A stretch of DNA of 64,000 nucleotides from positions 1-64,000 of the forward strand of contig JAIPIH010000003.1 of assembly GCA_021734835.1 (NCBI GenBank), read 5' to 3'. Shown here piece after piece: positions 1 through 64,000 of the stretch; position 1 is the first letter of the stretch; each line of letters starts with the position of its first letter. This DNA is from Candidatus Cloacimonadota bacterium (GTDB lineage: Bacteria > Cloacimonadota > Cloacimonadia > Cloacimonadales > TCS61). The notes beneath the pieces are model-generated. The model was not told the origin of the DNA and searched no databases. It worked only from the letters and a program-made list of their open reading frames with translations. The translations under genes were made by a program, and so were the position numbers.

Positions 1-1
1 C

Positions 2-139
2 GTAAGAGAAACAGGTGATTATACAGTGATCTGGAATGGTACAGACAATTCTAACAAGTCAGTATCCAGCGGTGTATATTTCTACAAGATGAAATCAGGT
101 AACTACACAGCAACTAAGAAAATGATCCTGATGAAATAG
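2..139 (+). CDS. C-terminal end of a sorting-domain (FlgD-like CTD) secreted protein, partial
   Basis: Only the last 45 codons are in the window; the gene starts upstream. The translation contains 'VIWNGTDNSNKSVSSGVYFY' and ends in a KKMILMK tail, the usual end of the FlgD-like immunoglobulin sorting domain carried by T9SS-type cargo in the FCB group. The last ~30 codons closely resemble, also in nucleotide sequence, the end of the 1742-residue protein at 5983-11211. The function of the missing N-terminal part is unknown. A hairpin terminator follows immediately. Confidence 0.85.
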   Translation, partial: VRETGDYTVIWNGTDNSNKSVSSGVYFYKMKSGNYTATKKMILMK

Positions 140-153
140 TTAACTATAAACAG

Positions 154-189
154 AAAATACCCCGATTTACTGTCGGGGTATTTTTTTTT
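154..189. terminator. Bidirectional intrinsic terminator
   Basis: The arms ATACCCCGA (157-165) and TCGGGGTAT (173-181) form a perfect stem with a 7-nt loop. A T-run follows on the plus strand, and A residues precede it (T-run on the minus strand). It sits between two convergent genes and can stop transcription from both sides. Confidence 0.85.
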
Positions 190-1081
190 AATTGGTTAAA
201 GATCTAACCTGATCCAGATTTTGCATTGCATCTTTAAAATCAGGCCAGATTTTCAGAGCAAGTTCAAAATTTGTTTTTGCTCTAGAAGGTTCCTTTTTTC
301 TCAAATAAGAATATCCTATCAAGTTATAAGTCTTAGCAATTTCCTTATCTTTTTTTAAAGTTGTAACAAAGATTTCTCTATCATATTTACAAGGAGAAAT
401 AGGTTTTGATAGAAAAGTAATTACTGCATTATGGATCTCATGTTTACTTTGAGATGAATTCTTCACACTTTTTAACATACCGTAATAAGAATTCTCAAGA
501 GTCAATTTGTTTTCCAAAGCTGAATTAAAAGCGGCAATTGCTAAATCCCATTTTTGCAGATTCAGATAGATTTCACCTAAATATTGATAGGAATAAATAG
601 GGTAGGGATTTGTTTCGGCAGATCTGATATAATTTTCTACAGCTAAATCATACTCACCTTTGTTTTTATAAATATTAGCGAGATTGTAATAATTATTATG
701 CATATTTTTAATATCTTTTTTTATAAGATGATTAAATATTTTGACAGCATCATCATAACGATTTAACTGCATATAAGTTATCCCCAGATTACCAATGGCA
801 TCATAATATTCCGGATAAATATGAATAGCTTTTTTATATTGCCTTATAGCAGCTTTGTAATTCCCCTTTTTTAAGAATATATCACCTGCAGTTTTTGTGT
901 CTGAAGCTTCTGATCTTTTGCCCTCCGCTGATACAACGGTCAACCATGTCGGCTGTATCAAAGAAATACAGCCAAATAAGATCAATAATACCCAAATTAA
1001 CATCAAACTATAACGAATAAATCTATTTTCAGGATCTGAATTTTGCTTTTTAGCATGTGTTATGGATGATGAAGATGACAT
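188..1081 (-). CDS. TPR-repeat protein with N-terminal membrane anchor
   Basis: This 297-residue protein has one hydrophobic segment at about residues 24-46, followed by five to six tetratricopeptide repeats (for example AGDIFLKKGNYKAAIRQYKK and GEYDLAVENYIRSAETNP). It is probably anchored in the inner membrane with the repeats in the periplasm and acts as a protein-interaction scaffold; the partner is unknown. The ATG at 1081 is supported by a good ribosome-binding site (AGGAAGGG) about 4 nt upstream. That site lies inside the 3' end of the VanZ-like gene, which this gene overlaps by 32 nt in another frame, so the two are probably translationally coupled. No enzymatic motif is visible. Confidence 0.8.
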   Translation of the reverse strand: MSSSSSITHAKKQNSDPENRFIRYSLMLIWVLLILFGCISLIQPTWLTVVSAEGKRSEASDTKTAGDIFLKKGNYKAAIRQYKKAIHIYPEYYDAIGNLGITYMQLNRYDDAVKIFNHLIKKDIKNMHNNYYNLANIYKNKGEYDLAVENYIRSAETNPYPIYSYQYLGEIYLNLQKWDLAIAAFNSALENKLTLENSYYGMLKSVKNSSQSKHEIHNAVITFLSKPISPCKYDREIFVTTLKKDKEIAKTYNLIGYSYLRKKEPSRAKTNFELALKIWPDFKDAMQNLDQVRSLTN

Positions 1082-2282
1082 TGTACCCTTCCTGTTTTAA
1101 TTGATTAAATTTTTTACATGCTTCAGGTGTTTTGAGAATGATCACCTGTAACGGTTTTAATTTAACAGAGTTGAAAATAAATTGTGGTTTATGTTTTTCA
1201 GGAAATCCATTTCCACCCAAACCGTCATGTCCGCTTCCGATAATTAAAATATTCTCTGAGAAATGGCAGATTGTATTTATATCTCTTGCATTGAAATCAT
1301 GTTTTTTGTCGACTAATCTAAAAGTACCATTCTCAAAGATCATGATATCAAAGAAAAGTATGGGAATACCTTTGTAGATCGTTAATCCCTTATTGTAATG
1401 GGTAATACCCTTATCCCGATACTTTAGAAAAAAAACTCCCTGTCCTAAAATGTAGATAATAAGAACTCCGATAAAAATTAATTTTATCATCTTCTTTTGA
1501 GAAAAATGTATAATGAGAAATACTATAATGAAAATTAGTGAAGAAATAGCTACAGTATGCCATATAAATTTTGTATTAGTTAATTGTGAAGAAATGGAAA
1601 GTAAGATAAAAGTGAATATCATCTCGAATACCAGGAGAGCTCTAGGATTTTGAAAATAACTTTTTAACTTCTGCTCTCTGATCTTCCAATCCTGATTTAT
1701 TATTTTCCCCTGCTCAATAACGAAATAAATAAAAACTAATCCTATTATTGTTCCCCAAGTATCTTTCCCAATGTCGCCAAGATCAAAAATCCTGTTGGAA
1801 ATATGAATTTGAATGAATTCGTCGAAAGTCGAGATGGATATTGCAGTTAGGAAAACAAATAATATAATAGCTGGATCGGATCTCTTTTTCGATTTAAAAT
1901 ATTTATAGGCAATAAAAGAAAAAATACCATAGGCAAAGTAATGCCAATTATGTTGTAATTCATAGTAACTGTGGTTGAAGTAAAAATCAGACATTTTCTG
2001 TCCCAATACCATTAAAGCAGCTATAACTATTAGTGCTGTAATTCGAAACAGATTAACATATTTGAAATTTTGGATGATAAGAATGATAGCTATTGTTAAA
2101 GCAATGATGACAATATAAGGGATAGATATATTGATAAACTGAAAGTTTAATAACGAAAGTTTGCCGATAAATGCTTGCAGATAATTTTGCAGCAATAGAA
2201 ATGGTGTTGTAATTAATAGAAGTGCGTATAATATTAGGTTTATTAATGGTGAATAAGATTTTTTCTGTTTGTGTGATTTCAC
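1050..2282 (-). CDS. VanZ-like membrane protein with C-terminal Mth938-like domain
   Basis: This is a polytopic membrane protein of 410 residues. The first half carries the VanZ signature: a His-containing helix (LQHNWHYFAYGIFSF), then STFDEFIQIHISNR and DIGKDTWGTIIGL. More membrane helices follow, and the last ~100 residues form a soluble domain with ENILIIGSGHDGLGG and TPEACKKFNQLKQEGYNV, which matches the Mth938/NDUFAF3 fold family pattern (IGTG ... TpaAcxxyNxLxxEgR). I chose the GTG at 2282 because AAAGGAGAG lies just upstream. An ATG at 2399 is open in the same frame but lacks a ribosome-binding site and would run over the promoter region of the divergent selenoprotein gene. Function unknown; the fusion is unusual. 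Confidence 0.7.
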   Translation of the reverse strand: MKSHKQKKSYSPLINLILYALLLITTPFLLLQNYLQAFIGKLSLLNFQFINISIPYIVIIALTIAIILIIQNFKYVNLFRITALIVIAALMVLGQKMSDFYFNHSYYELQHNWHYFAYGIFSFIAYKYFKSKKRSDPAIILFVFLTAISISTFDEFIQIHISNRIFDLGDIGKDTWGTIIGLVFIYFVIEQGKIINQDWKIREQKLKSYFQNPRALLVFEMIFTFILLSISSQLTNTKFIWHTVAISSLIFIIVFLIIHFSQKKMIKLIFIGVLIIYILGQGVFFLKYRDKGITHYNKGLTIYKGIPILFFDIMIFENGTFRLVDKKHDFNARDINTICHFSENILIIGSGHDGLGGNGFPEKHKPQFIFNSVKLKPLQVIILKTPEACKKFNQLKQEGYNVIFIIHNTC

Positions 2283-2392
2283 TATACTCTCCTTTAGAAT
2301 GAGTTTGCCTAACACTTTGGATAACAAATAAATTATCAAAAAAATATTTGTCATGTTTTTTATTATAACTAAACAGCAGACAATAAATATTC

Positions 2393-2423
2393 TTGACATT
2401 AGAAAGTACTTTTCAAGAGTAAT
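2393..2423 (+). promoter_or_regulatory. Candidate promoter of the first DUF1573-rhodanese selenoprotein gene
   Basis: A perfect TTGACA lies at 2393-2398, 49 nt before the start codon. The downstream -10 region is weak (AGTAAT at 2418-2423, spacing 19). The same TTGACA placement recurs upstream of several other transcription units here, which supports the -35 call more than the -10. Confidence 0.4.
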
Positions 2424-2446
2424 AGAAATTTAATAAAGAGGTGGAT

Positions 2447-3865
2447 ATGAAAAAGTTGCTGGTGATTTTACCTTTATTACTGATCTATAGCCTTTTGCTA
2501 TCTCAACCAATGATCAAATTTGATAATTTAGAGCATGATTTTGGGAGAATTAAAGAAGAAGGCGGACCTTATAATACTGAATTCATTTTTACTAATACCG
2601 GCGATGAACCGTTTAAACTGATAAAAGTAACTGCCGGCTGAGGATGTACGGTACCCAGTTGGTCAACTGGTGAGATTATACCTGGGCAAAAAGGAAGTAT
2701 TTCAGTTGAGTTTGATGCTAATAATAGACCTGGAAAGATCAATAAAACCATTAAGGTGATTACAAGCATTGATGATAATGTCATGGTCTTAGCTGTAAAA
2801 GGACATATTATTAGTACACCAGGTAAACTTAGAAAAAAGATAGGATCAATTACAGCAGATAACGATATCGTTAATTTCGGCGATCATAAAAAAGGTGAAA
2901 AACTTTCCAAAAAAATCATTATTCACAATATTACCGAAGATACCTTGAATATCTCAGCTGTAGAACTTCCGGAAGGCATTTATGTTGAGATCAGTCCCGA
3001 TGTACTGAAACCATCTGAATACGGGGAACTGAACATGATCTTTGATTCACATAAAAGTGAATATGGGAAAATAAATTCATTCATTAAAATCAATATTGAA
3101 GCTCCGGAAATTACTACAACCGGGCAGATAAAATTTTTTGCAAATATTATAGAGGATTTTTCTTTATTAACTGCTCAGGAATTGGTTAATGCTCCTGTTA
3201 TATCAATTGATAACAATACCATCTTCCTGAAAGATCTGCCTTATCAAAAAGTATCAAAAAAAATTGTTTATATTACGAATAAAGGGACAAGAGATCTTAA
3301 AATTCGCAACATACAGACCACCGACGATAGATTTTCCGTAGAGCCATCTGAATTCGCTATTCAGTCTGGTAAAAGCAGTTCATTTACTATTAATATTAAA
3401 CCGGAAAAAGGTGATAAGAAACTAAAGTCAACGGTTACAGTGATCTCAAACGATCCCGAACGCAGCAGAGAAAGTTTTACCATCGTAGCTGACGTAATAG
3501 CTTCAGAAGATAATTATGATCTCGATTTTGTAATCGATGTAAAAGTGTTTAAAGCCAGTAAAATTATTAAAAGTTTTGCTGACAATGATGATTTCGTTAT
3601 CCTGGACGTAAGAACTAAGCCTGAATATACAGCAGGCTGCCTAAGTGAAGCTGTAAACATTGATTATAAAGCTCCTGATTTTAGAAAAATAATCAGCCTC
3701 TTGGATAAGAATAAAATATATCTGGTTTATTGCAAATCCGGTTTCAGAAGTTTAAGATCGATCGAAATTATGGCAGAATTAGGATTTGAGAATATATATC
3801 ATATGCAGGAGGGATTTGACGGCTGGAAAGCTCAGGGATTGGAATGGATATATCCTGATAAATAA
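2447..3865 (+). CDS. Exported DUF1573-rhodanese selenoprotein A (in-frame UGA = Sec65)
   Basis: Reading through the TGA at 2639-2641 gives one continuous 472-residue protein. It has a signal peptide (residues 1-19, ending LLSQ), a DUF1573 domain (about 20-120), further ASH/HYDIN-like beta domains (about 125-355) and a C-terminal rhodanese domain (about 365-470) with active-site loop CKSGFR (Cys429). The UGA replaces the first Cys of the DUF1573 motif, so the product reads TAG-Sec-GCTVPSW, a Sec-x-Cys redox pair. A SECIS-like hairpin follows at 2650-2682. The start is ATG 2447, with AAGAGG 5 nt upstream; a GTG at 2441 is less likely. The likely location is the periplasm. I infer thiol/selenol redox or sulfur-transfer chemistry; the substrate is unknown. 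The alternative, a nonsense pseudogene, is hard to square with the paralogue having the same UGA. Confidence 0.88.
2650..2682 (+). promoter_or_regulatory. Bacterial SECIS element of selenoprotein A
   Basis: The stem CCAGTT (2655-2660) pairs with AACTGG (2665-2670) around the tetraloop GGTC (2661-2664). An outer GGTA (2650-2653) pairs with TACC (2679-2682). The loop starts 20 nt after the UGA. E. coli fdhF has the same GGUC loop starting 19 nt after its UGA, which is where SelB binds. This is a hand fold without energy calculation. Confidence 0.82.
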
Positions 3866-3989
3866 ATATGCAGACCGGACGTTGTACATTGCAACCAAAT
3901 TTATATTATACTATATCTGAGTATGGGGAGACCGTAATTTTGTGATCAGGATATTTAGCGCGAAGTTTTAAATTATTTGGAGGAGCTAA

Positions 3990-5399
3990 ATGAAAAAAAT
4001 ATTAATAATAACAGTGATTTTACTAATTACGGTGATCTTGATCTCAAAACCAATAATAGAGTTTGAGACCATGCACTATGATTTTGGTAAGATCAAAGAG
4101 GCCGGTGGTCCGCATAAATTTAATTTCAAATTCACAAATACTGGTGATGAGCTATTCCGCGTGCTCGATGTCAAAGCCGGCTGAGGATGTACTGCTCCCA
4201 GCTGGTCAGCTGACGAAATTAAACCGAGACAATCAGATGTTATTTCTGTTCTGTTTGATTCCAATAACAGATTAGGCGGATTTAAAAAATATATCGAAGT
4301 TTATACAACTATCCGAGATAAATATTATTTATTGTCACTCGAAGGTTATGTTATCCCAACACCAGGCAAAATGAGATCTAAGATCGGTCCCTTGGATGCC
4401 TCAACTAATTTCCTGCCACTTAAAGATATATTTTTAAATACGATCTTATCGGAAACTATAAGTATTTTTAACAGCGGAGATGATACAATTTATATTCAAC
4501 CGCTAAATATACCTGAAAAAATTATCATAAATGTAGAACCGGAAAAACTGACTGTCGGACAAGCAGGGGAGATCAAGCTTATCCTGAATACAACTGATTC
4601 TGAATTTGGAAAGTACATTCTTCCATGTAGTTTTGAGATCATTCAAAACAAAACAAAAACTATTGGTAATATATCGGTTACATATAATATAGTTGAAGAT
4701 TTTGAGTCCTTATCAGAAAAAGACGCAGCTAATCCACCTGTGATTAAAACTGCTGACTTGATCGACCTGGGAAAAGTTGAACCAAATGAAATTACTACCA
4801 GAGTGATTACAGTTGAAAATCTTGGAAAGAGGGATCTTCTAATTCATAGGATAACATCGTCAAATAGTATGTACTCTATCACTCCGAAAAAATTAGCTAT
4901 TGCACCGGGGAAAACAGGTGCTTTCAAGATCAGTCTCTTTCCCACTATAGAAAGGAATAACATCATATCAAAACTGACCATCATTTCTAATGATCCACAA
5001 TCAAGCGTGATTAATTGCACAATTACAGGAAAAGTTGTTCAATCTGATCTACAACAGAGTAGTGTTATTGATGTTTCCATCTTAGAGGCTGAGTCAATTA
5101 TTGCAAACCAACAAGGAAATGTTAATTTTGTTATCCTGGACGTAAGAACTAAGCCGGAATATGAAGCCGGCTGCATTAATGAAGCTGTTAACATTGATTT
5201 TAAAGCTCCTGATTTTAGAAAAATAATCAGCCTCTTGGATAAGAATAAAATATATCTGGTTTATTGCAGATCCGGTTTCAGAAGTTTAAGATCGATCGAA
5301 ATTATGGCAGAATTAGGATATGAGAATATATATCATATGCAAGATGGATTTGACGGCTGGAAAGCTCAAGGTTTGGAATTCATCTTTCCCAAAAAATAA
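3990..5399 (+). CDS. Exported DUF1573-rhodanese selenoprotein B (in-frame UGA = Sec65)
   Basis: This is a tandem paralogue of the preceding gene, 469 residues when the TGA at 4182-4184 is read through. It has the same layout: signal peptide (MKKILIITVILLITVILISK), DUF1573 domain with KAG-Sec-GCTAPSW at residue 65, ASH-like beta domains, and C-terminal rhodanese with CRSGFR (Cys426). The start at 3990 has a GGAGG ribosome-binding site. The Sec codon is at exactly the same residue number as in copy A. The DUF1573 and middle domains have diverged strongly, but the rhodanese-encoding end is nearly identical in DNA, pointing to gene conversion or a recent partial duplication. 124 nt separate the copies, so this copy may have its own promoter. 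Likely periplasmic; the redox or sulfur-transfer role is inferred. Confidence 0.88.
4199..4212 (+). promoter_or_regulatory. Bacterial SECIS element of selenoprotein B
   Basis: The stem CAGCT (4199-4203) pairs with AGCTG (4208-4212) around a GGTC loop (4204-4207), with the loop starting 20 nt after the UGA exactly as in copy A. Compared with copy A, the fourth stem pair is C-G in place of T-A. Both arms changed, so pairing is kept, which is direct evidence that the RNA fold is selected. Confidence 0.82.
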
Positions 5400-5982
5400 G
5401 TTTAAGCAGGATGTTAGCCTGACAAAAAAATATTATGATCATTTTTATTAATTATCCTGATCTTTGATTTTTCTAAATGGGCTTTGAAATCAGTGTGAAT
5501 TGAAAATTCCTTAAATTCAATTTCTATTTTAAACAGCTCAAAGATCAGAGTTAAATCAATAAATCAACTTAAAATCTCATAAATTTATAATCTTCTGAAT
5601 TTGAAGTAGATACAGTGATAAATCAATAAATCAGCTTAAAATCTCTATACATAGTAAGTTCAAGAAATAAATGTAAATAGCGATATCTAATGCTGTTTCA
5701 AGTTGCTGTGAGTTGTGAGGAAATTCTTAATATTTTTAGATATTTATAAGAAAATTATTTGACAGATTCAGTTAAAAAAACAACTAATGGCGTTATGGAA
5801 AAGTTAAAAAATGTTGATGTTCTTATTAATTGTTTGAGAACTAAAATATTTGATGGAAAAAAGATCGTTAATATCGTAGTTAAATTTGAAACGTTAATAT
5901 CGTTTTTCTGGTATTCGCATTATAACCTTCAATTTCAAAAACCTGGTTTTTTAACCGTTAACAAATTTTATTAGGAGAATTT
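5400..5982. other. 583-bp AT-rich gene-free region with nested repeats
   Basis: No convincing gene lies here. It holds an 11-bp perfect inverted repeat, CTGATCTTTGA (5457-5467) with TCAAAGATCAG (5538-5548), enclosing a smaller hairpin AATTGAA/TTCAATT (5498-5504/5516-5522). It also holds a 27-bp direct repeat (5552-5578 and 5619-5645) and two copies of CGTTAATATCGT (5866-5877 and 5892-5903) 80-116 bp before the next start codon. The last pair could be a regulator site for the large secreted protein. A TTGACA at 5759 has no clear -10. The part around 5457-5548 could be a small structured RNA or a weak terminator. Confidence 0.5.
5552..5645 (+). repeat. Two 27-bp direct repeats
   Basis: The units at 5552-5578 and 5619-5645 share TAAATCAATAAATCA followed by A or G, then CTTAAAATCTC: 26 of 27 bases are identical. 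They lie 67 bp apart. There are only two units with no spacer regularity, so this is not a CRISPR array. Confidence 0.7.
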
Positions 5983-8900
5983 ATGAAAAAGGGAATAATT
6001 TTTTTATTGGCTTTGTTGTTCACAGTTAGCTTTGCTTTCGCGGCAAAAAGCGCGCCAATTCAGTACGACCCGGCCAACTATCCTGCACCCACAAGACAGG
6101 GCGGGGATACTGTGGGAAGTGCGACTGTGATCGCGTCGTTGCCTTACAACGATATTGGCACAACAGCAGGATATGTGGATGATTACGATGAAGAATGTCC
6201 ATATACAGGCAGTACAGCACCGGATGTTGTGTATGCTTTTACACCGGCTTCAGATGTAGACGTTGTAATCTCACTTTGCGGTGATACTGATTATGACACG
6301 AAACTTTATGTCTACGAAAATACCGTAACTCCTGGCACTCCGTTTGCTTGTAACGACGATGAATGTACTAGTGCCTTAGGCCAAGATTATGTTTCAGAAT
6401 TATCTGGCTTAAGCTTTACTAGTGGCAACACTTACTACATTGTTGTTGATGGTTATGGTGGACTCAGCGGAAACTATGAAATTGATGTAGCACAATACGT
6501 AGCAGGTGACACATGCGATGATGCTATAGTTGTTGGTGAAGTTACAGATCTACCATTTGATACTACTATTGCTACTGCCAGTGGATTTGGTACATACATA
6601 ACAAGCCAAGACTTGTTTTATGTTTATACCGCTCCTTCAGACGGTGCTCTTTATGTAGGATTATGTGATAGTGGCTTTGACACTAAACTAGCACTTTACG
6701 GAGATTGTGATCCTGTTTCTGAGATCGCTACAAATGACGATTCATGCGGCTTACAATCAGAACTGATCGATATTCCTGTAACAGCTGGCGATGATTACTA
6801 CATTCAAGTTGGCGGATATAGTAGTTCTTCAGGTACAGGTCTGTTGGATGTTGCATTTACCAGCTCTTTTGTTCCTGAGCCTCCTACAAATCTAATGGTT
6901 ACAGAAGATGGCTATGCAACTTGGGAAGAACCAGCTTCTGGAACACCAGATGCGCTATACGAACAACTTGAATTTGTGAGTACTGAGGGTGGTATAAGTT
7001 CACAGGACTTTGAAGCTGCATACGATCAGTATGATGCGGAAGGTGCTGATGAATTTATGATCCCAGCTGGTGAAGAATGGACAATTGAAGAAGTTGTAAT
7101 TTTAGGATCTTACAGTGCAGCCGGTCCTTGTGATCTTGCTAACATCCGTTTCTTTGATGATAATGCCGGAATGCCAGGAACACTCTTGTTTGAATATCTT
7201 GATGTTCCAGCAAACCCGGATGTAGATGGAAACCTTGATTGTACTATTGATCCAACTGTTCTTACGGAAGGTACTTATTGGTTAAGCGTACAAGGCCGTC
7301 AAGACTTTGCAACTGGTGGACAATGGTATTGGACACGACAAGCAGCTCCAACAATCGGTTATGAATTCCATTGGCAGAACCCTCTGGATGGATTTAGCTC
7401 CGGATTCACAACTTGGGTTGCAGGTTCCGTTAACTGGCCAGGCCAAAATGATTATAATCTCAGTTTTGGTCTCTACGGATCAGCCGCTGTAACAGAAGCT
7501 GGAAAAACTACTGTTCACACTTATGAGTATGATGCTGTAAGGAATGTTAGGAATACTCCGGTAGAATCTATTGATCCTCTTATCCTTGCAAAAGGACCAA
7601 AACTAACAGGAAATAGAAACTTTAATACAAATACAACTCGTGATTTTATAGCTTACAATGTATATCTTGATGGTGCTCTTGCTGGATCAACAACAGATCT
7701 CTTCTACCAATACACTGGCTTAGTAGATGGTACTGAATACTTAGCAGAAGTGACAGCTGATTATGACGAAGGTGAATCTGTTCCAATCGATTATACTTTT
7801 ACTTATGTAGAGCAAACAACTAACTATATCGAAATCGGTGATGGTCAAACTTATGGAGCTTATCCGGTTTATTATGGTGATTTTGCCAACTATTGGGAAA
7901 ATTGCCATACCCAAACTCTTTATTTGGCTTCTGAACTTGGCGAAGCTACAACATTAACAGAGCTTTCCTGGGAACTTGAACGAATAGCAGCAGCTCCGGA
8001 TAACTGGTTATCAAATGTTGTTATTAGTATTCTTCCTACAGCTGATGCTGAATTAACAGAAGGTGATTTCTATGATATGACAGGTGCAACAGTTGTATGG
8101 TCAAATGCAAATTATGTTCCTGCTGTAGATGTAGGTTGGAATGATCCAATTGATATTACAGATTATGATTATAATGGAACTGACAACTTGATAGTTGATA
8201 TATTATGGGGAGATAATGGTTATTATGAATCTCCATATTATCGACATATGAGAACTGATGGCGGTGTTACACGTGTACTGCTAGGTTATGCAGATGGTGA
8301 AACTCCACCGTTATATGATAATTCATCAACAGAATTTGCTAATATCAGATTCTACTTTGAAAGTGGAACCACTGAAGCTCCTGATGTATTCTTCTCTGAA
8401 TATATTGAAGGAAGCAGTAACAATAAAGCAATTGAGATCTACAACAATACTGGTGATGTGATCGAGCTTGATAACTATAGAATTAATCAGTCCGTTAATG
8501 GTGGCGGTTGGGAATACCAACATATCTTCCCAGCTGGTGCGACTTTGGCAGATGGTGATGTCTGGGTTATTTTAAATGATGCAACTGATCCTGGTTTATT
8601 CGATATAGGTGATGCTGATGAAGTCCTGGGCTATCCTAGTGTTGTTCATCACAATGGTGATGATGCACGTGGTCTGGAATATACAGACGACGGCGGAGCA
8701 ACATGGACACTGATCGATGTAATCGGTAATCCTGATGAAGATCCGGGCAGTGGCTGGGATGTTGCCGGCGTTACTGCTGCTACTCAAAACCATACTCTGG
8801 TGAGAAAAGCTGAAATAACAACCGGTAATACAGATTGGATTGCTTCAGCCGGAACAAGCGTAGCGGATTCAGAGTGGGAAGTTTATGAGGAAGACACATT

Positions 8901-11211
8901 TATGTATCTCGGACAACATCCTGGAACCGGCGGAACTACATTCGATCCACCAACTAATGTTATGGTCGATGATGAAACAGGAACTATTACCTGGTTACCT
9001 CCAACAGTCACAGTAATTGAGGATAATTTCGATAGTTATACTCCAGGTGACTTCATCGCTGAAGTTGGTGAAGATTGGACAACTTGGACAGGCAGCCCGG
9101 GTAGCGCTGAAGATGCTCATGTTTCAGATGCTCAATCATACAGCCCGTCTAACTCAATCTTAGTGGAAGAAGGTAATGACCTTATTCTGATCATGGACGA
9201 CTATACAGAAGGTAAAGTAGCAGTTGATCTGATGATGTACGTTCCAACAGGTTATTGCGGATACTATAATCTTCAGCAAACAAGTACTCCGGGACAATAC
9301 TGGGGTTTCCAGATCTATTTCCAAACTGATGGAACTGTGATCGGAGATGCTGGCGAAGCTGGAGCGCTTAACTTTACATTCAATCATGATGAATGGATGT
9401 CTTGTAAGGTTATAGTTGATCTTGATAATGACCTTGCAACATACTATCATGATGGTGTAGAAATGATCTCCTGGCAATGGTCTCTTGGAACATTTGGTAA
9501 TCCGCAAGTAAACCAATTAGGTGGAGTTAACATCTTTGGTGGTGCTAATACAGGAACTACTGATGTTCCAATGTTCTATGTAGATGATGTTATGGTTGGT
9601 GAAGTTCCTGCTGACCTAACAGGCTTCAAACTATATCTTGATTCCTCAGAAGTAACAACAGTAGGAGCAGATGTAGGCGAATATACTTATGAAGGTCTTG
9701 ATGAAGATCAAACATATTTAGCTGGTATTTCAGCTCTTTATGATCCTGATGAATCAGAAGTTGTAGAAGTAGAATTCACTTATAATCCTGATACTTCATT
9801 TGATCCTCCCACAAATCCGGCAGCTGATGTATCGGATTATAACGATGTTGTACTTACTTGGGAAGCACCAAGTGGAGCTGCAGAATGGCTGCGTTGGGAT
9901 TCAGGTGAGAACTTTGATGCTATAGGTCTTACTGCCGGCGGTACTTTCTTAGTTGCTGCTAAGTGGGATCCGGCAGATCTTACCGAATATGATGGAGCAC
10001 AAATCACTAAGCTTGAGTTCTTCCCGAACGAAGTGGTTACAGAATACATTGCATATGTATGGGAAGGAGCTAATGCTGGTACGATGCTGACATCAGAAGT
10101 TGTAACTACCTATAATGCAGCTGAATTCACAGAAGTAGTGTTCAGCTCTCCTGCTACAATAGATGCTTCTCAGGAGTTATGGATTGGTTATGAAGTAACA
10201 CATGCTGCAGGTGCTTATCCAGCTGGTTGTGATGCTGGACCGGCAATTGCAGGATATGGTGATTTGATCAGCCAGGACGGTGGTGTAACTTGGGATCCAT
10301 TATCAGGATTCGGATTAGACTATAATTGGAATCTGGCAGCTTATATAGAATCTGCAGACGGTGAGCCAGTGGTTCTGAGTAATCCTCAAAAGCCGCTTGC
10401 AAAACCAGTGAGCAGAGTATTAAATCAAAGTAATCCATTCTCATGTATCCAAACTACTAATTTACGTGAAACACGTTCTTTGAGTGGATATAAGATCTAT
10501 CAGGATGGTGTGGAAATTGATGAAGTAATGGATCCAGCAACACTTACATATACTGTTGGATCATTAGATGCTGGTACTTACTCATTCACTATAACAGCTG
10601 TATATACAGCTCCAGAAGGAGAATCAGTTGAAACAGATCCTGTTTCAGCTGAGATCGTACTGAATCCTCCTTCTAATGTTGATGCACAATCACAACCACC
10701 AAATATAATAATTACCTGGGGACCTCCGGCAAGAGGCGTTGACAGTTATAACATTTACCGTAACGGTGAACTTCATGCAGAAAATGTTACGGGTGTTATG
10801 TTCATAGATGTTAACGTTCCAACCGGAACATATACTTATAATCTAACAACTGTTTATGATGGTGGTTGGGAATCAGCATTCAGTCCGAATGAAATTGTTG
10901 AGCATGTGACTGGAGATGATATCCTGAAGCCTACAGTTACAGAACTTACAGGTAATTATCCAAATCCATTCAATCCTGAAACAACAATCAGCTTCTCACT
11001 TAAAGAAGCTGGTCATGTAACAATAAATATTTACAATCTTAGAGGTCAGTTAGTCAAAACTCTTGTAAATACTGAACTCGATAATGCATACTATGAGTAT
11101 GTATGGGATGGTAAAGATAATAGTGGTAAGTCCACTTCTAGTGGTGTTTATTTCTACAAGATGAAAGCTAAAAATTACAACAGCACTAAGAAAATGATCC
11201 TTATGAAGTAA
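5983..11211 (+). CDS. Large secreted multidomain surface protein with C-terminal sorting domain
   Basis: This 1742-residue protein has a clear signal peptide (MKKGIIFLLALLFTVSFAFA). Two PPC-like beta domains follow (about 40-170 and 178-300; motifs DTKLYVYE and YYIVVDGYGG). Next come fibronectin-III-like segments, a lamin-tail-like domain (about 800-935; FFSEYIEGSSNNKAIEIYN), a jelly-roll/concanavalin-like domain (about 1009-1205), more Fn3-like modules, and a FlgD-like sorting domain (about 1655-1742; NYPNPFNPETTISFSL, ending KKMILMK). No protease or glycosidase active site is evident, so adhesion or a surface-layer role is likelier than catalysis. The start has an AGGAGAA ribosome-binding site. 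The base composition is richer in G and C than its surroundings. A terminator follows. Confidence 0.85.
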   Translation: MKKGIIFLLALLFTVSFAFAAKSAPIQYDPANYPAPTRQGGDTVGSATVIASLPYNDIGTTAGYVDDYDEECPYTGSTAPDVVYAFTPASDVDVVISLCGDTDYDTKLYVYENTVTPGTPFACNDDECTSALGQDYVSELSGLSFTSGNTYYIVVDGYGGLSGNYEIDVAQYVAGDTCDDAIVVGEVTDLPFDTTIATASGFGTYITSQDLFYVYTAPSDGALYVGLCDSGFDTKLALYGDCDPVSEIATNDDSCGLQSELIDIPVTAGDDYYIQVGGYSSSSGTGLLDVAFTSSFVPEPPTNLMVTEDGYATWEEPASGTPDALYEQLEFVSTEGGISSQDFEAAYDQYDAEGADEFMIPAGEEWTIEEVVILGSYSAAGPCDLANIRFFDDNAGMPGTLLFEYLDVPANPDVDGNLDCTIDPTVLTEGTYWLSVQGRQDFATGGQWYWTRQAAPTIGYEFHWQNPLDGFSSGFTTWVAGSVNWPGQNDYNLSFGLYGSAAVTEAGKTTVHTYEYDAVRNVRNTPVESIDPLILAKGPKLTGNRNFNTNTTRDFIAYNVYLDGALAGSTTDLFYQYTGLVDGTEYLAEVTADYDEGESVPIDYTFTYVEQTTNYIEIGDGQTYGAYPVYYGDFANYWENCHTQTLYLASELGEATTLTELSWELERIAAAPDNWLSNVVISILPTADAELTEGDFYDMTGATVVWSNANYVPAVDVGWNDPIDITDYDYNGTDNLIVDILWGDNGYYESPYYRHMRTDGGVTRVLLGYADGETPPLYDNSSTEFANIRFYFESGTTEAPDVFFSEYIEGSSNNKAIEIYNNTGDVIELDNYRINQSVNGGGWEYQHIFPAGATLADGDVWVILNDATDPGLFDIGDADEVLGYPSVVHHNGDDARGLEYTDDGGATWTLIDVIGNPDEDPGSGWDVAGVTAATQNHTLVRKAEITTGNTDWIASAGTSVADSEWEVYEEDTFMYLGQHPGTGGTTFDPPTNVMVDDETGTITWLPPTVTVIEDNFDSYTPGDFIAEVGEDWTTWTGSPGSAEDAHVSDAQSYSPSNSILVEEGNDLILIMDDYTEGKVAVDLMMYVPTGYCGYYNLQQTSTPGQYWGFQIYFQTDGTVIGDAGEAGALNFTFNHDEWMSCKVIVDLDNDLATYYHDGVEMISWQWSLGTFGNPQVNQLGGVNIFGGANTGTTDVPMFYVDDVMVGEVPADLTGFKLYLDSSEVTTVGADVGEYTYEGLDEDQTYLAGISALYDPDESEVVEVEFTYNPDTSFDPPTNPAADVSDYNDVVLTWEAPSGAAEWLRWDSGENFDAIGLTAGGTFLVAAKWDPADLTEYDGAQITKLEFFPNEVVTEYIAYVWEGANAGTMLTSEVVTTYNAAEFTEVVFSSPATIDASQELWIGYEVTHAAGAYPAGCDAGPAIAGYGDLISQDGGVTWDPLSGFGLDYNWNLAAYIESADGEPVVLSNPQKPLAKPVSRVLNQSNPFSCIQTTNLRETRSLSGYKIYQDGVEIDEVMDPATLTYTVGSLDAGTYSFTITAVYTAPEGESVETDPVSAEIVLNPPSNVDAQSQPPNIIITWGPPARGVDSYNIYRNGELHAENVTGVMFIDVNVPTGTYTYNLTTVYDGGWESAFSPNEIVEHVTGDDILKPTVTELTGNYPNPFNPETTISFSLKEAGHVTINIYNLRGQLVKTLVNTELDNAYYEYVWDGKDNSGKSTSSGVYFYKMKAKNYNSTKKMILMK

Positions 11212-11220
11212 GAGAATTTC

Positions 11221-11290
11221 GCCCCGACCTTTGTGGGAGGGGCAACTTCTCTGTTAAAAAAAAATACCCCGGTTTTCCGGGGTTTTTTTG
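11221..11290. terminator. Hairpin plus bidirectional intrinsic terminator
   Basis: A first hairpin pairs GCCCC (11221-11225) with GGGGC (11238-11242). A second, stronger one, ACCCCGG-tttt-CCGGGGT (11266-11283), is flanked by a 5' A-run and a 3' T-run, so it can also terminate comEC from the minus strand. Confidence 0.85.
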
Positions 11291-11337
11291 TAGTTAACTG
11301 AATCTAAATATTAACTAATCCAGATGGACATGGATCA

Positions 11338-13680
11338 TTATATACCATTATCGACAAGACATTTTTGAGATAGGAAAGTGTTTATTTGTATAGAGTTACC
11401 ATCGGAGAAGATCTGACAAGCTCCATCATATCCGGTGATCATAAGATTATTCCCGAGGAATTTGAAATTCTTTAAAGTAATTTTATGCGGGAAATTAAAT
11501 CTATTTTTTTTGGAAGTTGAGATGACGGCATATTGCGGATCAACCGCTCGGATAAAATCCGTAGAACTGGCGGTTTTGCTGCCATGATGTCCCACTTTCA
11601 GGATATCACAATTCAAAAATTTATCGTAATATGATAAAAGATGAACTTCTCCTTCCAATTCCAAGTCTCCGGAAAATAATACTGAAATATCTTTATAATC
11701 TAAGCGACTAACAATAGAAAGATTGTTAATATTACTATCCTGAAACTTGAGATCAGGATGAATTATTTTCAATTTAATTTGATCAATTTTTAAAGATAAA
11801 GTATCAGAAATAGTAAGCAGAGAACATTTTTCAGTTCTTTGGGAAAGCCTGCTCCAAATATTTCTGTTTTGAAATTCATCTGTAACAACGAGTCTTTCTA
11901 CATTTATATTTTGTAAAAGAGTGAACATACCGCCATAATGATCATTATGGGCGTGAGTTAAAACTACATAATCAATAGAACTTATTGCATTTTGTTGAAA
12001 ATAGGGTAAGGCAGAAGACTTAAATGTACCCAACTCTTTTTCGGGAGGTCCGGTATCAATCAAGATACTGTTATTTTCAGGTGTCTGGATAAGAGCCATA
12101 TCGCCTAATCCACAATCAAAAAAAGTTATTATGAGTTTATCAGTGCCCTTTCTTCCAAGGAAAAAAAAAGTGCTGATAAAGATCGCAGTTGCGATTATAA
12201 AGACCTTTCGCATTTTCCGATTACTTTTAAAAATGTAATATATAGAAATTATACTACAATAACTTAAGATAAACATAGGAATATTGAGAAATATACAATC
12301 GAAATGCAGAGGCAGAGCCGCTATTAATTGTGACCACGTATCAAATATTATCATGACGACTTTAAAACTGGCTTGAAAAACAACCAGCAATAGATTTGGA
12401 ACAGATAAAATGATCAAGCTCAGAGATAAGATCAGAGTTAATAATGGAATTCCTAATAGATTCCCTGCGATACCGTTAAACCCAAATTGATGAAAATGAA
12501 AAGCAGTGAGAGGAGCAAAAAAAAGATTTAAAATAAATGAAGTGAAAACAAGTAACAAACATCCATTTACAAGCTTTTTCCAAATACTCATTAGTTTGAG
12601 GTCTTTCTTCTTCAGTTTAATAAATTTTACTTTTGGCAAAATATTCAATAATACGAAAACAGCTAAATAGGACATTTGTAATCCGACAGAAAACAGTTGA
12701 TCAGGATTGACGATGAGTATTATTAAAAGGCTGGAAAAAAGGATGTTATTTGCATCCGGTTTTTGCTGTATGATCTTTGCCAACAAGTATAGGTTGATCA
12801 TTAATGCAGCTCTTGTCACGGAAGGCGCCCATAAACAGATCCCGGCGTAAGCAATTAAAAAAATCATAATAATGATTCGATTAATATTTCTTTTGTGAAT
12901 AACAGCATTAAGTACTAAACTCAAAATCAAAGTTATCAAGCCTACATGTAAACCGCTTACAGCCAAAAGGTGGCTCAATCCAGCTCTATTCATAATATTA
13001 CGTCTGTCTTCTATATCATCACGCTCAGCAATGATAATAGCTTTGATAAAACCGGAATATTCTCCAAATCGTTCTTCTATCCTTTTACGAAGTAATTGTC
13101 TGATATCATTAACTATTTTTTGGAATATACTGCCTTCCTGCCCAATTATTTTTACTGGAGTCAAAGACCAGCCGGAACCGTATATTTTTTTTAACTCAAA
13201 AATTCTTTGATAATCAATTGAACCAGGATTTGTAGGACCGTTAATGTGATTTATTGTAGCAACTGTTGAGATAACATCACCATACTCAAGTTCTTTAGTA
13301 AATGAGAAAAATTTAATTCTCCCCCGGATTTCTTTATCTTTTACCTGCCTCAATTCGAGTAAAAAGCTATAACCTTCGTCTTTTGGTCTCACTTCTGATA
13401 CAATCATTCCTATGATGGGTTGTTTGATGTTTGCTTGTTTTTCAAGTACAGATTTGATGTGATTTAATGGATACATTGAAGGAATTTCATATCTGAAGAC
13501 GGCAAGAAAAACCACAATCAAGGATAGACCCAATAAACGTGTTAATTTAAAGAAAGAAAGTAAGAAACAAAATGAGATTACTAAGATAACAATGATAAGC
13601 GGAATTGAGGTTAATTTTGCTAGAATTATTCCAAAACCCCATAGTAAGGCAGGAACTATCAAGGCTTGAGTTTTCTTCAT
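11338..13680 (-). CDS. comEC: ComEC/Rec2-type DNA-uptake channel
   Basis: This 780-residue protein has the family's full domain order: N-terminal membrane helices with a DUF4131/OB-like periplasmic part (about 1-200), a polytopic 'Competence' core with LSHLLAVSGLHVGLITL near residues 230-250, and a C-terminal metallo-beta-lactamase-like domain with the metal-binding LTHAHNDHYGG (about 577) and DILKVGHHGSKTA. ComEC conducts single-stranded DNA across the inner membrane in natural transformation. The gene lies 86 bp after dxr and probably ends the minus-strand run. No other competence gene is in the window, so competence itself is unproven. Confidence 0.93.
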   Translation of the reverse strand: MKKTQALIVPALLWGFGIILAKLTSIPLIIVILVISFCFLLSFFKLTRLLGLSLIVVFLAVFRYEIPSMYPLNHIKSVLEKQANIKQPIIGMIVSEVRPKDEGYSFLLELRQVKDKEIRGRIKFFSFTKELEYGDVISTVATINHINGPTNPGSIDYQRIFELKKIYGSGWSLTPVKIIGQEGSIFQKIVNDIRQLLRKRIEERFGEYSGFIKAIIIAERDDIEDRRNIMNRAGLSHLLAVSGLHVGLITLILSLVLNAVIHKRNINRIIIMIFLIAYAGICLWAPSVTRAALMINLYLLAKIIQQKPDANNILFSSLLIILIVNPDQLFSVGLQMSYLAVFVLLNILPKVKFIKLKKKDLKLMSIWKKLVNGCLLLVFTSFILNLFFAPLTAFHFHQFGFNGIAGNLLGIPLLTLILSLSLIILSVPNLLLVVFQASFKVVMIIFDTWSQLIAALPLHFDCIFLNIPMFILSYCSIISIYYIFKSNRKMRKVFIIATAIFISTFFFLGRKGTDKLIITFFDCGLGDMALIQTPENNSILIDTGPPEKELGTFKSSALPYFQQNAISSIDYVVLTHAHNDHYGGMFTLLQNINVERLVVTDEFQNRNIWSRLSQRTEKCSLLTISDTLSLKIDQIKLKIIHPDLKFQDSNINNLSIVSRLDYKDISVLFSGDLELEGEVHLLSYYDKFLNCDILKVGHHGSKTASSTDFIRAVDPQYAVISTSKKNRFNFPHKITLKNFKFLGNNLMITGYDGACQIFSDGNSIQINTFLSQKCLVDNGI

Positions 13681-13766
13681 TCTAACCCCAAATATAAATT
13701 ATTCCAAATATTTAACTTCAGTAAGGCAATTTAGAATTAAGCAACTTTAGAAAGAGAGAACTTGTT

Positions 13767-14918
13767 TTAGATCAGTTTTTTGTAGTTTTGCTTCGTTTGA
13801 ATATAGACTTTATTATTTATCTCAATGATCTCGTCAATATCAGGATCACTAATATTATCGAACTTATTTACCTGTTTTTCAACTATTTTTGCAATATCAG
13901 TGAACATGATCTTTTTAGTTAAGAACAGATCAATTGCTGCTTCGTTAGCAGCATTTACGACAGTAGTTAAAATTCCGCCTTGTTCTGCTGCCTGCAGAGC
14001 AATCTGGAATAGTGGATACCTCTTAGTAGAAAGAGGCTTAAAATTAAGATTCGGCAGATCAAGGATATTTGTTTTAGGTAGGGAGGAGATAATATGTTTA
14101 GGATAGGTCAGTGCATATAAAATGGGAATTTGCATAGTGGGGAAACTCAATTGTGCTAATATCGAGCCATCAACAAATTCAATGAAAGAATGGATTATGG
14201 ATTGAGGATGTATTACCGCTTTGATATCTTGATAGGATTTATTAAACAACCAATGTGCTTCAATAACTTCCAGTCCCTTATTCAACATGGTGGCTGAATC
14301 TATGCTTATTTTTGCTCCCATATCCCAAGTAGGATGATCAAGCGTATCTTCAACGGTTATCTTATTGAATTCTTTGAGGGGAAGATCTCTGAACGGACCT
14401 CCGGATGCAGTTATTATAATAGATCTTACTTCTTCCGGTGTTGAATTCCCCAGTGCTTGTAAAATTGCGCTGTGTTCACTGTCTACGGGCAATATCCGGG
14501 ATTTAGAAATCTTAAGCATCTGCATGATCTTCTTTCCTGCCATAACCAAAGATTCTTTGTTGGCCAAAGCAAGGTCCTTCCCGGTGGAAATCGTAGTAAT
14601 TGAAGATCGGAGTCCGGCTGAGCCGGAGATAGCATTCAACACTATATCGCAATCAACAGATTCGATCTTGTATTGTAATTGTTCATCGCCAAATTGAAGA
14701 TTTGAATGTTCAGGACGATCTGTGATCTGCTTTTGTCGGTCAGGATTAGTAATTACCAGTTCAGTTATATTGAATTCAATTGCGTATTCAAATAACTTTT
14801 GGTAATTATCATGCGAAGTTGCCAGAACGATTTCTAAATCATCCCTATGCTGCCTTACAACTTCAAGTGCTGAGATGCCAATAGAACCTGTTATTCCTAA
14901 GATCGCTATTTTTTTCAT
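13767..14918 (-). CDS. dxr: 1-deoxy-D-xylulose 5-phosphate reductoisomerase
   Basis: This cytoplasmic enzyme of the MEP isoprenoid pathway (383 residues, normal length) reduces and isomerises DXP to 2-C-methylerythritol 4-phosphate with NADPH. Visible motifs are the N-terminal nucleotide site GITGSIG, the metal-binding LPVDSEHSAI, the loop ITASGGPFRDLP, the catalytic stretch HPTWDMGAKISIDSATMLNK and the conserved NAANEAA. It starts 1 bp after the PorV/PorQ-like gene. IspE of the same pathway is at 33-34 kb. Confidence 0.97.
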   Translation of the reverse strand: MKKIAILGITGSIGISALEVVRQHRDDLEIVLATSHDNYQKLFEYAIEFNITELVITNPDRQKQITDRPEHSNLQFGDEQLQYKIESVDCDIVLNAISGSAGLRSSITTISTGKDLALANKESLVMAGKKIMQMLKISKSRILPVDSEHSAILQALGNSTPEEVRSIIITASGGPFRDLPLKEFNKITVEDTLDHPTWDMGAKISIDSATMLNKGLEVIEAHWLFNKSYQDIKAVIHPQSIIHSFIEFVDGSILAQLSFPTMQIPILYALTYPKHIISSLPKTNILDLPNLNFKPLSTKRYPLFQIALQAAEQGGILTTVVNAANEAAIDLFLTKKIMFTDIAKIVEKQVNKFDNISDPDIDEIIEINNKVYIQTKQNYKKLI

Positions 14919-14919
14919 A

Positions 14920-15870
14920 TTACAATTTCAAGCCAACAGAAATGCGATGAGAGTTTTCTAAAACGTTATCATATTCAAATGAATAGTTTATATCCCAATT
15001 TTGAATATGAAGGCTTAAACCGGTCGTTACGTTTGTAATGTCATAGCCAAAGAAAATATCAACAGCAGAATGGAGAGTGATCTCATATCCGGCATGATAG
15101 TCTAAGCTAAAAGGACCCAGCGCGAGAGAAGCCGATTCATCCCTGTCCTCTGAAAAAATCTCAGTTCGCAAATATGCAATAGATCTCTTTTTCAGTCCAG
15201 GCAAAGTGAACCGATAATTAATTTCAGCATCTAAAGATGGATTTACGATTTCATGAGTTCCATTGCCCCATAGGATATGAGTTGTGAAAAAATCTCTAAG
15301 CTTGATAGCCAGTATAGAATTTGCATTTAAGCGGAAAAATGAAGAAATATCAGCTCCAAAGCCTTGACCATTTTCTTTCGCCAGATTTCTATAAGCAAAT
15401 TTAGGCGTAATGCCAATGTTAACCTCTCCAAATTTCCTGGCTAATCCAAAATAGACAATAATATCTGAGTTGTTCACAGAACTATATTTATAAGGACGAT
15501 TTTCTCCGGAGATTGGTTCATCCGGATTTTCTAATTCGGTTAAAGGAATATTATCTATCCCGATTCGGCAAAGAACGATAGATAGTTTATTGGTTTTGCC
15601 CCAGATGGCTGAGGCTGTGTCATAAGTCAAAAGTCCTGTATATTCTTCAGCATGCATCAGTTCAAACCTGTTTTCAGTAACCAGATTTAACAAAGCTGGA
15701 TTCCAAAAGGCAGTACTGGTTGAATTAACATCAGTTAAACCACAATTACCAAGCGCATAGTTTCTAACTCCGGCACCCAGCTGAAATATTTCGCCGGCAT
15801 ATTTAGTAGCCGACAACTCTAATGACAGGAATAGAATAATCATTATTAACAATAACTTTGTTGCTTTCAT
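14920..15870 (-). CDS. PorV/PorQ-family outer-membrane protein
   Basis: This 316-residue protein has a signal peptide (cleavage near LELSATKYAGEIF) and the PorV/PorQ family opening GAGVRNYALGNCGLTD ... STAFWNPALL. Amphipathic beta-strands and a terminal aromatic/hydrophobic strand (HRISVGLKL) suggest an outer-membrane beta-barrel. In Bacteroidota this family includes the T9SS shuttle PorV and accessory PorQ. It overlaps pcrA by 4 nt (ATGA). A second family member lies at 37490-38506 next to a PorU-like gene, so this copy is more likely a general paralogue. Confidence 0.82.
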   Translation of the reverse strand: MKATKLLLIMIILFLSLELSATKYAGEIFQLGAGVRNYALGNCGLTDVNSTSTAFWNPALLNLVTENRFELMHAEEYTGLLTYDTASAIWGKTNKLSIVLCRIGIDNIPLTELENPDEPISGENRPYKYSSVNNSDIIVYFGLARKFGEVNIGITPKFAYRNLAKENGQGFGADISSFFRLNANSILAIKLRDFFTTHILWGNGTHEIVNPSLDAEINYRFTLPGLKKRSIAYLRTEIFSEDRDESASLALGPFSLDYHAGYEITLHSAVDIFFGYDITNVTTGLSLHIQNWDINYSFEYDNVLENSHRISVGLKL

Positions 15871-18032
15871 TCGTTCCCCCTCGTTACGTAAGTACCAATG
15901 ATCTTTTTTAGTTGTCCACCGGAAAAAGACACTGATAATTTAGCAGCTTTACCTTTACCGTCAACATTTAATATAACACCATTACCAAATTTACTATGGC
16001 TGACAATTTGTCCAATTCTAAAAAATTTCTGATTTTCTGTAACCACACTTCTGTTTTTCTTTTTCTTTTGAGGACGAGGTGCCATTAAATCATAATAACG
16101 ATTATTTTCAGTATCAATTAGATCATCATCTATCTCCATTAAAAATCTGCTGGGTATAGACAAAGATTTGGATCCGAAAACAGGACGCATACGTGTGTAA
16201 GTAAGATGAACAGTTTTTCTGGCTCTTGTGATAGCAACATAGAGGAGTCTCCGCTCTTCTTCTAATTGATGCTCATTATCAAAAGAACGAGAATGGGGAA
16301 GAAGCCCGTCTTCTAGACCTGCAATAAAAACATGATCAAATTCCAAGCCTTTAGCGTTATGCATAGTCATAAGTTTCACCGATTCGATCTCTTCATCTAG
16401 ATTATCCATATCAGTTTGCAGAGAAATACTCTGGAGGAAACTGGTGATCATTGGTGTATCAGTTTCTTGTTCAAAATTATCGGTGAATTCTTTGGAGGCA
16501 GTAACAAATTCTTTTAAATTTTCAGATCGGGCAATATCTTTTGGATCGTTACTGGAATCATATAACGAGATAAGTTCAAGATCATCAATTATTTCTTTGA
16601 TCAGTGATGTGATCTCTACTTTATAAGCTGATCGCTGCCACTTAAATAACAGTTTTCCAAAATCTTTTACCCTTTGAGAAGTTTTTTTATTCAAACTAGG
16701 AATATCATGCTGTAAAGCATCAAATAAAGTTAGTTGGTTTTTATGCGTATAATTTTCAATTTTCTTCAAGGTTACTTTTCCGATCTTCCGAGGCGGGAAA
16801 TTTATTATGCGTGAAAAACTGACCTCATCATTCGGATTGATCAGAAAACGTAAGTATGCAACGATGTCCTTGATCTCTTTACGTTGATAAAAATTAACTC
16901 CTCCAACGATCTGATAAGTTAGTTTAGCTTGGTAAAAAGCATTTTCAAAAACCCTGGATTGAGCATTGGTTCGATATAGTATTAAACAATTGTTCAAACT
17001 AGTTCCCCTGGAATGCAGCTGGGCAATCATTTCTGCTGCAAATTTTGCTTCCTGATGTTCGTCATCTAATTTGAGCAGCTTCGGTCTTTCAGCTGATCTG
17101 ATATCTGTCCATAATTCTTTTGCATATCTTTCAGAATTATTTTTTATCAGGCAGTTTGCTGCCGATAGGATAGATTTCGGGGAACGGTAATTTTGTTCCA
17201 TTTTCACAGTATAGACATTCTTATAATCTTTTTCGAAATTAAGAATATTACTTATATTAGCACCACGCCAGCTGTAAATAGCTTGATCATCATCACCAAC
17301 AACGCATAAATTTTGATGATCCATGGCAATGAGATTGATTAATTTGAATTGTGCATAATTGGTATCCTGATATTCATCTATCATCACATACTTAAATCTA
17401 TCAGCATATTTCTTTCTGATGGAGTTGTTATCATGAAACATAATTGCAGTATACATCAGCAAATCATCGAAGTCTAAAGCGTTATTTTTCAATAAGAATT
17501 TTTGATATTCCAGGTAAATTTTGTAGGTTGTTTTAGTAAAAAAATTTTCCTCATTAAATTTGAAGAAATCTTGTGGACTGACCAAAGAATTTTTCTGATT
17601 ACTGATGATAGTTGTGATCTTTCTGAGGGGGAAGTTCTTAGAATCGATCTCTAATTTTTTATAGATCATTTTAAAAGTAGCTTTTTGATCCAAGTCATCG
17701 AATATTGAAAAGTCTTTCGTGAACGGTAAATGTTCATATTCTTCTCGTAAGATCCGCATGCAAATAGAATGAAAAGTCCCAACCCATAATGAGTAAGTAG
17801 CAATATGAAATGATCTATGTAATCTCTTTTTCAGTTCCTGAGCAGCTTTATTAGTGAAAGTTACAATCAATATATTGTTTGGATTAACACGTGCTGTATT
17901 TAATAAATAAGCGGTTCGGTAAATAATGGAGCGAGTTTTTCCGCTTCCTGCTCCAGCTAATACTAAAACGGGGCCTTCTGTGGTTGTTACAACCTTACGT
18001 TGCTGAGGGTTAAGATCATTCAAAAAATCCAT
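15867..18032 (-). CDS. pcrA: UvrD/PcrA/Rep-type ATP-dependent DNA helicase
   Basis: This 721-residue superfamily 1A 3'-5' helicase has Walker A GAGSGKT (residues 27-33), motif II DEYQDTN, motif III GDDDQAIYSWRGA, motif IV-V MTMHNAKGLEFDHVFIAGLE and motif VI VAITRARKTVHLTYT. The C-terminal tail (about 670-721) resembles the Tudor-like RNA-polymerase-contacting end of PcrA (GQIVSHSKFGNGVIL). Expected roles are nucleotide excision repair and removal of replication obstacles. The stop is a TGA overlapping the next ATG, which shows that UGA terminates normally in this genome. PcrA and UvrD cannot be told apart with certainty. Confidence 0.95.
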   Translation of the reverse strand: MDFLNDLNPQQRKVVTTTEGPVLVLAGAGSGKTRSIIYRTAYLLNTARVNPNNILIVTFTNKAAQELKKRLHRSFHIATYSLWVGTFHSICMRILREEYEHLPFTKDFSIFDDLDQKATFKMIYKKLEIDSKNFPLRKITTIISNQKNSLVSPQDFFKFNEENFFTKTTYKIYLEYQKFLLKNNALDFDDLLMYTAIMFHDNNSIRKKYADRFKYVMIDEYQDTNYAQFKLINLIAMDHQNLCVVGDDDQAIYSWRGANISNILNFEKDYKNVYTVKMEQNYRSPKSILSAANCLIKNNSERYAKELWTDIRSAERPKLLKLDDEHQEAKFAAEMIAQLHSRGTSLNNCLILYRTNAQSRVFENAFYQAKLTYQIVGGVNFYQRKEIKDIVAYLRFLINPNDEVSFSRIINFPPRKIGKVTLKKIENYTHKNQLTLFDALQHDIPSLNKKTSQRVKDFGKLLFKWQRSAYKVEITSLIKEIIDDLELISLYDSSNDPKDIARSENLKEFVTASKEFTDNFEQETDTPMITSFLQSISLQTDMDNLDEEIESVKLMTMHNAKGLEFDHVFIAGLEDGLLPHSRSFDNEHQLEEERRLLYVAITRARKTVHLTYTRMRPVFGSKSLSIPSRFLMEIDDDLIDTENNRYYDLMAPRPQKKKKNRSVVTENQKFFRIGQIVSHSKFGNGVILNVDGKGKAAKLSVSFSGGQLKKIIGTYVTRGNE

Positions 18033-18033
18033 A

Positions 18034-18417
18034 CTAATTCCAAGTTTTGGGTTCTGATCTATATCCTTCTAGTTTTTCGCCATTAACAATAACATAAGCT
18101 GACATTTTATACCAATAGAAACTTCCCGGAATATCTACATCCGTGTCTTCATATAGATCTGCCGTAATATCAGATTCATCTTTGATCATTTTGTAATAAC
18201 CATTGTAACTTTGAGATTTGTAAATATAATATCCGTCAATGTTGATCATTGCTGACCATGAAATTTGAGTAGTGTTATTTGCTGTCACAGTTACTGTGAT
18301 GCCGTAAACCTTGAGTGGGGCGTGAATATTACTTACTTCAGGGTCTAAAGGATTTGTGCGATCTAGAGAACAGGATAAAGTTAAAAGTGTTATTAAGATA
18401 ATTAATAAATATTTCAT
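18034..18417 (-). CDS. Small lipoprotein with Fn3-like domain
   Basis: This 127-residue protein has a lipoprotein signal (MKYLLIILITLLTLSCSLDR; lipid on Cys16) followed by one fibronectin-III-like domain (ITVTVTANNTTQISWSAM ... GYYIYKSQSYNGYY). It is probably anchored to the outer membrane facing the periplasm. It overlaps the previous gene by one base (TAATG) and ends 1 bp before pcrA, so it belongs to the same operon. A larger protein of similar style follows porV at 36673-37479. No specific function can be assigned. Confidence 0.75.
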   Translation of the reverse strand: MKYLLIILITLLTLSCSLDRTNPLDPEVSNIHAPLKVYGITVTVTANNTTQISWSAMINIDGYYIYKSQSYNGYYKMIKDESDITADLYEDTDVDIPGSFYWYKMSAYVIVNGEKLEGYRSEPKTWN

Positions 18418-18995
18418 TAGAACTTCCAGGTTATCCCGATAGGTGTTATAATCAATTTCTTTGAATAAACTCTTTTAGAAAGGCTATCCCATAAATTTTG
18501 GTTATATTCTTCTGTTGAATTTATAGAGTCGTATATAGTGTAAAGCCATACAATTGTTCCTAAACTTAAAAACAGCTGCGAATATTTATAATTATTATTG
18601 GCATCGATGAATGACTGTTCGATGTCTGCTATGTAATGTGAATTTTTATACTTATCGTATTCATCCATAGAGCGGTTGTAAAAATAGTAACTGGTACAAA
18701 GAAGGATGATCTCTGAGGAAATAAATATATGTCCTTTTGTGTAATCCTTGGTGGAATAATGACCCCAGCCGGGAGCAACCGCAGATTTGATAATATTTAC
18801 TGTGATACTCTGTTTATTCATTTTATAAATTTGCAGTAATTCTTGTCTTTTGTTAATATCTTGTCTTGCAGTGAATCGCTCTTCCAAGCTATTCCAGCCA
18901 TATTTATCTGGTTTGGAGAATTCTTCGATATTGAAATCCTCCGCAGATAAAGCACCTGAAATGATCAGCAATATAAGAACAAAACATTTATACAT
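18417..18995 (-). CDS. DUF5683-like membrane protein
   Basis: This 192-residue protein has a signal peptide (MYKCFVLILLIISGALSAED) and the motif SAVAPGWGHYSTKDYTKGHI, which matches the 'PGwGqyYn' pattern of DUF5683-family envelope proteins. Two hydrophobic segments follow (about 85-105 and 135-155). The family is common in FCB bacteria and of unknown function. The gene lies 4 bp after the TPR gene and shares one base with the lipoprotein gene, in a compact envelope operon. Confidence 0.7.
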   Translation of the reverse strand: MYKCFVLILLIISGALSAEDFNIEEFSKPDKYGWNSLEERFTARQDINKRQELLQIYKMNKQSITVNIIKSAVAPGWGHYSTKDYTKGHIFISSEIILLCTSYYFYNRSMDEYDKYKNSHYIADIEQSFIDANNNYKYSQLFLSLGTIVWLYTIYDSINSTEEYNQNLWDSLSKRVYSKKLIITPIGITWKF

Positions 18996-18999
18996 TCTA

Positions 19000-20406
19000 T
19001 TATCCTTTTATAATTTCATCTGAGGTTTTATTAAGGGAAGTCACTTCCCGAGTTTTTAAATCAACTCGCCAAGCGAAATAGTAATTTTTACCCGGTGAGA
19101 GCAGATCGTATCTAACTTCATATTTAAATTTTCCAATCGCATAATATACTTTCCAACCAGAAGTTTCAACCTGATCTCCATATTGTGCAACCAGAGAAGC
19201 TTCAATGTCTCTAACTTTAGAAATTATCATTCCACTCTTGAATTCTTTTATAATAGATTCAGCAAATGCTTTCGGATCTTTTTCTGCTTGAATTATGTTA
19301 CCAATGATATATAATTTATTATTTACTCTGTCGGTTGCAAATGCATTATGCGATTTTTTATAAGAAGCAAAAGCGGCTTCATAATTTTCTTCTGCTTCAA
19401 ATCGATTAGCCTGCTTTTCATTTTCCAAGGCTAATTGATAATTCTGTTTCATCAATACAGTTTTAGCGATCATCTCATTGCATTTTGGGTAATCAGGCAT
19501 TAATATAAAGCACTTTTTATAGGTTGCGATCGATTCGTCAAATTGGAATGAATCAGCTAATTCAGTAGCATGCTGAAAAATTTGATTACAGAACTCTTTG
19601 GTTTTAGCATCGATCAAATTATATTTTGATTGATCAAACTCATACGCCAGATCTAAAAATTCTTGAGTTTGGACATAGTTATTGTTAGAATATGAAATAT
19701 TTGCTTTGATCATGTAAAGGTCACTGATATCAATAAATATTTTATTTTGATATTTAGAAGGATATTTACCTAACTTCTTAAGCAGGTCGAGTGCTTGATC
19801 ATATTTTAATGAATCTTTAATGACTAAAGCTTCATTGATAAATAACGGCATTAGTTCATCAATGAAAGGCTGGATCGCATTTGTAAAATCGTTATCCGGG
19901 TAATTCTGCCAAAGAAAATCATAATCATTAAAAGCTGCTAAATTATTACCCATGTCAGTATAAATTTGTATTCTGTGATAGAGAACCTCGGGTATATGCT
20001 CGGAATCCTTTAGGTAACTTGTTATTTTATTAAAATAGTTCAGGGTAGAATTTGGTTTATTGTCTTCGAGATCCATTTGCGCAAGATGGAAATAACAATC
20101 ATCTAGTTTGGAATCGGCAATTTCAGAATTTGATAAGAAAAATAGGCGTGCTGCTAAAAGCCAATTCTCCTTTTCAACAGCTTTAAATCCCAGCTGGTAG
20201 TAACAGTCCGATCTCTCCAGTTCTGCTTGTGTTGATAAAGCTCCATTCTGAGAAGTAGTTAAGAATTCATCATACAGCTTTATTGCCATTACATAATTAC
20301 TCTTCATGTAGAGCTGATGCGCAATATTCAATTTGGTACTAACTAAAGAATTTGCATTAGTTGCACCAATTAATAAAATCATACTTAACAATATCTTACT
20401 TTTCAT
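19000..20406 (-). CDS. Exported TPR-rich protein of unknown function
   Basis: This 468-residue protein has an N-terminal signal peptide (MKSKILLSMILLIGATNANS), many degenerate tetratricopeptide repeats (for example LYDEFLTTSQNGALSTQAEL and DESIATYKKCFILMPDYPKC), and a C-terminal beta-rich domain of about 80 residues (GWKVYYAIGKFKYEVRYDLL ... YYFAWRVDLKTREV). Likely periplasmic. It heads the TPR/DUF5683/lipoprotein/pcrA/PorV-like/dxr run. TTGACA lies at 20459-20464 on the minus strand, 52 nt before the ATG. Its role may be in envelope assembly, but nothing in the sequence proves this. Confidence 0.75.
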   Translation of the reverse strand: MKSKILLSMILLIGATNANSLVSTKLNIAHQLYMKSNYVMAIKLYDEFLTTSQNGALSTQAELERSDCYYQLGFKAVEKENWLLAARLFFLSNSEIADSKLDDCYFHLAQMDLEDNKPNSTLNYFNKITSYLKDSEHIPEVLYHRIQIYTDMGNNLAAFNDYDFLWQNYPDNDFTNAIQPFIDELMPLFINEALVIKDSLKYDQALDLLKKLGKYPSKYQNKIFIDISDLYMIKANISYSNNNYVQTQEFLDLAYEFDQSKYNLIDAKTKEFCNQIFQHATELADSFQFDESIATYKKCFILMPDYPKCNEMIAKTVLMKQNYQLALENEKQANRFEAEENYEAAFASYKKSHNAFATDRVNNKLYIIGNIIQAEKDPKAFAESIIKEFKSGMIISKVRDIEASLVAQYGDQVETSGWKVYYAIGKFKYEVRYDLLSPGKNYYFAWRVDLKTREVTSLNKTSDEIIKG

Positions 20407-20479
20407 AAATTATCAGTCCGTTCCATTAAAAAAGCTAGTTTTTATTGTCTAAATTTCCTGTCAATAGCTCAAAGGTAAA

Positions 20480-21553
20480 TTATTGACTTTTTAATTGGTT
20501 TTCCGGAATTATAACCGGAATCTCATCCAGTTTCCTTCCGAAAAAAATAAAAATTACGGCAAATAGTGTAGTGAAGATGATCAGCAGTCTCTCAGATTCT
20601 AATTTAAAAACTAAAATTGTTATTAATACTATAATAGTATTTATCAGATAAACAAAGATCGCTGTAAGCTTTGGCGAATGCATGGCATTATGTATGCGAT
20701 GTGTAGAGTGATCTTTACCACCCTGACTTATTTTTCTCCCATCGCGTTTGCGAATAAAACTAACCAGAGAGATATCAAAAATAGCATAACTTAATAGCAG
20801 CACAGGAAGAAGGTAATATAATGGATTATTCATCCTGGTTACAGCTAATCTCCCTGCTAAAATCCCCATTGTGGACAGAAAGTAACCGATAAACATACTC
20901 CCAGCATCTCCCAGAAATATTTTAGCAGGATTAAAATTATAAGGAAGAAAGCCAAAAACTGAACCTGCAAAAATTAACGATAGGAGCATCATAAGATTAG
21001 CTTGCACTTCAACAGAATGAGTTTTACTAATAAAACTGAAAGCATAAAATCCCAGAGCTATTATTCCGGACATGCCGGTAATTATCCCATCCATATTATC
21101 CAGAAAATTCAAAGCATTCATCAGCCCAACCATCCATAAAAATAAAATCGGGACAGTAAAATAAAATGGTCCGAAAAGCTCTAATAAGCCATTTGAATAT
21201 AAAAACACAAAACAGGATAGAGCTTGTCCAATCAATTTCAACCATGGCTTCATACCGTATTTATCATCGAGTATTCCAACAATAATTATAATGAATGCAC
21301 CTAAGAGATAACCTAATATTTGAAAATTTAGAGAGTGAAGATTCATGAAGACAATATATAATGTCAGAATAAAAAAACCTATAAAAACTGCAACACCTCC
21401 TAGTAGTGGAGTTGCTATTTGATGAACTTTACGAGCGTTGGGATTATCAAGAAAGTTTATTTTACGGGCTAATTTTATTATGTAAGGAGTTAGACTGTAA
21501 ACAGCAAGAAATGAAAGAGTTATCACACTTAAGCAGACATAAATTATATTCAT
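20480..21553 (-). CDS. Undecaprenyl-phosphate sugar-1-phosphate transferase, WecA/TagO family
   Basis: This is a 357-residue polytopic inner-membrane protein with about 10-11 helices. Family motifs are ARKVHQIATPLLGGVAVFIG near the N-terminus, NALNFLDNMDGIITG (catalytic Asp pair) and FLGDAGSMFIGYFL, and a cytoplasmic loop with GGKDHSTHRIH. These enzymes transfer a sugar-1-phosphate (usually GlcNAc-1-P) from a UDP-sugar to undecaprenyl phosphate and so start surface glycan synthesis. It is related to MraY, but the His-rich loop is of the WecA/TagO type. The sugar is not predictable. It may serve the capsule or exopolysaccharide system whose SLBB and tyrosine kinase genes are at 33.8-36.6 kb. 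Confidence 0.9.
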   Translation of the reverse strand: MNIIYVCLSVITLSFLAVYSLTPYIIKLARKINFLDNPNARKVHQIATPLLGGVAVFIGFFILTLYIVFMNLHSLNFQILGYLLGAFIIIIVGILDDKYGMKPWLKLIGQALSCFVFLYSNGLLELFGPFYFTVPILFLWMVGLMNALNFLDNMDGIITGMSGIIALGFYAFSFISKTHSVEVQANLMMLLSLIFAGSVFGFLPYNFNPAKIFLGDAGSMFIGYFLSTMGILAGRLAVTRMNNPLYYLLPVLLLSYAIFDISLVSFIRKRDGRKISQGGKDHSTHRIHNAMHSPKLTAIFVYLINTIIVLITILVFKLESERLLIIFTTLFAVIFIFFGRKLDEIPVIIPENQLKSQ

Positions 21554-21588
21554 TTCACCTCTTGATTATTTTTTAATCTAAAACTTTG

Positions 21589-21618
21589 TCCATAATGCAA
21601 TAATAATATTTTTGTCAA
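21589..21618 (-). promoter_or_regulatory. Candidate promoter of the WecA/TagO-type gene
   Basis: On the minus strand, TTGACA (21613-21618) is followed after 18 nt by TATGGA (21589-21594), 36 nt upstream of the ATG. This is the best-formed promoter among the recurrent TTGACA sites in the window. Confidence 0.55.
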
Positions 21619-21721
21619 TGCCTTTCTGTGCTGGAAATCATTGAAAAAATAAATTTTTCCCCTGTAAATTTACAAATTGACAGGCTCAGCTGAAAACTGA
21701 TTCTTTACCTAGGAAGAAGAT

Positions 21722-22165
21722 ATGATAATATTTCGAAATAAAAAAGCTAAACGAAGTTACTTTTTTGTTCAGGATTGGGAAGCAGGAATAATTCTGAAAG
21801 GTTCTGAGATAAAATCGATCAGAATAGGAAAAGTGAGTTTTAATGATAGTTATGCCAGTATTGATAAAGATGGGATCTGGTTGTATAACCTTCATATCAG
21901 CCCCTATAAATTTGATAGCGGAACTGCTCCTGATCCTGATAGGAGACGAAAGCTCTTATTAAACAAACGTGAAATAAAAAAGATCCGCATTCAGATTGAT
22001 GAAAGAGGAATGACTCTTATCCCTGTCGAAATTTATATTAACGAAAAAAGTTTGGCAAAGGTTAAAATTGCCTTAGCAAAAGGGAAAAGGCAGTATGATA
22101 AAAGAGAAGATATCAAAAAGAAAGATATGATGAGAGATATGCAGCGAAGACTGAAAAACCAGTAA
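21722..22165 (+). CDS. smpB: SsrA-binding protein SmpB
   Basis: This 147-residue protein binds tmRNA and delivers it to stalled ribosomes in trans-translation. It has the family motifs KAKRSYFFVQDWEAGIILKG (N-terminal oligonucleotide-binding barrel), LHISPYKFDSG, and a basic C-terminal tail (KGKRQYDKREDIKKKDMMRD) that mimics codon-anticodon pairing. The start has an AGGAAG ribosome-binding site. It is transcribed alone, convergent with rplS, with a shared terminator between them. No tmRNA gene is found in the window. Confidence 0.97.
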   Translation: MIIFRNKKAKRSYFFVQDWEAGIILKGSEIKSIRIGKVSFNDSYASIDKDGIWLYNLHISPYKFDSGTAPDPDRRRKLLLNKREIKKIRIQIDERGMTLIPVEIYINEKSLAKVKIALAKGKRQYDKREDIKKKDMMRDMQRRLKNQ

Positions 22166-22187
22166 TATTATTGGTGCGAATAAAAAA

Positions 22188-22220
22188 AGGGAGTTCCAAG
22201 CGAACTCCCTACAATTTTTT
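22188..22220. terminator. Bidirectional intrinsic terminator between smpB and rplS
   Basis: AGGGAGTTC (22188-22196) and GAACTCCCT (22202-22210) form a perfect 9-bp stem with a 5-nt loop. It is followed by ACAATTTTTT on the plus strand and by a T-run on the minus strand (22182-22187), so both convergent units end here. Confidence 0.92.
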
Positions 22221-22225
22221 TAGAA

Positions 22226-22573
22226 TTAATATCTTCGTTTTTCTTTTACACGAGCAGCCTTACCCTTTGCCTCTCTGAGGTAGAAGAGTTTTGATCTGCG
22301 TACATGACCAAATCTGACAATGTCGATTTTGTCGATATTTGGTGAATTAAGGGGGAATATCCTTTCAACACCGACTCCGTTACTTATTTTTCTTACAGTG
22401 AATGACTTGGAAATTAGTGATCCTCTTCTTTGGATAACGATTCCCTGAAATACCTGTATTCTTACTTTTGCGCCTTCCTTGATCTTATAGTGAACTTTGA
22501 TTGTATCACCAACTCTAAATTCGGGAAGGTCAGATCTTAATTGTTCTTTTCCAACTTCATTTAAAACGTCCAT
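22226..22573 (-). CDS. rplS: 50S ribosomal protein L19
   Basis: This 115-residue protein is the normal length. It contains [59 protein letters not shown] and the terminal RAKLFYLR-like stretch ([19 protein letters not shown]). L19 sits at the 30S-50S interface. It is the last gene of the rpsP-khpA-rimM-trmD-methyltransferase-rplS operon, starts after AAAGGAGG, and is followed by a strong terminator. Confidence 0.98.
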
Positions 22574-22583
22574 TTTTCCTCCT

Positions 22584-23135
22584 TTATTTTTCGGAAGATA
22601 GTCTGTCTAACACAACTGCAACTGCACTTCGAACAGAAAGGTGATTATAATCTCCCTTTCCTTCAATAGGTTTCAAAACATGATCTGCTTGCCTATGGAT
22701 ATCTTTTGTTAATCCATTTCCAGTACCAAATAGGAGCAGAACAGATTTGTTTTTTCCTTTCAGATCATTAAGACTGATCTGATTTAGTAAACTAACTGCT
22801 GTTGTTGATACGATAAGACATTCGTCTTCCTGTAAACTTATCTTTTTCACAGCAGATTCAATATCTGCTGCATACTCAATTAATGATAAAGCAACAACTC
22901 TATCGTTGTTGTATTTTTTTGCTATATCACTTTTCCAAAATTTTAAAATTCTGTTTAAAAGAAGCTTCTGCGATTCTAATGGGGTAATTATAAAAAATTT
23001 CTTTATAGCATAGGTTTTACAACTTCTGGCTATATCATGTATATCCAGATTTGTGATCGAGGTTGTAACGATATCGCCATGTTTATTATAGACTGGATAA
23101 TGCAGAAGTCCGAGGTAAACATTTACAGACATCAT
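22584..23135 (-). CDS. Putative SAM-dependent RNA methyltransferase (TrmD-fold, PF09936-type)
   Basis: This 183-residue protein opens with [20 protein letters not shown], has a central [18 protein letters not shown], and ends with [20 protein letters not shown] and [17 protein letters not shown]. The last part resembles the trefoil-knot SAM-binding end of SpoU/TrmD-class methyltransferases. Genes of this uncharacterised family often lie between trmD and rplS, as here, where the gene overlaps trmD by 4 nt (ATGA). The substrate (tRNA or rRNA) is unknown. Confidence 0.82.
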
Positions 23136-23806
23136 TCCTCCAGCATATCCGGTCGGTTCTTCCTGGTAATTTCCAGAGCTTTTTTCTCACGCCATCGGTC
23201 GATCTTTTTATGATCACCTGACAATAAGACCGAAGGTACCTTGGCACCCTTGAATTCCGCTGGACGTGTATAATGAGGACAACCTAATAAACCGTCCTGA
23301 TGTGAATCGGATAAAGCAGAGCCGATATCGCCTAGAACATTGTCCTGCAATCTAGATACCGCGTCTATCATTATCATAGCCGGTAATTCACCACCGGAAA
23401 GGACATAATCCCCAATTGATAATTCATCTGTGATAAGAGTATCTCGGATCCGTTGATCGATTTCTTTATAATGACCACATAATAATATCATTTCATCAAA
23501 CTGACTGTATTTATTCACAGTTGACTGATCCAGCAGTTTACCTTGCGGTGTAAAATAGATAACGGGAATATCTCTATCTCCTTTAACACTCATAATAGCT
23601 TTGTACAAAGGTTCCGGTTTCATTATCATACCAGCGCCTCCACCATAAGGATAATCATCTACTTTACTGTGTTTATCGTAAGCATAATTGCGGATGTCGA
23701 TTAAATTAACCGTAAGAGCGTTTTGCTTGATTGCTAAACCAACCATGCTCTCTTCCAAAAAATTATTGAACATACGAGGAAACAAAGTGAGAACATCTAT
23801 TTTCAT
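23132..23806 (-). CDS. trmD: tRNA (guanine-37-N1)-methyltransferase TrmD
   Basis: This 224-residue protein uses SAM to methylate G37 of tRNAs reading CNN codons, preventing +1 frameshifting. It has the start MKIDVLTLFPRMFNNFLEES, the PYGGGAGMIMKPEP loop, LLCGHYKEIDQRI, and the knotted cofactor site SIGDYVLSGGELPAMIMIDA, followed by CPHYTRPAEF. It overlaps rimM and the downstream methyltransferase by ATGA junctions, so UGA is its normal stop. Confidence 0.97.
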   Translation of the reverse strand: MKIDVLTLFPRMFNNFLEESMVGLAIKQNALTVNLIDIRNYAYDKHSKVDDYPYGGGAGMIMKPEPLYKAIMSVKGDRDIPVIYFTPQGKLLDQSTVNKYSQFDEMILLCGHYKEIDQRIRDTLITDELSIGDYVLSGGELPAMIMIDAVSRLQDNVLGDIGSALSDSHQDGLLGCPHYTRPAEFKGAKVPSVLLSGDHKKIDRWREKKALEITRKNRPDMLEE

Positions 23807-24297
23807 AATTCTTTTAGTTCTTTAATATTATGAACATGAATGCAGGTTTCATTTATCTTAGAAACATACTCATCAACCATAGGGATCATGATTTCATTAC
23901 CCTCAACAGTATTACAGATCGCAATATCATAGACTGAGTTATTGAACATATCGATAACTTTTCCAATTACTTCTGAGTTTTCGATCAATACTTTCCCAAT
24001 ATGTTTCTTTCTAACATTTTCATCAGAAAATGCAAGCAGTTCACTTTTGGATAGCATTACTTTTACATTTCCATCTTCAACCGCCAGTTTAGCAATAACC
24101 GGATCATCGATCCTGATCCAAGAATCACCTTTTACTTCTTCTAAAGTCACATATCTCACACTATTATCTCTAAAGATCAAAAAAAAATTTTCTGGTAATC
24201 TGCCTGCAAAATTATTACCAGGTTTAAATTGGAGAAAGCAATCTACATCAATAACCTTTCCAAGCTTACCGATTGCAACAAGGTCAGATATTTGCAT
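23803..24297 (-). CDS. rimM: 16S rRNA processing factor RimM
   Basis: This 164-residue protein has the N-terminal RimM barrel beginning DLVAIGKLGKVIDVDCFLQF and a C-terminal PRC-barrel with VIGKVIDMFNNSVYDIAI and EIMIPMVDEYVSKIN. RimM binds S19 and helps mature the 30S head. The sequence is more divergent than its neighbours, but the size and the position between khpA and trmD settle the identity. It ends with a TGA that overlaps the trmD start. Confidence 0.92.
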   Translation of the reverse strand: MQISDLVAIGKLGKVIDVDCFLQFKPGNNFAGRLPENFFLIFRDNSVRYVTLEEVKGDSWIRIDDPVIAKLAVEDGNVKVMLSKSELLAFSDENVRKKHIGKVLIENSEVIGKVIDMFNNSVYDIAICNTVEGNEIMIPMVDEYVSKINETCIHVHNIKELKEL

Positions 24298-24528
24298 CTA
24301 TTCTACGATTTCTACAACAGCTTTTTTCCCTTGTCTCGCAGATACAGCCGTTATGATTGTACGTATTGCACTTGCTGTACGACCGCGTTTTCCAATAACC
24401 TTTCCAATGTCATTTTTTGCTGCCCGAAGCTTGAAGGTGATCGTTTTATCATTATTGATCTCTTCCACTTCGATAGCTCCAGGATCATCAACTAAAGCTT
24501 TTACAACGAACTCAATAAGTTCTTTCAT
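24298..24528 (-). CDS. khpA: KH-domain RNA-binding protein KhpA
   Basis: This 76-residue protein consists of a single KH domain with the motif IGKVIGKRGRTASAIRTIIT (GxxG loop GKRG) after an N-terminal helix (ELIEFVVKALVDDPGAIEVE). The position between rpsP and rimM is the classical one for KhpA (formerly YlqC). KhpA proteins bind RNA, often as a heterodimer with KhpB, and affect cell shape and small-RNA regulation in Gram-positive bacteria; the role here is not known. The neighbouring gaps are 2 bp and 0 bp. Confidence 0.95.
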   Translation of the reverse strand: MKELIEFVVKALVDDPGAIEVEEINNDKTITFKLRAAKNDIGKVIGKRGRTASAIRTIITAVSARQGKKAVVEIVE

Positions 24529-24530
24529 AA

Positions 24531-24965
24531 TTATTTCTCTTTAGTGGGTTTTTCCTGTGCTGGATCTTTCTTCTCTGTTGTAGCTGTGGTCTTTTCTGCG
24601 ACTTTCTTTTTTGCGGGTTTAGGAGCAGCACTTTTTGTTTTTTTCGGTGCAGCTTTTTTAGGTTTCTTTGTTTTAGTAGTTTCTGATTTTTCCGCTAATT
24701 TTTCCAGTTTAATCTTGTGCATCTTTTCCAGTATCCCAGCTTTTTTAAACAAAGATCTTACTGTCTCAGAAGGCTGCGCTCCCTTTAGTAACCAAAGGAT
24801 AGCTTTATCTGAATCCACTTTCAAAGTAAGCGGATCAGTTTTTGGATCATAATATCCAAGAGCTTCAATATAAGCGCCATCCCTCTTTTTACGAGAATCT
24901 AAGACAACAATTCTATAAAAAGGTGTATCTATTTTACCCATTCTTTTAAGCCTTAGCTTAACCAT
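24531..24965 (-). CDS. rpsP: 30S ribosomal protein S16 with long Lys/Ala/Pro-rich C-terminal tail
   Basis: The first ~85 residues are standard S16 (MVKLRLKRMGKIDTPFYRIV, GYYDPKTDPLTLKVD, GAQPSETVRSLFKKAG). The remaining ~60 residues are a low-complexity tail rich in K, A, P, T and E (144 residues in total, against about 80-90 for typical S16). Such tails occur on S16 in some FCB and alphaproteobacterial lineages and may contact rRNA or assembly factors. It is the first gene of its operon, with a possible -35 (TTGACG, 25037-25042 on the minus strand) 71 nt upstream. Confidence 0.95.
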   Translation of the reverse strand: MVKLRLKRMGKIDTPFYRIVVLDSRKKRDGAYIEALGYYDPKTDPLTLKVDSDKAILWLLKGAQPSETVRSLFKKAGILEKMHKIKLEKLAEKSETTKTKKPKKAAPKKTKSAAPKPAKKKVAEKTTATTEKKDPAQEKPTKEK

Positions 24966-25143
24966 TTCGACTCCTTATTTTTTAATTCAACTTTATCAAA
25001 TATACTAAAAAGGATTAATTTTTTTTTAACATTTATCGTCAAGCATTTTCTCTTTACCTGTCTTGTTGTATTAACTTGTTGAAAAGCATAAAGTTATATG
25101 TAAATTATGCTCGATAATCCTTCATCTTCTCACACTCCGGGGT

Positions 25144-26466
25144 TTAAAAAGGGAGCATCCCTTTTTTCATAAACTTTGGATTACTATACTGCTTCATCAT
25201 TTTTTTCATCTGTTCAAATTGTTTCAGTAATTTATTCACTTCTTGGATCGAAGTGCCGCTGCCTTTTGCTATTCTTTGTCGGCGACTACCATTTATTCCT
25301 GCTGGTTTATCTCTTTCCTCTTGAGTCATGGAGTAAATAATTGCTTCAACATGCTTAATATCTTTTTCATCAACTTTCATACCTTTCATGGCTTTTCCAT
25401 CCATACCAGGTATCATACCAAGAAGCTGATCCATCGGACCCATTTTCTGAATCTGCTGCAGTTGAGAAAGAAAATCAGAAAAAGTAAATTGATTTTTCTG
25501 TAGTTTTTTTGCAACTTTTTCTGCTTCTTTCATATCTATGTTAGCCTCAGCTTTTTCAATAAAGCTAAGGACATCACCCATGCCCAGTATCCTATTCGCC
25601 ATTCTGTCAGGATGGAATTCTTCAAGATCTGATATCTTTTCACCAGTACCGACATAAACAACTGATTTATCTGTTACTGCTTTAATGGAGAGAGCTGCTC
25701 CGCCTCTGGCATCACTATCCATCTTAGTTAAGATAACACCATCAAACTCTAACAAATCGTTAAATTCTTTGGCAACATTTACTGCATCCTGCCCGGTCAT
25801 TGCATCAGCTACAAAAAAAATGTAATCCGGTTTGATCAGTTTTTTTAAATCTAATAATTCTTTCATCATTTTTTCATCAACGTGTAATCTGCCGGCAGTA
25901 TCAAATATCATAAGATTTGTGTCGGAATTAACTGATCCCTTCAAAGCCATTTTGGCTATTCTCAAAACGTTCTTTTGTTTTTCATCAGCTAAAACAGGAA
26001 TTGATAATTGTTTTCCTAACACTTGTAGCTGTTGGATCGCAGCCGGTCGATAAACATCGCAAGCGACTAAAGCCGGATTAAGGGATTGTTTACGCAATTT
26101 GCTAGCTAACTTTGCGCAGGTTGTAGTCTTACCAGATCCTTGTAAACCAACCATCATTATCTTATTAAGTTTATTATCGTGCAATTTGATCTTTAAATTT
26201 GTACTTCCCATCAACTCTATAAGTTGTTTATGAACAATATCAATAACTTGATGACCCGGGGTTAGGCTTTTTAAAACTTCAGTACCTATAGCCTTCGCGC
26301 TGACATTATCAATAAACTCTTTCACAATACGGAAGTTAACATCCGCTTCTAAAAGAGCTCTACGAACCTCGCGCATCGAATCTTTAATGTTCTGTTCACT
26401 TAATTTTCCCCGGCCTTTCAGCTTTCGGAAAATATCATCAAAGCGTTCGGTTAAATTGTTGAACAT
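25144..26466 (-). CDS. ffh: Signal recognition particle GTPase Ffh (SRP54)
   Basis: This 440-residue protein binds signal sequences and 4.5S RNA and targets nascent membrane proteins to FtsY. Domains in order are N (FNNLTERFDDIFRKLKGRGK), G with P-loop GLQGSGKTTTCAKLA, DTAGRLHVDE and TKMDSDARGGAAL, and the methionine-rich M domain (QIQKMGPMDQLLGMIPGMDG, SRRQRIAKGSGTSIQEVN). The start overlaps the end of rpe by 16 nt. The normal Ffh length is about 430-460. No SRP RNA gene was found nearby. Confidence 0.97.
   Translation of the reverse strand: MFNNLTERFDDIFRKLKGRGKLSEQNIKDSMREVRRALLEADVNFRIVKEFIDNVSAKAIGTEVLKSLTPGHQVIDIVHKQLIELMGSTNLKIKLHDNKLNKIMMVGLQGSGKTTTCAKLASKLRKQSLNPALVACDVYRPAAIQQLQVLGKQLSIPVLADEKQKNVLRIAKMALKGSVNSDTNLMIFDTAGRLHVDEKMMKELLDLKKLIKPDYIFFVADAMTGQDAVNVAKEFNDLLEFDGVILTKMDSDARGGAALSIKAVTDKSVVYVGTGEKISDLEEFHPDRMANRILGMGDVLSFIEKAEANIDMKEAEKVAKKLQKNQFTFSDFLSQLQQIQKMGPMDQLLGMIPGMDGKAMKGMKVDEKDIKHVEAIIYSMTQEERDKPAGINGSRRQRIAKGSGTSIQEVNKLLKQFEQMKKMMKQYSNPKFMKKGMLPF
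25146..25166 (-). terminator. Intrinsic terminator overlapping the end of ffh
   Basis: On the minus strand a 9-bp stem AAAAAGGGA / TCCCTTTTT with loop TGC covers the last codons of ffh and touches its stop codon; the 3' arm supplies the U-run. It would end the long minus-strand run just before the rpsP operon begins. Confidence 0.6.
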
Positions 26467-27116
26467 GATTTAGAATTCCTTAGTAACTGAATTTTAGTTT
26501 TGTAATCATCATCAGCAAAAATATAAGAACCTGCAACTAATATATCTGCTCCTATGCTTATTAGTTTAGGTGCAGTTTTATCATTTATACCACCATCGAC
26601 TTCTATCTCCAGGCTGGGATTAATCTTAGCGGCAAAGATCTTCAAAGTTTTGATCTTTTCATATACTATTGGCATAAAACTTTGCCCGCCAAATCCGGGA
26701 TTAACACTCATAATTAACACAAAATCCAAGAGGGAAATAAGTGGGAAGATCGATTCTACCGGTGTTGCGGGATTTATTGCAAGACCGGCTTTTACTCCAT
26801 TCTCTTTAAGAAGCTTTATGTGTTTAGGTTCTTTCGAGTTAACTTCCTGATGAAAAGAAACATAGTCGATTTTCCACTCACATAATTCTTTCAGAAAATT
26901 TTCTGGATTAGTAACCATTAAATGAACATCAATTGGAATAGAAGCATGATCCTTGATGCTCTTGATGATCGGTAATCCAAATGTAAGATTTGGGACAAAA
27001 TGTCCATCCATAACATCAAGATGCAAAATATCTGCACCGGCTTTTTGTACTTTGTTTATCTCATTTTCCAATCTAACAAAATCAGCTGATAAGATAGAAG
27101 GTGCTATTTTTACCAT
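26451..27116 (-). CDS. rpe: Ribulose-phosphate 3-epimerase
   Basis: This 221-residue TIM-barrel enzyme interconverts ribulose-5-P and xylulose-5-P in the pentose phosphate pathway. Motifs are KIAPSILSADFVRLENEI, HLDVMDGHFVPNLTFG (metal and catalytic residues), DVHLMV, MSVNPGFGGQSF and IEVDGGINDKTA. The 3' end overlaps ffh, and DUF721 ends 12 bp upstream. No other pentose phosphate gene is in the window. Confidence 0.97.
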   Translation of the reverse strand: MVKIAPSILSADFVRLENEINKVQKAGADILHLDVMDGHFVPNLTFGLPIIKSIKDHASIPIDVHLMVTNPENFLKELCEWKIDYVSFHQEVNSKEPKHIKLLKENGVKAGLAINPATPVESIFPLISLLDFVLIMSVNPGFGGQSFMPIVYEKIKTLKIFAAKINPSLEIEVDGGINDKTAPKLISIGADILVAGSYIFADDDYKTKIQLLRNSKSCSTI

Positions 27117-27128
27117 ATTATTCCTAAT

Positions 27129-27425
27129 TCAATTTTTACTTCGGCTTAAATAAAATACCATATTAGACAGCTTTACATGCAGGATTCGTTCAATATCTTC
27201 CAGGAACTGTGAACGTCTGAGAACAAGTTCTTGCAGCCAAACATTATTAGTAACAGCCACAAAGAGCACGCCATTTTCTAATTTAGTTATTTTAGCGCGT
27301 TCAGCAAGTAAGTTTCCCACAATATTCTTCCATCCAAAAGCTACAGTAATGAGATCACGATTATCTTTCCCGGCAATGGAGTAGACAACATCTTTTACTG
27401 CCTTCCCGGTTTTAAAAGTGCTCAT
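27129..27425 (-). CDS. DUF721 (DciA-like) protein
   Basis: This 98-residue protein has the DUF721 core: VAFGWKNIVGNLLAERAKIT, then LENGVLFVAVTNNVWLQELV and LRRSQFLEDIERIL. DUF721 includes DciA, which loads the replicative helicase DnaB in bacteria lacking DnaC, so a role in replication initiation is plausible. It is shorter than many DciA proteins, with only the KH-like core present. Gene order is membrane protein - DUF721 - rpe - ffh. Confidence 0.8.
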   Translation of the reverse strand: MSTFKTGKAVKDVVYSIAGKDNRDLITVAFGWKNIVGNLLAERAKITKLENGVLFVAVTNNVWLQELVLRRSQFLEDIERILHVKLSNMVFYLSRSKN

Positions 27426-27449
27426 TTAACGGTTACTGTTGCAAAGAGA

Positions 27450-27998
27450 TCAATCCCTCTTGAAAAAGAGAGTAAATCCCCACCAGGCAAAAATTGATAC
27501 TGAAACAATAGCCCAGTAGGAAGTTCCTAAAGCATTGTATGCATTTGGGAAATAATCTGAAAGAAATGTTACAGCAAAGATAGCCGGAACTGCAGCTAAT
27601 GTAATAAGTAATAGATATCCCAGGACTTTAGTGATTTTTGTTTTATTGATCAAATTAACAGAAAAAACTCCTAAACCGATCAATATAATAGTAGCTATAA
27701 ATATCACAAGGTTTGGCCCAAAAGGAAGTCCTATCTTTTTCATAGCGATTAGGGGACTAAAAAGACCTACTGATAAGAGAATGACTCCTGAGATCTTATG
27801 AATTAATGTGACCTTTTTTGCATCAACATCTATTTTTCTGTGATGTTTTTTGATATAAATATATACTAAAGCAAAGATGACTGAAAAAAATGCTAGATAG
27901 AAGAAAAATCCAAATGTAGGATCATCTGTAGAAAGTCCTAAAGCTCCAAAAGCAAGCAACAATATCACCCAGCCAAGAATGTTAACTATTTTTTTCAA
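27450..27998 (-). CDS. Hypothetical inner-membrane protein with six predicted helices
   Basis: I do not recognise this 182-residue protein. It is hydrophobic throughout, with six likely transmembrane segments at about residues 4-20, 28-48, 66-84, 91-112, 120-144 and 156-177. A short basic loop (KKHHRKIDVDAKK) lies between helices 2 and 3, and a conserved-looking SPLIAMKKIGLPFGPNL follows helix 3. It lies between rplI and DUF721 with 24-bp gaps, so it is probably co-transcribed with ribosomal genes. No catalytic motif is visible. Confidence 0.7.
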   Translation of the reverse strand: MKKIVNILGWVILLLAFGALGLSTDDPTFGFFFYLAFFSVIFALVYIYIKKHHRKIDVDAKKVTLIHKISGVILLSVGLFSPLIAMKKIGLPFGPNLVIFIATIILIGLGVFSVNLINKTKITKVLGYLLLITLAAVPAIFAVTFLSDYFPNAYNALGTSYWAIVSVSIFAWWGFTLFFKRD

Positions 27999-28022
27999 AT
28001 TTACCTCCCTCTGGTAAAAAAA

Positions 28023-28466
28023 TTATTCAACTTCAATATTTACATTAACTGTAGTTTTCAACTCAGAAGTAAAGCTTATCTCAACATCAAAAGAACCAAT
28101 TTCTTTCAAATGTTTGTCCATAACAACGTCTGCTTTGTGAATCTCGATTTCTTTTTCAGCAAGTTTATCTACAATATCATTTTCAGAAACAGAACCAAAA
28201 AGGTGATTATTTTCATCTGCTCTTCTTACAAATGTAAGTTCTACACCTTCAATCTTGTTGATAACATCTTTATATTTACCGTGTAATTCCAGCTTTTCTT
28301 TGTCAGCATTTTGCTTTATCTCTTCTACTTTTAAAAGATTTTTTTGATTTGCTGGAACAGCATAGCTATTTGGTAACAGGTAGTTCCGTGCATATCCCGG
28401 TTTTACCTTTACAAGGCTGCCTGCTTCTCCAAGAGCCTTTATATCTCTAGTTAAGATTACTTTCAT
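28023..28466 (-). CDS. rplI: 50S ribosomal protein L9
   Basis: This 147-residue protein has the standard L9 N-terminal domain (MKVILTRDIKALGEAGSLVK, VKPGYARNYLLPNSYA), the long connecting helix and the C-terminal domain (NHLFGSVSENDIVDKLAEK, EIGSFDVEISFTSELKTTV). It stabilises the L1-stalk side of the 50S and affects frame maintenance. The start overlaps the end of the DUF2232 gene by 20 nt. It is the last member of the rpsF-ssb-rpsR-DUF2232-rplI block. Confidence 0.97.
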   Translation of the reverse strand: MKVILTRDIKALGEAGSLVKVKPGYARNYLLPNSYAVPANQKNLLKVEEIKQNADKEKLELHGKYKDVINKIEGVELTFVRRADENNHLFGSVSENDIVDKLAEKEIEIHKADVVMDKHLKEIGSFDVEISFTSELKTTVNVNIEVE

Positions 28467-29313
28467 TTATATCCTCCATATCTATTTTCCTAAAATTAAA
28501 CCAGATGTCAGTAAGTCCGATAAGACCAACTAAAATCAATATAAAATAATTTACAACCATTGAAAAGATCAATAAAAAAAGTAAAAATTTTGATCTTTTA
28601 AAAAAATCTCCCCAATAAAAATCTATAATTGAAAGACCTTGGATCAACAACAATGGTGTTATCATTATGATAGCATTAATACCTGCAACGCGAGAATTGG
28701 ACCATAAAAATCCGACTAAAGCGAAAATCATTGAATATATTAAGTAATATGGCATTCTGATTTTCCTGTGTTCCCAGCCTAAGTTACCTTTTTTAGCAAG
28801 AAGTAATGTTCCAATATAAGCCGCTAAGACAATTGTAAACACCCATATCCCTGCATAATACTTAGTGAAGAATTCCTGAAAAGTCTCAGTGAATTTTAAG
28901 GTTAGGTCAATTTTCTCGCTGTTATTCTGAAAAGTTTGCGTTAAGAATTCATTATATTTTTCCATCACTTGTGCAATGATCTCAGCATACTGTTTCCCAA
29001 AAATTACAACACGCATTGAGGCATAGATCACATTCAAAAAAAATACTGAAATTAGTGCATTAATAAAATTCAAAGTACGTTGTAAACTCCACAAAAATAG
29101 CGCTGAGGTTAACCCAACACCGATGATCAGGTCAATGACCGAGATCACGTCGATTACTCTGAAAATAAATAATGCAATTGCAAACCCAATATAAACATAA
29201 TAGAACAAGTTTTTTTTATTCTTGTATTTATCACTAAACGTTATTATAAAGATCAAACCCCAAAAAGGGGAAAATGTCGCAATTACGATAGACAATAATG
29301 CAATTAAAATCAC
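28447..29313 (-). CDS. DUF2232-like polytopic membrane protein (YybS-like)
   Basis: This 288-residue membrane protein has about eight hydrophobic helices and the family-like features NLFYYVYIGFAIALFIFRVI, SNSRVAGINAIIMITPLLLI and a C-terminal helix pair. Its position between rpsR and rplI is where B. subtilis and many other bacteria place yybS (DUF2232), which supports the call more than the sequence alone. The function of the family is unknown. It overlaps rplI by 20 nt and follows rpsR by 3 bp. Confidence 0.75.
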   Translation of the reverse strand: MILIALLSIVIATFSPFWGLIFIITFSDKYKNKKNLFYYVYIGFAIALFIFRVIDVISVIDLIIGVGLTSALFLWSLQRTLNFINALISVFFLNVIYASMRVVIFGKQYAEIIAQVMEKYNEFLTQTFQNNSEKIDLTLKFTETFQEFFTKYYAGIWVFTIVLAAYIGTLLLAKKGNLGWEHRKIRMPYYLIYSMIFALVGFLWSNSRVAGINAIIMITPLLLIQGLSIIDFYWGDFFKRSKFLLFLLIFSMVVNYFILILVGLIGLTDIWFNFRKIDMEDINESNLN

Positions 29314-29316
29314 TTT

Positions 29317-29655
29317 TTAATGCTTATGTTTATCCGTATAAGGTATCAAACTCATATGACGAGCTTTTTTTATCTCAACGGCAATTTTTCTTTGATGTTT
29401 TGTACATGCTCCGGTAAAACGTCTTGGAGTTATTTTTCCGCTTTCTGAGACAAATCGCTTTAAGAGAGATACATCTTTATAATCAATTACGGCATCTTTA
29501 TTCTTGCAGAAGAAACAAACCTTTTTCTTGAAATAGAATTTATTTCTTGGTTTATAAGTTCTTTTTCGGGTGCTTCTTTCTCTAGAATAACTAGAGGTCT
29601 TTTTACTACTCTCAGTTTTTTCTTCAGTCGTTTTATCTTTTTTATTTTCTTCCAT
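29317..29655 (-). CDS. rpsR: 30S ribosomal protein S18 with charged N-terminal extension
   Basis: The C-terminal ~70 residues are typical S18 ([40 protein letters not shown]). Two cysteines (CFFC) precede the core, as in zinc-type S18 proteins. The first ~40 residues are a Lys/Glu/Ser/Arg-rich extension, bringing the length to 112 against the usual 75-90. The start is supported by AAGGAG. It lies between ssb and DUF2232 in the S6 operon. Confidence 0.96.
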
Positions 29656-29675
29656 TATTTTTCTCCTTAGTAACT

Positions 29676-30119
29676 TTAAAATGGCACATCGTCATCTGTC
29701 ACCTCAGCATCAGGTTTATCCTTACTATTGTCTGTGTTGTCAGATTTTGAATAATCGTCATTGGTATTATAGCCATCCTTTTCTAAAAATGATACTTTCC
29801 CGGCAATAACCTCAGTAACTTTACGATTTTGGTCGTTTTTATCAACGTAGGAATGTGTCCTTAGATATCCTTCAATAATCACAGGACTGCCTTTGTGTAA
29901 ATATTCAGCACATTGTTCACCACGCTTACTCCATACAACAACATCAATAAAGCTGGTTTCTTGATGCCATTCACCATTCTTCTGATAATTTCTGTTGAAG
30001 GCAATGGAAAGTTTAGCAATTGGAGTACCATTTTGTAAATATCTCAATTCAACATCTCTGGTTAATCTTCCGCTTATAACTATCGTATTTATGTTTGGGA
30101 ACCTGAGTTCTTTGGCCAT
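29676..30119 (-). CDS. ssb: Single-stranded DNA-binding protein
   Basis: This 147-residue protein has an OB-fold (about 1-110; [55 protein letters not shown]), a flexible Asp/Ser/Asn-rich linker, and the acidic terminal tip DDVPF that docks partner proteins such as helicases and nucleases. It is located between rpsF and rpsR, the classical position. It is expected to form a homotetramer on single-stranded DNA. Confidence 0.97.
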
Positions 30120-30129
30120 AAAAATCTCC

Positions 30130-30414
30130 TTATTTAACTAGGATGTTATTACGAATGATATATTCGTGTAATTTGTAAAAGCGATCAAGTTTAGATACTT
30201 GTTCAGGATCTAGTTTAAAGTAATTAATGAAATAGAATCCTTCATTAAAATTACTGATCTGATAAGCTAAACGTTTTTTTCCCCATTCATCTGTTTTTAG
30301 TATTTCACCGCCGTTATCCGTGATGAATTTCTTAATCAGATCATTTTCCTTTTTAGCATTGTCTTCGCTAAGAGTGGGTGTGACTACGACCATGCTTTCA
30401 TACATACTCAGCAT
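30130..30414 (-). CDS. rpsF: 30S ribosomal protein S6
   Basis: This 94-residue protein has the S6 fold: MYESMVVVTPTLSEDNAKKE, IKKFITDNGGEILKTDEWGK, KRLAYQISNFNEGFYFINYF and YKLHEYIIRNNILVK. S6 pairs with S18 on the 30S platform, and both are encoded in this operon. The ATG at 30414 follows AAAGGAGG with a 4-nt spacer. A 48-bp gap separates it from pth. Confidence 0.97.
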   Translation of the reverse strand: MLSMYESMVVVTPTLSEDNAKKENDLIKKFITDNGGEILKTDEWGKKRLAYQISNFNEGFYFINYFKLDPEQVSKLDRFYKLHEYIIRNNILVK

Positions 30415-30462
30415 TTTTCCTCCTTTGGCCTTATTAATAGATCAATTATCTATCTATCGATC

Positions 30463-31035
30463 CTAAGAATCTAATATTTTCTTAGAATAGGATTTTTTTA
30501 ATACACTGTACTCATTTATCATCTGGTCTAGATCGCCATGATGATAGCTTTCCAGTAAATCATTTAAAAGATCAAAAACAAACTTTAAAATTTTTTCTTC
30601 TTTTTTTGAAAAATTATCAAGTACGTATTGAGAAAGGGCTTCTGCTTCCGGAGCACCTACACCAATACGTAATCTACTAAAATCATTTGAACCTAAAGAT
30701 TCGGAGATAGAGCGAAGTCCATTATGACCTCCGGGACTGCCTTTTTTGCGAATCCGTACCTCTCCAAGCGGTAAGTATATATCATCACTAAGAACAAGAA
30801 TTTCAGCAATTTTATACTTTGTGAGAATTGATGAAACCGCATCTCCGCTTCTGTTCATATATGTCTTTGGCTTTATAAATATCACATTATCCAGAGTAAA
30901 ATAATCAAATTTAATTTTTCTTTTAAATCTATACCCTAGTTTTTTTATATAGAAATCCAAGAAGGACGAACCAACATTATGTCTATTGTTCTGATATTTT
31001 TTCCCGGGATTTCCAAGTCCAACTACTAATCTCAT
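30463..31035 (-). CDS. pth: Peptidyl-tRNA hydrolase
   Basis: This 190-residue enzyme frees tRNA from prematurely released peptidyl-tRNA. Motifs are VVGLGNPGKKYQNNRHNVGS (catalytic His in RHNVG), KPKTYMNRSGDAV, LVLSDDIYLPLGEVRIRKKG, SPGGHNGLRSI and FSRLRIGVGAP. The start overlaps the stop of the L25 gene by one base (TAATG). The ctc-pth order matches B. subtilis ctc-spoVC. Confidence 0.97.
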   Translation of the reverse strand: MRLVVGLGNPGKKYQNNRHNVGSSFLDFYIKKLGYRFKRKIKFDYFTLDNVIFIKPKTYMNRSGDAVSSILTKYKIAEILVLSDDIYLPLGEVRIRKKGSPGGHNGLRSISESLGSNDFSRLRIGVGAPEAEALSQYVLDNFSKKEEKILKFVFDLLNDLLESYHHGDLDQMINEYSVLKKSYSKKILDS

Positions 31036-31706
31036 TAGGCAGAATCTTTTTCTGAATCCTCACTTTCGCTTTTTTCTTCATCAGTTTCTTCTTCAGATAT
31101 TTCTTCGCCTTCAAGTCCTTCAACTCCTTCTTCTTCTTCTTCAGGCTCTTCCATGATCGTTGGAAGACTGACCGCAACTAGAGTTGTCTCAGCTGTCAAT
31201 TCAGTTTCAATTTCTTTAGAGAGGCTAATATCTCCAAAGTGGATCGCATCCCCTATATTCAAGGAGGAAACATCAACTTTAATTTCTTCCGGAATATCTT
31301 TGGGAAAGCAGGTTATCTGCAAAGTTCTGTGAATGATCTCAAGTACTCCGCCTTCTTTTGTGCCGGGTGCTTCACCTACATAATTGATTGGAACTAAAAT
31401 TGTAATTTCCTTACCTTTATGTAACTCTAAAAAGTCTAAGTGTTGAATCTTTCTTGTTAATGGATGTACTTGTTTTTCTTTTAAAAAAGTTTTATAAGTG
31501 TGATCACCTACAGTTATATCAAAAAAAGCTATTTCTCCGATAGATTTTTTATAACTCTTGGTAAAATCACGAGCATTAATAGATATTTTTATTCCTTTTT
31601 GCCCGTTTCCATAGATAATTGCAGGGACCTGACCATCAATTCTTAATTTATTAAGATCAGATCTTTTGCCGATATCTCTTTTTTGTGCATTAACTGCTAT
31701 GTTCAT
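31035..31706 (-). CDS. rplY: 50S ribosomal protein L25 / general stress protein Ctc, with acidic tail
   Basis: This 223-residue protein has an N-terminal 5S-rRNA-binding L25 domain (NAQKRDIGKRSDLNKLRIDG, VPAIIYGNGQKG), a C-terminal TL5/Ctc beta domain (ITILVPINYVGEAPGTKEGG, LNIGDAIHFGDI), and a last ~40 residues made almost only of Glu, Asp, Ser and Gly. The acidic tail is longer than in most homologues. The ribosome-binding site GGAGG precedes the ATG. Confidence 0.95.
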   Translation of the reverse strand: MNIAVNAQKRDIGKRSDLNKLRIDGQVPAIIYGNGQKGIKISINARDFTKSYKKSIGEIAFFDITVGDHTYKTFLKEKQVHPLTRKIQHLDFLELHKGKEITILVPINYVGEAPGTKEGGVLEIIHRTLQITCFPKDIPEEIKVDVSSLNIGDAIHFGDISLSKEIETELTAETTLVAVSLPTIMEEPEEEEEGVEGLEGEEISEEETDEEKSESEDSEKDSA

Positions 31707-31745
31707 TCTTTCCTCCGTTGAAATCCCACTCTGTGGATTATATGT

Positions 31746-32696
31746 TTATCTAAATAAGATACTTAAAGATTCCTCAATGTGAATTTTTTTAATCGCATTG
31801 GCAAGTAATTCTGCGATTGAAAGCTGCACAATCTTTTTGCCTTTTGCTTTTTCTTTGGTCAGTGGAACAGAATTAGTAATGAATAACTTAACGATCGGTG
31901 ATTCTTCAATGTTTTGGATAGCATTTCCGGAGAGAATTCCATGAGCACAAGCAGCATAAACTTCCTTTGCGCCATGGCTCATTAGTGCTTTCGACATTTT
32001 ACATAAGCTACCACCAGTATCAATTATATCATCAAATAAAATTGCTGTCTTGCCTTCAACATCACCTATTATGTTCAATATCTCAGCTTTATCATTATTC
32101 CCAATCCTTCTCTTATCGCCAATTGCCAAGGAACAGTCCAATCGAGTTGCTAATGACCTGGCTCTTGCTGTCCCCCCTGTATCAGGAGATACTACAACAG
32201 TATTAGTTAGATCAAGATTTGCTTTAAAATATCGAACAAATATCGGCGTTGAATAGAGATGATCAACAGGGATTTCAAAGAAACCTTGTATTTGATCAGA
32301 ATGAAGATCCATTGCCACTATTCTATTTGCACCGGCTTTTGTTAGAAGATCAGCAACTAATTTAGCTGAAATGGCCACTCCGGGTTGGTCCTTTTTATCT
32401 GACCTTGCATATCCGAACAACGGTATGATGCAATTGATCCTTGCAGCTGATGCTCGTTTAAGTGCATCGATCATGATGAAAAGTTCCATTAAATTGTCAT
32501 TAACAGGATAGCAAGTGGGCTGGATTATATAAGTGTCGGCACCTCGAACATTTTCGTTTATCTTAACAAATGTATTATCATTGGAGAATTTGAACACTTC
32601 TGCTTCACCTAAGGGAATACCAGCATATTTTGAAACTTCATTTGCCAGTTGGATGTTTGAATTTCCAGTGAATATTTTTAATCTAGAAAACATCAA
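31746..32696 (-). CDS. prs: Ribose-phosphate pyrophosphokinase (PRPP synthase)
   Basis: This 316-residue enzyme makes PRPP from ribose-5-P and ATP for nucleotide, His and Trp synthesis. It has class I features: IIPLFGYARSDKKDQPGVAI, MDLHSDQIQGFFEIPVDHLY, the flexible-loop region SPDTGGTARARSLATRLDCS, and the PRPP-binding LFDDIIDTGGSLCKM. It lies 3 bp after spoVG. The spoVG-prs-ctc-pth order is conserved with Bacillus. Confidence 0.97.
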   Translation of the reverse strand: MMFSRLKIFTGNSNIQLANEVSKYAGIPLGEAEVFKFSNDNTFVKINENVRGADTYIIQPTCYPVNDNLMELFIMIDALKRASAARINCIIPLFGYARSDKKDQPGVAISAKLVADLLTKAGANRIVAMDLHSDQIQGFFEIPVDHLYSTPIFVRYFKANLDLTNTVVVSPDTGGTARARSLATRLDCSLAIGDKRRIGNNDKAEILNIIGDVEGKTAILFDDIIDTGGSLCKMSKALMSHGAKEVYAACAHGILSGNAIQNIEESPIVKLFITNSVPLTKEKAKGKKIVQLSIAELLANAIKKIHIEESLSILFR

Positions 32697-32699
32697 GAA

Positions 32700-33035
32700 C
32701 TATTCTTCTTTTGTATCTTCTTTTTCTTTTTTAGGTTCTTCTTTTGGTTTCTCAGGCTTTTCAGTGGCAGATGTTAGTGCTTCCTGAAGGACTTCTTTGT
32801 ATTTATCTATGATAATTTGCTCGATCATATTTCTTGTTTCCGTATTGATCGGATGAGCGATATCGCGATATTCTCCAGAGCTGACTCTGCGACTTGGCAT
32901 TGCTACAAAAAGGCCATTATCACCTTCGATAACTTTAATGTTCCTGATAATAAATGAATCATCAATTACCATATTGACAAACGCTTTCAATTGATTACTT
33001 TCTCTAAGAAAAACTTTAACATCTGTAATGTTCAT
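32700..33035 (-). CDS. spoVG: SpoVG-family nucleic-acid-binding regulator
   Basis: This 111-residue protein begins MNITDVKVFLRESNQLKAFV and continues SFIIRNIKVIEGDNGLFVAM, PSRRVSSGEYRDIAHPINTE, all SpoVG core. The last ~25 residues are a Lys/Glu/Pro-rich tail. SpoVG binds DNA and RNA in Firmicutes and spirochaetes; its targets here are unknown. The ATG at 33035 has AAAGGAG upstream; a longer reading from 33185 would cover ispE sequence and is wrong. It overlaps the end of ispE by 20 nt. Confidence 0.94.
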   Translation of the reverse strand: MNITDVKVFLRESNQLKAFVNMVIDDSFIIRNIKVIEGDNGLFVAMPSRRVSSGEYRDIAHPINTETRNMIEQIIIDKYKEVLQEALTSATEKPEKPKEEPKKEKEDTKEE

Positions 33036-33885
33036 TTTGTACTCCTTTTGTTTTTGTAATGTAATTCCAATAGCCCATATTAGAATAATAAGTTGAAAAT
33101 TTTTCTGCAATCGTCTTATCGGAACAGAAACCAATAACTGTAGCTCCACTCCCAGAGAGGATTGCTTTCTCAGCCCCGTTTTCATTCAGATAATTAATTA
33201 TCTTCGTGAGCTCGGGATAATTCTTACAAACTCCATCCTGAAGTTTGTTGAAGCACCATTTTGTGTTAAAATCTGATAAAAGTTTTTTCCAGTTTGCATT
33301 CTTATGATCTTCTATAATTACTGATTCATAGGCTTCTTTACTGGAAATCTTTAAACCGGGATTCACTAAAAAAATATTTTCTATCTTAAAATGCTTGAGT
33401 TGCGTTATCTCCTCTCCGCGGTTTTCACCAAAAGCACTACCGCCTTCAAGGAAAAAATTAATATCGCTTCCAAAATTTCCAGCGATATTATGCATTTCGG
33501 AAAGAGAAAGATCAAGCTCCCATAAATATGAAAGAGCTTTTATTGTACTAGCTGCATTGCTGCTACCACCACCAAGTCCGGCTGAAATCGGGATGTTTTT
33601 CTGTAATTCAATTTCCACACCATATTTCACATTATATTTTTCTTGTATAAAGATCGCGACTTTGTAAATAATATTTTCCTTTTCATCTACAAAGTCTTTA
33701 TCTGGCAAAATTTTAACACTGCCTTTTTTTGTCAAAGCAAAATTTAATATATCAGTAAGGTCAATTTCCGTAAAAATTGTTCTGATTTGATGAAATCCAT
33801 CCCTGCGTTTCCCTAGGACATCAAGAAAAAGATTTATTTTTGCCGAAGAGAGACTTCTTAGATTTGGTTTCTTCACTTTTCCCAT
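33016..33885 (-). CDS. ispE: 4-diphosphocytidyl-2-C-methyl-D-erythritol kinase
   Basis: This GHMP-family kinase of the MEP isoprenoid pathway has SSAKINLFLDVLGKRRDGFH at its start, ATP-binding PISAGLGGGSSNAASTIKAL, and the C-terminal LSGSGATVIGFC. I chose ATG 33885 (289 residues, usual length), although no strong ribosome-binding site precedes it; GTG 33876 is an alternative. A reading from 33972 adds 29 odd Ile/Thr-rich residues that mirror the tyrosine tract of the upstream kinase gene and is unlikely. The first 65 nt overlap that kinase gene in another frame. Confidence 0.93.
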   Translation of the reverse strand: MGKVKKPNLRSLSSAKINLFLDVLGKRRDGFHQIRTIFTEIDLTDILNFALTKKGSVKILPDKDFVDEKENIIYKVAIFIQEKYNVKYGVEIELQKNIPISAGLGGGSSNAASTIKALSYLWELDLSLSEMHNIAGNFGSDINFFLEGGSAFGENRGEEITQLKHFKIENIFLVNPGLKISSKEAYESVIIEDHKNANWKKLLSDFNTKWCFNKLQDGVCKNYPELTKIINYLNENGAEKAILSGSGATVIGFCSDKTIAEKFSTYYSNMGYWNYITKTKGVQNEHYRC

Positions 33886-36112
33886 AATAGTAATAATAGT
33901 AATAATTATATTCGTATGTATTATAATATCTATGTGGTTGAATACCGTTAATAACAACTCCGGTAACTTCAATATTAATATTTTCCAAGAGTTCCTTAGT
34001 CCTTTTGATCACGTTTTTATCCGCTTGATCTACTCGAACAGCAAGAATCAACTGATCAACTTTATTCGATATCACCATTGAATCGGTAACAGCAATCACA
34101 GGAGGAGAATCAAACAAAATGTAATCATAGTTATCTTTTAACAAGTTAATTGCTTCATCCATTCTCTTTGAAGCTAAGAGCTCAGAAGGATTAGGCGGGA
34201 TCAAACCACTTGTTATAACATCCAGATTATTAATGCTGGTCTTTTTAATAACTTTTTCTATATTAACTGATTTATCCATCAAATAATCACTCATACCATT
34301 TTCTTTTCCGGTCCCCATGATCGTATGAACCATGGGACGTCTAAGATCAAGGTCAACCAGAATCACTTTGGCGTCCATTTGAGCTATAGCTGCGGCAATA
34401 TTTGTTTGAATTGTGGATTTCCCTTCTTTTGGACCGGAGCTAGTGATCAGAATCGTAGTGCAACCGGTCGATTTCGCCCTGGCTACTATATTAGTTCTTA
34501 AAATCCTGAACGCTTCAGAGGTTGAAGATTTTGGAGAATATTGAGTGATTAATTTTGACAGCATTTGTTGATATAAAATTTCATGATTTTTCTTTTCACT
34601 TCCTTCACTTAATTCTATTTTACTTTCCAATTCATCTAACTCAATATCATCTGCCTGGATTTGTGGTATTGTACCTAATACCGGAAGAGACACATATTTA
34701 CGAACATCATCAAATGTTCTGATCTTTGAATCTAAAGAATGTATAAGAAGCGCTGCTCCAATACCAAGACCCAAACCAAGAACAATTGCTATGATCATAT
34801 TCATCCTTTTATTAGGTTTGATGGGGTTAGAGGGAATTCTTGCATCTTCTACAATTCTGATCTTACCGATCTTGGATTTTTCAGCGATCTGAGCTTCCTG
34901 ATATTTTTCTATCAGCATAGTGTAAGTTTTTTCATTGATGCGATAGTTTCGTTCCAATCTGGCAAGCTGAACTTCAGTATCTGGTAATAGAGCCATTCTT
35001 TCATTATATTTTTCTACTGCTTTTGTTAAAGCAGTTACTTTAGAGGATTTAATATTTTGATCGATTTGGGCTGTAGAGATTTTTTCAATTAAACTTGAAC
35101 GAAATACTAAGGGATCAGCAGAACCTGATTTGACCAATAAAGTTCTTTGTATTTCATCATTCAGCTTAGTTTTCGCACTTTCAATGGATTTTTTTAGAGC
35201 AATAAGTTCGGGATGATCAGGTGAGTATTCAGATTTAGTCAGGAAATTGACATATTGTGTTTGTAAAGCAACGGTTTCCTTTTTTAACTGCTCAATTAAT
35301 GGTGATGAAATAACAGAATTCACATCTCCTAAAAAATTATCCTGATCTATCAATTCTGATTTGAGGAATTTCAAATGATTGTCCGCTACTTCTAATTCTG
35401 TTTGAGCTTCTGAAAGTAAAGCTGTAAGATCGGAAGCCTGTTCTATAAGTTTTTGAGTTTCTTCTGACAGCATAGAAACACCATGTTCAATTTTATAAGT
35501 TCTAAGCTCTTCTTCTGCAGAACGTAATCTACGATCATGTTCATCCAATTGATTGGCCAGGAATTCTCGTGCATTTCTGAATTCTCTTCTTGCATAATCC
35601 GTATCCTGCTGCATTAAAGCGCTGGCAGCAGCATTAGCAACTTCCTTGGCCTCTAAAGGATTTGTTGATTCAAAATTTATTATTAAAATATCAGTTTCTC
35701 GTTCTGTATCAATACCGAGTCTGTTCTTTAAATATAATTCAGGGATCTCCTCGCTATTGGCAATTGGAAATTCTTTATAACCTTCCTGTCGCGATAAGAT
35801 CTGATTCGTTATTTTCATAACTGGGAAACTTTGCAATATTTGAATTGTATTATTAATAGAAGATGCTTTATTACCCATTTGTGTAAAAAAGAGATCACTA
35901 CCCATTTTCTCTTCTAATAATACTTTTGTTGTTGCTTTGTAAATTCTCGGAGCTTTTGCAGTATAAATAAAGGATACTACAAATACTGCTAAAAAAATTG
36001 ACATAACAATCCATTTATAACGGATTATCATATTAAAATAATCAGTTAATTTAATTTCCTGATCATTAAAATCTTCATTGACTTTAAGTTGTTTATATTC
36101 ATCAAGTTTCAT
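33821..36112 (-). CDS. Wzc-like polysaccharide co-polymerase / tyrosine autokinase
   Basis: This 763-residue inner-membrane protein has an N-terminal Wzz domain with a first helix (about 32-52), a long periplasmic coiled-coil and GNVR-type segment (about 180-430; LERNYRINEKTYTMLIEKYQ), a second helix near 445-465, and a cytoplasmic BY-kinase domain with Walker A SSGPKEGKST, Walker A' VILVDLDLRRP and Walker B YILFDSPPV. It ends in a tyrosine cluster (YNTYEYNYYYYYYYGKSEE), the autophosphorylation tail. It controls chain length and export of capsule or exopolysaccharide with the SLBB protein encoded just upstream. The 3' end overlaps ispE. Confidence 0.93.
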   Translation of the reverse strand: MKLDEYKQLKVNEDFNDQEIKLTDYFNMIIRYKWIVMSIFLAVFVVSFIYTAKAPRIYKATTKVLLEEKMGSDLFFTQMGNKASSINNTIQILQSFPVMKITNQILSRQEGYKEFPIANSEEIPELYLKNRLGIDTERETDILIINFESTNPLEAKEVANAAASALMQQDTDYARREFRNAREFLANQLDEHDRRLRSAEEELRTYKIEHGVSMLSEETQKLIEQASDLTALLSEAQTELEVADNHLKFLKSELIDQDNFLGDVNSVISSPLIEQLKKETVALQTQYVNFLTKSEYSPDHPELIALKKSIESAKTKLNDEIQRTLLVKSGSADPLVFRSSLIEKISTAQIDQNIKSSKVTALTKAVEKYNERMALLPDTEVQLARLERNYRINEKTYTMLIEKYQEAQIAEKSKIGKIRIVEDARIPSNPIKPNKRMNMIIAIVLGLGLGIGAALLIHSLDSKIRTFDDVRKYVSLPVLGTIPQIQADDIELDELESKIELSEGSEKKNHEILYQQMLSKLITQYSPKSSTSEAFRILRTNIVARAKSTGCTTILITSSGPKEGKSTIQTNIAAAIAQMDAKVILVDLDLRRPMVHTIMGTGKENGMSDYLMDKSVNIEKVIKKTSINNLDVITSGLIPPNPSELLASKRMDEAINLLKDNYDYILFDSPPVIAVTDSMVISNKVDQLILAVRVDQADKNVIKRTKELLENINIEVTGVVINGIQPHRYYNTYEYNYYYYYYYGKSEETKSKKSLFGKNKSFS

Positions 36113-36122
36113 ATATCCTCAA

Positions 36123-36614
36123 TTATTTGCTTATATTTGAAATTGCAACATAGACACTGAGTATGACAGCAATTTGTGATAGCCAATTAACAGCTTTTGT
36201 AAAGGCATAGTAGGTCGACCCGGAAATTATGATAGTATCTCCAGGTTGTAAAATCGGAATCAAATCTGCATCTCCTGTCTCAAGATATTCTTTTAGATCA
36301 ACTATGACAACTTTTTCACCTTTTGCTGTTGATCGAATGATCTTGATCTTTGAAAGTTTGGCATTTTCAGTGGGACCACCGGCTGAGGAGATCAAAGTTA
36401 ACAAGTCTGTGTCATCCGGAACTATATATAGTCCTGGATTCCTAACCTGACCCCAAATGTAAGTTCTTATCTTTAGTTGTTCAGTACCTGTTAATGAACC
36501 TGAATATTGATAAACAGAACCGGGATTAAAACTGGAACCAAAGCTGCTTTCAGTTTGAGCCCATAATCCTGAACAAAGCATGATTAACAAAATAAGTAAA
36601 ATATGTCTTTTCAT
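36123..36614 (-). CDS. SLBB-domain polysaccharide export protein (Wza-related, short)
   Basis: This 163-residue protein has a signal peptide (MKRHILLILLIMLCSGLWAQ), one SLBB domain (about 45-130; IWGQVRNPGLYIVPDDTDLL, LQPGDTIIISGS) and a C-terminal hydrophobic helix (about 140-160). It lacks the N-terminal Poly_export domain of full Wza and the lipobox, so it is either a minimal periplasmic adaptor or works with a second export protein elsewhere. It is followed after 10 bp by the tyrosine autokinase, the usual pairing. TTGACT lies at 36658-36663 on the minus strand, 43 nt upstream. Confidence 0.87.
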   Translation of the reverse strand: MKRHILLILLIMLCSGLWAQTESSFGSSFNPGSVYQYSGSLTGTEQLKIRTYIWGQVRNPGLYIVPDDTDLLTLISSAGGPTENAKLSKIKIIRSTAKGEKVVIVDLKEYLETGDADLIPILQPGDTIIISGSTYYAFTKAVNWLSQIAVILSVYVAISNISK

Positions 36615-36672
36615 CTATTCTCCTTAGGGATTTTCAATAATTATAATTCTATTTTTGAGTCAAGCTAAATTA

Positions 36673-37479
36673 CTATTCAATGAAGATATACCTTTCTACT
36701 GATTCAGCACCCGATTTTATTGTATAATAATTACCTTCAATTGGTAATGGCGTTGTAAATGATATTCCAAAAGAATCTACCCGCCAAATGAGAACTGTAC
36801 CGGGTTCAACGGGTGGTCCATTATAAGGAACGATAAAATCTTCCAAATCTAAAGGTGTATTTTGCCATATCAGTTCCCGGTTTTCATTAAAAACCAATAA
36901 TCTGTGCTGAATGGCGTCAGAGCCGGATTGCTGCCATTCGAACACCAGAGAGTTGACATTTACAGAGCTATAATTGTCAGATGGAGCTATCAGATAGGGC
37001 TTATCAATTAATTTATAACTGGTTGTATCAGAAACGGTTGAATTCCCGGCAAAATCAAATACTTTAATAAAATAAAAGTAATTTTTATCAATAAATGCGG
37101 CTTGATCAATGTAAGATATTTGATCGTTATAATCTACTGTATCAATAATTTGAACGAAATTTAAGGAATCGAGGTAATAATCCTGAGCACTAAATCTATA
37201 GACTTGTAGGTAATCGATATCGGAATCTTCTAAGCGGTGCCATTGAATCTTTAGCCAGTCGCCTTCCATAACGGCATCCATTCCATTATTTTCAAAGTCG
37301 AGGTCGATAGTGTTATAATAATTCAGTGTGTCATTCGTGCCTGGTGAATAATCGCCGGTATCGCCTAAATGCGGGATTAGATCAGGCTTTCTCGGATTCT
37401 GAGTATCGACTCCGAGGCTTTCTTCACCTGTGCATCCAAACAACAACAATCCGATACTCAAAATTAATAAATATCTCAT
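36673..37479 (-). CDS. Lipoprotein with Fn3-like domains, downstream of porV
   Basis: This 268-residue protein has a lipoprotein signal peptide (MRYLLILSIGLLLFGCTGEE, lipid on Cys16). After an Asp/Asn-rich linker come two beta-sandwich segments (about 70-160: MEGDWLKIQWHRLEDSDIDY; about 165-265: VNSLVFEWQQSGSDAIQHRL). It is probably on the outer-membrane surface or its inner leaflet. It begins 10 bp after the PorV-like gene, so it is the third gene of the porU-porV unit. Its role could be accessory to export, but this is inferred from position only. Confidence 0.75.
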   Translation of the reverse strand: MRYLLILSIGLLLFGCTGEESLGVDTQNPRKPDLIPHLGDTGDYSPGTNDTLNYYNTIDLDFENNGMDAVMEGDWLKIQWHRLEDSDIDYLQVYRFSAQDYYLDSLNFVQIIDTVDYNDQISYIDQAAFIDKNYFYFIKVFDFAGNSTVSDTTSYKLIDKPYLIAPSDNYSSVNVNSLVFEWQQSGSDAIQHRLLVFNENRELIWQNTPLDLEDFIVPYNGPPVEPGTVLIWRVDSFGISFTTPLPIEGNYYTIKSGAESVERYIFIE

Positions 37480-37489
37480 TTCGGCTCCA

Positions 37490-38506
37490 TTAAAACTTAA
37501 CTCTTAAACCAACTCTATTTGTGCTGGCGAGATTATTTGTAAGAAAAGCATAATCTAAAGAGAAATTTTTATAAATTATAGTAATCCCGGTTGTAAAATT
37601 AGTGTCATAATATCCTAATCTTAACTCTAAAAAATCTTTGTATTGAAATTCAAAGCCAGTGTGATGAATTTTATTGTATATATAATCGATATCGTGCGAC
37701 AATACAATTGAGGAGTAAATTCTTGGTATCGGTTGAGTAATTGCAACACCTAATTTACTATTCATAATAACTTCGTCTTTATGATCAGAATCATCATCAA
37801 CTACAGCCCAAGTTATATCAGTTCCACCAATATCTTGAAAATTAATCCCAAGGGCGATATCTCCCATCCAATCTCTTTCTAAAATTACAGAAAGGCTTGT
37901 TCTGGCTAGTAAGGAAAAATCGAAGCCTGTTCCATTACCTATACTTTCGTCAATTTTCCGCTTAATATATTTGATATTACCACCAAAATAAAGATCAAAA
38001 GGTACATCGAAGAAAAGCCAGCCTAAATCCAGATCATAATGTATATGCTTAGCAAAAGCAAATTGCAAAAGATCGTCAGTACTGGTGATCTTTCCATCCG
38101 GAATACCTGTTAAATTATATTCAAAATAAGAAGATCGGAAGCTAGGATTTCCTACGAGATGTTCTTCTAGGAATACAGGAATATCATCAATAGATAGTCT
38201 GGTCCAATTAAAACCTATAGTAACTTCATTTGGTAAAGGTTGACATACACTGAAATTATCGTAAGAAGCTAATCCACTATAAAGAAATGCTCGCATTAAA
38301 CCAATTTCTGTAGATCTAAGTTGAGCAATTCCGGAAGCGTTCCAATAGATTGCAGAGCCGTCATTAGCAAGTGCTGTGAAGGCTTTTCCCATACCGGATG
38401 ATCTAACACCAGACCCAATAACCATAAACTCACCTGCATATCTTCCTGCGGAAAGATTAAATGTGATCATGAACAATAAAATAATAATTGCTATTTTTAA
38501 CTTCAT
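37490..38506 (-). CDS. porV: PorV-like outer-membrane protein (T9SS-type shuttle candidate)
   Basis: This 338-residue protein has a signal peptide (cleavage after LSA) and the PorV/PorQ family start GSGVRSSGMGKAFTALANDG ... IYWNASGIAQLRS. Regular amphipathic strands and a terminal strand TNRVGLRVKF fit a beta-barrel. In Bacteroidota PorV collects cargo from the SprA channel and passes it to PorU; here the gene lies directly after a PorU-like gene (9-bp gap), the same order as in that phylum. Symbol by context; the paralogue at 14920 shows that the family is wider. Confidence 0.82.
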   Translation of the reverse strand: MKLKIAIIILLFMITFNLSAGRYAGEFMVIGSGVRSSGMGKAFTALANDGSAIYWNASGIAQLRSTEIGLMRAFLYSGLASYDNFSVCQPLPNEVTIGFNWTRLSIDDIPVFLEEHLVGNPSFRSSYFEYNLTGIPDGKITSTDDLLQFAFAKHIHYDLDLGWLFFDVPFDLYFGGNIKYIKRKIDESIGNGTGFDFSLLARTSLSVILERDWMGDIALGINFQDIGGTDITWAVVDDDSDHKDEVIMNSKLGVAITQPIPRIYSSIVLSHDIDYIYNKIHHTGFEFQYKDFLELRLGYYDTNFTTGITIIYKNFSLDYAFLTNNLASTNRVGLRVKF

Positions 38507-38515
38507 TAATGTTAC

Positions 38516-41500
38516 CTATTTTAATATTGCCATTTTTTGGGTCTTCTCAATTTTTTTATTATTTTTTGTAGCTGTTATTCGATAAAAATAAACTCCGTTC
38601 GCTAAAAAATAACCTTCGTCATCTCTACAGTCCCAGCCCAAAGTAGTTCTGGGATATTCATGATATCCAACTGAAGCAGGCAGGTCTTTGAATGTCTTGA
38701 TCAGCCTTCCGCTAACAGTATAAACTTTTATATTCACTTTATCTGCATCATCCGTAAGTACGTAGGTAAAACGTGTTCTGCCGGAATTTACCGGGTAGTA
38801 AGTTACAGTTTTTACAGGATTTGGATAATTTGCAAAATTTAGAATATCAAAATGGTCATTTACTATAAATTCGATCTCCAGACTCTGCCCATTACCATTT
38901 ACATCATTACAATCCAAGGAAATATAATAAGTGCCTTTGGAAAGATTATTCAATTGATATTTAAGTGGGATTTGATTCAAGTTTCCGGGAGTGATCGTTA
39001 AAGCATATTCATTCTCGGTTACTTCTATCACTTCAGTCCCATCTGAAATATAAAGCGCTAGACTATTTTCAAAAACGTCGATTCCGTTGGAATCCATCAA
39101 AATAAAAGAGATTATACCATTCCGCGAAATATATCCGCCATGTGTAAAATCCTGTCCAGGATCCGAACTCAAGGATTGTGTATACTCCTGACCTTCAATA
39201 TTAGCTTCAATTTGAGGTGGTTGGTCATCAAAATTTTGGAGAATTGTATAAGTGCCGGTTCTATTAATATCATAAGTAACGGTATTAGCAACAGAATCGA
39301 TTAATCCTCCATAACGGATCCATTTCCTGAACTCACTTTCCCATCTATAAATATTGAAATTGTTTTCTGTTTCTGCAACCTGAGTTAATGAATCTGTTGG
39401 ACTATAATTGAATGTAAGATTAATAGTGCGGTTATTTTGAAAATGTCCATTGGAATCTGCCAGGCAAGACTGATTTAAGGTGTTGATCTCATAACAGAAA
39501 GAATCTGTTTGATTGGCAGGTAAAATAGTGGATATATCCGGCTGGTTCAAGGGATCATCAGTTTGAACAGCGTTGATATAAAATATTGCTGGTTCTGTAA
39601 GAAAATCACCGGGGAATTGACAAACTAAATTATTATCAAGACTTGTAACAGATAGTGCGGAATTTGTCACCTCAAACATATTAATGGAATAGGTGCTAGA
39701 AGTTATAGAATTATTGGAATAGTTCATTTCTGCATACGATTCTTCATTCTCATTCACAATCGCTTTAAATTGAATTTCTCCGGCTAAAAGAGGGAGTGGA
39801 ATATATTCCCACCTGTTCTCTAAAATTTCCAGGGAATCAATTTGAATTGTAGTCAGTAGAACAGGAGCTTCTGTGATATCATAAAGTCTTAATTCACAAG
39901 TGCCGGCAACTGTTGACCCCGAATTTCGTATAAGGACTTTTCCTGCCGGTGCATTCTCAAATTCTGTCATTTCAAAATGCTCAATGACCAGATCAGGTCC
40001 GGCAACAGTAATAAAGTCTGAATTTGTTATTGTGGAATCACCCAGAGAATCAAAAATTTTGAAATGAAAATAAATATAATCACCGGCTGAATAAGCAGGA
40101 AGTAGCGTTTCCAATTCATACCTATTATCGAATATGTTGACCATCTCTCTGTTTAAGAGATCACTCTCTAATACAAAAAATACTTCATCAATACCGTCCT
40201 CATCAAAAAAGTCAGCCCGTATGTTTATCTGATCACCATTTTGCGGGGGATCAGGAATAACTTCAAGATTTACCATGGCAGATTGTCCAACAGTAAAATT
40301 TGTAATTCCTGTTATCTCTCCTTCCTCACCATAAGCAAAGAGTTTCACATACCGTTTATAGATAGAATTAATATTTTCCGGAACAATGAAATCTGTTACT
40401 GAAAGAGTGTCATTGATCACAGGCAATTCAAAAGGATAATACTGATTTAGAGGAAGTTGAGAATCGTCTTCATCAAAGACAACAAATTTCCCGTTACTTA
40501 TCTGTGATCCGACATAAGAAGTTATCAGTAGAGTATCACCTTCGACCAGATTATATTTATTCAGATCAACTTGTTTTGTATCATAGGGTAATTTCAGCTC
40601 GATCATTGGATCACCTAAAAGTGCGCAACCATGAGTTAAAGAAACTCCCGCACCTGAGTAATTGTAAGAAGCAAAGAATTTTGCTTTTGTAAAATTTACA
40701 ATATCGCCAACGGTTGGAACATGTTTATCAAAGATAGCCTCAGTCAGGTGTCGACTAAAAGCTACATCGGCATATAAATATCCATAACCTGTAAATCCTA
40801 TATGTCCAATAGCTCCGCGATTTGGCCGTAATATCAATTCTTCACCGATGCAGGAGCTCTGAGGTGTATTAAAAGCTGAACCATAACACGAAAGACTGGC
40901 GACTAAAGGGTAATTTTCATTGTTAAAAGTAGAAATATCAGCTATATTTAGAAGATTGTAATCTGCCCAGATGTGACCACCACCATGCCCCATAAATTGT
41001 AAATAGATCGTTCCGTCATTTATATTGCTTATCAGATCTGTTGTGTTGCCGGAATAAGTGTAGGGTAAACCCTGCGTATTACAATAAACACGTTTCACAT
41101 TGAAATCATCCGGAATCCAGGTTGATCTGATAGTCTCCGATTGATTTGCAAAAAGCGCTCCTTCAGACGGATTGCCGCCTGCTGCTAAAGTAACTCTACT
41201 GTGCCAGAGATCTTCATAATTTGGTTGTTGAATATATTGTACGGTTTTATCTACCACATCAGCTATTTGTGAATTATTCCAAATACTTATTCTGCCAAGT
41301 GCAACATCCGGTACAAGATCATCGCCCACGATACAAGCGAGCCAATTATCACTGGCTATAGCACCCCAAAGTTCTACCCAGACATTGCGGATCGGGATAA
41401 TGTTAAATTCCCTGCTTGGGCTATTATCTCTCTCGTCAGTGATCCCGTCACCGAGGAAGAGAACATGTGTAACACCGGTACTGCTCCAGTTGTTATAAGC

Positions 41501-43519
41501 ATATCGGATAAAATCTTTTATCGCTTTAGCAGAGCGAATACCATAATTAAATTCATCAAAAATATTTTGAAGATCAACTATTTTAACGATCTTACCTTCT
41601 GCTTCCCAGGTTTGTTTAAATTGGATCAATGCCTCATTTTCAATGAATTTTGTATCTGTTATCACAAGATACTTAGCAAAATTAGTTTGTGATCTGAGAT
41701 TGGATGGGATATTAGGTAAAATTTTATAAGGTAGTTTTTTCTTATCTTCCGTGACAGCATAGTATTCTGTATTATGGTTAATCAAATTGTCCTGGAACGA
41801 TATTTTAAACGGAGCAGAATTATTACCCAAAAAAGAGGAAATATTGATATTTTCTATAAAACTAGTCCCTATTTTATATATTGAGACCTGGTCACTTGAG
41901 AAATTATTAAGTTCAAATTGGAAAAGACCCAACGGTTTATTTTGCGGTTCTGTAAACTTGATCTCATTTGTGTCGGTCTTATATTCGCGCCAGTAAGTAA
42001 TTTCAAAATAATCGAGTAAAACCTGCTGATTATCAATACCGGGGATTCCGGGTAAATTTATATACATATTATTCTGGCCGTGGAATAAATAACTGTTGGG
42101 CAGTGGAGAGTTAGTATTATCAAATATTTTTTCAGTTTGTCCATTCCACTCATGTCTGGCGATCTGGGAAGTATTAATATTCACAATTGCAGAGTGATTG
42201 ATCTGATGATAATTATCTGCATTGAATGTGAGGCTGAATAGGCAAACTTTCGCAGAAAATCTTTTTGTGGGACTCTGATCAGGATACAGTAGCTCAAAAG
42301 GAAATAATTTCAATGAGGGAGCATTGATCCTATCCCAAAACCAGATATCTTCCCTATAGAAATTTTCATCGTTCCATAAGTATTGCGCACCAAGATGATC
42401 TTTGGTATTTTGTTTCTCAAAGTGAACTGTTTGTTGATATGAAGTGGGAATCACGATCTCACCGGAATTGATCTGATCTAGTCCGCCATTTTCAACAGCC
42501 ATTCTGCTGCCTGGATGATCTAATAAAGTTAAAAAGTAAAAATTTTCGGATGTATAATCATCATAATAACTATTTTCGCCATAGTGAATATCACCGTAAA
42601 ACTCAAAATAATCCCCCGGATCGAAAGATCCATCAGCAGCACCTGAAAAATGGATCGGTACGGGATCTCCCATATTAGTAAGCTGTAAATTACGTGGATC
42701 AATTTCATCCCATTCAAAAGCCAAATTGAATTCTAGAGGATAATTCATGGCTGATAAGGTCTCCGTTAGATACTCATAACTGATCTTATAGATTCCTTCT
42801 TCATTAACAACAATTTGCAGTTCACTAACTTCATCAGTATTTCTTAATGGAACTGGAGCGGACTTCTCTTTCGCTTTACGCCAGTTATAAGAAGATTCAT
42901 TATTGAGGAAAAAATCTCCGGATAACTTATCAATATAATTATCACTTTGGATGAAAGTTCTGTTCTTATCACCAATAATACTAACTTTTAAAATTATTTC
43001 CTCTGTCAGGATCAATTCTTTACTTTTTGCTTTGAATTGAAAAGGGTGGATGTTAAAACCGAGGAAGTATCTATCTCCAATATAAGCAGGAGCTCCTTTT
43101 TCTATTATGGCAGCGGGATACAATGCGGCTGAAGTGTAAATATTTCTGTCTTTGTGGAATTGATAATCAACGGTAGTATCATCGGGGACCATTTTTTCGG
43201 TGGGATAAATATTGTAATTTTGAAGAGTTTTTTGTTTTTTATTTAAAATTTGCAGAGATACATCTCCCTCGATTGGCAGTCCGACAATTCCGGTAAAAAA
43301 TGGCAACATGGGATGGCCGCTCTCTGCCGGGTAGGAAGCAGTTTCACAAATTATTCTGTTGAATACTTCATTTTTCTGGATCACAGTTTCACTTTTAAAT
43401 TCAGGGAGAATAAATTTTATTACGATTTCATCTTCATTCTCGCTGATAATTTCAAACTCATCAGCAAAAACTACATTAGTGATCATGATCAAAATAACTA
43501 ACAGAACAATTTTACGCAT
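38516..43519 (-). CDS. porU: PorU-like gingipain-fold (C25) protease/sortase with C-terminal sorting domain
   Basis: This 1667-residue protein has a signal peptide (MRKIVLLVILIMITNVVFAD) and an N-terminal propeptide-like region. The C25 caspase-fold domain contains the catalytic pair His845 (FMGHGGGHIW) and Cys878 (LSCYGSAF). Ig-like and CARDB-like beta domains follow, then a FlgD-like C-terminal domain (NYPNPVKTVTYYPV ... NGVYFYRITA, ending KMAILK). PorU cleaves the sorting domain of T9SS cargo and attaches the mature protein to a surface glycolipid. PorU normally keeps its own C-terminal domain, as here. The porV-like gene next door supports PorU over an ordinary secreted gingipain. Confidence 0.82.
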   Translation of the reverse strand: MRKIVLLVILIMITNVVFADEFEIISENEDEIVIKFILPEFKSETVIQKNEVFNRIICETASYPAESGHPMLPFFTGIVGLPIEGDVSLQILNKKQKTLQNYNIYPTEKMVPDDTTVDYQFHKDRNIYTSAALYPAAIIEKGAPAYIGDRYFLGFNIHPFQFKAKSKELILTEEIILKVSIIGDKNRTFIQSDNYIDKLSGDFFLNNESSYNWRKAKEKSAPVPLRNTDEVSELQIVVNEEGIYKISYEYLTETLSAMNYPLEFNLAFEWDEIDPRNLQLTNMGDPVPIHFSGAADGSFDPGDYFEFYGDIHYGENSYYDDYTSENFYFLTLLDHPGSRMAVENGGLDQINSGEIVIPTSYQQTVHFEKQNTKDHLGAQYLWNDENFYREDIWFWDRINAPSLKLFPFELLYPDQSPTKRFSAKVCLFSLTFNADNYHQINHSAIVNINTSQIARHEWNGQTEKIFDNTNSPLPNSYLFHGQNNMYINLPGIPGIDNQQVLLDYFEITYWREYKTDTNEIKFTEPQNKPLGLFQFELNNFSSDQVSIYKIGTSFIENINISSFLGNNSAPFKISFQDNLINHNTEYYAVTEDKKKLPYKILPNIPSNLRSQTNFAKYLVITDTKFIENEALIQFKQTWEAEGKIVKIVDLQNIFDEFNYGIRSAKAIKDFIRYAYNNWSSTGVTHVLFLGDGITDERDNSPSREFNIIPIRNVWVELWGAIASDNWLACIVGDDLVPDVALGRISIWNNSQIADVVDKTVQYIQQPNYEDLWHSRVTLAAGGNPSEGALFANQSETIRSTWIPDDFNVKRVYCNTQGLPYTYSGNTTDLISNINDGTIYLQFMGHGGGHIWADYNLLNIADISTFNNENYPLVASLSCYGSAFNTPQSSCIGEELILRPNRGAIGHIGFTGYGYLYADVAFSRHLTEAIFDKHVPTVGDIVNFTKAKFFASYNYSGAGVSLTHGCALLGDPMIELKLPYDTKQVDLNKYNLVEGDTLLITSYVGSQISNGKFVVFDEDDSQLPLNQYYPFELPVINDTLSVTDFIVPENINSIYKRYVKLFAYGEEGEITGITNFTVGQSAMVNLEVIPDPPQNGDQINIRADFFDEDGIDEVFFVLESDLLNREMVNIFDNRYELETLLPAYSAGDYIYFHFKIFDSLGDSTITNSDFITVAGPDLVIEHFEMTEFENAPAGKVLIRNSGSTVAGTCELRLYDITEAPVLLTTIQIDSLEILENRWEYIPLPLLAGEIQFKAIVNENEESYAEMNYSNNSITSSTYSINMFEVTNSALSVTSLDNNLVCQFPGDFLTEPAIFYINAVQTDDPLNQPDISTILPANQTDSFCYEINTLNQSCLADSNGHFQNNRTINLTFNYSPTDSLTQVAETENNFNIYRWESEFRKWIRYGGLIDSVANTVTYDINRTGTYTILQNFDDQPPQIEANIEGQEYTQSLSSDPGQDFTHGGYISRNGIISFILMDSNGIDVFENSLALYISDGTEVIEVTENEYALTITPGNLNQIPLKYQLNNLSKGTYYISLDCNDVNGNGQSLEIEFIVNDHFDILNFANYPNPVKTVTYYPVNSGRTRFTYVLTDDADKVNIKVYTVSGRLIKTFKDLPASVGYHEYPRTTLGWDCRDDEGYFLANGVYFYRITATKNNKKIEKTQKMAILK

Positions 43520-43543
43520 TCCTTATCTCCATTATGTATAAAC

Positions 43544-43571
43544 TAATAATACGAAATTCTTGTTTTTTGGC
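43544..43571 (-). promoter_or_regulatory. Candidate promoter of porU overlapped by an inverted repeat
   Basis: On the minus strand, TTGCCA (43566-43571) and TATTAT (43544-43549) are 16 nt apart, 25 nt before the porU ATG. The inverted repeat AATTCTTG (43553-43560) / CAAGAATT (43569-43576) overlaps the spacer and -35 box. It could be an operator, or the weak terminator of the cinA gene that ends at 43577. Confidence 0.5.
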
Positions 43572-43576
43572 AAGAA

Positions 43577-44392
43577 TTATATGTTTTCTAAAAGTAGCTT
43601 GAATAATACTAAAACTGATTTTTTTCTGATATTTTGTCTGTTCCCAGATAGTGATAATTTTCTAGTGATCAGTTTGCTCTTTATCAAAACAGCAATATGA
43701 ACAGTTCCCACTGGCTTATCTGTGGTTCCTCCTCCTGGTCCTGCAATTCCGGTAATGGAAGCGGCAAGATCTGTATTGAAAATCATTTTAGTATTTTTGA
43801 CCATTTCTTCGGCTGTTTCTTTGGATACCGCACCAAATTTACTGATAATCTCCGGTTTGATCTTCAATACATTTAGTTTAGCTTGATCAGAATAGCTAAC
43901 TATACCTCCTAAAAAATAATCTGAAGCACCGGAATGTGCCGTAATTATTTCCTGAACCATGCCACCTGTGCATGATTCAGCAAGTGATAATGAAAATTTA
44001 TTTAAAAGTAATTTTTCATGCAATTTTTGGTAAACAGTCTGGATTTCATTGTCAATTTCATTTTCCAGCTCAATTGGTTTGGGTCGCCATGATTTCAATT
44101 TTCCATGATGAACTCTTTGCACCGTCGGTTTTGGTTCACTTACTGGTATAATTCTCTCAGCTCTTTGCTCTGCTTTGGGCTTGCTTTCGATGATGTTAAT
44201 TTTATGTTCCTGATATTCCACAATATCACCAATCTTTATCATTGTATGCTTAAGCTTATTCACTTCACCGTTGACCTTTACCAAACCATCTTTGATGAAA
44301 CGCCTGATATCACTGTAATAATCACATAAACCTGCAGCTTTTATGAGTTTGAAAAGTTCAATCTCGTCTCCGGAATTAATATAAAATTTCAT
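43577..44392 (-). CDS. S4-domain / CinA C-terminal (nicotinamide-nucleotide amidase-like) fusion
   Basis: This 271-residue protein has two parts. Residues 1-70 form an S4-like RNA-binding domain (LFKLIKAAGLCDYYSDIRRF, IKDGLVKVNGEVNK, KIGDIVEYQEHKI). After a basic linker, residues 115-271 are the CinA C-terminal/PncC domain (SLAESCTGGMVQ, SGASDYFLGGIVSYSDQAK, TGIAGPGGGTTDKPVGTVHI). PncC hydrolyses NMN to nicotinate mononucleotide for NAD recycling. The N-terminal MocF-like domain of classical CinA is absent, replaced by S4. It shares one base with the proS stop codon, so it is translated from the proS mRNA. Whether it is active on NMN, or binds RNA, is unknown. Confidence 0.87.
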   Translation of the reverse strand: MKFYINSGDEIELFKLIKAAGLCDYYSDIRRFIKDGLVKVNGEVNKLKHTMIKIGDIVEYQEHKINIIESKPKAEQRAERIIPVSEPKPTVQRVHHGKLKSWRPKPIELENEIDNEIQTVYQKLHEKLLLNKFSLSLAESCTGGMVQEIITAHSGASDYFLGGIVSYSDQAKLNVLKIKPEIISKFGAVSKETAEEMVKNTKMIFNTDLAASITGIAGPGGGTTDKPVGTVHIAVLIKSKLITRKLSLSGNRQNIRKKSVLVLFKLLLENI

Positions 44393-45915
44393 TAATACGC
44401 CTTGGCAAAAATTACCCTTTTTTTACTGGTTTTACCACAATAAACACACTTTCCTTCTTCTTGATTACCATTGTCTGGGATACAGCGGATAGTAACCTTA
44501 AGGTCATCTTTAATATTTTTTTCACATTGCGGATCTCCACACCAATGACTCAAAGCGAAACCGCCATGTATCTCGGGATTATTTATATTTTTGGGTGTGA
44601 AAAACTGATAAAATTCATCCTTATCATCAATATTGATGGAATTACTATTAAGGAACTTCATAGCTTTATTGTAAATGTTCTGCTGAATATCATCGAGAAT
44701 AGAGGGTAGTTGATTAACAAATTGTGTAACTTTAATCCCTGTTTTATCCTTAGGCTGCTTATCTCTTCTACCCATGAAAACAGAATTATTCTCAATATCA
44801 CGAGGTCCGATTTCGAGTCTGATTGGAACTCCCTTCTTGATCCATTCCCAAAGTTTTTCCCCGCCCCGCATATCACGATTATCTACTTTATATCTGATCT
44901 TCTGTTCATCATATCTCAAAGTATCAAGCTCGAAGATAAATTTTTCAATAAAGGCAGCTACTTTGTTTTCTTCTTCTTTATCTCTGTAAATAGGGATTAT
45001 CACAAGATGCAAGGGTGAGATCATTGGTGGAAGTACTAAACCGTCATCATCACTATGAGTCATAACAAGAGCGCCTATCAAACGAGTAGTAACGCCCCAG
45101 GATGTTGTCCAAGCATATTCTTCTTTCCCATCTTTTGATTGGAATTTGATATTTGATGCTTTGGCAAAATTGAGGCCTAAAAAGTGGGAAGTTCCTGCTT
45201 GAAGAGCTTTTTTATCCTGCATCATAGCTTCAAAAGTATAAGTAGAAACAGCACCGGGAAATTTTTCGGATTCGGTTTTCTCTCCACTAACAGTAGGAAT
45301 TGCCAGATATCGTTTAGTGAAATCTGTATAGATCCGAAGCATTTTTGCTGTTTCTTTCACTGCCTCTTCTTTGGTGGCATGTGCTGTATGACCTTCCTGC
45401 CATAAAAATTCAGTTGTGCGCAGAAATAATCTTGTTCGCATTTCCCATCTCACTACATTTGCCCACTGATTTATCAGTAAAGGTAAATCCCGATATGAAT
45501 TTATCCATTTACTAAAAGAGGCACCAATTATTGTTTCACTCGTGGGACGTACAATAAGTTCTTCAGTTAATTTTCCAGCAGGTTTCAAGCCGCCCTTACC
45601 ATCATCTTCCAGTCTGGTATGCGTAACAACTGCACATTCCTTGGCAAATCCTTCAACATGTTTTGCTTCTTTTTCAAAAAAACTTTTGGGGATAAATAAA
45701 GGGAAATATGCATTTTCGTGTCCTGATTCTTTGAACATTACATCCAGATTTTTTTGAATACCTTCCCAAATTGTGTAGCCCCAAGGTTTTATTACCATGC
45801 AGCCACGAACTTCACTATTCTCAGCCATCTCGGCCGCTTTAACAACTTCCTGATACCAAGTTGGATAATCTTCTTCTCGGCGTGGAGTAATCGCTGTCCT
45901 CTTTTGTTTTGCCAT
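44392..45915 (-). CDS. proS: Prolyl-tRNA synthetase, short archaeal/eukaryotic-type (type 3)
   Basis: This 507-residue class II synthetase attaches proline to tRNA-Pro. Motifs are KPWGYTIWEGIQKNLD and the motif 1 region, motif 2 RWEMRTRLFLRTTEFLWQEG, the Pro/ATP pocket TSWGVTTRLIGALVMTHSDD, and an anticodon-binding domain with RLEIGPRDIENNS. A C-terminal zinc-binding-like domain (HWCGDPQCE, CVYCGK) precedes the terminal Tyr. The absence of the INS editing domain and the terminal YAKAY-like end mark the type 3 form rather than the common bacterial form. TTGACA lies at 45986-45991 on the minus strand, 70 nt upstream. Confidence 0.97.
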   Translation of the reverse strand: MAKQKRTAITPRREEDYPTWYQEVVKAAEMAENSEVRGCMVIKPWGYTIWEGIQKNLDVMFKESGHENAYFPLFIPKSFFEKEAKHVEGFAKECAVVTHTRLEDDGKGGLKPAGKLTEELIVRPTSETIIGASFSKWINSYRDLPLLINQWANVVRWEMRTRLFLRTTEFLWQEGHTAHATKEEAVKETAKMLRIYTDFTKRYLAIPTVSGEKTESEKFPGAVSTYTFEAMMQDKKALQAGTSHFLGLNFAKASNIKFQSKDGKEEYAWTTSWGVTTRLIGALVMTHSDDDGLVLPPMISPLHLVIIPIYRDKEEENKVAAFIEKFIFELDTLRYDEQKIRYKVDNRDMRGGEKLWEWIKKGVPIRLEIGPRDIENNSVFMGRRDKQPKDKTGIKVTQFVNQLPSILDDIQQNIYNKAMKFLNSNSINIDDKDEFYQFFTPKNINNPEIHGGFALSHWCGDPQCEKNIKDDLKVTIRCIPDNGNQEEGKCVYCGKTSKKRVIFAKAY

Positions 45916-46096
45916 TACAAATCTCCCAAATCTAATTAATAATACGATATATCTTGATTTTCTAAACTTTTAATCAGGGTAACTTTGTCAAATCAAAAAA
46001 ACTGTTTAACCTGAACTATCTTGACACTAAAGCTAATTATTGGCAATTGGAAACTATGGAAAAGCGAAATATTTAAAGTGAACAAGTTAGGAAATT

Positions 46097-47944
46097 ATGA
46101 ATAAATATGATGTAATAGTCGTCGGTGCCGGGCATGCAGGAATAGAAGCTGCCCTTGCTGCAGCCAGAATGGGTGCGCGCACTTTAATGTTCGTTATCAA
46201 AATTGAAACTATCGGACGCATGAGCTGCAATCCTTCCATTGGTGGACCGGCGAAAGGACATTTAGCCAGAGAAATAGACGCTCTGGGCGGAGAGTTAGCA
46301 AGAGCAGCAGATCTTACAGGAATCCAGTTCAGGATGTTGAATCGTAAGAAAGGACCTGCTGTGTGGGCACCAAGATCTCAAAATGATCGGGTCCAGTATT
46401 CGCTCGTTATGCATCAAACTTTAGAGGAACAAAACAATATTGATATCATCGAATCAATGATAGATGAGATAATTCTGGATAGTAAAGGCAAAACTGTGAA
46501 AGGAGTACGTACAAATTTAGAAGAAGAGTATCATGCTCCCAAAGTTATCCTGGCAAACGGAACTTTTCTGAAAGGGATTGTTCATATTGGAGGTGTCAGT
46601 ATCCCTGCTGGTAGAGCAGGAGAACCTGCCTCAGATAAATTGTCTGATTCAATGCAAAAACTTGGCTTGAAATTAGCCAGATTTAAGACAGGTACACCTC
46701 CAAGGATCGATTTAAGAACTATAAATTATAATTTAGTTGAGGAGCAGCCCGGGGATAATGATCCTCAAGGATTTTCTTATTACCGAGATATTAAACTCAG
46801 AAACGATGTTAGTTGTTATCTTACGTTTACAAATTCTCAAACTCACAAGATCATTAATTCTAATTTAGATAGATCTTCATTATATGGAGGTTTTATCAAA
46901 GGGATAGGCCCTCGTTATTGTCCATCAATAGAAGACAAAGTAGTTAAGTTCTCAGATAAGGACAGGCATCATATTTTTATTGAACCGGAAGGTGTAAACA
47001 CCCACGAGGCATATTTAAATGGAACTTCAAACAGTCTACCTCCGGAAGTCCAACGTCAGATGGTTCACTCCATTACAGGACTGGAAAAAGCCGCAATAAT
47101 CCGTTTTGGATATGCTATTGAATATGATTATGTTATCCCTGATGAGATAAAAGCAACTATGGAAACTAAAGTTGTAAGGGGATTGTATCTGGCTGGACAA
47201 ATAAATGGTACATCCGGTTATGAAGAGGCGGGAGCTCAGGGTTTAACTGCCGGAATTAATGCTGTGCTTGCCTTAGATCGTAAAGATCCTCTCATCTTTG
47301 ACAGATCTCAATCGTACATGGGAGTTCTAATGGATGATCTTGTTACCAAAGGAACAAATGAACCATATCGACTTTTTACATCAAGAGCTGAATACAGATT
47401 ATATTTAAGACAGGATAATGCTGATGAAAGGTTGATGCCTATTGGGTATAAATTAGGATTAGTAAGCGATATCAGATGGCAAAAATTCCAAGCAATGAAA
47501 AAAATTTACCGCAGAGAAATGAAATATTTAACAACTAAGGCCTCTGATAAACATCCGAAACTGAAGGAACCTTTGAAATTCGCTAAGCTTCTGAAACGTC
47601 CTGAAATATCCTTTCCCGAGCTTAAAAAATTTGGTTATAGAATTCCGTCCGATGTAACTGCGGATATCCAAAACAGGATTTCACTTAATATTAAATATGA
47701 AGGATATATCAGAAGACAGATGGAAGAAATAGAAAAATTTGAAAAAATGGAACATACTTTACTCCCCGATGGCATTGACTATATGAATATTGAATCGATC
47801 GCGTATGAAGCCAGGGAAAAATTAAAAATAATAAAACCTACGTCCTTAGGACAAGCATCCAGAATTCCTGGTGTTAATCATGTTGACGTTACATCGCTTC
47901 TAGTACATTTGAAAAAAAATAAAAAGAAGAAGGGTAAAAAATGA
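46097..47944 (+). CDS. mnmG: tRNA uridine-5-carboxymethylaminomethyl modification enzyme MnmG
   Basis: This 615-residue FAD protein works with MnmE to modify U34 of certain tRNAs. It has the FAD site VVGAGHAGIEAALAAARMGA, MSCNPSIGGPAKGHLAREID, the active-site region FKTGTPPRID and RYCPSIEDKVVKF, the loop YLAGQINGTSGYEEAGAQGL, and the C-terminal helical domain ending with RIPGVNHVDVTSLLVHLKK. A TTGACA lies 70 nt upstream, divergent from proS. The stop codon overlaps the following lipoprotein start by 4 nt. Confidence 0.98.
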   Translation: MNKYDVIVVGAGHAGIEAALAAARMGARTLMFVIKIETIGRMSCNPSIGGPAKGHLAREIDALGGELARAADLTGIQFRMLNRKKGPAVWAPRSQNDRVQYSLVMHQTLEEQNNIDIIESMIDEIILDSKGKTVKGVRTNLEEEYHAPKVILANGTFLKGIVHIGGVSIPAGRAGEPASDKLSDSMQKLGLKLARFKTGTPPRIDLRTINYNLVEEQPGDNDPQGFSYYRDIKLRNDVSCYLTFTNSQTHKIINSNLDRSSLYGGFIKGIGPRYCPSIEDKVVKFSDKDRHHIFIEPEGVNTHEAYLNGTSNSLPPEVQRQMVHSITGLEKAAIIRFGYAIEYDYVIPDEIKATMETKVVRGLYLAGQINGTSGYEEAGAQGLTAGINAVLALDRKDPLIFDRSQSYMGVLMDDLVTKGTNEPYRLFTSRAEYRLYLRQDNADERLMPIGYKLGLVSDIRWQKFQAMKKIYRREMKYLTTKASDKHPKLKEPLKFAKLLKRPEISFPELKKFGYRIPSDVTADIQNRISLNIKYEGYIRRQMEEIEKFEKMEHTLLPDGIDYMNIESIAYEAREKLKIIKPTSLGQASRIPGVNHVDVTSLLVHLKKNKKKKGKK

Positions 47945-48720
47945 AAAACTCAAGCTGGATACTTATTATAATGCTGATAATAACTGGCTGTTCTAAGAAT
48001 CAAGAGATCTATAGACAGAAATTCACGGATAAATATGAAGTTCCAGCTTTACCCGGCTGGATCTATAAGACACCGGAAAAATTTGTTGTCGGGATTTCCC
48101 TGAAAAGTAGTAACAAAAATGAAATGAAAGAAGCAGCGAAACAAATGGCAGCAGTAATAGAAAGCAGAAATAATTCCTCTTATACAATTGATAACTACGC
48201 GAGTACTACAAGTGATAATATCTTAAAATCAGGAAAAAGTCAATTCAAATTAAACGTAAGTTCATCTCCGGAACGAACAGAAGAAATTTGTAATGCTCTG
48301 ACTTTAGTTGACTCATTAGAAACTTTAGGCTATTTTTTTGGGTTATTTTCCACAGAGAATAATAAAAAACCTAGGTTAAAAGCAAAACTTGAGATCCAGC
48401 AGTTACCAGAGAATTTTGAGGATGATAAATTGGAAATTTTTGCTGACACAATTAATTTTCATAAAACCGCTAGCTCTTCATCACTTATAAGCGCTTGGAA
48501 AACAGCAGCTGAAGAAGCAAGATATGAGATAGCAAAATATCTGGAGAAACAGGTGCAATCCGCTATAATCAATACAGATGAGAATACTGAAAAGAGAATT
48601 GTTTTAGAAACTTCCAAGTTGCTTTCTCGCATGCGGTTGAACAAAAGTTATATAATAACTGAACTTAAGGATAACTTGAGAATATTTAAAGTTTATCATG
48701 AAATGGAAATAAAAAAATAA
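47941..48720 (+). CDS. LPP20-like lipoprotein
   Basis: This 259-residue protein has a lipoprotein signal (MKNSSWILIIMLIITGCSKN, lipid on Cys17). Then PALPGWIYKTPEKFVVGISL and a helix EMKEAAKQMAAVIESRNN follow, the 'PxW ... vGxs ... A...A' pattern of the LPP20 family. The rest is mixed alpha/beta with a final helix pair. LPP20-like proteins are outer-membrane lipoproteins of uncertain function. It is co-transcribed between mnmG (4-nt overlap) and kdsB (10-bp gap). Confidence 0.75.
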   Translation: MKNSSWILIIMLIITGCSKNQEIYRQKFTDKYEVPALPGWIYKTPEKFVVGISLKSSNKNEMKEAAKQMAAVIESRNNSSYTIDNYASTTSDNILKSGKSQFKLNVSSSPERTEEICNALTLVDSLETLGYFFGLFSTENNKKPRLKAKLEIQQLPENFEDDKLEIFADTINFHKTASSSSLISAWKTAAEEARYEIAKYLEKQVQSAIINTDENTEKRIVLETSKLLSRMRLNKSYIITELKDNLRIFKVYHEMEIKK

Positions 48721-48730
48721 GAGGAAAATT

Positions 48731-49462
48731 ATGAAGGTAATTGCAATTATCCCGGCTAGATTTGATTCTACTCGCTTTCCTGGTAAACCTTTGGTGAAGC
48801 TTGGTAATAAATATATAATTCAACATGTTTATGAACAGACCTTAAAAAGTGGATTATTTGCAGAAGTAGTTGTGGGAACTGATGATCAAAGGATATTTGA
48901 AGCTGTTGATCGATTCCAGGGTAAAGTCACATTGACCAGCAAGCAGCATAAAAGCGGATCAGAAAGAGTTGCCGAGGTTTGCCGAAAAGTAGTTTGTTGC
49001 CAAGATGCTGACATTATAGTTAATATACAGGGAGATGAACCATTTATTTCTGAGAATCCTTTAAGAAAATTAATCGAAATTTTTGCTGATAAAACTGTTA
49101 AAGCAGCTTCCTTAATGCATGAGATTCATAAGGATTATACCGATCCGAACATTGTGAAAGTAGTTTGTGACAGATTTAATAATGCCCTCTATTTCTCTCG
49201 CTCAGTCATTCCATTTACCCGCTCTCCAAATCAGAAATATTTTAAGCATATTGGAGTTTATGCATTCTTGAGAAAAACACTTTTAGAGTTTGTAGAATTA
49301 CCGGAAAGTAATTTAGAAAAAATAGAAAAACTTGAACAACTCAGACTCCTGGAGAATGGTTATAAATTAAAAATGGTAACGACGGAATATAAAGGGATCG
49401 GGATAGACACTCCTGAAGATCTGGAAAAAGCAGGGAGAATATTGGCAAAAGAAAATTTATAA
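48731..49462 (+). CDS. kdsB: 3-deoxy-manno-octulosonate cytidylyltransferase (CMP-KDO synthetase)
   Basis: This 243-residue protein activates KDO with CTP for the inner core of lipopolysaccharide. It has VIAIIPARFDSTRFPGKPLV, VVVGTDDQRIFEAV, INIQGDEPFI-type NIQGDEPFISENPLRKLIEI, YFSRSVIPFTRSPNQKYFKH and the ending GIGIDTPEDLEKAGRIL. It indicates a Gram-negative outer membrane containing LPS. The ribosome-binding site GAGG is 6 nt upstream. Confidence 0.97.
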   Translation: MKVIAIIPARFDSTRFPGKPLVKLGNKYIIQHVYEQTLKSGLFAEVVVGTDDQRIFEAVDRFQGKVTLTSKQHKSGSERVAEVCRKVVCCQDADIIVNIQGDEPFISENPLRKLIEIFADKTVKAASLMHEIHKDYTDPNIVKVVCDRFNNALYFSRSVIPFTRSPNQKYFKHIGVYAFLRKTLLEFVELPESNLEKIEKLEQLRLLENGYKLKMVTTEYKGIGIDTPEDLEKAGRILAKENL

Positions 49463-49530
49463 CACAACTCTCTAGGAAGTTCTGTTTATGACTATTTGTA
49501 AATACTTTTTATTATTCTTAGCTTCTACAT

Positions 49531-49590
49531 AATAAAATATTGCAATTTGAAGAAACAAATTCTTAAATTGCAATATTTTATTTTTTAGAC
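49531..49590. terminator. Long bidirectional hairpin terminator
   Basis: The 18-base arms at 49531-49548 and 49565-49582 are perfectly complementary (left arm AATAAAATATTGCAATTT), with a 16-nt loop and a T-run at 49581-49586. It lies between convergent kdsB and the subtilisin-like gene. The stem is longer than most intrinsic terminators. Confidence 0.8.
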
Positions 49591-49615
49591 TACTGTTAAG
49601 ATTTCTTTTTTCTAG

Positions 49616-52600
49616 CTACTTCAGCAGCAGCATTTTCCTAATTTTAATATAATTTTGTGTCTGCAACTTATATAGGTATATTCCGGAACTTTGCTCGGCA
49701 GCATTCCAAGTAAAATTATGAGATCCAGCTTCAAATTCTTTGGAAACTATCAACTGTCCTTTAATGTTATAGATAGATACAATACCAATTTCATCTTCTT
49801 TGATATCCAGGGCTATATTTGTGCTGGGATTAAAAGGATTAGGGAAATTCTGATATAATTCTGAAATCAAAGGAATCTCCGGTGTATTATCTTCATCGAG
49901 CGGGATGGTTAATGTAATAGGACCGAAACTTTCTGATTCACCGTTAGTGCTTACACTTTCCAACCAGTACCAATACGTAAAACCATTAGTATATTCATAT
50001 TCGTCTATGTAAGTATAATAAGATGTTTCCGAAGTCGTTCCCTGACCAGGGATCAGGCTGATATTCAACTCGTAAGCTTGGCCAAAATTGCTGCTGAGAC
50101 TACGGTAAATATTCCAACCCGCATTATTGGTTTCCGATTGAGTTATCCAATTAACTGTAGGAGACTCATTTTCGTAAATGGCTGAAAAAGAGGATAATGT
50201 GACAGGTAGGGGATTATCTTCGCCTAAGATGATCTCGGTTGAGCCATCTCTACCATTTAGAGCAATTGTGAATGTTACATGATCCGACGTACTCCAGTCT
50301 AAATTACCAGGGATTTCCCAAGTGGTGCCGTTGAGCCAATCTATTTGGGTTAAATTGGTAGATAATCCACTGAATTCTAGATCAAAATCTAGATCAACTC
50401 CATCTATTGGACCTACGATATCCACAGCATAAGAAATTACAACTGCATCAGGATTAGGTACTGAAGTAGAACTTTGAACCTGGTCAGTTACAACAATATT
50501 AACAGTAATGCCCACATCACCAGCCGGATCGATTATAACATCAGGATTTACAATGCTCCCTGCGATGTTTATGGGTGCAACGTTAACATTTACTGGTAGG
50601 GTAGGATCTCCAAGATTATTCCCTGAACCTTGTCCTGGAATTGCTGTAATTTCACCAAAAACAACAACATCATCAATTGCCCAACCCTGTTCAAATATTG
50701 TACTATCAGAACCAAATTTATATCTAAATTTGAAATCCTGGTTGGAATAAGTGGAAAGGTCAACAGTTACTAATGTCCAAGAACTTCTATCATAACTCCA
50801 TGCTAAAGAACCTCCGTAAGGATTTGAATAGCTAGTGCTTAAATCCCCATCATAATTCTGTGATAGTAATGAGTTGACATCGGCTATCCAGTTTGTACCA
50901 TCATAGAGTTCTATAAAACCGCCGTCGTAGTCAGATTCGGCTTTCAGCCACATCCAGAACGATAATGTGTTGTTATTAGTTTGAGAAAGGTCGATAGCGG
51001 GAGATGTAAGAATATAGGTTGCCGTTGCTACATAATCTGTGTTCCCGTTTGTAAGGAAACAATTACCACCTCCTGTATGATCATCAGATGGACTTGTTGG
51101 ATCAACATTATACCATAAATCCGTACCGTTATCTGAATCCCAAGTTATACCACCTGAATCAAAATCATCTTCAAATATATTAACTGTCGGATGTGCAATT
51201 CTTACTGTTATCACATCGTCAGTTTCATTGAGGTCATTATCCACGGCAGTTGCCTTTAGCTCGTGATAATCAATCGTCTCACTGATAGTATTCCAAACAA
51301 ATTCGTATGGAGCAGAATAATCAGTTGTTTCGAGAACATCATCGATATAAATTTTCACATTTGAAACAGAACGAGACAAGTCGGAAGCATCTACAGTGAT
51401 AGTTATGATATCACCAGTCACGATCACTCCTCCATTAGCTGGATTGGTAATGTTGCATGATGGGAATCCGGAACCTGTTACAGAACCTACTGCCGCATCG
51501 GCATTGACCATTCCATAACCTGTATATCGGTCCCAACCTGCGGGTCCTTCATCAATAATATCTGTTGCAGTCGATGTCAAAGCCGTTCTCACTTGAGCAG
51601 GAGTGAGTAATGGATTTTTTGATTTTATCAAAGCAGCAACACCAGCGGCATATGGCGTAGCGCAAGAAGTTCCATTAAAATTAGTAATATATTGACCGGT
51701 AGAATAACCACTGCTTCCAGTAACATCGGTCGCTGGTAAAATTGTTGGTGCAACAATATCAACGGCGTCAGGAGCATCTTGTATATTTACTCCATAATTA
51801 GAACCCCACCAATTTTCACCATCGCATGAGGAAGCCCTTTTTCTCTCTCCACAGGGTGAAGCAGCACCAACAGCAATTACGTATTCATGATTTGCTGGGT
51901 AATGGATATGAGAGTAATCATTATTAGCAGTAGCAGCCAATAAAGTTACACCATGACTATAAGCGTAACTGACCGCAGTATCGGTTGAAGGGGGATCTCC
52001 TTGAGATATATCAGCTCCAAAACTCATGCTGCCTATGTCTACATTATTATCTCCACAATGAGTGATTGCATTGTCGATGGATGTAAAAGACATTGTACCA
52101 GAGCTATCTGCGATTTTCAATGGCATGATACTACAACCTCCAGCAACTCCAGCAATTCCAATACTGTTATTAATTTCTCCTGCTGCTACACCACCACAAC
52201 AAGTTCCATGCCCTTCATCTGAACTGTCATCCATTGGATTGCTATCATTATCACCATAATCATATCCCTGAATACAGTTATCATCCAAATCTTCATGATC
52301 GTAATCAGTTCCAGTATCTAAGATCGCTATGATCACATTGGGATCTCCAAAACCTTGTTCATCATCCCAAGCTTCTTCTATGTGAGAATCAAATCCAACT
52401 ATGTGACCGCTACCAGGTCCATTTGAAACTGTATTGTCATGTCCCCAGCAATCATCAAAATAAGGATCATTAGGTGTTTCTGTCAAATAGGCTAAATATT
52501 CAGGTATTGCAGTCTCTACATATTCATTATTTTTATATTGTCTTACAGCATATTCAATATCTGTTCCTTCAGGTACAAATATCAAGTACCAACGATCAAA

Positions 52601-52894
52601 ACCCGTTTGTTGTTCCCAAACTTTATCATTTATTGGTCTGTGAGCAAGAATTATTTTTACAACTCCAAACTCATTATTCAGGGCATCAAGGGTTTCTAAT
52701 CCAGTTTGATCAATGCGTTCGTTATTCCCAAGTAAGGTATTAATTATCCTTGAAGATTCGATATTCAATTTTGTTTTGATCCTATCTGAAGCATAAAGAT
52801 CTCTACCTGAGCTATCTTTCCTCACTTCGTAAGTAGATGCAGTTTGGTGCAGAGATATTATTATAAACAATATAAAAAATACATTTTTTTTCAT
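49616..52894 (-). CDS. Secreted subtilisin-like (S8) serine protease with sorting domain
   Basis: This 1092-residue protein has a signal peptide, a propeptide (about 22-140), and an S8 catalytic domain (about 150-470) with Asp193 (AILDTGTDYDHED), His229 (EGHGTCCGGVAAG) and Ser410 (NGTSCATPYAAG). An Ig-like Big_7-type domain (about 478-570), a MAM/jelly-roll domain (about 575-740), further beta domains, and a FlgD-like sorting domain (NFPNPFNPSTNIALDI ... GIYLYKLQTQ) follow. It is unusually rich in cysteine in the catalytic domain, including next to His229 and Ser410. Probably an extracellular protease for peptide scavenging. TTGACA lies 50 nt before the ATG (52945-52950, minus strand). Confidence 0.93.
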   Translation of the reverse strand: MKKNVFFILFIIISLHQTASTYEVRKDSSGRDLYASDRIKTKLNIESSRIINTLLGNNERIDQTGLETLDALNNEFGVVKIILAHRPINDKVWEQQTGFDRWYLIFVPEGTDIEYAVRQYKNNEYVETAIPEYLAYLTETPNDPYFDDCWGHDNTVSNGPGSGHIVGFDSHIEEAWDDEQGFGDPNVIIAILDTGTDYDHEDLDDNCIQGYDYGDNDSNPMDDSSDEGHGTCCGGVAAGEINNSIGIAGVAGGCSIMPLKIADSSGTMSFTSIDNAITHCGDNNVDIGSMSFGADISQGDPPSTDTAVSYAYSHGVTLLAATANNDYSHIHYPANHEYVIAVGAASPCGERKRASSCDGENWWGSNYGVNIQDAPDAVDIVAPTILPATDVTGSSGYSTGQYITNFNGTSCATPYAAGVAALIKSKNPLLTPAQVRTALTSTATDIIDEGPAGWDRYTGYGMVNADAAVGSVTGSGFPSCNITNPANGGVIVTGDIITITVDASDLSRSVSNVKIYIDDVLETTDYSAPYEFVWNTISETIDYHELKATAVDNDLNETDDVITVRIAHPTVNIFEDDFDSGGITWDSDNGTDLWYNVDPTSPSDDHTGGGNCFLTNGNTDYVATATYILTSPAIDLSQTNNNTLSFWMWLKAESDYDGGFIELYDGTNWIADVNSLLSQNYDGDLSTSYSNPYGGSLAWSYDRSSWTLVTVDLSTYSNQDFKFRYKFGSDSTIFEQGWAIDDVVVFGEITAIPGQGSGNNLGDPTLPVNVNVAPINIAGSIVNPDVIIDPAGDVGITVNIVVTDQVQSSTSVPNPDAVVISYAVDIVGPIDGVDLDFDLEFSGLSTNLTQIDWLNGTTWEIPGNLDWSTSDHVTFTIALNGRDGSTEIILGEDNPLPVTLSSFSAIYENESPTVNWITQSETNNAGWNIYRSLSSNFGQAYELNISLIPGQGTTSETSYYTYIDEYEYTNGFTYWYWLESVSTNGESESFGPITLTIPLDEDNTPEIPLISELYQNFPNPFNPSTNIALDIKEDEIGIVSIYNIKGQLIVSKEFEAGSHNFTWNAAEQSSGIYLYKLQTQNYIKIRKMLLLK

Positions 52895-52956
52895 GAGATC
52901 TCCTTTGTTTAAATTTTAGTGATCAATTTAAAATTTTTTTTGACTGTCAAACAAAA

Positions 52957-54297
52957 TTAATAGTTGTGAATACTTCCTGCAATAAATTCACGGATAACTG
53001 AATCTTTAGGTATAGCTGATTCATCATTGTATCCCTTAATTTGCTGCATGAAGCTATTAATTCTTTCAGCACGTATGGCTGCATCTTCTTTTAGTTTATT
53101 ATGTTGATAAACTTTCTGCCATTTTATAAAATCCTCACCAAGTCTGGCTTTATAAATCGGTAATTCATAAGGCATAGCACTATTAATAATATAATCGGCA
53201 GTGTGCAGATAAGGAATTATATGGCGGACTTCACTAGCTCTAACATAATGCCAATGTTCTAAAGTTTGGGTGGGATTATAAGCACGCTGAATTGAATCAC
53301 GCAGCATTCTCCTTATCAGACGGAAATCAGTCCAGCGAAGATATTTTCCGGAGTTATCAGTAATTTGGAATAAAGGTTCTAAATAAATTTTGAATTTTGC
53401 TTCATCTTGAATGGACTTTGTCATTTCGGGATAAAGTCCGTGCAAGCTATCGATAAGCAGGATCTCATTGTTCTTTAGTATCATTTTCGTACTGTTGGGG
53501 TGTCGCAAACCGGTTTTAAAATCATAATAAGGAATGCTAACTTCTTCACCATGGCACAATCTCATAATGTGATCATTAATGAGTTGGAGATCTAAAGCTT
53601 GGGGAGTTTCAAAATCATAATCACCGAATTCATCTTTTGGATGCATGGCCAGATCATAAAAATAATTATCTACTGCAAACATTTTAAACTGAAATCCTGC
53701 TTTATTAAGATGCTGTTCAAGCTTGATCGTAGTTGTTGTTTTACCTGAGGAAGAAGGACCTGTTATCAAAACCATCTTCAGTTTATCAATTCGGTTGGAA
53801 ATTAGTTCTGCAGCCATCCCGACTTCATCAGCATAGGCATTTTCTGATTCGTGAACAATGTGAGGAAATTCGCCCTTTTCTACTCTTTTATTAATTGATT
53901 CAATATTATGTAGGTCGTGCCTAATCGACCAATCCAGGATCTTCCATATCTTAGGCCAGGGAATGCTGGTAGAGGGGACTGAGGCTTTCTGAATTTTCTT
54001 CTTTCTGCGTTCGATATTGCTGTTTCTGTATAAAATGTAGGCTTTAGCTACTTGTGAGTGTCCATTTTTAATTAAAACTTTTTCAACGATATCCTGTATA
54101 TTTTCGATATGTGGATAATTTTTCTCTGAATACTCTTTTGATAATCTCTCAACAACCTCATCTGCTAATTTATCAGCTGCTTTTTTATCTCGTCCTCCCA
54201 CAGCTACCGCTGCTCTGAAGATCGCATTGGAAATTCTCTCCTTTTTAAATTTTACAACTGCTCCACTTCTTTTTACAACATGGGTAAGATTGGTCAT
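52957..54297 (-). CDS. ATP-cone plus uridine-kinase/phosphoribulokinase-like P-loop kinase
   Basis: This 446-residue protein begins with an ATP-cone domain (about 5-95; HVVKRSGAVVKFKKERISNA, NGHSQVAKAYILYRN). It then carries a uridine-kinase-like domain (about 170-400) with P-loop ITGPSSSGKTTTTIKLEQHL, FAVDNYFYDL, PYYDFKTGLRHPNSTKMIL and LLIDSLHGLYPEMTK. ATP-cones sense adenine nucleotides in ribonucleotide reductases and NrdR. The fusion suggests a kinase allosterically controlled by ATP/dATP. Substrate unproven: uridine/cytidine is the simplest guess. It is a single gene with an inverted repeat upstream. Confidence 0.87.
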   Translation of the reverse strand: MTNLTHVVKRSGAVVKFKKERISNAIFRAAVAVGGRDKKAADKLADEVVERLSKEYSEKNYPHIENIQDIVEKVLIKNGHSQVAKAYILYRNSNIERRKKKIQKASVPSTSIPWPKIWKILDWSIRHDLHNIESINKRVEKGEFPHIVHESENAYADEVGMAAELISNRIDKLKMVLITGPSSSGKTTTTIKLEQHLNKAGFQFKMFAVDNYFYDLAMHPKDEFGDYDFETPQALDLQLINDHIMRLCHGEEVSIPYYDFKTGLRHPNSTKMILKNNEILLIDSLHGLYPEMTKSIQDEAKFKIYLEPLFQITDNSGKYLRWTDFRLIRRMLRDSIQRAYNPTQTLEHWHYVRASEVRHIIPYLHTADYIINSAMPYELPIYKARLGEDFIKWQKVYQHNKLKEDAAIRAERINSFMQQIKGYNDESAIPKDSVIREFIAGSIHNY

Positions 54298-54329
54298 ACT
54301 TCCCTCAATTTATTCAGAATTCATTATCG

Positions 54330-54360
54330 GCTCACAGCAAAGTTAAATTTTGCTGTGAGC
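54330..54360. other. Perfect 12-bp hairpin without T-run
   Basis: GCTCACAGCAAA (54330-54341) pairs with TTTGCTGTGAGC (54349-54360) around a 7-nt loop. It lies after the flavoprotein gene and before the ATP-cone kinase start (both on the minus strand), so it could end the cyclophilin-flavoprotein transcript or control the kinase mRNA leader. No uridine tract follows on either strand. Confidence 0.6.
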
Positions 54361-54451
54361 TTATTTTGAGCTCATCTTTACTTGCAAAGTTTCTGTCTTT
54401 AATAATTTCAGTAATTTCTCACATTCTTTGTTCAATTCCCGTCAATTAAAC

Positions 54452-55708
54452 TTATAACACGTTTTTAATTATATCTTCTGCCATTAACCAGCCGTGTGCA
54501 GTTGCATAAATTATTGATCTAGTACCACCGGAACAATCCCCGATGAATTTAAGATCTTCAAATTTATCATTACTAAGTTTGTTAGAATAGAATTTAATTT
54601 CAGGTGCATAAAGCAGATTATCATCATTCGCAACGCCTGGGATAACAGAGTTAAGATTTTCTACAAAATCAATAATACTCTCAGCGATCCGCCTAGGGAA
54701 AGCCAGGTTTATATCTCCCAGAATGTAACTTTCCCTTTCCAGCGTAGGTTCTACCCTATAAAGATTTTTAGTACGTTTAGATGATTTAAAGTTTTTGTAT
54801 GTTTGTAAAATTACTTTCCTTTTTCCTGCCAGTAAATTGGATAATTTAGCAATATGAGAACCATACCCGATCGGATCATCAAAGGGATGGGTTAGCTTGA
54901 CAGTTGTTAAAATAGCAAAATTGGTATTTGTTGATTTCGTTTTAAGTTTAGAATGCCCATTAACAGTAGCGAAATCACCATAATTTTCTGTAACTACAAA
55001 TCCACTGGGATTGTTACAGAAAGTTCTTACCATATATCCTGTTTTGCTTTTATACTTAACTTTAAATTCATACATTTCTTCATTTAACTCTTCCACGATA
55101 TGGTTAGGAAGCTCAAAACGAACTCCCATATCAACTTTTGTGTTATCTGTAACAGCCTCTGGGAATTCGTTAATAATTGTTTGGATCAGCTTATGACCAC
55201 TTCTGCCGACAGCAATCACAACTTTATCAAAAGCTTTTTTATTATTGAGCAGTACTTTCCCCGTTAGCATTGTTACACCTTCGATATCAGCATTAAAGTG
55301 AAAATGTATATTCTTATAAGTTTTAAAGTCCTTGTAAATTGTGTATAAGATCTGTTTTAACTGATCTGTACCTAAGTGAAAAAATTCAGAAAGAATCGGT
55401 TGAAAACCCTTAGCATAAAATTTATTGTAAAATTCATGATTAGTAAATGAACTTCCTCTTTCGAATTTACGATCGGAAGTTTTACTGATATAGTATTCTA
55501 CAAGCTTTTCCTGCAGTTCGATATCCACCTCAATATCACCACCCATTTCTTTTGAAACAAATAGTTTTCCATCAGCTCTTATGCCCGAAATACTAGAAGA
55601 ATAGATATCTTTGCTCTTCTCAAATACATGTATTTCATGTTCACTGTCTTTTATCTTTTCTATGAATCCGATAGCAGCTGCTCCGAATCCAATTATTGCT
55701 ATTTTCAT
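54452..55708 (-). CDS. COG2509-like FAD-dependent dehydrogenase
   Basis: This 418-residue flavoprotein has the N-terminal dinucleotide site IAIIGFGAAAIGFIEKI, FDKVVIAVGRSGHKLI, and the C-terminal FAD-contact KFIGDCSGGTRSIIYATAHG. This pattern fits the 'uncharacterised FAD-dependent dehydrogenase' group (COG2509), cytoplasmic and without a known substrate. It begins 8 bp after the cyclophilin selenoprotein gene, so the two are co-transcribed; a reductase-like flavoprotein next to a selenoprotein is suggestive, but one is cytoplasmic and the other exported. Confidence 0.85.
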   Translation of the reverse strand: MKIAIIGFGAAAIGFIEKIKDSEHEIHVFEKSKDIYSSSISGIRADGKLFVSKEMGGDIEVDIELQEKLVEYYISKTSDRKFERGSSFTNHEFYNKFYAKGFQPILSEFFHLGTDQLKQILYTIYKDFKTYKNIHFHFNADIEGVTMLTGKVLLNNKKAFDKVVIAVGRSGHKLIQTIINEFPEAVTDNTKVDMGVRFELPNHIVEELNEEMYEFKVKYKSKTGYMVRTFCNNPSGFVVTENYGDFATVNGHSKLKTKSTNTNFAILTTVKLTHPFDDPIGYGSHIAKLSNLLAGKRKVILQTYKNFKSSKRTKNLYRVEPTLERESYILGDINLAFPRRIAESIIDFVENLNSVIPGVANDDNLLYAPEIKFYSNKLSNDKFEDLKFIGDCSGGTRSIIYATAHGWLMAEDIIKNVL

Positions 55709-55716
55709 TTTCTGTC

Positions 55717-56799
55717 CTATTTCAGTAAGATTGCTTTTCGCATTTCAGATGTTTGCTTTGATTTTAAATGATAGATATAAATACCTGAACCTGGATCTTT
55801 GCCTTGATCATTCTTTCCCTGCCAGATTATACTATGTTCTCCGCCTTCAAAATACTTATCCGCCAGTGTTTTAACAAGTTGTCCTTTTAAATTATAAATT
55901 TTTAATGTTATAAACTCAGGTTCTTGCAAATGAAATCTGATCTTTGTTTCAGGATTAAATGGATTTGGCTCATTTTGGTAAAGTATAGATCTATTCACAA
56001 TGATTTCATCATCAGCATCAGTACCGCCGGTAACAAAGACCCACCATGCCTTTGGAAGATCATAGTTCTCATTGGAAACTACTCCTGTAACTTCGTGCCA
56101 GCCATTTGTAGTCAGAACCAGGTTAAATACAAAACTGGTTGATCCCTGAAGTTCAGAATCAACGAACCATGAATAAGTCACCTCCTCATCATTACAGACC
56201 AAACCAAAAGCCATCTGCTCGCCTGCAATAACGTACAATGTGTCTTCTTGAGGAATATAATCCACCAGGTCAGGTGTCATTATCCTGATGCTATCGATCT
56301 CCACATCGACAATTGGTTTATCATTGGCATCTGTTGGAACCTCACTGATGGCTTCTACAATCTCAGAACCGAGAGTTACATGCCCAAAAGCTGAATATCC
56401 TCCATTCAACCAGGGAGTAGGTTCAACTGTTATAAAATATTGTGATCCACCAGTATTTGGCTGTCCTGTATTTGCCATACCGATCACATATGGCTCATCA
56501 TAATTTATGTCCGGATGAAACTCATCTGGTATTGTGTAGCCGGGACCCCCGTACCCATTACCTAGTGGTCAGCCATCCTGGATCATAAAATCACTGATCA
56601 CCCTGTGAAATATTAGATCATCATAAAAATTAGCTCTGGTAAGATTTACAAAATTACCAACCGTTATTGGAACCAGATCTTCACGTAAAGTTACCTCAAA
56701 ATCACCCATCGAAGTATACCAGTGAGCTACTGATTGACTCCAGACAAATGTAGTAGTAATTAACAAAAGACTTATAAATCCTAACTTAACTCTATACAT
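55717..56799 (-). CDS. Exported cyclophilin-type prolyl isomerase selenoprotein (in-frame UGA = Sec77) with sorting domain
   Basis: Reading through the TGA at 56569-56571 gives a 360-residue protein. It has a signal peptide (about 1-22, ending TTFVWSQS), a cyclophilin domain (about 23-180) with FHRVISDFMIQDG-Sec-PLGNGYGG, IPDEF, GMANTGQPNTGGSQYFI and NGGYSAFGHV, an Ig-like segment (about 190-260), and a FlgD-like sorting domain (NEPNPFNPETKIRFHL ... SGIYIYHLKS, ending RKAILLK). The catalytic Arg66 and Gln74 are present. Sec77 falls at the position of Asp66 in human cyclophilin A, often Cys in bacterial homologues. A hairpin at 56536-56554 follows the UGA. Expected location is the cell surface. 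The neighbour 8 bp downstream is a flavoprotein. Confidence 0.85.
56536..56554 (-). promoter_or_regulatory. Candidate SECIS element of the cyclophilin selenoprotein
   Basis: On the minus strand the stem GTA-CGGG (56554-56548) pairs with CCCG-(2-nt bulge)-TAC (56544-56536) around loop GGT (56547-56545). The loop begins 22 nt after the UGA, within the bacterial range, and starts with G-G-U as in the two DUF1573 genes. It is less clear than those: the loop is 3 nt and there is no paralogue to test covariation. Confidence 0.6.
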
Positions 56800-57219
56800 G
56801 GTTCATCCCCCAATTAATTAGTATCAATATCTAATATTCTTATAACTTTAATTGCGTCAATTAATTTTCAATCTATTTAAATATTAGGTTTTCCAATATA
56901 TCATCCAATTAAACAATAATTTTTCCGTTTAAACAGGTTTCAAATTAATAAGTGATCAGATAAAAAATCAGTGTGAGTGCTGTTTTATACGGTTATCATT
57001 TAATTATATTGGAATCTGATTTAATGAATAATCGCGTTGAATTTTAAGAATCAAATTTAACTTGACTTTTTATATTAATTTAGGGCAACATGACTAAAGA
57101 GCAATTAATAGAGTAGGCTCATTGAGAATTTAGCTAAGTAATGAGTAGATGAAATTTCAGCTTCACAAATATATGTCTGAAAGGCTGGATTTGAACTCAT
57201 AATTATCTTGGAGGTAATG
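56800..57219. other. 420-bp AT-rich divergent intergenic region
   Basis: This is the space between the divergent cyclophilin and carboxypeptidase-regulatory-repeat genes. I see no gene and no RNA. TTGACT at 57062-57067 on the plus strand is the only promoter-like box noticed, about 150 nt before the next start, with no clear -10. Confidence 0.5.
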
Positions 57220-59484
57220 ATGAAAAAATTAGCTATGTATTTTTTGTTTATTGTTATCAGTTCAGCCGGTTTAACCGCAATGGAAGTATTGGTTAACGGT
57301 GAGGATCAATTCACAATCACACAAGGGGAAGATTTTATTATTACTGTTAATTTCACTACCGGCTTTACTCAAGCAGAAACATCACTTTGGGTGGACATGA
57401 ATGGGAATGGGATATTGGAATTCGACATTGATATAACTATTCCCGGTGAAGACAGAACGATCACGGATAACGGTCCATACGATGAAAATCCTGCTGTAGG
57501 AGTTTATGAAATGAGTGTTTCCGGCGAGGAAGATGGCCCGAACAATGTTTCGAATCTGGGTTTGTATTACTATGCAGAAGATAATGGTGGATCGGATAGT
57601 GCTTTTCTTTGGATCGATTCAATTGTTTCTGATTATTCGGTCTCAGGTTCAGTATTACCAGCTGTTCCTAACATTATTATTATTGCAGGAAATGAAAATG
57701 GTAGTTGGATGACCACAACTGATGCCACAGGTCATTATCAAAACTTTGTCGAAGATATTGACAACTACATGTTAATGGCATTTGATCCATTAAATGTTCT
57801 GGGTGGTCTGTTGCCTATTAATTCATATGACAATGTTTTAATTAATGATCATTTAACAGGATATGATTTTGAATTTATCGAGGGTACGTCCCATATTAAC
57901 GGACATATAACTGATGATAATGATGATCCCGTTACTGATCTTAGAGTTGAAGCACACCAGGACGATCTATTTGGGATTATTACAACAACGGACGAAACTG
58001 GTTACTACGAATTTAATGTTATTGAAGGTGAATGGTCTATTGAATTATCAATGGAAGAACTTTATCCGGATTATATGGATCGGGAAACCGTATATGTTTA
58101 TGTTGAAGAGGGTGCTACGGAAACAGTTGATATCATGCTCTATACGACTGATTCAACTATTTCAGGTACTGTTTATTTCGAAGATATACCATCCGCAGGT
58201 TATAATGTATCTGCCAATAACTATCAGATAGGAATGTCTGAAACAAGTAGTCAATTGGATGGTACTTATTCCTTATTTGTTTCCAGTGCTGCCGATGCTT
58301 ATGGCGGCTATAATCTAAATATCGATCTTTGGGATATCCCCGGAGTTTACGTGGAAGAGAATTACTCCAATGTACTTTCAGGATCAACCAACATTAATTT
58401 TCACATATATTCATCTTCAGGAGGAATAGAAGGTGAAGTCTTAGATGCAAATTCCATGGAGCCCGTAGAAAATAGCTGGATCTCTGCCTATAATGACGTC
58501 TCCTGGTTTGGATGCGGGGTTAATGAGGATGGATCATATCAGTTGTTCTTACCAAACGGAACTTATCAGGTTGAAGTTAACAGTGAATTTTATTATCAAC
58601 AGACAATTGAAAATGTCGTTATTGCTGATGATATGATTCAATTAGATTTTCAATTGGTACCTATTGAGTTTAACGGGGCTGTAGAAGGTAATATTTATGA
58701 AACCGGGACCTTCGATCCAGTTATAGATGCGCGTGTCAGTGTTTATACTCCTGATTATTATGCAGAAACTATGACAAATGATGATGGTTGGTACCATATT
58801 GATCTTCCTAATGGCAGCTTTTCTATTTCCACCTGGCACCAAAATTATTACTCTTTCAATGCTGAAAATCTGGTAATCAACAATGATGTTGTTCAATATA
58901 ATATAGAACTGGATCCGGTTATCTTTGAAGGTTCTTTAGCAGGTTATGCCTATGAACTAGATTCTGTTATTCCTGTTCCATATGCAACTATAGATGTTAA
59001 TTCACCAGACTATTGGAATCAGGTTCAAACTGATGCGAATGGTTATTATTTTGTAGAACTTCCTAATGGAAATTATTCGACAAATTGCTGGAAAGATGGA
59101 TACATCGGACAGCAGATAAATAATATCGTAATAGAAAATAATAGCGTCATTCAAGATTTTTACTTAGAAGCTATAGTAGAAGCTGATGAAGAAGTTAGTG
59201 GGCTTAATGATCACCTTAACCAGAATTATCCAAATCCGTTCAATCCCACAACCACAATTTCATTTACAATTAAAGATCTTCAAAAAGTTGAATTAGAGAT
59301 CTTTAACATCAAAGGGCAAAAGATAAAAACTCTGATTAACAGCATTATGGAAAGAGGAGATCATTTGATTCAATGGGATGGTACTGATAAAACCGGTCAG
59401 CCGGTTTCTAGTGGTATTTATTTTTACAACCTGAAAACAGGAGATAAAGTAATTAGTACTAAACGAATGTTACTAATAAAATAG
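57220..59484 (+). CDS. Secreted protein with carboxypeptidase-regulatory-like repeats and sorting domain
   Basis: This 754-residue protein starts at ATG 57220, chosen because GGAGG lies 5 nt upstream (an upstream TTG at 57208 is part of that site). It has a signal peptide (MKKLAMYFLFIVISSAGLTA), an Ig-like N-terminal domain, then about six CarboxypepD_reg-like beta-sandwich repeats (for example DARVSVYTPDYYAETMTNDD and YATIDVNSPDYWNQVQTDAN, each followed by GxYxxxLPNG), and a FlgD-like sorting domain (NYPNPFNPTTTISFTI ... SGIYFYNLKT). No catalytic domain is visible; adhesion or a structural surface role is likely. A terminator follows. Confidence 0.85.
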   Translation: MKKLAMYFLFIVISSAGLTAMEVLVNGEDQFTITQGEDFIITVNFTTGFTQAETSLWVDMNGNGILEFDIDITIPGEDRTITDNGPYDENPAVGVYEMSVSGEEDGPNNVSNLGLYYYAEDNGGSDSAFLWIDSIVSDYSVSGSVLPAVPNIIIIAGNENGSWMTTTDATGHYQNFVEDIDNYMLMAFDPLNVLGGLLPINSYDNVLINDHLTGYDFEFIEGTSHINGHITDDNDDPVTDLRVEAHQDDLFGIITTTDETGYYEFNVIEGEWSIELSMEELYPDYMDRETVYVYVEEGATETVDIMLYTTDSTISGTVYFEDIPSAGYNVSANNYQIGMSETSSQLDGTYSLFVSSAADAYGGYNLNIDLWDIPGVYVEENYSNVLSGSTNINFHIYSSSGGIEGEVLDANSMEPVENSWISAYNDVSWFGCGVNEDGSYQLFLPNGTYQVEVNSEFYYQQTIENVVIADDMIQLDFQLVPIEFNGAVEGNIYETGTFDPVIDARVSVYTPDYYAETMTNDDGWYHIDLPNGSFSISTWHQNYYSFNAENLVINNDVVQYNIELDPVIFEGSLAGYAYELDSVIPVPYATIDVNSPDYWNQVQTDANGYYFVELPNGNYSTNCWKDGYIGQQINNIVIENNSVIQDFYLEAIVEADEEVSGLNDHLNQNYPNPFNPTTTISFTIKDLQKVELEIFNIKGQKIKTLINSIMERGDHLIQWDGTDKTGQPVSSGIYFYNLKTGDKVISTKRMLLIK

Positions 59485-59493
59485 TATCTGAAT

Positions 59494-59528
59494 AAAAAAA
59501 AACCATCCTAGTGGATGGTTTTTTTTTA
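59494..59528. terminator. Bidirectional intrinsic terminator
   Basis: An A-run, CCATCC (59503-59508), loop TAGT, GGATGG (59513-59518) and a T-run form a perfect stem extended by A-T pairs. It separates two convergent genes and works on both strands. Confidence 0.9.
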
Positions 59529-59542
59529 TTGTAATTTGCTTT

Positions 59543-60445
59543 TTATAAGCGTTCAACTTCCTGAACTATATCAGGAGCGATTATCCTTTGAACTTCATCA
59601 ACTGGCAATTCAACTTCCTTCGCAATCTCTTCAAAATCCCAATCCTGATCGGCGAGTGATTTGACGATTTTTTCCAAATAGTCCATTTCAGCAAATCCGC
59701 TGGTTGATCTTAAGCTATCGCTGTTCTTATCGATATCGTTTCCCTTCTTAGAAAACTTCACAATAAGGATGATCACCACAACTAGGAGAATGATACCGGC
59801 AAACAGAATTCCTACCAGCTTATAATCAAACTTTGAACTGAATTCTTTCAAGAAAATTTTAGTCTTCTTTAATAGATCTGAAGATATTTTTTTTTTAGGG
59901 GTTTGTACATTTGCTACTTCATCAATTGGGACTTGGTCTTTCAGCTTCTCATTCAGGATTGCGATTTTTTGATTATATTGATCTGCAAGTTCTTTATTTC
60001 CAATAGCAGTATAAAAATTTGAATAACTTGTTAAATCTGAGAGGGATTGGGGATTAGTAGCAATAAAAATATCCAATACAAGTTTAAATAAATCACTCTT
60101 TAATTCCATCCCATCTACTTTGTAGATCTCACCTGAAATTAACAACTGCGTTGTATTAATATCCAGCATTACCATTACTTTATCTTTCGAAACAAGATAA
60201 TTGATGCCTGTTAATACCTTACTGTTTGTTAGATTTATGCTTTTTAAGGAAGCGTCCTTCCGGCAATTATTTATATTGATCTGAATATCCGATTCGTGCT
60301 TAAGAATTTCATAATCAGGTTTCGTATCGAATACCAGTACTGTGCGATCAATAACGCCATAATCTTTGTGATATAAATCAATGAGGTAAGAAGCATTTAA
60401 CCCAGTAAAGATAATTAAAAATAAAAATATCACTATTCTTTTCAT
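59543..60445 (-). CDS. Exported, membrane-anchored protein of unknown function
   Basis: I do not recognise this 300-residue protein. It has a signal peptide (MKRIVIFLFLIIFTGLNAS), a periplasmic beta-rich region of about 100 residues (vaguely AMIN-like: VLVFDTKPDYEILKHESDIQ), helices with a short TPR-like pair (about 130-170), one transmembrane helix (about 210-232), and a cytoplasmic tail whose end (DWDFEEIAKEVELPVDEVQR) looks like a helix-turn-helix. Such a layout could carry a signal from the periplasm to the cytoplasm. TTGACA lies 56 nt upstream (60502-60507, minus strand). Confidence 0.65.
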   Translation of the reverse strand: MKRIVIFLFLIIFTGLNASYLIDLYHKDYGVIDRTVLVFDTKPDYEILKHESDIQININNCRKDASLKSINLTNSKVLTGINYLVSKDKVMVMLDINTTQLLISGEIYKVDGMELKSDLFKLVLDIFIATNPQSLSDLTSYSNFYTAIGNKELADQYNQKIAILNEKLKDQVPIDEVANVQTPKKKISSDLLKKTKIFLKEFSSKFDYKLVGILFAGIILLVVVIILIVKFSKKGNDIDKNSDSLRSTSGFAEMDYLEKIVKSLADQDWDFEEIAKEVELPVDEVQRIIAPDIVQEVERL

Positions 60446-60533
60446 TGGTACTCCCTGTACAACAAATCCGATGTTTCAAATTCTTGAAAATCTTTGTGTT
60501 TTGTCAACATTAGATTTTTTATCATCAATAAAG

Positions 60534-61187
60534 TTAAATTTGTTTCTTCAGCTTTCTTTTGGCTATTTTTAAATTATTTTGATAACGCGAGTCACTAGGT
60601 TTAATGGAAACAGCTTTTTTTGCATAATTATATGCTTTTTGATAATCTTTTAGCATGATGAATAAAGAGGCAATATTATTAAGTATGGTTGGATCTTCAG
60701 GGAAATACTCTGATGCTTGCAGTAAAATGTTCAGAGCCTGTTTATCATTTTTTTGTTTTAGTGCTTTTGTTGCTTGTTTAAAAAGTTCTTGTGCTTTTAC
60801 ATATTTTTCTCTTGCTACTGCATCTTTTGCGATCAGTAAATATTTTTGATAAGCTTTGTTTCGGGGAAATAATTCAGTAGTTTTCTGATAAAACTCAATT
60901 GCTTCATCCCATTTTTTCTGCATAATTACACATTCTGATAATCCAAGCAAATTAAGCTCATTTTCAGGGTAGATATCGTATATTTCTTTCAGTATTTTTT
61001 CTGCCTGAGAATATTTATTCAGAGATAATAATGTAATTCCGAGATTGAATCTATTTTCAACAGAAGTGTTGATTATCAAGGCTTTTTGAAATATCAGATA
61101 CGCCTTCTCAAAGTTACCCTTTGCCAGTAATTTTTGTCCTTTTTTCCTGAAATATTTTTCCTTGTAGTTATTCCAAAATTCTATCAT
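60534..61187 (-). CDS. TPR-repeat protein co-transcribed with the rnf genes
   Basis: This 217-residue protein is made almost entirely of tetratricopeptide repeats (KGNFEKAYLIFQKALIINTS, LNKYSQAEKILKEIYDIYPE, KKWDEAIEFYQKTTELFPRN, KDYQKAYNYAKKAVSIKPSD). It has no signal peptide or membrane helix, so it is probably cytoplasmic. The start overlaps the end of rnfB by 4 nt (ATGA), indicating translation from the rnf mRNA. It could assist assembly or iron-sulfur maturation of the complex, inferred from position only. Confidence 0.78.
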   Translation of the reverse strand: MIEFWNNYKEKYFRKKGQKLLAKGNFEKAYLIFQKALIINTSVENRFNLGITLLSLNKYSQAEKILKEIYDIYPENELNLLGLSECVIMQKKWDEAIEFYQKTTELFPRNKAYQKYLLIAKDAVAREKYVKAQELFKQATKALKQKNDKQALNILLQASEYFPEDPTILNNIASLFIMLKDYQKAYNYAKKAVSIKPSDSRYQNNLKIAKRKLKKQI

Positions 61188-62092
61188 TTTTTATCATCTT
61201 CAAAATTATTTTCCTTTTGCTTTTCCAATTTTTTCTTAACAGTTTCAGCTTTTAATTTAGCATCTGCTTTCTTTTCAGCACGAACTTTTTTTAGCGGATC
61301 ATAAATGGCGGAAGTTGGACACACATCAGCACATATACCACAATTAATACACTTTTCATAATCTATGATTGCCAGGTTATCATCAATAGTGATAGCCTCT
61401 TTCGGACATTTTTTTACACATAGTCCGCAAGCGATACATGCTGTTTCATTACCACAGGCTTTGCGGGCAATGCCTCCTTTATCGTGAGATGAACATAGAA
61501 TATGCACCCGCTTTATGGTTGAAACAAGTTCAATGAGATTTCTTGGACATGCCGTAACACAGGCACCACAAGCTGTACATTTTCCCTTATCTACATTGAT
61601 CATACCATTTCTGTCTATGTGCATTGCATCGAACATGCAAGCATTAACACAATCATACTGAAAAACACAACCATAATTACAGGCGTTTGGTCCTCCGGAA
61701 ACTAAAACAGCTGCCTTACATGTACTGATACCCTGGTAATTGTATCTTAATTTTGTATTATGAGAACCACCACTTTGACAGTAGATAATTGCAGATTTCT
61801 TATCAGCAGAAGTTGCTTCAATTCCCATTATCTTGCTGATACTTTCTACCACCTCATCTCCTCCGGGTGCGCATAAGTTAATATCAGCACCTTTACCAAC
61901 TATAGCTTCCGCATAGGCGGAACAACCGGGATAGCCACAAGCTCCGCAATTCACATTAGGTAAAATCTCACTTATTTTGTCTATCTTTGGATCAACTTCC
62001 ACATGGAATTTTTTCGAAGCAAAAGCCAAACCCAATCCATAAACAAGTCCCAGACTACCCAATGTGATAATAGCATATAACAAAACCGACAT
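61184..62092 (-). CDS. rnfB: Rnf complex subunit B, iron-sulfur electron carrier
   Basis: This 302-residue protein has an N-terminal membrane helix (about 4-25). A [4Fe-4S] domain with NCGACGYPGCSAYAEA and LCAPGG follows, then several ferredoxin-type motifs (CVNACMFDAM-like, CTACGACVTACPRN, CIACGLCVKKCPKEAI, CINCGICADVCPTSAI) and a Lys-rich tail. RnfB receives electrons from ferredoxin and passes them into the complex, which couples ferredoxin:NAD+ oxidoreduction to Na+ or H+ transport. The gene order on the minus strand is D-G-E-A-B, the standard order. Confidence 0.96.
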   Translation of the reverse strand: MSVLLYAIITLGSLGLVYGLGLAFASKKFHVEVDPKIDKISEILPNVNCGACGYPGCSAYAEAIVGKGADINLCAPGGDEVVESISKIMGIEATSADKKSAIIYCQSGGSHNTKLRYNYQGISTCKAAVLVSGGPNACNYGCVFQYDCVNACMFDAMHIDRNGMINVDKGKCTACGACVTACPRNLIELVSTIKRVHILCSSHDKGGIARKACGNETACIACGLCVKKCPKEAITIDDNLAIIDYEKCINCGICADVCPTSAIYDPLKKVRAEKKADAKLKAETVKKKLEKQKENNFEDDKK

Positions 62093-62100
62093 TAATCCTC

Positions 62101-62688
62101 CTAAAATTTAAGCCCTGAAAAACCTAGAAAAGCTAAGGCCATACTACCGGCAACTATCATAGCAATGGGCATCCCTCTCATGGATAGCGGAAGTCCTGCT
62201 CGTTCAAGTCTTTCCCTTATTCCTGCCATCAGGATCAACACTAAAGTAAATCCTATCCCTGCAAATAATCCATTCAAGATTGCATAAATGAAACTGAATT
62301 CAGATTGTATATTTAAAATAGCTACTCCAAGTACAGCACAATTTGTTGTGATCAACGGAAGAAAAACTCCTAAGGATTTATATAGAGCCGGAGCAGTTTT
62401 TTGTATGACCATTTCAACCAATTGTACTAAGGAAGCAATAGTAAGGATAAAGGCGATAGTTTGAAGAAATTCAATATGCAAAGGTATCAAAAGATAAGTC
62501 TGGATGAGCCAAGTAAAAGTAGACGCCATTGTCATAACGAAGATCACAGCCATTCCCATTCCTAAAGCAGAATCAAGTTTTTTGGATACACCTATGTAAG
62601 GACATAATCCCAGGAATCTCATCAATACAAAATTCTGAACAAAGATAGCCATCACAGCCATGAACAGTATTTTTCCAATAAACTCCAT
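62101..62688 (-). CDS. rnfA: Rnf complex membrane subunit A
   Basis: This 195-residue protein has six transmembrane helices and contains [20 protein letters not shown] (with the conserved Cys region near the first helix) and [14 protein letters not shown], the second conserved Cys-containing helix. RnfA and RnfE form the inverted, homologous membrane core that holds a [2Fe-2S] cluster between their cysteines. It lies 8 bp upstream of rnfB. It is told from rnfE by its higher similarity to the [10 protein letters not shown] signature. Confidence 0.95.
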
Positions 62689-62698
62689 TTTCTCTCTC

Positions 62699-63286
62699 CT
62701 ATCGTTTCTTATTTAAATTCATTAATCCCATTAGCAATCCCATTACAATAAAAGCACCAGGTGCTAATATTGCTACAAGCATTGGTTGGAAAGTTTCAGG
62801 GAAAATTTGAAAACCGAGAAATTGGCCAGTACCTAAAATCTCTCTAATCCCGCCAATTATGATCAAGGCAAGTGTAAATCCAAGTCCCATTCCAAAACCG
62901 TCTAATATTGACCTAAAAACATTATTCTTGCTGGCAAAAGCCTCCGCTCTTCCCAGAATGATGCAATTCACAACTATCAGCGGTATGAACAAGCCTAAAC
63001 TCTTATGGATTGCGGGGAGATAAGCATGCATCACCATATCTACAATCGTAACAAAAGAAGCAATAACAACAATAAATGCCGGAATTCGAATCTTTTCAGG
63101 AATAAAATTTTTGATCATTGAAATGATCGTATTAGAAAATACTAGAACAAATGTTGCTGCTAATCCCATTCCAATAGCATTTATCACAGAAGTTGTTACC
63201 GCTAGAGTAGGGCAGAGTCCTAATGCCATTACAAATACGGGATTTTCTTTTATAAAACCTTTAGTAAATTCTTTTATCACTGTCAT
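62699..63286 (-). CDS. rnfE: Rnf complex membrane subunit E
   Basis: This 195-residue protein has six helices and is homologous to RnfA. Motifs are [20 protein letters not shown] and [19 protein letters not shown], carrying the two conserved Cys positions, and [13 protein letters not shown]. The start shares one base with the stop of rnfG. Part of the Na+/H+-translocating Rnf complex. Confidence 0.95.
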
Positions 63287-63831
63287 TATTTTACCGCCCC
63301 TTCTGCCTCTGTTTCGAGCTTAATTTTATGCAACGCTGTTTTTATCGAGTTGGTTATCGTTCTTGATGTTATTGTTGCTCCGGTTAGGCTGATAATTGTT
63401 CCACCGTCTTTATCAACGATCATATCGCTTCTCTGTTTTCCACTGAACTGCTTTTGAAAGTCGAGCTTTTCACAATTTGCTCCCAATCCCGGTGTTTCTG
63501 CCTGAGAAATGATCTTGATATTTTCAATGTCAAAGCCTGTATTGACACCGACCATTGTTTTTACTTCACTGCTATATCCAAAGAGAGAAGCGATAAAAGT
63601 ATAACCAATCACTTTCTCATCTTTATCATGTCCAATAAAATATGTTAGCTCTCCTGATACTTCTTTAAAAGTGACTGCCAAAGGCAAAACTTCTCTTCTG
63701 GCTTTTTCCTGTTCCATACGTTGATTTTCGTCAATTATTGGCTGAGTTTTCGTATTAATATAAGCTAAAATTCCACTAGCAACAGAAGTTATAATTAATA
63801 AAACAAATCCGAGTTTTAAATAATATTTCAT
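63286..63831 (-). CDS. rnfG: Rnf complex subunit G, covalent-FMN protein
   Basis: This 181-residue protein has one N-terminal membrane helix (about 5-24) and a periplasmic FMN-binding domain. The flavinylation motif TGAT lies at residues 150-153 ([12 protein letters not shown]), where FMN is linked to the Thr by ApbE. Upstream motifs [15 protein letters not shown] fit RnfG. Overlaps of 1 and 4 nt with rnfE and rnfD show tight coupling. It needs the flavin transferase ApbE, which is not in the window. Confidence 0.95.
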
Positions 63832-64000
63832 TTCTTTTTCTCCCCGAAAGTTCTGGGAACAGTGAATTTATCAATAAGTGGAACTGAAATATTCATTAAC
63901 AGTATTGAATAGGATACTCCTTCCGGGTATCCTCCCACTAATCTGATTACAACTGTCAATATACCACAACCTAATCCGAAGATCAATCTGCCTTTTTTGG
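63828..64000 (-). CDS. rnfD: Rnf complex membrane subunit D, C-terminal end (partial)
   Basis: Only the last ~56 codons are present; the gene continues past the window end. The reading [20 protein letters not shown], then [20 protein letters not shown] and [13 protein letters not shown], matches the last helices of RnfD, including the conserved PEG-xx-YxILLMN segment. It ends in a TGA that overlaps the rnfG start. The FMN-binding motif of RnfD lies outside the window. rnfC is expected further upstream. Confidence 0.92.

Follow-up and report, generated by a model that had tools for sequence, protein, structure and literature searches.

We found that a 64,000-nucleotide stretch of a Cloacimonadota draft genome (the window) carries two tandem genes that almost certainly encode selenoproteins, in which an in-frame UGA stands for selenocysteine (Sec) at a conserved DUF1573 motif and the DUF1573 domain is joined to a C-terminal rhodanese domain. 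This near-certainty concerns the identity of the genes as selenoproteins alone. The window comprises the initial 64 kb of contig C41 in a draft genome of 2.67 Mb that is 86.9% complete. Among named relatives, the closest are MAGs of Candidatus Cloacimonadota. The features of the two genes are listed in Table 1.

Table 1. Features of the tandem selenoprotein genes, with positions counted from the first nucleotide of the window.
Feature	Position	Strand	Description
Gene 1	2447..3865	+	Exported (predicted) Sec-DUF1573 / two further HYDIN-ASH Ig-like domains / rhodanese; 472 aa, UGA = Sec65
In-frame UGA, gene 1	2639..2641	+	Sec65 codon, UGC motif, partner Cys67; conserved across 33 homologous genes
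SECIS hairpin, gene 1	2656..2669	+	Stem 2656-2660 with 2665-2669 (extendable to 2655/2670); apical loop GGUC 2661-2664
Rhodanese domain, gene 1	3569..3862	+	Residues about 375-472; Cys429 in CKSGFR
Gene 2	3990..5399	+	Tandem paralogue, architecture as gene 1; 469 aa, UGA = Sec65
In-frame UGA, gene 2	4182..4184	+	Sec65 codon
SECIS hairpin, gene 2	4199..4212	+	Stem 4199-4203 with 4208-4212; loop GGUC 4204-4207
Rhodanese domain, gene 2	5112..5396	+	87-98% DNA identity to gene 1 rhodanese; remainder of gene about 50-68%

The two genes lie head to tail on the same strand and their proteins are 48% identical. Each gene has one in-frame UGA, at the same codon in both, and this UGA occupies the first-Cys position of the DUF1573 CGCT motif, so that the motif reads A-G-UGA-G-C-T. 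The DUF1573 model (PF07610) matched several stretches of each protein above the Pfam cut-offs, with scores of 144 bits for gene 1 and 128.9 bits for gene 2. The rhodanese model (PF00581) scored 59.4 and 62.3 bits, respectively, against a Pfam cut-off of 22.2, and the catalytic Cys is kept in both active loops (CKSGFR in gene 1 and CRSGFR in gene 2). By domain score and loop Cys together, both domains belong to PF00581, with predicted sulfurtransferase activity. The N-terminus of both proteins shows, by eye, a hydrophobic segment after MKK, and a helix was modelled at residues 2-16; from this the products are predicted to be exported. The AlphaFold model of the gene 1 protein (mean pLDDT 88.6; pTM 0.58 for the domain arrangement) showed three beta-rich domains, an unordered tether at residues 353-360 and a C-terminal alpha/beta domain at the position of the rhodanese. 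A fold search of the PDB gave as best solved single-protein match, to part of the model, an uncharacterised Porphyromonas gingivalis protein (2qsv), and the other matches were mainly generic tandem Ig-like folds (HYDIN, CEP192). The initial annotation had described two reading frames with a single UGA at codon 65 and a C-terminal rhodanese with a CxSGFR loop; its coordinates, codon number and motif were exact, its domains scored above the Pfam cut-offs, and its proposal of export agrees with the N-terminal segment.

To assess whether the UGA is read as Sec, we examined the decoding machinery and the distribution of the codon. The genome encodes SelB (324.8 bits against a cut-off of 242), a tRNA-Sec with anticodon UCA that adjoins selB on contig C57 (62.3 bits against a cut-off of 47), SelA (556.8 bits) and SelD, whose gene bears an in-frame UGA of its own. 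UGA terminates 5 of the 34 long open frames in the window and so doubles there as a stop codon, which rules out genome-wide reassignment and means that the codon is recoded. A search of 125 Cloacimonadota genomes found the motif UGA in 33 homologous genes from 29 genomes. In 66 homologues outside this phylum, nearly all of them from Bacteroidota with one from Chlorobiota, the site has Cys (CGCT). Because so many related genes share the UGA and the homologues elsewhere have Cys, chance and sequencing error are excluded.

The UGA is at the first position of the motif (UGC) in 32 of the 33 genes and at the second (CGU) in the remaining one, and a Sec/Cys pair is retained in every gene of the set. 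The exception, in G056 (L084:4826-5887, minus strand), reads Cys-Gly-Sec with the hairpin unmoved, and the spacing between UGA and loop is 13 nt instead of 19. A tree was built of 92 sequences, 33 of them Sec rows; on it the Sec/Cys label needs two changes compared with a shuffled mean of 27.3. The Sec genes lie on one side in a near-complete separation, apart from two Bacteroidota Cys rows, on very long branches, that are placed among them. Of the 29 genomes with Sec-DUF1573 genes, 23 gave a tRNA-Sec above the cut-off and four of the remaining six gave selA, so that 27 of the 29 have one or the other; the two genomes in which neither was found are incomplete drafts (61% and 81%, the latter being G056). 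In the largest sampled family of the phylum (f2, G001-G050), neither a Sec-DUF1573 gene nor a strong tRNA-Sec match was found. The search for selA found none in four near-complete genomes of this family, which suggests that its members do not use selenocysteine.

A hairpin of the form C-C-A-G-U-U / GGUC / A-A-C-U-G-G, or a variant of it, follows the UGA in all 33 Sec genes, and its GGUC loop is invariant. All 165 cells of the five inner pairs (columns 18-22 with 27-31) are paired. Variation is confined to three of these pairs and affects nine cells, in each of which both bases have changed: four cells have G-C for A-U, two have C-G for U-A and three have A-U for U-A. One such compensatory change, C-G for U-A, distinguishes the hairpin of gene 2 from that of gene 1. 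Slid versions of the pairing gave zero compensatory changes. Wobble bases are nearly fixed inside the stem and vary freely outside it, and the codon for Ser71 is AGT or AGC wherever Ser is present, whereas Ser codons elsewhere in these genes are mixed. In G112, G116 and G124 (L083, L082 and L085), the inner stem pair is inverted from U-A to A-U together with replacement of the conserved Trp72 by Arg; here the SECIS RNA structure seems to override the protein sequence. None of the 66 Cys homologues, used as a negative control, forms all five pairs, and most form one to three. The case for the SECIS is carried by this covariation, because the single-sequence folding energy of the hairpins is not unusual (z near 0) and an Rfam search of the window gave no meaningful match and no model for the hairpin.

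By sequence, the two genes have the marks of bacterial selenoproteins: a UGA aligned with the Cys of homologues, a downstream hairpin with a G-bearing loop, and selA, selB, tRNA-Sec and selD in the same genome. The Sec-Gly-Cys at the DUF1573 motif had been proposed in the initial annotation, which would have been overturned by a genome with neither selB nor tRNA-Sec; all four sel genes were present in the draft, and the Cys homologues that it suggested looking for were found in other phyla. The SECIS that it proposed to look for was found as the covarying hairpin, and Rfam yielded nothing.

The rhodanese is associated with Sec-DUF1573 in several forms within the phylum. Fusions of the same kind as in the window were found in 17 genes (alignment A3), of which that of G117 has one Ig-like domain fewer. 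G056 has a divergent fusion, in which the DUF1573 domain is followed by two rhodanese stretches. The Sec gene of G112, G116 and G124 is followed closely by a rhodanese gene in its own right, about 145 codons long, and these rhodanese genes apparently encode lipoproteins, judging from their lipobox-like N-termini or signal peptides (e.g. ...IISACS, ...FFTSCS). This variety of forms speaks for a functional link. Another residue stands in place of the rhodanese Cys in 2 of the 17 aligned fusions (the second G095 copy and G064), and likewise in a partial gene of G075 and in both stretches of G056. For about ten Sec-DUF1573 genes no rhodanese could be seen; some of these genes lie at contig ends. 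These genes and the lost Cys residues together indicate that the function of the Sec does not depend on a rhodanese everywhere. Among 297 Bacteroidota genomes screened for the fusion there were 20 strong matches in 18 genomes, none with a UGA and none spanning both parts, and the Bacteroidota neighbourhoods showed no rhodanese link except for one weak rhodanese match near L140. The rhodanese of gene 1 has an extra Cys at residue 398, which is shared by gene 2, G102, G098, G097, G067 and the first G095 copy, and which is found mainly in the genus of the window; the other fusions have the His of 'GHI' at this position. Cys398 is a possible second redox Cys of the domain.

The DNA identity between the two window genes is uneven. 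The high identity given in Table 1 covers their 3' 270 nt (3590-3862 against 5120-5396) and falls to the lower range elsewhere. The tandems of G097 and G064 each consist of one fused and one unfused gene, and in the tree window gene 2 groups with the unfused G097 copy. Most simply, the rhodanese end of gene 2 was probably acquired or overwritten from gene 1 by recent gene conversion.

Directly downstream of the Sec genes, at 5983-11211, the window encodes a large secreted protein with a type IX secretion (T9SS) sorting tail, and a large secreted protein is found directly 3' of the Sec gene in most loci. At 1053-2399, on the minus strand, there is a gene whose product resembles VanZ in one part and DUF498 at its C-terminus, in each case below the Pfam cut-off, and a TPR gene is adjacent to it; such a VanZ/DUF498-like gene and a TPR gene also lie upstream of the Sec gene in some relatives. 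The neighbourhoods in the window and its relatives contained no substrate-defining genes, nothing diagnostic of function, and no recognised metal-handling or peroxide genes. Elsewhere, the genome encodes DsbD and a CcdA-like protein, which could keep the Sec/Cys pair reduced.

We tentatively favour the reading that genes 1 and 2 are an OS_HP2/DUF1573 (UGC)-type selenoprotein pair in which a persulfide is relayed from Cys429 to Sec65/Cys67. The codon, the SECIS, the machinery, the domain order and the rhodanese association are read from the sequence; export, redox state, direction of transfer, substrate and recycling are what we infer. In rhodanese-reductase fusions sulfane sulfur is delivered to the fused redox centre, and this is the model for the proposed relay. 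SelB and tRNA-Sec would decode UGA65 through the GGUC hairpin starting 14 nt downstream. The mature protein would be exported with three Ig-like (HYDIN/ASH/DUF1573) domains, and a flexible tether at 353-360 would carry the single-domain rhodanese. Sec65-Gly-Cys67 of the first Ig-like domain would form a reversible selenenylsulfide, and a Sec/Cys pair one residue apart whose sides are swapped in G056 would fit such a redox centre. Cys429 of the rhodanese would take up sulfane sulfur as a persulfide, which Sec65/Cys67 would reduce or from which it would pass the sulfur on, so that sulfide or a sulfurated product is released and Se-S is left. The Se-S would then be reset by an exported thiol-reducing path (DsbD/CcdA). 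A selenium-dependent thiol or persulfide relay had been suggested in the initial annotation; it stands as a candidate for the window proteins and cannot hold across the family, with the rhodanese Cys lost in some fusions and the Sec/Cys pair kept in all. A further step is to regard these proteins as extracytoplasmic Se-dependent persulfide/polysulfide reductases or sulfur carriers, in which a Sec-x-Cys Ig-like domain is combined with a rhodanese on a tether. They would then be a new type of enzyme that lacks the thioredoxin fold and that arose repeatedly in Cloacimonadota through fusion or pairing of the two parts. We consider this rather unlikely.

A serious competitor, to which we give somewhat less credence than to the relay, is that Sec-Gly-Cys is a thiol-disulfide oxidoreductase or isomerase for exported Cys-bearing proteins, such as the large secreted neighbours, and that the rhodanese is merely an auxiliary or binding module. 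Such a role would accommodate the many Sec-DUF1573 proteins without a rhodanese and the fused rhodaneses without their Cys, as well as the trading of sides by Sec and Cys in G056, which is expected for a redox pair, and the presence of DsbD. It would also give meaning to the secreted proteins downstream in most loci, including that with the T9SS tail in the window; however, such proteins may be common in these genomes and their adjacency may be incidental. It leaves unexplained why the rhodanese is paired with Sec-DUF1573 in at least three ways (fusion, divergent fusion and adjacent lipoprotein-like gene).

It is improbable that Sec65/Cys67 carries no sulfur and instead binds a metal or metalloid or reduces peroxide. 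A soft-ligand Sec-x-Cys pair could bind metal, but the invariant columns of alignment A3 contain no further Cys or His and no metal-handling or peroxide genes were recognised nearby. In favour of this role, prokaryotic selenoproteins without an assigned function are mostly presumed to be redox or antioxidant proteins (PMC9312934). That there is no selenoprotein at all, and the UGAs are nonsense mutations, errors or stops giving short proteins, would suit the missing Rfam model and is extremely unlikely given the recurrence of the motif UGA in 33 genes from 29 genomes, the covarying hairpin, the full Sec machinery and the Cys homologues.

DUF1573 is named as a family of unknown function, and Sec at its CGC motif marks this motif as chemically active and probably as a redox site. 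That Sec-DUF1573 is repeatedly paired with rhodanese gives a specific lead to DUF1573 chemistry, pointing to sulfane sulfur, and is relevant also to the common Cys forms of Bacteroidota. Joined to a rhodanese, the selenoprotein suggests that selenium serves in a step of extracytoplasmic sulfur or thiol chemistry. The Sec-DUF1573-rhodanese family is probably under-annotated, because its genes would be split by gene callers for which UGA is always a stop.

Sec at DUF1573 is already known. OS_HP2 (pfam07610, UxC) appears in the ocean metagenome selenoproteome (PMC2398784), and a 'DUF1573 domain-containing protein, UGC' is catalogued in reviews (PMC9312934, PMC13188914). Sec-DUF1573 may have further representatives in Desulfobacterota. 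Like OS_HP2 (NF041425, PF07610), the window proteins have DUF1573 with Sec-Gly-Cys at the CGC motif, and both combine the PF07610 domain and UGC motif by which OS_HP2 is recognised in the literature. All 17 fusions matched NF041425 at E <= 1e-5. However, the window proteins scored 90.9 and 62.2 bits against the curated NCBIfam cut-off of 100 bits, and for this reason we term them OS_HP2-like and not annotated NF041425 members. They differ from OS_HP2 by two added Ig-like domains and a C-terminal rhodanese, which the available text of the three papers does not mention. In the openly accessible literature on DUF1573 and on selenoproteins in Cloacimonadota, as far as its text was available, we found no DUF1573-rhodanese selenoprotein fusion. 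The initial annotation had taken the whole architecture as undescribed; this apparently holds for the fusion and does not hold for Sec at DUF1573 itself.

The Bacteroidota DUF1573 proteins with Cys, which have about 350-400 aa and a partial structure in 2qsv, share the three-domain part with CGCT at the same site, but have Cys instead of Sec and neither the SECIS hairpin nor the rhodanese. Rhodanese-type selenoproteins (PF00581 forms, NF041203 and TsoB, NF045694; PMC13188914) likewise hold a rhodanese within a selenoprotein, and TsoB is also a fusion. Their Sec motifs, as given there, are those of rhodanese or DsbD-like families, whereas the window rhodanese keeps its Cys and the Sec is in DUF1573; the window proteins scored far below the cut-offs of NF041203 and NF045694. 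Single-domain rhodaneses (GlpE, PspE, YgaP) and the reductase fusions (CoA-persulfide reductase 8a56, 3nta) resemble the window proteins in their single rhodanese domain with a CxSGFR-type loop. In contrast to the reductase fusions, the partner of the window rhodanese is no flavoprotein but an Ig-like selenoprotein domain that is predicted to be exported.
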